Source: Candidatus Moraniibacteriota bacterium (GTDB lineage: Bacteria > Patescibacteriota > Minisyncoccia > Moranbacterales > UBA9337). From it: a DNA stretch of 25,225 bases. The number at the start of each line of letters is the position of its first letter. Position 1 is the first letter of the stretch. The DNA lies in the NCBI GenBank assembly GCA_003507475.1, contig DNVQ01000020.1, positions 1 through 25,225 of the forward strand, in the 5' to 3' direction. The notes below the pieces were generated by a model. That model was not told the origin of the DNA, searched no databases, and saw nothing but the letters and a program-made list of their open reading frames with translations. A program made the translations under genes and the position numbers. Positions 1 through 25,225 of the stretch are shown in pieces.

Positions 1-1910
1 ATATGGATATCACCAGCTGATAACAAAAGAGCAGAGGCAATTATTATTTCAAATAATTCATTGGAATTAATATTTTTTATATTATCTTTAAATTTGGTTA
101 AATTTTTAATGTAGGAATTAGAGTCTGTTAGGTTTTTTTCTGATATCAAAATACTCCTAGATAATGATTGCGCCATTAAGTTTTCGTAGAGATCTTGTAG
201 AAAAGACGTTTGACCGGTAACTCTCCAAACTTCTTCCATAGAAGTTATGCCTTCTAAAACTTTTATAATTCCATCTTGGGTCATTGTTACCATGCCATCC
301 TCTAGGGCGGCTTTAGTTATTTCACTTTCACTAGCCATCTCAATAATTAGTTTTTCCATTTTTTCATTTATGGTGAGGGTTTCAAATATTCCTATTCTTC
401 CCTTGTAGCCTAAATTATTACAATGGGTGCATCCCTTGGGCTTATATAAAAATTCTATTGTTTTTGGAATTTCTATTTTAGATTTTGGAGAAATTATTGA
501 AATTAATTTTTTTATAGTGTCGATTGTTTCAGGAGCTGGCCTATATTTTTCTTTGCAATGAGAACAAAGTTGTCTTACCAAACGTTGAGCCATAAAAATA
601 TTTATCGAAGAGGCAATTAGAGAGGGTCTTATGCCCAATTCTAATAATCTGGAAACTGATGCGGGAGCATTGTTTGTGTGAAGAGTAGAAAATACCAAAT
701 GACCCGTTAGCGCTGCATTTATAGAGATTTCAGCTGTTTCGTTATCTCTTATTTCTCCCACCAAAATAATATCTGGATCTTGCCGAACTATTGCTCTTAA
801 TCCATCGCTAAAAGTAAAACCCTTATCATTTTGCACTTGGGTTTGTGAAATTCCTTTTATTTCGTATTCAATAGGGTCTTCAATGGTGATAATTTTTACA
901 TTGGGTGTGTTTAATTTTTTTAAAAAAGAATAGAGGGTAGTGGTTTTACCGCTTCCGGTGGGGCCGGTTATTAAGACCATTCCATTGGGTTTAGATAGTT
1001 GAATAGATACTTGTTCACTAGATAAGCCTTTCAACCCCAGGCTTTCAACATCTACTGCAATGGACGATTGACTTAACAATCTAAGTACGATACTTTCCCC
1101 ATATTTTCCAGGAATGATACTGACACGGATATCCACTCTTTCACTTTCATTTTCTTTGTCTATATTGATTGTAAAGTGCCCATCTTGCGCGATGTCTTTT
1201 AAATTTAATTTCATTTTTCCAACCATTTTTATTCTGGACAATATTGATTTATAGGCAGGTGGAAAAAAATTTCCAATACTTTGTAAAACCCCATCAATTC
1301 TATAGCGCATTCGTATGCTTGTTTTTTGCGGTTCAAAATGAACATCACTAGCGCCCATCTTGATGGCTCCAGAAAATACGGTTTTTAATATTTCGGTAGT
1401 ATTCATTTCTGACATTCTTTCTTTTAAAGAAAGCAATTCTTTGAATTTCTCTTCAAATTCATCTAGGTCTTTTCCAGAAAGAGAAATAAGAAAAAAATCC
1501 AATGTCTCAATTAAAATATTTTCCCTATATTTTCTCCAGAGATTGTCCATAGATGATTGAGAAATTACATAGATATTTATTTCCCAACCCTTGTCTGTTT
1601 CCAGTGATTTTAAAAAGCGCAAAGTTTCTTCGTTGGTTGGATCAGATGTGACTATTTGAGCTTTTTTCCCAATTTTTTTTATTATTCCCACCTTAAAATT
1701 AACTGAATCTTCTTCAGAAATATTTCGCAATACTTCTATATCTAAGGGAAAAATATTTAGATCAACATAAGATAGATTTAGCTCTTTTGCCAACCTGGAT
1801 GCTACTTGCTCTTCTTCTTCGTGATTGAAAGTAGAAATCTTTTTATTAATCAATTCGGTTTTTTTTGTGTCTTGTTCTTTGTTTTTTTTCTCAGTAATAG
1901 TAGTTGTCAT
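1..1910 (-). CDS. pilB: Type IV pilus assembly ATPase PilB (GspE family), 3' end outside window
   Basis: Cytoplasmic hexameric ATPase that drives pilus extension, working with the platform protein PilC encoded at 7180-8400. I translated this strand by hand: 636 codons are open from the ATG at 1910 to the window edge. An N-terminal regulatory domain is followed by the family motif GASDVHFEP (about residue 185), Walker A GPTGSGKT (about 316), an Asp-box/Walker B ILVGEIRD (about 380) and a zinc tetracysteine, CSHC (about 448) and CTHC (about 496). Normal PilB/GspE ends near residue 570, at the VWRVTG-like segment seen here. This protein instead runs on, and at the window edge it enters a second SAGDIHI motif that matches the start of the ASDVHFEP region. 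It is therefore longer than the family norm. The family call is near certain; the role of the C-terminal extension is unknown. Confidence 0.95.
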   Translation of the reverse strand, partial: MTTTITEKKNKEQDTKKTELINKKISTFNHEEEEQVASRLAKELNLSYVDLNIFPLDIEVLRNISEEDSVNFKVGIIKKIGKKAQIVTSDPTNEETLRFLKSLETDKGWEINIYVISQSSMDNLWRKYRENILIETLDFFLISLSGKDLDEFEEKFKELLSLKERMSEMNTTEILKTVFSGAIKMGASDVHFEPQKTSIRMRYRIDGVLQSIGNFFPPAYKSILSRIKMVGKMKLNLKDIAQDGHFTINIDKENESERVDIRVSIIPGKYGESIVLRLLSQSSIAVDVESLGLKGLSSEQVSIQLSKPNGMVLITGPTGSGKTTTLYSFLKKLNTPNVKIITIEDPIEYEIKGISQTQVQNDKGFTFSDGLRAIVRQDPDIILVGEIRDNETAEISINAALTGHLVFSTLHTNNAPASVSRLLELGIRPSLIASSINIFMAQRLVRQLCSHCKEKYRPAPETIDTIKKLISIISPKSKIEIPKTIEFLYKPKGCTHCNNLGYKGRIGIFETLTINEKMEKLIIEMASESEITKAALEDGMVTMTQDGIIKVLEGITSMEEVWRVTGQTSFLQDLYENLMAQSLSRSILISEKNLTDSNSYIKNLTKFKDNIKNINSNELFEIIIASALLLSAGDIH

Positions 1911-1952
1911 ATTTTTTAATTTTTATTTTGTAGTTAGTTTAGCAACATTCAT

Positions 1953-1961
1953 ATTATAACA
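1953..1961 (-). promoter_or_regulatory. Extended -10 promoter for pilB
   Basis: On the minus strand the sequence reads TGTTATAAT, a perfect TATAAT with the TGn extension, about 45 bases before the pilB start. The matching -35 is weak (CCGACA, 19 bases upstream) and lies inside the terminator of the preceding gene, so initiation probably relies on the extended -10. Confidence 0.55.
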
Positions 1962-1962
1962 T

Positions 1963-1988
1963 AAAAACCGATTTAATTGTCGGTTTTT
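1963..1988 (-). terminator. Intrinsic terminator after the DHH-like gene
   Basis: A 9-bp inverted repeat AAAAACCGA / TCGGTTTTT with an 8-base loop gives a T-run on either strand. It lies between the DHH-like gene and the pilB promoter, so the two genes are probably separate transcription units. Confidence 0.75.
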
Positions 1989-2014
1989 TTTCATAAATTT
2001 TATCCAAACGTTTT

Positions 2015-3154
2015 TTATCTAAGTGCTGATTTTTTTAATCTTTCCAAGCAATAATTTTCAGCGTCTGTAATATCTTGAAAATTTAGTTCAAATTCAAAAA
2101 CGTCACCTATAAGTGTGCTGTTTTCAAAAGGAGCCGGATGGGCCATTTTTTCAGTATCGGTAAATTTTAAAATACCCTTAATTTTTTGATGAGAGGATGC
2201 GTATAGAATTAAAAATATCTCCCCAGCTTCATAATTGCTCTGAATTTTTTCAAGAATAAATGATATATCAGCTGGCTCTGTCCGACTTTGAACAAAGTCC
2301 TCTATCGAGACAACGGACCAAACAAGCCTTAAGTTATCATCCCATTTTAGTTTGGACATAATTCTTCCCCAGAGTTTCAGCGTATTAAAAGGTTGCGTTT
2401 TAAATAAATGACGAATGATTTCTTGTTGATTAGCTCCCAGTATCATCAAATCAGATGATATTTTTAAGGCGTGTGGGGTGGTTTTGGTGTTTTGAAAACT
2501 TTTAGTAGCACTGATAATTCCTGTTAAAAGGCATTTGGCAATATTATCCTTGATTAAAGAATTATCAAATTGAGCAAAAAAATCAAAAAGAATCTCAGAT
2601 ACCGAGGAGGCCTTTATATCAACTAGATTAATTTGGCCAAAATTATCATTAGTGCTGTGGTTGTCAATATTAATGATGGGAACTTCGTAAAAAATATCCG
2701 GGTTATCTTCAAATATTTTTCCAAAAGATTCTTTGTCCGGGGAATTTATACAAATTAACAAATCATATTTGAATTCAGCCGGTATGAATGAGAAATCTCT
2801 TGGATCAATGGCACCGTTTTCGGGGGTTATATAAATTCTGGTTTCATCTTCTAATCTTTGGGTTTTTATATTAGTTATTTTGTTATACTTGGTATTGAAA
2901 GATAAGATAAAATCTCTGGCTCCCAAAACACTGCTTTGAATATTATCAGGCTGGGGAAGAAAATTAAGTTTAGAAATATTTCTAAGCGGGTCATTGGTGG
3001 CAATGTCGGATTCAATATTTTTTTCTTTTAAAAATAAATATAAAGCAAGCCCGGCACTTATAGCATCGTTACTTGGATTTTGAGGAAGTAAAATTAATAT
3101 CTTTTTAGCAGATAAAATGGTTTCTTTGATTTGATCATTAATTTTGAGGGCCAT
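2015..3154 (-). CDS. DHH-family phosphoesterase-like protein, probably catalytically dead
   Basis: 379 residues, close to the size of NrnA/DHH-DHHA1 nano-RNases, which hydrolyse short oligonucleotides or pApA. The fold is recognisable from the order of the motifs, but the ligands have changed. Motif I (normally HxNPDGDA) is PQNPSNDA at residues 24-31. The motif II aspartate appears as Asn in LLICINSPD (about 137). The DHH triad is DNH at 164-166, followed by the family-typical ASSVSEIL. Motif IV, usually GIITDTGSF, is GIISATKSF at 212-220. The C-terminal glycine/histidine substrate loop is not visible. Four independent losses suggest a binding or structural role, not hydrolysis. NrnA-type genes often sit near nusA in bacteria, and this one is divergent from nusA. 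The start has an ATG but no Shine-Dalgarno sequence. I am fairly sure of the fold and less sure of inactivity. Confidence 0.75.
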   Translation of the reverse strand: MALKINDQIKETILSAKKILILLPQNPSNDAISAGLALYLFLKEKNIESDIATNDPLRNISKLNFLPQPDNIQSSVLGARDFILSFNTKYNKITNIKTQRLEDETRIYITPENGAIDPRDFSFIPAEFKYDLLICINSPDKESFGKIFEDNPDIFYEVPIINIDNHSTNDNFGQINLVDIKASSVSEILFDFFAQFDNSLIKDNIAKCLLTGIISATKSFQNTKTTPHALKISSDLMILGANQQEIIRHLFKTQPFNTLKLWGRIMSKLKWDDNLRLVWSVVSIEDFVQSRTEPADISFILEKIQSNYEAGEIFLILYASSHQKIKGILKFTDTEKMAHPAPFENSTLIGDVFEFELNFQDITDAENYCLERLKKSALR

Positions 3155-3201
3155 ATTATATAAGTAAATCTAAGTATAAATATTATTTCGATTAGTAAGT
3201 A

Positions 3202-3230
3202 AAAATAGCAGAGAAAAGAATGTCTGTCAA
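3202..3230 (-). promoter_or_regulatory. Sigma-70-type promoter for the DHH-like gene
   Basis: On the minus strand there is a perfect -35 TTGACA (3230-3225), a 17-base spacer and a -10 TATTTT (3207-3202), placed about 50 bases before the ATG at 3154. It is divergent from the nusA promoter, about 200 bases away. Confidence 0.6.
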
Positions 3231-3433
3231 ATCGGGATTAGAAACATGGAAATTGTTTTAAGTTTCAAAAATGTTTTAATTGTTCGGAATGTTAGAGTCA
3301 TTGAATTATTAGATTGTTTTTGTGATTTTTTTGCGGATTTGTGTTTGTTTGTACGAGTTGTTATGAAGATTAGATCCGTGGGGCTTAAATAAATTAAATT
3401 TGTTGTCTTTGTGCAAAAAATCGGCATCTTTGT
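3231..3433. other. Gene-free spacer between divergent promoters
   Basis: T-rich on the plus strand, with loosely repeated words such as GTTTTTGTGATTT and GGATTTGTGTTTG. A 66-codon minus-strand reading frame covers most of it, but that frame overlaps the DHH-gene promoter and has no similarity I recognise, so I do not call a gene here. Confidence 0.5.
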
Positions 3434-3462
3434 TTGACAAATTCGTTTAAATCTGCTAAGAT
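3434..3462 (+). promoter_or_regulatory. Strong promoter for nusA-tig
   Basis: Perfect -35 TTGACA (3434-3439), exactly 17 bases of spacer, and -10 TAAGAT (3457-3462). Transcription would start near 3469, giving a leader of about 145 bases before nusA. Confidence 0.75.
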
Positions 3463-3486
3463 AGTGGTGAAGTTATAGGAGGTACA

Positions 3487-3513
3487 GGTTCGCGGATAAG
3501 CGAATCTTTTTTT
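3487..3513 (+). terminator. Attenuator-like hairpin in the nusA leader
   Basis: GGTTCGC at 3487-3493 pairs with GCGAATC at 3500-3506 (7 bp, one G-T) around a 6-base loop, followed directly by seven T. This is an intrinsic-terminator shape only about 20-45 bases after the predicted transcription start and 100 bases before nusA. An AGGAGGT sits just upstream (3478-3484). NusA controls its own synthesis by termination in other bacteria, so autoregulation is plausible but inferred. Confidence 0.55.
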
Positions 3514-3568
3514 ATAAATAACTTCTGAAAAATAATTAGATGAATAAACGTATTTGTTAAAATACAAA

Positions 3569-3606
3569 AGTTACCAGTTACTGATTACCAGTTACTAGTT
3601 ACTGAG
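3569..3606 (+). repeat. Degenerate CAGTTACTGATTAC word repeats before nusA
   Basis: Three to four imperfect copies of a 10-14 base word (CAGTTACTGATTAC, CAGTTACTAGTTACTG) end about ten bases before the nusA ATG, where a ribosome-binding site would normally lie. This is one of several word-repeat families restricted to gaps in this window. Confidence 0.7.
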
Positions 3607-3615
3607 TAAAATAAT

Positions 3616-4857
3616 ATGACAAAAAAACAAGAAGAACAAAGAGCAGGCATAAATTCAAATGAATTCAATAGCGCCATATCTCAAATCTGTGATGAAAAGG
3701 GGATAAATAAAGATAAGGTAATGCAAACAGTTGAAGCTGCTTTAGCGGCAGCCTATAAAAAGGATTATGGAAAAAAGAGTCAAAACATTAGAGCTGAAAT
3801 TGGCGGAGTTTCAGGTGGAGTTAAATTTTTCTTAATAAAAGAAGTGGTTGACGAAAGCGTAAGAGAATTTGTTGATTTAGAAAATGCAGAGGATGAAATT
3901 AAAAAAGAAGCTCCAGCAAGGGGATTAAAAGAAAATAGCGGTGATGAGGAAAAAATGCCTCGTTTTAATCCAGAAAGAGACATTAAGCTGGAGGATGCTT
4001 TGAAAATAAAAAAAGATGTTAAAATTGGAGACACCATAGAAACTGAGCTAGAAACTCAAGAGAACTATGGTCGAGTAGCTGCGCAAACCGCCAAGCAAGT
4101 GATTATTCAAAGAATTAGAGAGGCTGAAAAAGATGCGATGTATGAAGAGTACAAAGAAAAAGAAGGCGAAATCCTAAATGGAATAGTGCAAAGAATAGAG
4201 GGACAGAATATTTTTATTGATCTAGGAAAAGCAACGGGGATATTGTTTCCCTCAGAACAAGTAAAGGGAGAAAATTATAGAATTGGGCAAAGACTCAAGG
4301 TTTATTTAGGAAAGATTGAGGCTGATAACAGAGGTCCTGGCATAATTTTAAGTCGAACTCATTCCGAAATGGTAAAAAAATTATTTGAATTGGAGGTGCC
4401 GGAAATATTTTCTGGTACAGTTGAAATAAAAAATATCGCCAGAGAGGCGGGCTCCAGAACAAAGATAGCCGTTGTCGCCAAAGAAGAGGGAATTGATCCA
4501 ATTGGTTCTTGTGTGGGACAAAAAGGAACTCGAGTTCAGGCGATTATTGATGAATTAGGTGGAGAAAAAATTGATATTATCGAATGGAATGAAAATATAG
4601 AAAAATTTATATCCGCCGCCCTTAGTCCGGCTAAAGTTTTAGCTGTGAATATTAAAAATGAGGAAAATAAGGAGGCTGTAGCAATTGTTCCAAGTGATCA
4701 ATTGTCTTTAGCCATAGGGCAAAAGGGACAAAATGTAAGATTGGCGGCTAAACTTACTAGTTGGAAAATTGATGTTGTTGGGGATGACAATATTGAAAAG
4801 AAAGAAGCCAAGCCTGTGGAGAAAGTTGAAGCTAAGGATGAGTCAGAAGAAAAATAA
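3616..4857 (+). CDS. nusA: Transcription termination/antitermination factor NusA
   Basis: 413 residues. NusA binds RNA polymerase and nascent RNA and modulates pausing, termination and antitermination. The N-terminal RNA-polymerase-binding domain (ISQICDEKGINKDKVMQTVEAALAAAYKKDY) is followed by an acidic insertion at about residues 85-125. Next come an S1 domain (about 183-252) and two KH domains with the GxxG loops VGQKGTRVQ (about 300) and IGQKGQNVR (about 370). The C-terminus is a short charged tail with no E. coli-type acidic repeats. The ATG is preceded by repeats and not by a Shine-Dalgarno sequence. It is 25 bases from trigger factor on the same strand, so the two are probably one transcript starting at the promoter at 3434. 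The call is secure. Confidence 0.97.
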   Translation: MTKKQEEQRAGINSNEFNSAISQICDEKGINKDKVMQTVEAALAAAYKKDYGKKSQNIRAEIGGVSGGVKFFLIKEVVDESVREFVDLENAEDEIKKEAPARGLKENSGDEEKMPRFNPERDIKLEDALKIKKDVKIGDTIETELETQENYGRVAAQTAKQVIIQRIREAEKDAMYEEYKEKEGEILNGIVQRIEGQNIFIDLGKATGILFPSEQVKGENYRIGQRLKVYLGKIEADNRGPGIILSRTHSEMVKKLFELEVPEIFSGTVEIKNIAREAGSRTKIAVVAKEEGIDPIGSCVGQKGTRVQAIIDELGGEKIDIIEWNENIEKFISAALSPAKVLAVNIKNEENKEAVAIVPSDQLSLAIGQKGQNVRLAAKLTSWKIDVVGDDNIEKKEAKPVEKVEAKDESEEK

Positions 4858-4882
4858 TTAAAATTAAAAGAAGAAAGATTTT

Positions 4883-6172
4883 ATGAAAATTAAACAATTA
4901 CCGAAGTCAAAAATAGAATTTAAATTAATTATTTCATGGGATGAATGGAAGGTTTTTTTGGATGAAGCTACTAAAAAAGTTTCTCAAGATATTAAGATTG
5001 AAGGATTTCGTCCAGGCAAGGCTCCCAGGAAAATAGTCGAGCAAAAAGTTGGAAAAGATTCAATCTTGAGTGTTGCTGCCGAAAGCGCTATTCAAAAATT
5101 TTATCCAGAAAAAATAAAAGAATTAAAAGAGACAGTTATCGGATCGCCTGAAATAAATATTTCTAAATTGGTTGAAGGAGAAGATTTGGAATTTGTGGTA
5201 GTGGCTTCAGTTATTCCTACGGTTGAAATTAAAGACTATGAAAAAGAAATAAAAAAAATAAATACTCAGTATTCTAAGGAAAACTTAGAAATAGGAGATG
5301 AGGAAATTTCAAAAGAGCTTGATAAATTGGCCAAAAGCAGAGCGAAATTAGTTACTGTAAGAAGAGCTGCTCAGGAAAAAGATTCAGTTATTGTTGATTT
5401 TGAGGTAAGGAAAGACGGGGTCTTGATTGAAGGAGGTATTGCTAAGGATCATAATCTTATTTTGGGAAGCAACGTTTTTATTCCAGGATTTGAAGAGCAA
5501 TTAATTGGAATGAAAGAAGAGGAGGAAAAAGAATTTGAATTAAGTTTTCCCAAAGAATATCATGAAAAAAATTTAGCTGGAAAACCTGCTCAATTTAAGG
5601 TTAAAATTAAATTAGTGCAAGAGAGAGAAGTTCCTGTAATTAATGATGAGTTTGCTCAAGCACTGGGGGATTTTAAGGATTTAGAAGCTTTAAAAAACAA
5701 TATTAAAGACGGAATGTTAAAAGAGCAAAAATTTAAAAAACAAGAAAAAAGAAGAGGAGATATAATGGAAGTTTTGATAGAAAAAACTAATTTATCCCAA
5801 GAACTTCCAGAGATTTTAGTTCATGAGGAAATTCACAAAATGTTACATGAGTTGGAGTCTCAAATCGGGCAAATGGGTATGAGTTTGGAGGATTATGTTG
5901 GACAATTGGGTAAAACCATAGAAGACCTGGAAAAGGATTGGGCTCCTCAGGCAGAAAAAAGAATCAAAGCAGCTTTGGCTCTTGAGCAAATAATAAAAGA
6001 AAAAGAAATTAATGTTTCTTCAGAAGAAATAGAGGAAGCAATGAATAAAACCTTGCAATTTTATAAAAATGAGAAAGATATGAAAGATAAAATTGATTTA
6101 AAAAGGCTCTATGATTACACACACAGCATGTTAAAGAATGAAGAGGCTTTTAAATTATTGGAAAAAATGTAG
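4883..6172 (+). CDS. tig: Trigger factor, ribosome-associated chaperone and peptidyl-prolyl isomerase
   Basis: 429 residues, the normal length. It binds ribosomal protein uL23 at the exit tunnel and shelters nascent chains. The ribosome-docking signature GFRPGKAP is at residues 41-48 after an acidic and hydrophobic N-terminal domain. An FKBP-type isomerase domain spans about 160-245, with conserved segments around DFEVRKDG, GSNVFIPGFEEQLIGM and FPKEYHEKNLAGK. The helical C-terminal chaperone arms follow. In many bacteria tig leads a tig-clpP-clpX cluster; here clpP follows after a 330-base gap containing its own promoter, and clpX is not in the window. The start is an ATG with an A/G-rich stretch upstream but no true Shine-Dalgarno sequence. 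The stop is TAG, the only non-TAA stop that I checked. Confidence 0.97.
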   Translation: MKIKQLPKSKIEFKLIISWDEWKVFLDEATKKVSQDIKIEGFRPGKAPRKIVEQKVGKDSILSVAAESAIQKFYPEKIKELKETVIGSPEINISKLVEGEDLEFVVVASVIPTVEIKDYEKEIKKINTQYSKENLEIGDEEISKELDKLAKSRAKLVTVRRAAQEKDSVIVDFEVRKDGVLIEGGIAKDHNLILGSNVFIPGFEEQLIGMKEEEEKEFELSFPKEYHEKNLAGKPAQFKVKIKLVQEREVPVINDEFAQALGDFKDLEALKNNIKDGMLKEQKFKKQEKRRGDIMEVLIEKTNLSQELPEILVHEEIHKMLHELESQIGQMGMSLEDYVGQLGKTIEDLEKDWAPQAEKRIKAALALEQIIKEKEINVSSEEIEEAMNKTLQFYKNEKDMKDKIDLKRLYDYTHSMLKNEEAFKLLEKM

Positions 6173-6389
6173 CCTCTACGAAATACCGCGTAAAATAAAA
6201 AATAAATTTTTTATCACCTGGCAAGCGAATCTCTTAGAATATGCGAATAAAATTATAATTGTTATGTTGTTAAAATTGTTTTGATGACTGATGACTGATG
6301 GCGGATGACTGTTGACTTATTATTTTTCGTATAAGAGATAAATGCAAACATACATATTTTTTAGGTAGGGTCGAATGAAATTTTCAATT
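6173..6389. other. Gap between tig and the clpP promoter
   Basis: No gene and no clear terminator. It holds the GACTGATGA repeats at 6283-6318 and AT-rich sequence with words such as TTGTTAAAATTGTT. Confidence 0.6.
6283..6318 (+). repeat. GACTGATGA word repeats, locus 1
   Basis: Four consecutive imperfect copies of GATGACT (GATGACTGATGACTGATG, then GCGGATGACTGTTGACTT). The same word occurs at 16969-17000, 21451-21524 and 24341-24405, always between genes. Confidence 0.8.
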
Positions 6390-6418
6390 TTGGAAGAAAT
6401 GGGCGACTGAGATATTAT
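6390..6418 (+). promoter_or_regulatory. Promoter for clpP
   Basis: -35 TTGGAA (6390-6395), 17-base spacer, -10 TATTAT (6413-6418). The predicted start near 6425 leaves a leader of about 78 bases before the preferred clpP ATG. Confidence 0.5.
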
Positions 6419-6502
6419 TAATGATAAGAATAGGTTAATGCTTCTCAAAACAAGTTGTTGGGAAATTTATATTTTTTTCAACTTGCCAAGAGACAAAATA
6501 TT

Positions 6503-7093
6503 ATGAATAAAATTTCAAATCAATTTTTAATTCCAACCGTAATTGAAAAAACCAATTATGGTGAAAGAGCTTATGATATTTATTCTAGGCTTTTAAAGGA
6601 TAGGATCATTTTTATTGGCTCTCCAATTGAAGACAATATGGCTAACGCGGTGATCGCGCAGTTATTGTTCTTGGAATCTCAAAATCAGAAAGAAGATATT
6701 AAAATATATATTAATTCTCCAGGGGGAGTTGTCACCTCTGCTTTGGCCATTTATGACACCATGCAGTATGTAAAGCCAGATGTTCAAACCATATGCGTCG
6801 GCTTAGCCGCTTCGGCTGCTTCTCTTCTTTTGGCAGCAGGTGCTAAAGGCAAAAGGATGATTTTGCCAAATGGCGAGGTGATGATTCATCAAGTAATGGG
6901 AGGCGCCAGGGGACAGGCAACTGATATAGATATCCACGCTAGACAAATTCTCAAAACCAAGAAAAAACTAAGCGAAATTTTAGCTAAGCACACCGGGCAA
7001 AAATTTAGTAAAATAGAGGAAGATACGGAAAGGGATTATTTTATGAGTGCTATAGAAGCTAAAAAATATGGAATAGTTGATAGAGTTATTTAA
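6503..7093 (+). CDS. clpP: ATP-dependent Clp protease proteolytic subunit ClpP
   Basis: 196 residues from this ATG. Serine peptidase that forms the double-heptamer degradation chamber of ClpXP/ClpAP in the cytoplasm. The catalytic triad is visible: Ser104 in [14 protein letters not shown], His129 in EVMIHQ and Asp178 in TERDYFMSA. The INSPGG motif at residues 70-75 is the usual substrate-groove loop. An upstream in-frame TTG at 6455 would add 16 hydrophobic residues, but family members start close to [11 protein letters not shown] with the conserved [14 protein letters not shown] segment about 25 residues later, so I chose the ATG at 6503. There is no Shine-Dalgarno sequence. No Clp ATPase is encoded in the window. 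Confidence 0.96.
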
Positions 7094-7117
7094 TATTTTT
7101 TTGTTTTTTCTAAAAAG

Positions 7118-7126
7118 TGTTATAAT
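7118..7126 (+). promoter_or_regulatory. Extended -10 promoter for pilC
   Basis: TGTTATAAT, a perfect -10 with the TGn extension, 53 bases before the pilC ATG and 24 bases after clpP. The -35 is only a T-rich tract. The arrangement closely matches the promoter in front of pilB, which has the identical 9-mer. Confidence 0.6.
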
Positions 7127-7179
7127 GTAACAAAGCCAAAATTTACATCTTATAAAAATAAATATAAAAACCAAAAAAT

Positions 7180-8400
7180 ATGCCAAAATTTCTGTATGTA
7201 GCCAAGAATTATGATGGCGAAATAAGAACCGGTGAATTAGTTGCCAAAGATGAGCAAGGAGTAGCTCAGCAATTAAAAGCGGATGGTTTTTTGGTTACTT
7301 CAGTTAAAGAAATAGAAGATGATGATGGCAAGGTAAGGGTGGATTTTATGGATAGATTTACCAAGATAGCGCTTAAGGATAAAATGATGTTTACTCGAAA
7401 TTTAAGTGTGATGATAAGCTCTGGCTTAACTATTTCTAAATCAATAAGAAACTTAGCGGATCAAACTAAAAATAAAAGATTTAGTCAGATTTTGCTAAGT
7501 ATTCATGAAGATATTAAGTCCGGAAAAAATCTTTCAGACGGAATGGCAAAATATCCAAGTGTGTTCAATGAGCTTTTCATTAATATGGTTAGAATCGGAG
7601 AAACTGGAGGAAACCTAGATGAAACTCTGAGTATCATAGCTGTGCAGCTTGAGAAAGAGCACGCATTGCTTAGTAAAGTGAGGGGGGCACTTATGTATCC
7701 CGCTGTTATAATGGTTGCAATGGCTGGTGTCGCGGTATTGATGCTTACCTACGTTCTTCCTCAAATGACTGGGGTATTTAAGGATATGGATGTGGAGCTT
7801 CCCAAGAGCACTCAATTTATCATAAAAACAAGTGATATTTTTAAAGAACATAGCGTATTGGTTATTGTTGCAATGATAGCTATTGTTGTTGTTTTAAAAA
7901 TAGCTGCCAAGACGAAAATCGGAAAGAGGATAATAAGTTATATGGTATTGAGAATACCAGCCATTAATAATATTGTTATAAAAACAAATTGTGCTAGATT
8001 TTCTAGAATTTATAGCTCTCTTTTAAGGAGTGGAGTAACTTCTTTGGATGCTTTGAAAATAGTGGCTAATACTCTCTCGAATTATTATTATAAAAAAGCT
8101 ATACGCGAAAGTATAAAACAAATCCAAAAAGGAGTGGATCTGAGCAAAGTTATCGGAGAAAATGATAAAATATTTCCAGTTTTAGTTAAGCAGATGGTCG
8201 AAGTGGGTGAGCAAACCGGAGAAACGGAGGCGATTTTAATTAAAATGGCAGAGTTTTATGAGGATGAGGTGAATCAAGTAACAAAAAATATTTCTTCTAT
8301 TGTAGAGCCAATTCTGATGTTATTTATGGGTATCGCGGTGGGATTTTTTGCCATCGCGATGTTACAGCCAATGTATGGATTGATGGAAAATATCAAATAA
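7180..8400 (+). CDS. pilC: Type IV pilus inner-membrane platform protein PilC (GspF family)
   Basis: 406 residues, the standard length. It forms the membrane platform that couples the PilB motor to pilin assembly. A short N-terminal domain (FLYVAKNYDGEIRTGELVAKD) precedes two homologous GspF cytoplasmic domains at about residues 68-192 and 275-397. Each ends in a hydrophobic helix, and the first is followed by a second membrane segment (about 225-245). Typical motifs are FTRNLSVMISSGL, RIGETGGNLDETL and its second-domain counterpart VEVGEQTGETEAIL. It is not in an operon with pilB, which is 5 kb away on the other strand; no pilin gene is in the window. The ATG has no Shine-Dalgarno sequence. 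Confidence 0.96.
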   Translation: MPKFLYVAKNYDGEIRTGELVAKDEQGVAQQLKADGFLVTSVKEIEDDDGKVRVDFMDRFTKIALKDKMMFTRNLSVMISSGLTISKSIRNLADQTKNKRFSQILLSIHEDIKSGKNLSDGMAKYPSVFNELFINMVRIGETGGNLDETLSIIAVQLEKEHALLSKVRGALMYPAVIMVAMAGVAVLMLTYVLPQMTGVFKDMDVELPKSTQFIIKTSDIFKEHSVLVIVAMIAIVVVLKIAAKTKIGKRIISYMVLRIPAINNIVIKTNCARFSRIYSSLLRSGVTSLDALKIVANTLSNYYYKKAIRESIKQIQKGVDLSKVIGENDKIFPVLVKQMVEVGEQTGETEAILIKMAEFYEDEVNQVTKNISSIVEPILMLFMGIAVGFFAIAMLQPMYGLMENIK

Positions 8401-8414
8401 TTTATTAAGTTGTG

Positions 8415-8443
8415 TTGACAATCGGAAAGATTTATAATACTAT
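8415..8443 (+). promoter_or_regulatory. Promoter for the tRNA cluster
   Basis: Perfect -35 TTGACA (8415-8420), 17-base spacer, -10 TACTAT (8438-8443), 27 bases before the initiator tRNA. It starts only 15 bases after pilC ends. Confidence 0.7.
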
Positions 8444-8469
8444 TTTATAAGTGTTTCATAAAGATATAT

Positions 8470-8543
8470 CGCGGGGTAGAGCAGTCTGGCAGCTCGTCTG
8501 GCTCATAACCAGGAGGTCGCAGGTTCGAATCCTGCCCCCGCAA
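8470..8543 (+). tRNA. Initiator tRNA-fMet (CAT)
   Basis: A 74-base cloverleaf. The first base C opposite A at position 72 is the initiator-specific unpaired end, and the body matches bacterial initiator tRNAs (GCGGGGTAGAGCAGTCTGG, CTCATAA loop, GCAGGTTCGAATCCTGC arm). The anticodon stem is UCUGG/CCAGG. Of the usual three G-C pairs next to the loop, only 30-40 and 31-39 remain, and 29-41 is U-A. CCA is not encoded (CAT follows the discriminator). Confidence 0.95.
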
Positions 8544-8565
8544 CATAAGAGAGGAGTATCTGGTA

Positions 8566-8628
8566 TTTAGTATTTTGTATCTAGTTTTTTGAATACTAAA
8601 TTCGAAATATTTGATACAAAATACTAAA
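8566..8628. repeat. 16-bp perfect inverted repeat between two tRNA genes
   Basis: TTTAGTATTTTGTATC at 8566-8581 is the exact reverse complement of 8613-8628. The 31-base loop contains a further near copy, GAATACTAAATTCG. The hairpin lies two bases before the next tRNA, so it could fold in the precursor. The words belong to the gap-restricted repeat families. Confidence 0.75.
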
Positions 8629-8630
8629 AT

Positions 8631-8704
8631 GCCAGGATAGCTCAGTTGGTTAGAGCGCAGGACTCATAAGCCTGAGGTCGAGAGTTCGAATCTCTCTCCT
8701 GGTA
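8631..8704 (+). tRNA. tRNA with CAT anticodon, probably elongator Met (Ile2 possible)
   Basis: A 74-base cloverleaf with D-arm GCTC/GAGC, anticodon loop CTCATAA and T-arm GAGAG TTCGAAT CTCTC. It lacks the initiator C1/A72 mismatch; the first pair is G1-U72. The anticodon stem CAGGA/GCCTG leaves an A31-G39 mismatch beside the loop. A CAT tRNA can be elongator Met, or isoleucine-2 if TilS converts the wobble C to lysidine. Positions 4 and 5 are A and G, not the C-C typical of E. coli Ile2, which mildly favours Met. CCA is not encoded. Confidence 0.85.
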
Positions 8705-8808
8705 CAGCGGAAAATTCGTAATTTGAATATCGAAATCCGAAACAAGATAGAGTTGATTTCAAAGATTTGTTTAGAATTTCGTGCTTCGAATTTGAAGTTT
8801 AAATAAAC
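8705..8808. repeat. TTCGAATTTCG-type word repeats between tRNA genes
   Basis: Degenerate short words (AATTCGTAATTTGAATATCG, AGAATTTCGTGCTTCGAATT) fill the spacer. Similar words recur at 12628-12660 and 24278-24305. Confidence 0.6.
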
Positions 8809-8885
8809 GGGGGCGTAGCTCAGCTGGTTAGAGCGATTGCCTGTCACGCAATAGGTCGCCGGTTCGAGTCCGGTCGCTCCCGCCA
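8809..8885 (+). tRNA. tRNA-Asp (GTC)
   Basis: A complete cloverleaf with acceptor GGGGGCG/CGCTCCC, anticodon stem ATTGC/GCAAT around CTGTCAC (anticodon GTC), T-arm GCCGG/CCGGT and discriminator G. Unlike the two upstream tRNAs, a CCA follows at 8883-8885. That CCA is also the first three bases of the 24-bp palindrome. Confidence 0.96.
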
Positions 8886-8914
8886 CGTCGTTCGCGAACG
8901 ACGTGGCCCGCCAC
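8879..8914. repeat. 24-bp perfect palindrome fused to the tRNA-Asp 3' end, flanked by 8-bp direct repeats
   Basis: CCACGTCGTTCG at 8883-8894 is followed immediately by its exact reverse complement to 8906. The octamer CCCGCCAC, which spans the tRNA 3' end (8879-8886), is repeated at 8907-8914 directly after the palindrome. The block is far richer in GC than the surroundings. It may be the tRNA terminator without a T-run, a REP-like insertion, or an attachment site trace. Confidence 0.8.
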
Positions 8915-8991
8915 AAAAACGTTGGCCGGGTCACAAATTCGCGAATCATAAACAGGGTTATTTTCAGCCTTGTTTTTTTATTTACAAATAA

Positions 8992-9000
8992 TGATATAAT
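8992..9000 (+). promoter_or_regulatory. Extended -10 promoter for the GIY-YIG gene
   Basis: TGATATAAT, a perfect -10 with a TG extension, about 32 bases before the ATG at 9032. A loose -35 (TTGTTT at 8970) has a 19-base spacer. Confidence 0.5.
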
Positions 9001-9031
9001 AAAACCAATATATTTTATAAACTTTTATTAT

Positions 9032-9292
9032 ATGTGGTATGTTTATGTACTTCAATCATTAAAAAATCAAAACTGGTTCTATAAAGGATCAACTCCTGAC
9101 TTAAAAAGAAGATTTATTCAACATAGCAGCGGAGAAGTTCAATCTACTAAAGCATATTTGCCAGTACGATTAGTATATTATGAGTCATATCTAACAGAAA
9201 AATCTGCAAGACTCAGGGAATCAAACATTAAGAAAAGTGGCTCTGTCTGGAAACCGCTTATGGATAGAATAAAAAACAGTTTATTGACTTAA
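9032..9292 (+). CDS. Small GIY-YIG nuclease-fold protein (UPF0213/YhbQ-like)
   Basis: 86 residues and essentially a single GIY-YIG domain. WYVYVLQS replaces the GIY strand, and FYKGSTPDLKRRFIQHSSGE carries the YIG-equivalent and the conserved helix arginines. The pattern STKAYLPVRLVYYESY with the catalytic-type Glu, and ARLRESNIKKSG, follow. These stand-alone domains are common in bacteria and are usually of unknown function; some show DNA nicking. I chose the ATG at 9032 over an in-frame GTG at 8903, because the upstream extension starts inside the palindrome and has no family similarity. It lies 26 bases before the unknown gene at 9319 on the same strand. Confidence 0.88.
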   Translation: MWYVYVLQSLKNQNWFYKGSTPDLKRRFIQHSSGEVQSTKAYLPVRLVYYESYLTEKSARLRESNIKKSGSVWKPLMDRIKNSLLT

Positions 9293-9318
9293 AGCGATAA
9301 CGGATAATGGAATAAGTT

Positions 9319-10095
9319 ATGAAAAATTTTAAAAATTGGATAATTATAGATAAAGAAGGGCTTGTAAAGACAAAGGTTATGCTTAATCACAAAGATGATC
9401 GTTTAAGAGAAGTAATCATATTGAAACATTTTATTAAGTTTTATGAATTAGCGTATGGAATAAAACTGCCATACAATATTATTGAAAGAGATAATCCGCA
9501 CGATTTTACTCTTGGATTTTATGACAAAGAGAAAACTTTTATTGAAATAGTCTCAATAAGTGACAAATACTGGGGGCACAAAATTCAAAACATGAAAGAA
9601 AAATTGGAAAAATTATTAAATGAAAAGAAGATAAATTATCCCATTATAGCGTTTCTCCCTCATAATACCAACACTAGAGAATTAAAAAAAATAATAAAAA
9701 ATTTGGAGTTAGATCATTCCATATTAGATATTGAAAGATCCGTAACCATTTTTAGGGAAGCAAAAAAGAAAAAGGGTGCCATTATAAAAAGGCTTAGTGG
9801 CTCTGAATTAAGCATAATAGTTGTAGATGGAGAAAAATTATCATTAAAAGATGTTATTAATGAGAGTATAGAAAATAAAGAAATTAAAGGCTATAAAAAT
9901 ATAGATAAAATGATACTTATTGTTGATGATAAATTTATTTCTTATTCTAGGAAAGAAATCGAAGAAATTTTAACACTATTAGCAATTGAAAATAAAGATA
10001 GCCTTTTTAAAGAAATTTTTATTTATTCTGGATATTATTCTGAGGATAATGGATATTCTTCATTGTTTTCAATTTTTCCTATAAAAAAACTTTAA
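9319..10095 (+). CDS. Protein of unknown function, possible restriction-endonuclease-like fold
   Basis: 258 residues with no signal peptide or membrane segment, rich in Lys, Ile and Glu. I do not recognise a family. The segment NPHDFTLGFYDKEKTFIEIV (about residues 63-82) resembles the core of PD-(D/E)XK-type nucleases, where an Asp strand is followed about ten residues later by ExK or ExT. Here the last position is Val, so an active site is doubtful. The rest looks like alternating alpha/beta (KINYPIIAFLP, IDKMILIVDD, LFKEIFIYSGYY). It may be co-transcribed with the GIY-YIG gene and ends before the pnp promoter. Codon use is even more A-rich than in its housekeeping neighbours. Together with its place after tRNA-Asp, this suggests an acquired gene. 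Confidence 0.75.
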   Translation: MKNFKNWIIIDKEGLVKTKVMLNHKDDRLREVIILKHFIKFYELAYGIKLPYNIIERDNPHDFTLGFYDKEKTFIEIVSISDKYWGHKIQNMKEKLEKLLNEKKINYPIIAFLPHNTNTRELKKIIKNLELDHSILDIERSVTIFREAKKKKGAIIKRLSGSELSIIVVDGEKLSLKDVINESIENKEIKGYKNIDKMILIVDDKFISYSRKEIEEILTLLAIENKDSLFKEIFIYSGYYSEDNGYSSLFSIFPIKKL

Positions 10096-10113
10096 ATTTA
10101 AAAATTTTTTGTT

Positions 10114-10142
10114 TTGACAAAAGGCTTATTTTAAACTATAGT
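10114..10142 (+). promoter_or_regulatory. Strong promoter for pnp
   Basis: Perfect -35 TTGACA (10114-10119), 17-base spacer, -10 TATAGT (10137-10142). The predicted leader to the pnp ATG is about 150 bases and contains the hairpin at 10218. Confidence 0.75.
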
Positions 10143-10217
10143 ACAAAGTAGTAATTATTAATGAAAAAAGTTGGTTTTTGAGAGAAACTTATACTTGAAA
10201 CCTGAAATTTGAAATAG

Positions 10218-10238
10218 ATCCTGAAATAAATTCGGGAT
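10218..10238 (+). repeat. ATCCTGAA/TTCGGGAT hairpin in the pnp leader
   Basis: An 8-bp stem (one G-T pair) with a 5-base loop, followed by GACGGGCGG. The sequence recalls a dispersed bacterial palindromic repeat of the form GGATGACG next to a CCTGAATAAATTC palindrome; that likeness is from memory. As a leader hairpin it could also be a target for PNPase autoregulation, as is known for E. coli pnp. Confidence 0.5.
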
Positions 10239-10298
10239 GACGGGCGGATTTATTTTAAATTCCTTGTTTCAAGATTCTTTCAAGACCAAAAACAAAGT

Positions 10299-12401
10299 AT
10301 GGAAGAAAAAAAATGGACTCTCCAAATTGGAGGTCGTGAACTCCAAATAGAAACAGGAGTTTTGGCTAAACAAGCCAATGGATCAGTGAAGGTTAGTTAT
10401 GGCGACACCGTGGTTTTGGCCACCGCGGTTATGAAAACCGGAGCAGCTAGCAATATGGGATATTTCCCCTTGATGGTGGATTATGAAGAGCGTTATTATG
10501 CTGCTGGAAAAATTAAAGGATCCAGATTTATCAAAAGAGAGGGTCGTCCATCTGATGATGCTATTTTGACTGGAAGAATGGTGGATAGAACAATTCGACC
10601 ACTTTTTAATCATAGAATGAGAAATGAAGTGCAAGTTATAATTACTGTTTTATCTATTGATGGAGAAAATGATCCAGACACAGTTTCAATGATAGCGGCT
10701 TCAGCAGCTCTTTCAATTTCCAGCATTCCTTGGAATGGTCCGATTGGAGCAGTTAAAGTGGGAAAGGTTAACGGGGAATTAGTGCTTAATCCTATTAATG
10801 GTGACTTGCACGAAGGAAGTTTGAATTTAGTGATGGCTGGAACTGAGGATAAGACCAACATGATAGAATCTGCGGCCAAAGAAATTCCAGAAGAAGAAAT
10901 GTTGGAAGCTTTTGAATTTGGACAAAGCGCTCTCTCAAAAATTGCTTCGTTTATAAAAGATATTCAAAAAGAAATCGGCAAAGAAAAGGCTGAGCCAGCC
11001 CTACTTCAGGGGGAGCCTGAATTTGAAGAGAAGATAAGGGGGATGTTTATGACTGAAAAACTTGAAAAAGCTCTTTATATCAAAGAAAAAAAAGAGATGG
11101 AAAAAGCAGTGGGAGAAATAAAAGATGAGGTCTTTGCTTATATTAAAGAAAGCTATTCAGAAGATTTTGACAAGCGAAAAGATATCGCTAATTTGATTTT
11201 GGATGAAGTTTGCGATGAAACGGTTCATAGAAATATTATTGAAAATGACAAGCGCCCGGATGGACGAGGACTTAAGGAAGTACGAAAAATTACTATCCAA
11301 ACAGGTATTTTACCTAGAACTCATGGAACGGGATTATTTACTCGAGGTGAAACTCAAGCTCTGACAGTAACTACTCTTGGGTCTCCCGGAGACGAGCAAA
11401 TAATTGACACGATGGAGGTGGATATGAAAAAAAGATATATTCATCATTATAATTTTCCTCCATTTTCTGTTGGCGAAGTCCGATTTATGCGTGGCCCAGG
11501 CAGGAGAGAAATAGGTCACGGAGCTTTGGCAGAAAAAGCTTTGGTCCCAGTGCTTCCTTCTAAAGAAGAGTTTCCCTACACAATGCTTTTGGTTTCTGAG
11601 GTTTTAGAATCAAACGGATCTTCTTCAATGGCTTCCACTTGCGGTTCCACACTTTCTTTAATGGACGCTGGAGTGCCGATTAAGAGGCCGGTTAGTGGAA
11701 TTGCGATGGGAATAATTGTTGGCAAAAACGATAATGAATTTAAAGTTTTAAGTGATATTCAAGGAATGGAAGATCACTATGGAGATATGGATTTTAAAGC
11801 AGCTGGAACAGAGAGGGGAATAACTGCTTTGCAAATGGATGTAAAACTGGATGGTGTTACATTAGAAATGCTAAAAAATGTCTTAATGCAATCTAAAGAA
11901 AGTCGAATGTTCATAATGGGTGAAATGCTTAAAGCGATTCCTGAGCCAAGAAAAGAAATGTCCCCTTATGCACCAAGAATTATAACTATTCAAATCAATC
12001 CGGAGAAAATCCGTGACGTTATTGGACCCGGTGGAAAAGTTATCAATGAAATTATTGACGAAACTGGAGTGCAAATTGATATAGAGGATAGCGGATTAGT
12101 TTTTATTACTTCTCCCGATCAAGCCTCAGCAGATAAAGCCAGGGAGTGGGTAGAAAACCTCACAAGGGAAGTAAAAGCTGGAGAATTATTCAATGCCAGA
12201 ATTGTTAAAATAATGGATTTTGGAGCTTTCGCTCAAGTTTTACCAGGCCAAGATGGATTAATTCACATTTCAGAGTTGTCAGAAAAAAGAGTTAATAAAG
12301 TTGATGATGTGGTTAAGGTGGGAGATATGGTTATGGTAAAAGTCAAGGAGATAGATAAGATGGGCAGAATAAATCTTTCCATGAAAGATGCAAAGAAATA
12401 A
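10299..12401 (+). CDS. pnp: Polyribonucleotide nucleotidyltransferase (PNPase)
   Basis: 700 residues, full length. It degrades RNA 3' to 5' by phosphorolysis and can add tails; trimeric and cytoplasmic. Two RNase PH domains (about 10-215 and 310-540) flank a helical domain. The second carries the active-site signature GMEDHYGDMDFKAAGTERG (about 488-506) with the metal-binding aspartates, and FTRGETQAL and GPGRREIGHGALAE are also conserved. A KH domain with the loop IGPGGKVINEI (about 575) and an S1 domain (AFAQVLPGQDGLIHISELS) complete it. It has its own promoter and terminator, so it appears monocistronic. No Shine-Dalgarno sequence precedes the ATG. Confidence 0.98.
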   Translation: MEEKKWTLQIGGRELQIETGVLAKQANGSVKVSYGDTVVLATAVMKTGAASNMGYFPLMVDYEERYYAAGKIKGSRFIKREGRPSDDAILTGRMVDRTIRPLFNHRMRNEVQVIITVLSIDGENDPDTVSMIAASAALSISSIPWNGPIGAVKVGKVNGELVLNPINGDLHEGSLNLVMAGTEDKTNMIESAAKEIPEEEMLEAFEFGQSALSKIASFIKDIQKEIGKEKAEPALLQGEPEFEEKIRGMFMTEKLEKALYIKEKKEMEKAVGEIKDEVFAYIKESYSEDFDKRKDIANLILDEVCDETVHRNIIENDKRPDGRGLKEVRKITIQTGILPRTHGTGLFTRGETQALTVTTLGSPGDEQIIDTMEVDMKKRYIHHYNFPPFSVGEVRFMRGPGRREIGHGALAEKALVPVLPSKEEFPYTMLLVSEVLESNGSSSMASTCGSTLSLMDAGVPIKRPVSGIAMGIIVGKNDNEFKVLSDIQGMEDHYGDMDFKAAGTERGITALQMDVKLDGVTLEMLKNVLMQSKESRMFIMGEMLKAIPEPRKEMSPYAPRIITIQINPEKIRDVIGPGGKVINEIIDETGVQIDIEDSGLVFITSPDQASADKAREWVENLTREVKAGELFNARIVKIMDFGAFAQVLPGQDGLIHISELSEKRVNKVDDVVKVGDMVMVKVKEIDKMGRINLSMKDAKK

Positions 12402-12419
12402 AATTTATCATGTTTTATT

Positions 12420-12450
12420 AAAAAAGCGATTCACAAAGAGTCGCTTTTTT
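12420..12450 (+). terminator. Intrinsic terminator of pnp
   Basis: AAAAAAGCGA at 12420-12429 pairs perfectly with TCGCTTTTTT at 12441-12450 (10 bp, 11-base loop). It starts 18 bases after the pnp stop codon. Confidence 0.85.
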
Positions 12451-12662
12451 AAAATTGTTAAATTGGCGTATTGCTAAATTGTTAAAATAACATAGAACAT
12501 AAAACACATAGCATATATAATTAAATATTGATCATGAAAGCAAATGAGCATTAAAACATAAAAACAAAAACCATTTAACTAATCAATCATTTAACTATCC
12601 TGCTATCTATTTATTAATCTAAGTTTCAGATTCGTAATTTCATAAAATTCGTATTTCGTAGA
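12451..12662. repeat. Stretch of mixed degenerate word repeats
   Basis: Several word families follow one another: TTGTTAAATTG / TTGCTAAATTGTTAAA, then ACATAGAACATAAAACACATAG, then CATTTAACTAATCAATCATTTAACTA, then TTCGTAATTTCATAAAATTCG. No reading frame or RNA gene is evident. Confidence 0.6.
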
Positions 12663-12673
12663 GGGCTATACAT

Positions 12674-12702
12674 TTGGCAATAACTAAAAAATGTTGTAGT
12701 AT
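12674..12702 (+). promoter_or_regulatory. Promoter for the membrane-anchored unknown protein
   Basis: -35 TTGGCA (12674-12679), 17-base spacer, -10 TAGTAT (12697-12702), about 27 bases before the ATG. The leader is only about 20 bases and has no Shine-Dalgarno sequence. Confidence 0.6.
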
Positions 12703-12728
12703 TAATATGTAAAAATTACTTTTTATGT

Positions 12729-13910
12729 ATGTTCAATAAAAAAAATAACAAAATAAAAACTGAGAGTGAATATGTGGGATTTGCAAAGCTTCACACAATG
12801 AAAGATGACCTTTCGGCAGAAAATAAAAAAAATAGAGAAGATATAAATGCAGAAGTTAAGGTTGAAAAAAATATTAATGTTGTGGGTAATAGCCCCTTTT
12901 TAAATAACACTGAAAGAGTACTAGACAAAAAAGAATCTAATCTTGATTTGCAAAAAGAAACAAGTGGACAAGATAATAGACAATTTGAAGTTCCTAAATC
13001 AAGTGGTTTTCCCCAAATGCCAAAGCAGAACCAGGATTCATCTTTTAGTAATTCCAATGAAAATATTGTAAGTGAAGATTTTACGGGAAAAAGTGAAAAA
13101 AAATCATTTCTCGCTTATGTAATAATTTTTATAGTAATTTTATTATTAGGTGCAATAGGATATTATGTTTGGATGGCAAAGGGGCAGAAAAATATGGCCG
13201 ATTTTGGATCTGATGCATCTAAGGATTCCAGTGAGGAGAGCGCAATTCCTTCGAATGAAAACTCTAATGGGAATTATTCTGGAGCTATAAATGATTTATC
13301 TGATAATAACGAAGAATTTTCTGAAAAAGTTAATTTTATGATTATAAGCAAAGAAAACTTAAATCAAGCTGGAATTACAAAATCAATTGAAAGTAAATTC
13401 ATAGAAATGGAAAAATATAGCGGAAATCAACTGGAATTCTTAATAGTTGATGAGAATAATAAGCCAATTTTATTTAAGGATTTTATAGACAGCTTCAAAG
13501 TGACTCTTGATTCAGGAACAATGAGCGGTTTATCTGAAGATAACTTCTCCCTCTTTTTATATAAAAATAAAGAAATAAAAAGAGTTGGAATGGTGGTGGG
13601 AGTAAAAAATAGGGACGCACTAAGAAAAAATTTAGCTGCAAATGAGGTATCCTTAATTGATAATATGAATTCTTTGTTTGTTTATAATAAGCCAGATCAT
13701 TCTTTAAATAAAAAGTTTAATGAAAGTGAATATGATGGCAATATCATTAGGTATGTTAATTTGAATAAAAATGCGAATTTGTCCTTAGATTATTCTATTA
13801 TTGGTGATTACCTAATTTTTGCAACTAGCAAAGATAGTGGAAGGTTGATTATTGATAAATTATCCGATGAATCAGAGCCTAGAATTGATATTTTTACTCC
13901 AGAGAATTAA
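12729..13910 (+). CDS. Membrane-anchored protein of unknown function with a large extracytoplasmic domain
   Basis: 393 residues. Residues 1-126 are polar, charged and low in complexity, probably disordered and cytoplasmic. A single strong membrane segment lies at about 127-150. A Ser/Asn/Glu-rich linker (about 151-195) leads to a folded domain of about 190 residues with alternating strands and helices (NQLEFLIVDENNKPILFKDF, FSLFLYKNKEIKRVGMVVGV). It ends in NIIRYVNLNKNANLSLDYSI and YLIFATSKDSGRLIIDKL. Similar IRY...DYAI...SKDS endings occur, as I recall, in other Parcubacteria proteins of unknown function, but I cannot name a family. No lipobox or catalytic motif is visible. It is monocistronic and the last plus-strand gene before the convergence region. 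Confidence 0.85.
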   Translation: MFNKKNNKIKTESEYVGFAKLHTMKDDLSAENKKNREDINAEVKVEKNINVVGNSPFLNNTERVLDKKESNLDLQKETSGQDNRQFEVPKSSGFPQMPKQNQDSSFSNSNENIVSEDFTGKSEKKSFLAYVIIFIVILLLGAIGYYVWMAKGQKNMADFGSDASKDSSEESAIPSNENSNGNYSGAINDLSDNNEEFSEKVNFMIISKENLNQAGITKSIESKFIEMEKYSGNQLEFLIVDENNKPILFKDFIDSFKVTLDSGTMSGLSEDNFSLFLYKNKEIKRVGMVVGVKNRDALRKNLAANEVSLIDNMNSLFVYNKPDHSLNKKFNESEYDGNIIRYVNLNKNANLSLDYSIIGDYLIFATSKDSGRLIIDKLSDESEPRIDIFTPEN

Positions 13911-13934
13911 ATTTAGAGAAGTATTTTGATAAAC

Positions 13935-13954
13935 TGTGGATAAGTTGTGTATAA
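13935..13954. other. Pair of DnaA-box-like 9-mers
   Basis: TGTGGATAA (13935-13943) is the exact reverse complement of the consensus DnaA box TTATCCACA. TGTGTATAA (13946-13954) differs at one base. They lie 11 bases apart in the same orientation, about one helical turn, and are followed by about 80 bases of very AT-rich DNA. No dnaA, dnaN or parAB gene is nearby and genes converge here, so an origin is only a possibility. Confidence 0.45.
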
Positions 13955-14070
13955 AATGTTTAAAAAATATTGATTTTTTTAACAAAATTAATAAATTTTT
14001 CTAAATATTTTTTGAAAATTAAGTTATTACTAAAAATATGGCTTAAAATAAGGGTTTGTGCCAGTAAGAA

Positions 14071-14099
14071 TTGACCAAAGTCCATTTTTTTGTTATAAT
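14071..14099 (+). promoter_or_regulatory. Promoter reading into the gene-free convergence region
   Basis: -35 TTGACC (14071-14076), 17-base spacer, perfect -10 TATAAT (14094-14099). No protein gene follows on this strand before the convergent minus-strand locus, which implies a non-coding transcript starting near 14106. Confidence 0.65.
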
Positions 14100-14270
14100 T
14101 AACATGTAAGTTGAAATTGCATCTTGAAAATTAAATATTTGTTATCTGGTAGAAGAAATCTTTAGCGGTTTTTATCTAAACAGCTCAAGTTTTCTTCTAC
14201 TATTCTCCATGCATCAAAAAGAAGTAAACATACTTCAAAAAAATAAAAAAAACAAAAACAAAAAAACAAA

Positions 14271-14325
14271 TTTATTGGTCCCACCGAGTTTGGGATAAAA
14301 TCATTAATTCGGTGGGACTAATAAA
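14271..14325 (+). repeat. 17-bp near-perfect hairpin
   Basis: The arms 14271-14287 and 14309-14325 are complementary except for one G-T pair, centred on GTCCCACCGA / TCGGTGGGAC, and are followed by ATTTTCTT. It could be a terminator or a stable RNA stem. Confidence 0.75.
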
Positions 14326-14499
14326 ATTTTCTTAAAAATAAAAATAAAAAAAGAAAATAAAGTTCTTTAAAAAAGGGTTCGTCCCAGAGAAAAGTAGAGG
14401 ATAACAAAAGATATATGTAGTCAAAATACATGCAACCTATAACATCTGATTGCCTCTCACCCGGGCTAGGAGGTTTCCGGTTTACATGTTGGTGCATAT

Positions 14500-14580
14500 A
14501 AAAAACACCAGGCGCTTAGCCACTTTATTTTATATTAGGGCCTCTAGCGCCTGGTTTCCATACCTTACCAGGTGTTTTTT
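14500..14580. terminator. Bidirectional terminator with mutually exclusive pairings
   Basis: AAAAAACACC (14500-14509) can pair with GGTGTTTTTT (14571-14580). ACCAGGCGCT (14507-14516) also pairs perfectly with AGCGCCTGGT (14546-14555). A second ACCAGG (14567-14572) competes for CCTGGT (14550-14555) and would form a hairpin directly before the plus-strand T-run. On the minus strand the 10-bp GC-rich stem is followed directly by TGTTTTTT, so termination works both ways between converging transcripts. Confidence 0.65.
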
Positions 14581-14618
14581 AATTTAAGTTAAATTGATTG
14601 ACATTTGAGTGGGTAAAC

Positions 14619-14648
14619 AAAAAAGCGCTTCGTAATGAAGTGTTTTTT
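14619..14648. terminator. Second bidirectional terminator hairpin
   Basis: AAAAAGCGCTTC pairs with GAAGTGTTTTTT through 12 pairs, two of them G-T, around a 5-base loop. T-runs lie on both sides. It backs up the 14500-14580 structure. Confidence 0.6.
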
Positions 14649-14724
14649 GATTTATTATATAGCAACCACCCCTGGGCAGTGTACACGTTTAAATTGTAAG
14701 GCTCTGCTCTTAAATTTTTTTAAC

Positions 14725-14796
14725 TAACTTTTTGACAGCCCGCTTCGCCGAGGCGAGCCCGCTTCGACAAGCTTCAGCGAGGCGAGCAAAAAGTTA
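14725..14796. repeat. GC-rich REP-like element inside a 10-bp inverted repeat
   Basis: TAACTTTTTG (14725-14734) and its exact reverse complement (14787-14796) enclose a GC-rich core with two copies of GAGGCGAGC and two of CCGCTTCG. The core stands out from the AT-rich surroundings. Similar words (GCGGAGCGAGGC) occur at 22722-22733. Confidence 0.65.
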
Positions 14797-14876
14797 CAAA
14801 AACCCTGAAAAGCACAAGGCCTCAGGGCACATCTGCCATACGTACCGTTAAAATATTATTATATATTTATATTGAG

Positions 14877-14937
14877 ATCCCACATAAATGAATTTCTAAG
14901 ACTCGCAAGCTCATTAAGAAATTCTATTTTCTGGGAT
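14877..14937. repeat. Two-tier hairpin
   Basis: An outer stem ATCCCA/TGGGAT and an inner stem GAATTTCT/AGAAATTC are arranged symmetrically around a 19-base loop. It is immediately followed by a smaller hairpin at 14938-14954. Confidence 0.5.
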
Positions 14938-14977
14938 GACACCTTTAGGATGTCAGTTTCTTAACGCTCCCTTTCGA

Positions 14978-15079
14978 CCTGCCCGCCAATGCCTAATTAA
15001 ATAAATATTAAGAAATGAATTATTTATTGTGTTAAATTGATTTAACAAAACATTAATTGATAATGGCAAGGCAGGCGGG
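14978..15079. repeat. GC-rich inverted repeat enclosing about 70 bases of AT-rich DNA
   Basis: CCTGCCCGCCAATGCC (14978-14993) pairs imperfectly, with G-T pairs, with GGCAAGGCAGGCGGG (15065-15079). The loop is almost pure A and T with internal dyads. Confidence 0.5.
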
Positions 15080-15193
15080 GTTGATTTATTTTATTTTAGT
15101 CGTAAGGTGTGAACACTGTATCTGATGTGTGTTTGAAATATATTTAATATGTATTTATATGTATATGAACTTCAAAGTTCCCCTAAAGCGGAA

Positions 15194-15232
15194 AAAATAA
15201 AAACCATCAGCGTTGCTGATGATTTTTATTTT
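15194..15232 (-). terminator. Terminator of the glycan locus (bidirectional)
   Basis: An 18-bp stem with one mismatch, built around CATCAGC GTT GCTGATG, has A/T tracts that give a T-run on both strands. It lies 50 bases after the last minus-strand glycosyltransferase gene. Confidence 0.8.
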
Positions 15233-15283
15233 AGCAAAATTTGAATTCAAACTCATGAAAACATTAAAGTAATCAATCAAGAA

Positions 15284-16885
15284 TTATTTATTATTAAAAT
15301 TCAAAAGAACAAAGCGTTTTATTTTTATAGAATTTTTAAGTTCAAAGTTTTCTTTGTATTTTTCAATATTTTTATCTAAGTTTTTATTTTCAATTATAAC
15401 AAAAAATATTTCTTGGTCCTTGATTTTATCCTGAGACAAGAATATTGATCGGATATCTTCTTTGTTGCAGATATATTCTAAAGATCTTTTGAATTTGAAA
15501 TTTTCTATATAAATTTTTTCTAAGTTACTTTCTTGAGATATTTTTTTGATATGCTCGCACACTTCGTTGAGTTCTCCCAAGCTGATTCCGCCATAGCTAC
15601 TTTCCGAAGTGGTGTAGCTATCTAGATTATAAGTTTTATAGTAATTTAGCAAGTTAAAAAAGCTCACAAGAAGAATAAAAAATGTAATTGGCACAAGATA
15701 TACTTTTTTGAGCGAGGAGTTTAGTAATACCTGAATTATGAAACCAAGAAGTAAATAAGGCAAGAATTGTATTATGATAAAAAAGCGGATATTTAACTCA
15801 TTTCCTACTGGAATAAGGAGCAGGAATGATAATGTGACAAAGGAAATTAGTAAGTATAGGGTATTTTTGCTTTTAGTTAATTTATTTTTCTTGAATATTA
15901 AATATACGCCGCTTAAAAATATTAATAAGGAAGATAAGAATAGAGTTATTTCAGCAACATTTTTAGATTTGAATAGTTTAATTATGTTCAGCCAATTTTT
16001 TTGCGGTTCAATTCCGCTTAGATGATAGGCACTGCCCTGAAGGAAAAATTGAGCGGTATTGGAAATATTTTTTAATATAGATAATTTGCTTTCGGTTTTT
16101 GTTTGAGTGCCAGCAATGAAATCTTGGATGTTTTTGCCCCCGTTATTAGCAGCTTCATAGATAAACGGCAAGTTGAGGAAAATAATTATGCAAAAAAGAA
16201 CAAGGATTTTTTTAAAATTAATTTTTCCTTTTTTAAGATAAAGATAAGCAAGAGTTAAAAAAGTAAAAAGAGGCATTAAGATTAAAAGGGTGGTATGAAG
16301 TTGAATTCCAATGCCAATTATTACTCCTAAGAATATAAAATCACGATATGTAGAGGCGCGATTTATCGCGTCTTGATAGGAATAGTGAATAATTTTATTT
16401 AAAAGTAATAAAAAAGAAAAAACAAAAAAAGGAATGACATTGGGATTCCAAGCGAAATGAGCGTATTTCAGGGCATAAAAAGAAATAGCACAGAGAAATG
16501 TGAGAATAAGAGAGATGCTGGTTGGAAATATCTTTTTAAATAATAAATAGAATAAATAGATTGAAATTGTGGAAAGAATGGGAATAAAAAAGGCAATTCC
16601 GCTAGGAGTAAACCCGAAAATAGCACCGGATAAGTATTCCAAATAATAAAAAGCGGGTCCAAGATTAAATTTTGTGCCACCAGCTTTAGGCCCCAAAAGA
16701 GGGATTTCGCCTTGGCGCATTTCATCAATGATTTGGGCATCTCTCACTTGATCGTTATTAAAACGTAATAGTTCGGGAAAATTATATAATCTCAAAAAAG
16801 CGCCGATTAAAATTATTGATAAGAGAATAAGAGTAGTCTTATTGGAGACCCTACGAAGTAAGAATTTATACGAATTTACGAACAT
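15284..16885 (-). CDS. GT-C type membrane glycosyltransferase (ArnT/PMT-like, GT39-like)
   Basis: 533 residues with about ten membrane segments and a short C-terminal extracytoplasmic tail. The first loop carries RFNNDQVRDA (residues 41-50), in the place of the acidic catalytic loop of GT-C enzymes, which use polyprenyl-phosphate sugars on the outer face of the membrane. GTKFNLGPAFYYLEYLSG and FYALKYAHFAWNPN are typical of this broad group. Acceptor and sugar cannot be deduced. The segment QDAINRASTY (about 171-180) is encoded by an inserted GC-rich palindrome (separate entry). The first codons resemble the word repeats outside the gene (TTCGTAAATTCGT), so the true start could be slightly downstream. 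It is the last gene of the minus-strand locus. Confidence 0.85.
   Translation of the reverse strand: MFVNSYKFLLRRVSNKTTLILLSIILIGAFLRLYNFPELLRFNNDQVRDAQIIDEMRQGEIPLLGPKAGGTKFNLGPAFYYLEYLSGAIFGFTPSGIAFFIPILSTISIYLFYLLFKKIFPTSISLILTFLCAISFYALKYAHFAWNPNVIPFFVFSFLLLLNKIIHYSYQDAINRASTYRDFIFLGVIIGIGIQLHTTLLILMPLFTFLTLAYLYLKKGKINFKKILVLFCIIIFLNLPFIYEAANNGGKNIQDFIAGTQTKTESKLSILKNISNTAQFFLQGSAYHLSGIEPQKNWLNIIKLFKSKNVAEITLFLSSLLIFLSGVYLIFKKNKLTKSKNTLYLLISFVTLSFLLLIPVGNELNIRFFIIIQFLPYLLLGFIIQVLLNSSLKKVYLVPITFFILLVSFFNLLNYYKTYNLDSYTTSESSYGGISLGELNEVCEHIKKISQESNLEKIYIENFKFKRSLEYICNKEDIRSIFLSQDKIKDQEIFFVIIENKNLDKNIEKYKENFELKNSIKIKRFVLLNFNNK
16351..16375. repeat. Palindromic element inside the glycosyltransferase coding frame
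   Basis: The core CGCGATTTATCGCG is a 6-bp perfect inverted repeat with flanks TAGAGG and TCTTG that are nearly symmetric. It is an abrupt GC island in an AT-rich gene and keeps the reading frame open. The sequence recalls a dispersed bacterial repeat of the form GAGACGCGAT...ATCGCGTCTC. Confidence 0.7.
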
Positions 16886-16921
16886 ATGAGTTGAGTTGTT
16901 ATGTTGCTAAGTTATTTATTA

Positions 16922-17068
16922 TTTAGTTAGCGAATTAACGAGTTAACGAATTGATAACTAAGATTTAAGATGACTGATTACAGATGACTGATGACTTGTT
17001 GTTGTGTATTGTTTTAATGTTCTCGTGTTTTCATGATGCATATTCTATGCTTTATGTTTCATGCTACG
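16922..17068. repeat. Three word-repeat families in one gap
   Basis: TTAGCGAATTAACGAGTTAACG (16927 region) is followed by GATGACTGATTACAGATGACTG (16969-17000), then by ATTCTATGCTTTATGTTTC and ATGC (17041-17065). Each family recurs in other gaps. Confidence 0.75.
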
Positions 17069-17075
17069 TGACTTT

Positions 17076-18971
17076 TTATTTTTCAAATTTCACAATTTTG
17101 ATAAAATTACCTGGCCGATTATCGATTAAAAGTTGCCAGACATAATTTTTATCTAAATTTTTGAAATAATATTGGCTATCTTTGGTAAATTGGGAATTAG
17201 GGGTAAATTCAAAATGATTTTTTTCTTTAAGTGCCCCTCTTTTGGAAATAACAAAATAATCCGGCTCAACTAGATTTAAATCTATTTTTCGACTTCTTAG
17301 GCATTGACCCTTAAAAAATCGGCAAACAGTGTCGCTATTAGACCAAATGATTAATTTTTCTGCTTGAGGCAAGGAATTTAAGTATTGAGCAGCTTCGTAA
17401 GCGCCATGACCCCAAGAGTCATGAATAGTATATTTTTGTGGTAAAAGAAGATTAGTATAGCTGAAGTAAAAAGGTTTAATTTGCCATAATTGAATTATTC
17501 CAATAATTAAAATTATACCGCTAAGAATGATAATATTTTTATTAGATTTAAATTTAAGCGCATTTAATAATTCTATCAGAGAAACAGCGCCAAAAATTAA
17601 AATAAATGGATAAAGAATGATGGAGTAACGGGCGTTGGTAACAATGTGGGCCAAAAGAGTGGAGATGAAATAGAGTATTGCAAAAAGAGATGTGGCAAAG
17701 AAAATTAAATAATTTTCGGGGGAAATCTTCTTTCTATAGGCTTGAATGGTGATAAAAATAACAAGTAATATTAAAAGCGGAGAGATAGAAAAAATAAAAG
17801 GGTAAGCCTCCATTAAGAATAATTTGGCAGTATCCATGATGGATTCATTTTTTCGATTCAAGAGAGGCTTGAAGTTGAATTCCTTGGGTTCATTAAGATA
17901 GGCCAGATCGCGCAACTCGCTTACGGGAGCAATTTTTTGATTGATCCAGACATTAAGAACGGAAATTATTATTAAGAAAGAAAGAAGAGAAAGACTCAAA
18001 GCTAAAATAATATTTTTTTTCTTGGCAATCGCTTGGTTAATTTGTCCTAAAATATCTTTTTTCCAAGTAATTAGAAGCGCCAATGCTAAAACTAAGCCAA
18101 TGCCTAAAGAAATAATTTTTATATTTAAAAACTGAGAAATGCCCTTGAATAAATAATCCGGATTAACAAAAACGGCTGGAAGAAAAAAAGCGAAAACGCC
18201 AAGGGAGATAATAAATATTGTAATTATTTCTAAAATGTAATGAGTAAGGATTTTCCAATTAAATTTAAGAGCTTCTGAGGGTTCTTGAAAAATAATTTTT
18301 CCCAGCATGGCTAAGGTAAAGAAAGCAAAAAGAATAAAGGCGGTGTATTTGGAGAGCAAAGCCAAGCCAGTCAAGACGCCACAAGCGATGAGAAAGCTCC
18401 TGCTTTGAGTTTTAAGCAGGGCCAAGTAGGCCAAAGTTGAAAGACTACCAAAAATCCAAAAAAAGCTGTCAGGGTTAATAATTTGAGAGATTCCCAATAA
18501 GATTGAGTTGGTAGAGACCAAGATCGTAATGAGAAGCGCAAGCGGGTATGAATTAAGAGCTTTATAAGATAAATAAAAGAAAGCTAAAAGTGAAAGGGTG
18601 GCAAAAATTAAGATAGGTAAGCGAAAATTAAAGTTAGTTATTTCCGATTGTTGATAATTATATTTTTCAAATAATTTGGGATTAGCATGGTTTTCAATTG
18701 GTAAATATTGATTTTCTTTGGGATTGGGTTCAGAAATAAGTCCAAAGCCTGAAATAAGAGCCACGGTCACGCCGGGTTTATCATTGATATAAGTTTTTTC
18801 CCAATCTTTTTCCTTGAGCGCTTGCCAATACTGAGGAATACGATCATATTTCCAAAGATGTTCGTCAGTGGTTTCAAATTTTCCCAAGTGATAAAAGCCA
18901 AAGGAAAAAAAAGATATTATGGAAATGAATAAAATTAAAAAAGTTAAGATTTTTTGGTGTTTTTGATTCAT
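17076..18971 (-). CDS. GT-C type membrane glycosyltransferase (GT39-like), paralogue of the next gene upstream
   Basis: 631 residues from the ATG at 18971; a TTG at 19010 would add 13 residues but is less convincing. An N-terminal membrane anchor is followed by TTDEHLWKYDRIPQYW (Asp36-Glu37, the usual acidic GT-C loop) and DWEKTYINDKPGVTVALISG. About ten more membrane segments and a soluble C-terminal domain of about 110 residues follow. That domain contains HGAYEAAQYLNSLP, IIWSNSDTVCRFFKGQC with a Cys pair, and PDYFVISKRG, and ends in NRPGNFIKIVKF. The upstream gene (19217-21436) shares all these blocks, so the two arose by tandem duplication. Substrate unknown. Confidence 0.85.
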   Translation of the reverse strand: MNQKHQKILTFLILFISIISFFSFGFYHLGKFETTDEHLWKYDRIPQYWQALKEKDWEKTYINDKPGVTVALISGFGLISEPNPKENQYLPIENHANPKLFEKYNYQQSEITNFNFRLPILIFATLSLLAFFYLSYKALNSYPLALLITILVSTNSILLGISQIINPDSFFWIFGSLSTLAYLALLKTQSRSFLIACGVLTGLALLSKYTAFILFAFFTLAMLGKIIFQEPSEALKFNWKILTHYILEIITIFIISLGVFAFFLPAVFVNPDYLFKGISQFLNIKIISLGIGLVLALALLITWKKDILGQINQAIAKKKNIILALSLSLLSFLIIISVLNVWINQKIAPVSELRDLAYLNEPKEFNFKPLLNRKNESIMDTAKLFLMEAYPFIFSISPLLILLVIFITIQAYRKKISPENYLIFFATSLFAILYFISTLLAHIVTNARYSIILYPFILIFGAVSLIELLNALKFKSNKNIIILSGIILIIGIIQLWQIKPFYFSYTNLLLPQKYTIHDSWGHGAYEAAQYLNSLPQAEKLIIWSNSDTVCRFFKGQCLRSRKIDLNLVEPDYFVISKRGALKEKNHFEFTPNSQFTKDSQYYFKNLDKNYVWQLLIDNRPGNFIKIVKFEK

Positions 18972-19044
18972 GTTTTTTTTAAAATATAGAAATATTATGT
19001 GAAATTGCAATTCCTCGTTAACCCTTCTTTGTTTGTTTTCGCTT

Positions 19045-19169
19045 GTCTCTGCGAGTAAATTCTGTACTCGGAATTTAAGTGGCAGTCCAGTTCTTTAAAA
19101 TATGTCTAAATCTGATATTTTATATTCTTGGATTGCCACGTCAGGAGTACCTTCCTCGCAAAGACAGAC
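19045..19169. repeat. Imperfect terminal-inverted-repeat element, about 125 bp
   Basis: The left arm reads GTCTCTGCGAG ... GTGGCAGTCCAG. The right arm, read in reverse complement, gives GTCTTTGCGAGG ... GTGGCAATCCAAG. The two arms lie head to head around a 35-base AT-rich centre. It has no coding capacity. The arm words recall a dispersed palindromic repeat (TTGCGAGG ... CGTGGCAATCC) that I have seen in unrelated bacteria; that likeness is from memory. Confidence 0.7.
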
Positions 19170-19216
19170 CTGCCTTTATTACTGGGTTAGTGAGGAGCTG
19201 TTTAAGATTAATATAA

Positions 19217-21436
19217 TTATTTTTTAAAATCTTGGGCTTTTAGAATTTTAACATAATTTCCCTCCCGATTACCAATAAAAAGATTAAATTCAGCCTCAGT
19301 TGAATTATATATTTTCTCAAAATCATATGGCAAGGAGGTTTTGTTGCGAGTCTCATTTAGTATTTTATTTTCTCTGCCGGAAGATATGACAAAATAATTA
19401 AGCCCGGGACTATTTTCAAAAGAAAGTGTGTCATAAAAAGAATCGCATTGGCCAATAAAAAATGCGCAAACTCCTTTTTTGTCTGTCCAGATAGATAAGT
19501 TTTGAGCATCGGGTAAAGAATTTAGATATTCAGCTACCTCATAGGAGCCATCACCCATATCTTTGACATCGACGATATAATTTTTTGGCAAAAGAAATGA
19601 GGCATAGCCCAAATAATGAGGTTGAGTATTTAAAAGTGTATAAAAACTTATTGCGAGAAGTAGAGCGGCGGTTATTTCGAAGCCATGGCTTTGTTTTGGC
19701 AGTTTAAGCAATTTTGAAATGCCTAGGGCGGAAGTTATCAAAAGGAGGGGATAAAGAATTACTTGGTAGCGAATAGTGGAAACAACTTCGTTGAATGTGG
19801 TGGCAAAATAATAAAGCAAAATAAAGGTAATGAAATAAAAAATTATTTTTATCTCGCGATTGTGCTCTCTTTTTTTATTAAAAAATATAAAAATAGCGCT
19901 GGCTAATCCCAAAATAACAATGGGCAAGGAGGCGAAAATTAGTGGATAAAAGTTGGCACTGAAGATAGCTAGGAATGAATTGAAGCGATGAGAGGTTTTT
20001 GGAGAACTGAGAATGTTTTCAAAATCTACCCATTGCATTTTTAGATAAGTATTTAAAAAAACAAAGACGATAAATGCACAAAACAGCCCAACTATAAAAA
20101 ACATCAGATACTTTCTGTTTTTAAAGAAAAAATTTAAAATAGGTTGAGTAATTTTATTTTTTAGTATAAAAGTATCAATGATTAAAAATAAAGCCAAGGC
20201 AATAAAAATAGGCGCAATGACAATAAAAGCTTGGCTTAAAATAGTGCCGGTAAATAGTTTGCTAAGGTTAACCCATGTTTCTGGAAATAAAATAAAGAAA
20301 GTCACTAAAGAAATCAAAACAACAGAAAAGAAATGAGTAAATGATTTTTTTAAGTATTGAGTAATGTTTTCTTTTTTGGTTTTGAAAAGATATTCTAAAA
20401 ATATCAAACCAAAGAAAAATATATACAAAATATTAGCCACGTATTTAGTTAAAATAGCTAGGCCCAATAAAAATCCTGATAAATATAGCCAAAAACGAGT
20501 TTCTTTTTTAAGAAAAATAAGATAGGCCAAAATAGTGAGCGGGGCAAAGACCCAGAGGATTGCGTCTGGATTAATAATGCGACTCATGCCGATTAGCATT
20601 GGAGAAGTACTAATAAAAACAATAGATAAAAGGGCGACTCTTTTGCCCAATAGTTCTTGAATAAAAATATAAAAAAGAATTAATGATAGTAGACAAAAAA
20701 TAACAAGCGGAAGACGGAAGGCTTTGTTCATCTGGCGGATGTCTTTTTGAGAATCAAAATTATCAAGTTTGGCGTATTCTAGGGGTTTGTTAAAGAAAAG
20801 TCCTATTCCGGCAATTTCCACAACGGTAATTCCTGGCTTGTCGCTGATGGATGTGTTTTTCCAGTCCATTTCGCCGACATTTTTCCAAAAGTAGGGAATA
20901 CGATCAAAAGTCCAAAGCGGTTCATCCACTCCCGCATAGTTTTCAATTTTATGGGTGGCGAAATACCCAAAAGTGGAAAGAGCAATAAATAATATTATTA
21001 AAGTCGATAGGCCTTGATTTTTAAGCCACTTTAAAGAATTTGTTTTTTCTTTGGAGGCGAAATTATTTTTAGTTTCGATGAAAAATAAAGCCCAGCTCAA
21101 TAAATAAAAACCGGTTAAAAAATAAAAAAAGAAATGCGCCTTAGTTTCACTATTGAGTATATAAAAGCCCAAAATAAAAACAATTTCTGTGGGAAGAAAT
21201 GTCAAAAGAAATGTTTTTGCCAGTTGAGATATTTTTTCATTTTTAAAAAATTTCCATAAAACATAACCCAATCCTGCAAAACAAGCAATATAAATCAAAT
21301 AATGGATTTTGATATTGTCAAAAATCATTGGAAAAGCGTTGGTGGATTTGCGCTCGATGAAAAAATAAGAGTTTAAAGTTAGAATAGCAGAAATTGCAAT
21401 AAGTAGAGAGTATCTAGTTTGTTTTAAAAAATTCAT
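19217..21436 (-). CDS. GT-C type membrane glycosyltransferase (GT39-like) with extra N-terminal membrane domain
   Basis: 739 residues. Its core aligns block for block with the 631-residue neighbour: GVDEPLWTFDRIPYFW (Asp171-Glu172), DWKNTSISDKPGITVVEIAG, SYEVAEYLNSLPDAQNLSIW, GVCAFFIGQC, YFVISSGREN and a final NREGNYVKILK. It differs by about 135 extra N-terminal residues with roughly four membrane segments, absent from the paralogue. The conserved Cys pair in the C-terminal extracytoplasmic domain could form a disulfide. The two genes are separated by 245 bases holding an inverted-repeat element. Sugar donor and acceptor are unknown. Confidence 0.85.
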   Translation of the reverse strand: MNFLKQTRYSLLIAISAILTLNSYFFIERKSTNAFPMIFDNIKIHYLIYIACFAGLGYVLWKFFKNEKISQLAKTFLLTFLPTEIVFILGFYILNSETKAHFFFYFLTGFYLLSWALFFIETKNNFASKEKTNSLKWLKNQGLSTLIILFIALSTFGYFATHKIENYAGVDEPLWTFDRIPYFWKNVGEMDWKNTSISDKPGITVVEIAGIGLFFNKPLEYAKLDNFDSQKDIRQMNKAFRLPLVIFCLLSLILFYIFIQELLGKRVALLSIVFISTSPMLIGMSRIINPDAILWVFAPLTILAYLIFLKKETRFWLYLSGFLLGLAILTKYVANILYIFFFGLIFLEYLFKTKKENITQYLKKSFTHFFSVVLISLVTFFILFPETWVNLSKLFTGTILSQAFIVIAPIFIALALFLIIDTFILKNKITQPILNFFFKNRKYLMFFIVGLFCAFIVFVFLNTYLKMQWVDFENILSSPKTSHRFNSFLAIFSANFYPLIFASLPIVILGLASAIFIFFNKKREHNREIKIIFYFITFILLYYFATTFNEVVSTIRYQVILYPLLLITSALGISKLLKLPKQSHGFEITAALLLAISFYTLLNTQPHYLGYASFLLPKNYIVDVKDMGDGSYEVAEYLNSLPDAQNLSIWTDKKGVCAFFIGQCDSFYDTLSFENSPGLNYFVISSGRENKILNETRNKTSLPYDFEKIYNSTEAEFNLFIGNREGNYVKILKAQDFKK

Positions 21437-21450
21437 AAAGTAATAATTTA

Positions 21451-21606
21451 GTCATCGGTCAAAAGTCACTGGTCATCGAGGTTAAAATGTATCTTAATGA
21501 CTGATTGCGAATGACTGATGACTTTAAGCATTTTAATGTTAACGTTTTAATATGCTAACGTGCCAACATGTTTCATGCTCTTTGTTGTATGCTTCATGTT
21601 CTATGA
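21451..21606. repeat. GACTGATGA, TTAACGTTTTAATATGC and ATGCTTCATGTT word repeats
   Basis: Words occur in both orientations: AGTCATCGG, AGTCACTGGTCATCG, GACTGATTGCGAATGACTG, then ACGTTTTAATATGCTAACG, then CATGTTTCATGC and GTATGCTTCATGTTCTATG. It is the richest repeat gap in the window and lies directly upstream of the 739-residue protein gene. Confidence 0.75.
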
Positions 21607-21648
21607 TTCTTAGTATAGCGAAAAATAGGGAAAAAATAAAGGAAAATT

Positions 21649-21676
21649 AAAAACAGACCGTTCGGGGTCTGTTTTT
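21649..21676 (-). terminator. Terminator after the beta-helix gene (bidirectional)
   Basis: AAAAACAGACC (21649-21659) pairs perfectly with GGTCTGTTTTT (21666-21676), an 11-bp stem with a 6-base loop. It is 13 bases after the stop codon of the secreted beta-helix protein. Confidence 0.85.
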
Positions 21677-21689
21677 AGGAAATTTGTTT

Positions 21690-22637
21690 TTAGTAGGCTA
21701 TGAATTTGCAGCGAGTAGCAAAAATTCCCAGTTTATTATCTAAAATAGTATTACCTTTTGGATTGACTGATTGAGACCACAACACTGGCTTGTCGCTTGT
21801 TAAATCGCTAGGAGTACTGCAATCAATTCCAAATTGTTTATTAGAAGAAAGTTTATTTTTAGTAATATAGCTGTTGCTTAGGGAACTTAGTCCGCCCTTA
21901 TAGGCTTGCAGTTCTATGCCGCTGGAGGAGTTTTTGTAAATTTTATTTTTATTTATATCGATTTTTGATCTTTCTACTATAAGTTCAACGCCACCTTCTC
22001 CATTTTTATAAATTTCGTTGCTTTTTATGCTTCCCTTGGCGCTAGAACGCACGTCGATACCCTCTTCTTCGTTGTCATAGATTTCGTTATCATAAATTTT
22101 GGCGTAATTGCTTTTTTTGATATAAATTCCTTTGCCGTCGTTGTCGCTAATGGTACAATCTTTAATGGTAACGACTCTTTTCTTGCTTGATTCCTCAATA
22201 TTGATGCCTATTTTTTCAGTTTTTTGAATTTTTACCTTACTGATCTCCACTTTAGAATTTTTTTCCACAGAGATTCCTATTTTTCCTTTATAAATTTTTA
22301 TATTTTTTAAAATTGTTTTGTTATCCATAGTCACCACCGTACTAAAGCCATCGCCATTGATGATGGCATTGTTTTTGTTTTCGCCATAAAGTTCTATGTT
22401 GTCGGTTAAATTTATTTTTTCAGCATACTCCCCGTTGGATACATAAATTTTCCGGTTTTCGGCATCGTTGTTTTTGGCTAAAGCGATTGCTTCCTCAATA
22501 GTGTTAAAAGGATTGGCTTCTGTGCCATCTTCAGTGCCAGAATTATTTATATCAACAAAGATATTATAAGTTTCTGCGGAAACATTTGTTGATACAAATA
22601 GAAAAAAAGTTAAAAATAACAGCGTTTTTATATTCAT
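21690..22637 (-). CDS. Secreted right-handed parallel beta-helix protein
   Basis: 315 residues. An N-terminal signal peptide (residues 1-21, cleavage likely after NVSA) precedes IFVDINNSGTEDGTEANPFNT, the usual entry of DUF1565/pectate-lyase-like helices. About eight to ten coils follow with the pattern GI.I..S....I..N.I..N: IEESSKKRVVTIKDCTISDN, GIYIKKSNYAKIYDNEIYDN, GIDVRSSAKGSIKSNEIYKN. Such proteins bind or process polysaccharides, including NosD and carbohydrate-processing epimerases or lyases. No catalytic residues can be assigned. Between glycosyltransferases and a flippase it may act on the exported glycan. It has its own terminator. Confidence 0.88.
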   Translation of the reverse strand: MNIKTLLFLTFFLFVSTNVSAETYNIFVDINNSGTEDGTEANPFNTIEEAIALAKNNDAENRKIYVSNGEYAEKINLTDNIELYGENKNNAIINGDGFSTVVTMDNKTILKNIKIYKGKIGISVEKNSKVEISKVKIQKTEKIGINIEESSKKRVVTIKDCTISDNDGKGIYIKKSNYAKIYDNEIYDNEEEGIDVRSSAKGSIKSNEIYKNGEGGVELIVERSKIDINKNKIYKNSSSGIELQAYKGGLSSLSNSYITKNKLSSNKQFGIDCSTPSDLTSDKPVLWSQSVNPKGNTILDNKLGIFATRCKFIAY

Positions 22638-22700
22638 ATTGTTTTTGGAAATTACGCACTCTTATCCGCCTCCTCTTTAATTTTTTCTTTGCGCCACCAT

Positions 22701-22736
22701 CTCGCTTTGGCAGTAGCTACAGCGGAGCGAGGCAAA
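22701..22736. repeat. Short GC-rich palindrome
   Basis: CTCGCT (22701-22706) and AGCGAG (22726-22731) form a stem around TTGGCAGTAGCTACAGCGG, overlapping a second CTTTG/CAAAG pairing. The words GCGGAGCGAGGC are related to the core at 14735-14786. Confidence 0.5.
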
Positions 22737-22788
22737 GTTAAAGTAATAAGCAATCAGAGAAGGGAAAGGGTGAGTTCGCAATTTTTAC

Positions 22789-24267
22789 TTATTTTTTTAA
22801 TATTTTTTTAAATAAAAGCAGATCATCTTTGGTGATTGCTCTTAAATTATACATTATTTCTAAATAAATTAAAAATAGAGTAATGCCTAAGGGGATAAAA
22901 GTATAGATATTGGCTGGAATATAATAAGCTAAGGCGTATAAAATTATTCCTGAGGTACCCACCTTAAGTATTTCTGTGGAAATGAGGGAGGCATTAAAAT
23001 GTTTTTTTATGTAATAAAGCATCACTATGGTTATTAAGAAAGAAGTGATAGCGGTAGCCCAAGCTGAGCCCACAATTCCCATTTTTAAAATAAGAAAATA
23101 GTTTAAAATAATATTTAAAATAAGGCCGAAAAATGAAATAGATGTCGAAACCATGGTTTTACCTCCACCGTTGGCAGCAAAACTCAAAACATAAAATATA
23201 GTTAAAAATCCTACGCCAAAAACTAAAATTGACATGGGAAGCGCTCCGTCTAAATACTTTACTCCATATAAAAGTTCTAAAATTTCTCTTGAATAAATAG
23301 ATATCAAAATTACCATCGGAGTTAAAAGTACGAGCATGATATGGAGAGCATTATTGACGATTTCTTTGGCATTAGTTAGTTTATTGCTGGCGCTTTTTCG
23401 CGACACCATAGGCAAAAGAAAAACAGTCATGGCATAAAAAATATAGTAAGGGATGCGACCCACCGTTAGAGAAGCATTGTATATCCCCGTTAAAGCGTCG
23501 TCGTTGAGAATGCCTTTTACTAAATATAAATCAATACTGATAAGCAATTCATAGGCCAAAAAGAAAACAACAATTTGCCAACCATAGTTTACCAATTTTT
23601 TCCAATCAAAATTTGTTTCCAGGTCTTCACTTTTGGGTACTTGAGCAATTTGGGTTTTTATTTTTTTATCAATTATAAATTTATCAATTAAAAAAGCCGC
23701 TGTAAAAACAGCAAAGGGCGCAATAATGTAGCCTGCAATGGAGCCATATAGTCCAAAGATAAGAGCGAGTCCAATTACCGAAATGATTCGTAAGATCGAG
23801 CGAATAGTTTTGAGGGTGGCTTGAATATTAAATTTATGAAGACCAGTGTAATAAGAAAAATAAAAAGAAGCTGCAGCAAAAGCTGGGATTATCAAAGAAG
23901 AAAAGCGAAAAAGTGGAGTGAGAGACTCGTCTTTTAGCAAGCTTGAAATTAAAGGGGCACTCAGATAAAAAATAACTGTAATGCAAGCAATGAGAATAGT
24001 TTGAATAATTATCGCTTGTTTTTTTATTTTTAAAATCAAGCGGGGATTGGTTTCAAATATCTCGCTGATATATTTGGCCATGGCAGTCGGAATTCCATTG
24101 CCGATAAGGATAATTACCATAGTAGTAATAGTAATGATAATTCCATAGCGACCATAATCAGCCGGTCCCAAGACTCTTCCCAAGATTGAATGGATGATGA
24201 AGCCTGAAAGATTAAAAATAATTTCCGAAACAGTGACCCAGAGAGCGGATTTGGCGATATTAGACAT
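22789..24267 (-). CDS. Wzx-type polysaccharide flippase (MOP superfamily)
   Basis: 492 residues with about 12-14 membrane segments and no soluble domain. It would flip lipid-linked oligosaccharide across the cytoplasmic membrane. The N-terminus SALWVTVSEIIFNLSGFIIHSILGRVLGPADYG, with the following YGRYGI and GNGIPTAMAKYISE, is the classical start of this family (PF01943-like). The second half has AYELLISIDLYLVKGILNDDALTGIYNASL and the mid-chain Arg/Lys-Ser region LPMVSRKSA. MurJ belongs to the same superfamily but is less likely given the glycosyltransferase neighbours. The start codon lies 166 bases after the kinase-like gene, across a repeat-filled gap. Confidence 0.92.
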   Translation of the reverse strand: MSNIAKSALWVTVSEIIFNLSGFIIHSILGRVLGPADYGRYGIIITITTMVIILIGNGIPTAMAKYISEIFETNPRLILKIKKQAIIIQTILIACITVIFYLSAPLISSLLKDESLTPLFRFSSLIIPAFAAASFYFSYYTGLHKFNIQATLKTIRSILRIISVIGLALIFGLYGSIAGYIIAPFAVFTAAFLIDKFIIDKKIKTQIAQVPKSEDLETNFDWKKLVNYGWQIVVFFLAYELLISIDLYLVKGILNDDALTGIYNASLTVGRIPYYIFYAMTVFLLPMVSRKSASNKLTNAKEIVNNALHIMLVLLTPMVILISIYSREILELLYGVKYLDGALPMSILVFGVGFLTIFYVLSFAANGGGKTMVSTSISFFGLILNIILNYFLILKMGIVGSAWATAITSFLITIVMLYYIKKHFNASLISTEILKVGTSGIILYALAYYIPANIYTFIPLGITLFLIYLEIMYNLRAITKDDLLLFKKILKK

Positions 24268-24277
24268 AAGCTTTAAT

Positions 24278-24405
24278 TTTTAATTTCGAATTTTTAATTT
24301 CGAATCAATTTTAATGATTAAATTTAAAAAAGTATTTAAGTCATCAGTCATCTATGAACAGTCATCAAAATACAGATATCTTCTGACTCTGATGACTGAT
24401 GATTT
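24278..24405. repeat. ATTTCGAATTTTTA and GACTGATGA word repeats
   Basis: Two tandem copies of TTTTTAATTTCGAA (24278-24304) are followed by AGTCATCAGTCATC, CAGTCATC and GACTCTGATGACTGATGA (24341-24405). Opposite orientations in one gap give hairpin potential. Confidence 0.8.
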
Positions 24406-24433
24406 TTTAGCTAGATTACTTTCCTGCTTCGTA

Positions 24434-25060
24434 TTATATGATATGCATTACGTGGCTCAGGACTTTTTGTTGCACAATATCTAGACTTTCATTGCCGTTT
24501 ATAATTTTCATTTCAAAAATAGGAGCCAACCTATCGTAGATTACTTTTTTATCAATTAAATATTGCAAACCTTGGTCAGGCACGCGGTCGCGACTTATTA
24601 TTAGTTGCGGTTCAGTTTGAAGATAAAGGCAAACGTCTGGTCGAATTATTGAATATTTATTTTTTCCTTCTTTTTTGGATAAATATTCCAGATTAATTAA
24701 TGTATCATAAAAACATCTGTCAGACACAAGATAATCAAAGTTTGCTCGCTCCAATTCTTTTAAAAGCACTTTAAATCTGATTAAATCAATTCGTAAAAAA
24801 ATTTTGCGCAAAAATATTTGCAAAAAATTTGCCTTAGAAACACTAAATCTTTCTTTTTCAGATTTAAACTTGCATTTTTTGGTCAGCTTGCAGATTAAAC
24901 AGTATTTATTTTTAAAATCATTAATTTTATTAGCCAAAGAAAAGTTGATAGCATGAAAATAAAAAACCTTTTTACCTTGATTTTCCAGGTAATTCTTTAG
25001 TAAGTTTATTTGAGTTGATTTTCCGCTACCGTCGAGGCCGGAAATGGTTATAATCTTCAT
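24434..25060 (-). CDS. Thymidylate-kinase-like P-loop kinase
   Basis: 208 residues from the ATG at 25060, which puts the P-loop GLDGSGKST at residues 8-16 as in dTMP kinases. An earlier in-frame ATG at 25150 would add 30 residues translated from repeat-like sequence and is rejected. DRCFYDTL (Asp114-Arg115) corresponds to the DR motif that contacts the substrate, and RPDVCLYLQTEPQLIISRD to the lid-side strand. An insertion holds three cysteines (Cys54, Cys57, Cys63) in YCLICKLTKKCK, not typical of dTMP kinase. Proteins of this superfamily also appear in glycan loci with unclear roles, so the substrate may not be dTMP. It leads the minus-strand genes seen here. Confidence 0.8.
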   Translation of the reverse strand: MKIITISGLDGSGKSTQINLLKNYLENQGKKVFYFHAINFSLANKINDFKNKYCLICKLTKKCKFKSEKERFSVSKANFLQIFLRKIFLRIDLIRFKVLLKELERANFDYLVSDRCFYDTLINLEYLSKKEGKNKYSIIRPDVCLYLQTEPQLIISRDRVPDQGLQYLIDKKVIYDRLAPIFEMKIINGNESLDIVQQKVLSHVMHII

Positions 25061-25225
25061 AGTAATGGTTATATTTAACTTTTTTTGACCTAGTGCTTGT
25101 TGATTGGCTAAATTACAATCTCCAAGAAACAAGCAATAAGCAATATCCAATTATCAAATTGCTAAAACGTGTTTTTGTAATTTTGATTTTGTCTGGAAAT
25201 TGTTTCTTGTGATTTGGTGCTTCTT
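25061..25225. other. Gap at the window end with word repeats
   Basis: It contains AAGCAATAAGCAATATCCAA and further words such as TGTCTGGAAATTG and TTGTGATTTGGTGCTTC. No gene is seen, but the interval may be cut by the window edge. Confidence 0.5.

What the first reader, a model, noticed from the sequence alone, without database searches (positions are those of the whole stretch)
14071..14580. Promoter-driven structured RNA of unknown class
A canonical promoter and terminator bound about 475 bases with a 10-bp stem, a 17-bp stem and further helices but no credible protein. Features of tmRNA, RNase P RNA, SRP RNA and 6S RNA were not found. The remaining options are a novel regulatory RNA or a highly divergent housekeeping RNA.
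Basis: partly seen in the sequence, partly recalled or inferred. Interest (0 to 1): 0.7.

Follow-up and report, generated by a model that had tools for sequence, protein, structure and literature searches.

The report
New large structured RNA in Moranbacteria
A stretch of about 540 bases appears to make a previously uncatalogued, elaborately folded RNA that most genomes of one order of tiny uncultured bacteria carry as a single copy, and one of its strands can pair with either of two partners, which hints at a built-in switch.

Summary
Observation confirmed; interpretation supported. Window 14106-14650 looks like the gene of an independently transcribed, non-coding structured RNA without an Rfam match. 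A covariance model of its 3' core hits 97 of 128 genomes of the order, one match each; a 5' hairpin pattern adds 12, six of them checked by reading. The order is, by inference, that of 'Candidatus Moranbacteria'. One weak core hit, with the rest of the anatomy around it, lies in another class of the phylum. The locus is mostly syntenic. Core helices covary: 25 of 37 pairs change on both sides, 14.8 by shuffling. A promoter with a 17-base spacer stands before 55 of 56 loci, control 2 of 56. A loop-loop contact shows compensated versions. Strand B is complementary to upstream strand A and to distant strand C; at least 9 bases of B serve both pairings in 57 of 57 loci, and this shared part covaries with C. 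tmRNA and RNase P RNA lie elsewhere. 6S and SRP models find nothing, but their controls are leaky. I read it as a constitutive trans-acting RNA scaffold with a switch; expression and partner are unknown.

The parts
14071..14099 (+). sigma-70 promoter TTGACC-17-TATAAT
   Evidence: 11 of 12; promoter with spacer 17 in 55 of 56 related loci
14106..14650 (+). whole predicted RNA gene; start and end inferred from promoter and terminator
   Evidence: fold z -9.25; homologs in relatives
14147..14158 (+). strand A, 5' arm at the base of hairpin H1
   Evidence: A:B duplex -16.5 kcal/mol here
14148..14201 (+). hairpin H1; in most relatives read its loop is UUCCCCCUA, absent in this copy and in L002, L003
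14192..14207 (+). strand B, complementary to both A and C
14237..14270 (+). A-rich linker
   Evidence: an A-rich stretch of this type follows H1 in 58 of 58 looped relatives
14326..14358 (+). A-rich hairpin H4
14362..14385 (+). GUUCUUU...AAAGG and GGG..CCC elements
14385..14405 (+). strand C, distant partner of B
   Evidence: B:C duplex -21.1 kcal/mol here; covaries with B across loci
14412..14500 (+). 3' core, nested helices with CACCCGGGCUA loop
   Evidence: covariation; model R1 match 14413-14559
14507..14555 (+). terminal hairpin E (10 bp)
   Evidence: helix 7: 7 of 11 pairs with changes on both sides
14561..14615 (+). hairpin F, also seen in L002, not clearly conserved beyond
14619..14648 (+). 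likely intrinsic terminator

Best explanation
It is the gene of a new family of large structured RNA, about 540 nt here, transcribed from its own housekeeping-type promoter and acting in trans. Shown from sequence: conservation in most genomes of the order with one core match each, mostly kept synteny, covarying core helices, a covarying loop-loop contact in 37 of 58 looped relatives, and a B strand that is complementary to A and to C over shared bases. Inferred: the RNA is made constitutively and held in a ribonucleoprotein; where present, the kissing loop pins the 5' and 3' domains together; B moves between a local hairpin (A:B) and a long-range helix (B:C), which exposes either C or A to a partner; the UUCCCCCUA loop of most relatives is a second partner-binding site. 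I put about 0.95 on 'real new structured RNA family' and about 0.45 on the scaffold-with-switch mechanism.
For: Distribution: 97 of 128 order genomes by core model, 109 of 128 with pattern-only genomes; no hit outside the order among 285 class genomes. The 5' pattern alone finds 67 loci in the GTDB collection; 56 of 67 also hold the core, in all 56 with the loop within 480 bases upstream on the same strand. Covariation: 25 of 37 pairs with both sides changed, shuffles 14.8 +/- 2.1, slid controls 9-13. B:C duplex better than the mean cross-locus duplex in 57 of 57 loci (-20.8 against -14.5 kcal/mol); A:B likewise (-15.0 against -7.9). Shared bases of B: mean 10.8, minimum 9; that shared part alone against the whole C region: own -13.25, cross -8.35, 57 of 57. 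Loop-loop pairs UUCUGAC/GUCAGAA 10, UUCUGAG/CUCAGAA 10, UUCUAAC/GUUAGAA 3, and single UUCUAAG/CUUAGAA, UUCCGAC/GUUGGAA, UCUUAGC/GCUAAGA and others, 37 of 58 in all by my reading. Promoter 55 of 56 against 2 of 56. In the window the next listed gene downstream is on the other strand, so it is no leader there.
Against: No expression data. Nested folding prefers A:B in 49 of 57 loci, and in the window it has A:B plus a 5-bp remnant of B:C together, so a static fold without a switch is possible. Single cross-locus duplexes equalled the own one in many loci (up to 21 of 51). The loci are related, so 57 of 57 is not 57 independent events. This copy lacks the C-rich loop and the kissing pair, so neither is needed everywhere. 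19 of 128 order genomes show neither core nor pattern. For 16 of the 53 loci that passed the loop-loop score the best 7-mer is A/T-rich, ambiguous or a stem arm and was not counted; 5 failed; no shuffled control was run for that contact. No protein partner was searched for.
Confidence: 0.6

Rival explanations
1. An ornate RNA that forms homo-oligomers: B pairs with A inside a molecule and with C of a neighbour, and the loop-loop contact is intermolecular, as in ROOL and GOLLD.
For: Size, A-rich linker, loop-loop contact, and A and C both complementary to one B strand. Passages on ROOL and GOLLD report intermolecular kissing loops, one called highly conserved (PMC12286853, passages only).
Against: Covariation cannot tell cis from trans. 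The loop-loop contact is missing in this copy.
Confidence: 0.17
2. A structured RNA with one static fold: A:B plus a short B:C helix form together, and no switching takes place.
For: The window's minimum-energy fold has both, 11 and 5 bp; nested folds favour A:B in 49 of 57 loci.
Against: The part of B that is used by A still covaries with C (own -13.25, cross -8.35 kcal/mol, 57 of 57), which a static fold does not need.
Confidence: 0.13
3. A base-pairing regulatory RNA whose C-rich loop covers ribosome-binding sites of mRNAs.
For: UUCCCCCUA-type loop in most families of the order. That C-rich loops of other bacterial small RNAs bind such sites is recalled.
Against: In G047 none of the sites matching the loop complement stands within 70 nt before a start, and AGGGGG is absent just upstream of 509 ORFs. 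In G017 AGGGGG is not enriched upstream of starts and two AGGGGGAA sites lie within 60 nt before one. The loop is missing in this copy.
Confidence: 0.1
4. A highly divergent housekeeping RNA in the place of 6S or SRP RNA.
For: 6S 0 of 19, small SRP 0 of 19, large SRP 0 of 28.
Against: None of these families matches in the interval up to E 10. No SRP-type GTPase motif in two genomes (recalled motif, no positive control), so there may be no SRP to serve. The absence of the models is itself weak, since they ring in 5, 11 and 6 of 14 control genomes.
Confidence: 0.08
5. A cis-acting leader of yraN.
For: In 52 of 62 loci a yraN-like ORF lies downstream on the same strand, in 48 of them starting within 600 bases.
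Against: No yraN-like ORF lies in the held downstream sequence of the window locus and of L002-L004. Hairpins with T runs stand between in many loci (by reading).
Confidence: 0.03

Closest known systems
Ornate large bacterial RNAs (OLE, ROOL, GOLLD)
   Same: Large, multi-helix, loop-loop contacts, function not settled
   Different: No Rfam match here; A/B/C strand competition; mostly syntenic chromosomal single copy; no exact match of the 5' pattern in viral contigs. That it is smaller than these is recalled
raiA motif RNA (ModT)
   Same: Conserved stand-alone structured RNA
   Different: No Rfam match here; ModT is reported from Bacillota and Actinomycetota (PMC11706538, passages)
tmRNA and RNase P RNA
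   Same: One copy per genome and similar length
   Different: Both found elsewhere in G000: tmRNA on C17, RNase P RNA on C62

Membership tests
any Rfam 15 family | match at or above the gathering score | tested here: not met
   none of the 21 matches up to E 10 in 13900-15290 reaches its cut-off; the best, 32.1 bits against 48, lies outside the RNA
tmRNA | matches RF00023 at this locus | tested here: not met
   the genome's tmRNA is at C17:3512-3926, 127 bits; ARAGORN finds none in the window
RNase P RNA | matches RF00010 at this locus | tested here: not met
   at C62:40153-40473, 137.6 bits
6S RNA | matches RF00013 | tested here: not met
   (none in the interval), 0 of 19 genomes, control rings in 5 of 14
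6S RNA | binds RNA polymerase | not testable with these tools
   needs biochemistry
SRP RNA | matches RF00169 or RF01854 | tested here: not met
   0 of 19, control 11 of 14; 0 of 28, control 6 of 14
SRP RNA | an Ffh partner in the genome | tested here: inconclusive
   motif scans of G017 (largest contig) and G047 find none; motif recalled, no profile, no positive control
ornate large RNAs | homo-oligomer | not testable with these tools
   needs native gel or cryo-EM
cis-regulatory leader | followed by a co-oriented gene | tested here: not met
   window: next listed gene downstream is on the minus strand; relatives differ

The most novel reading that the evidence does not exclude
A core two-state RNA machine of the Patescibacteria, at least as old as the split of two of their classes, in which near-identical A and C strands compete for one B strand; most copies outside the order have diverged beyond the present model.
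Probability: 0.3. Interest if true: 0.9.

Novelty: categorically new. Interest (0 to 1): 0.75.

Why it matters
As far as I recall, stand-alone RNAs of this size that most members of a bacterial order keep as one copy are few. One in reduced, mostly uncultured genomes, without a family in Rfam, points to a function worth keeping where much else was lost. The A/B/C competition gives a direct test, and the alignment is rich enough for structure work. If the other-class copy holds up, the RNA is an old feature of a large branch of bacteria.

Tried and rejected
Rejected: divergent tmRNA or RNase P RNA. Not supported: 6S and SRP, with leaky controls as stated. A second copy in the own genome: the pattern hit at G000:C20 shows none of the other elements. 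An A-rich-motif search for the RNA in other orders of the class gave counts that by eye look like the reversed control (no tally computed). An exact-7-mer A/B/C scan of the 30 loci it fetched found none, but that scan finds only 11 of 67 known positives, and random sites give 25 of 600, so it is weak. Loop targets in G017 and G047: none convincing. Exact 5' pattern in viral contigs: 0. Literature: eight searches, of which searches returned no paper and searches listed 20 of 1,491 and 10 of 110; I saw listings and abstract starts, and passages of three papers. No listing I saw describes such an RNA in Moranbacteria; subscription papers are not held.

Limits: the core model is weak outside the order; G449, same genus as G488, holds the RNA at 81% DNA identity but was not among the three model hits. 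Dropped rows: of 62 loci, L001, L002, L003, L015 (no C-rich loop) and L092 (N run) are not in the 57-locus tests; of 58 looped loci two lacked upstream sequence for the promoter test. One search stopped with an error part-way and was redone. An earlier count said that all but two GTDB loci are named Moranbacteria or Patescibacteria; that is wrong, see the full report.

Full report
What was checked. The interval holds a promoter 11 of 12 to consensus at 14071-14099. Its transcript folds better than shuffles (z -7.6 for 14106-14582; -9.25 for 14106-14650; 0 of 100 shuffles each); the 3' part alone only mildly (z -2.12). Of closed frames of 20 aa or more overlapping it, the longest is 59 aa and antisense. 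At gathering level the window's only Rfam hits are three tRNAs; with permissive filters only sub-threshold matches appear.

Where it occurs. A DNA search of 54 genomes, the own one included, matched 37 at E 0.001 or better; many of those matches are short and A-rich, so I built a covariance model (R1) from 18 cores chosen by reading. R1 hits 97 of 128 genomes of the order, one match each. The 16-base C-rich hairpin pattern, one mismatch allowed, matches in 79 of 128, including some isolated matches elsewhere in genomes. Twelve genomes have the pattern and no R1 hit (G014, G016, G036, G052, G053, G073, G090, G107, G115, G116, G117, G126), which makes 109 of 128. In six of the twelve I read the RNA around it (G016, G036, G090, G116; G014 and G053); the other six I did not read. 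R1 hits 17 of 285 class genomes, all in the order, and 3 of 286 phylum genomes: two in the order and G488 of another class at E 7e-4, a value at which about 0.2-0.3 chance hits are expected over so many genomes. Around the G488 hit I read a promoter TTGATT-17-TATGAT, A, B, C, an A-rich stretch and the terminal hairpin, and the same in G449 of its genus. The large searches used strict filters and scored a limited number of candidates per genome, so absences are soft.

Names. The pattern gave 67 loci in the GTDB contig collection. By title 38 are Moranbacteria or Moraniibacteriota, 7 Patescibacteria group, 4 Parcubacteria group, 1 Elulimicrobium, 1 Paceibacterota, 14 just bacterium or uncultured bacterium, 1 Saccharibacteria (L137) and 1 Micavibrio (L141). 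L137 and L141 have ORF390 and yraN-like neighbours, so I take them as misnamed or misbinned. 56 of the 67 also hold the R1 core. Three of these contigs have the lengths of contigs of the unnamed order (43389, 29432, 8972); from this I infer that the window's order is that of Candidatus Moranbacteria.

Neighbourhood. Among 62 loci (56 plus L001-L005 and L015), 55 have an ORF390 homolog upstream, 52 a yraN-like ORF downstream on the same strand, and 37 a pnp ORF further upstream, one of these on the other strand (loci differ in length, so these are minima). ORF390 (window 12729-13910) has no Pfam hit; Pfam confirms pnp in the window, and UPF0102 (yraN) and a dksA/traR zinc finger in L090. In the window the next listed gene downstream is on the minus strand.

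Structure. Core alignment A1, 18 sequences: 92.3% of cells paired, 25 of 37 pairs with changes on both sides, covariation score 0.446 against 0.223 +/- 0.013 shuffled and at most 0.145 slid. The structure was derived from the same alignment, which favours it against the slid versions, and shuffles do not keep relatedness. Promoter: in 55 of 56 loci the best site scores 10 or more of 12, and every best site has spacer 17 although 16-19 were allowed; in two loci (L112, L121) it is not of the TTGAC type.

Competing strands. In 57 loci B, the strand after the H1 hairpin, pairs with distant C at -20.8 kcal/mol on average against -14.5 with C of loci whose B differs at 5 or more of 18 positions; own beats the cross mean in 57 of 57, in L099 by less than the rounding. 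The duplex program lets helices run past C, so these are not B:C energies alone. Single cross duplexes equalled the own one in many loci (21 of 51 for L096, 21 of 47 for L099). A:B: -15.0 against -7.9, 57 of 57. At least 9 bases of B are used in both duplexes in every locus. The shared part alone still covaries with C: own -13.25, cross -8.35, 57 of 57. In some loci the strands have changed in concert, for example CUUUUCCG/CGGAAAGG in L121. Nested folding picks A:B in 49 of 57. The window's copy has both: A:B -16.5 and B:C -21.1; its nested fold combines A:B with a 5-bp B:C remnant. The loci are related, so these counts are not independent events.

Loop-loop contact. A hairpin loop 5' of the A-rich linker and one before the core carry complementary 7-mers. 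By my reading, 37 of 58 looped loci have a recognisable pair in several compensated versions; 16 have A/T-rich, ambiguous or stem-arm matches that I did not count, and 5 failed; no shuffled control was run. By reading both partners are missing in the window's copy and in L002, L003, L004 and L012; in L007 the 3' hairpin is gone and the 5' hairpin remains without the loop motif.

Function. Not tmRNA or RNase P RNA, which sit elsewhere. 6S: 0 of 19; small SRP 0 of 19; large SRP 0 of 28; these models ring in 5, 11 and 6 of 14 control genomes, so the absences are weak. G017's main contig and G047 show no SRP-type GTPase motif, by a recalled motif without positive control. The C-rich loop has no evident start-site targets in those two genomes. 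What remains is a trans-acting RNA with housekeeping-like conservation and competing helices. I commit to a ribonucleoprotein scaffold with an A/B/C switch; homo-oligomer formation and a static fold are the main rivals; partner and process are unknown. Novelty is rated for the RNA family, which matches none in Rfam; large structured RNAs of unsettled function are themselves a known sort of thing.

Noticed in passing
G017 (L223-L264) and G047 (L267-L313): No Ffh/FtsY-type GTPase motif and no SRP RNA model hit in 19 and 28 relatives; the order may lack the signal recognition particle. Recalled motif, no profile, leaky model controls.
   Followed up: partly
12729-13910: ORF390, a protein with one apparent membrane segment (by reading) and no Pfam hit, has homologs upstream of the RNA in 55 of 62 loci.
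   Followed up: partly
14271-14325 and L086, L100, L111, L114, L137: A hairpin inserted in the A-rich linker; in several listed relatives it has GGGACCUACU/AGUAGGAUCCC-like arms (by reading), as if a small repeated insert.
   Followed up: no
14737-14790: GC-rich, repeat-like stretch (CCCGCTTCG...GAGGCGAGC) in AT-rich surroundings.
   Followed up: no
L137, L141: Contigs titled Saccharibacteria and Micavibrio carry the RNA with Moranbacteria-type neighbours; probably misnamed or misbinned.
   Followed up: partly
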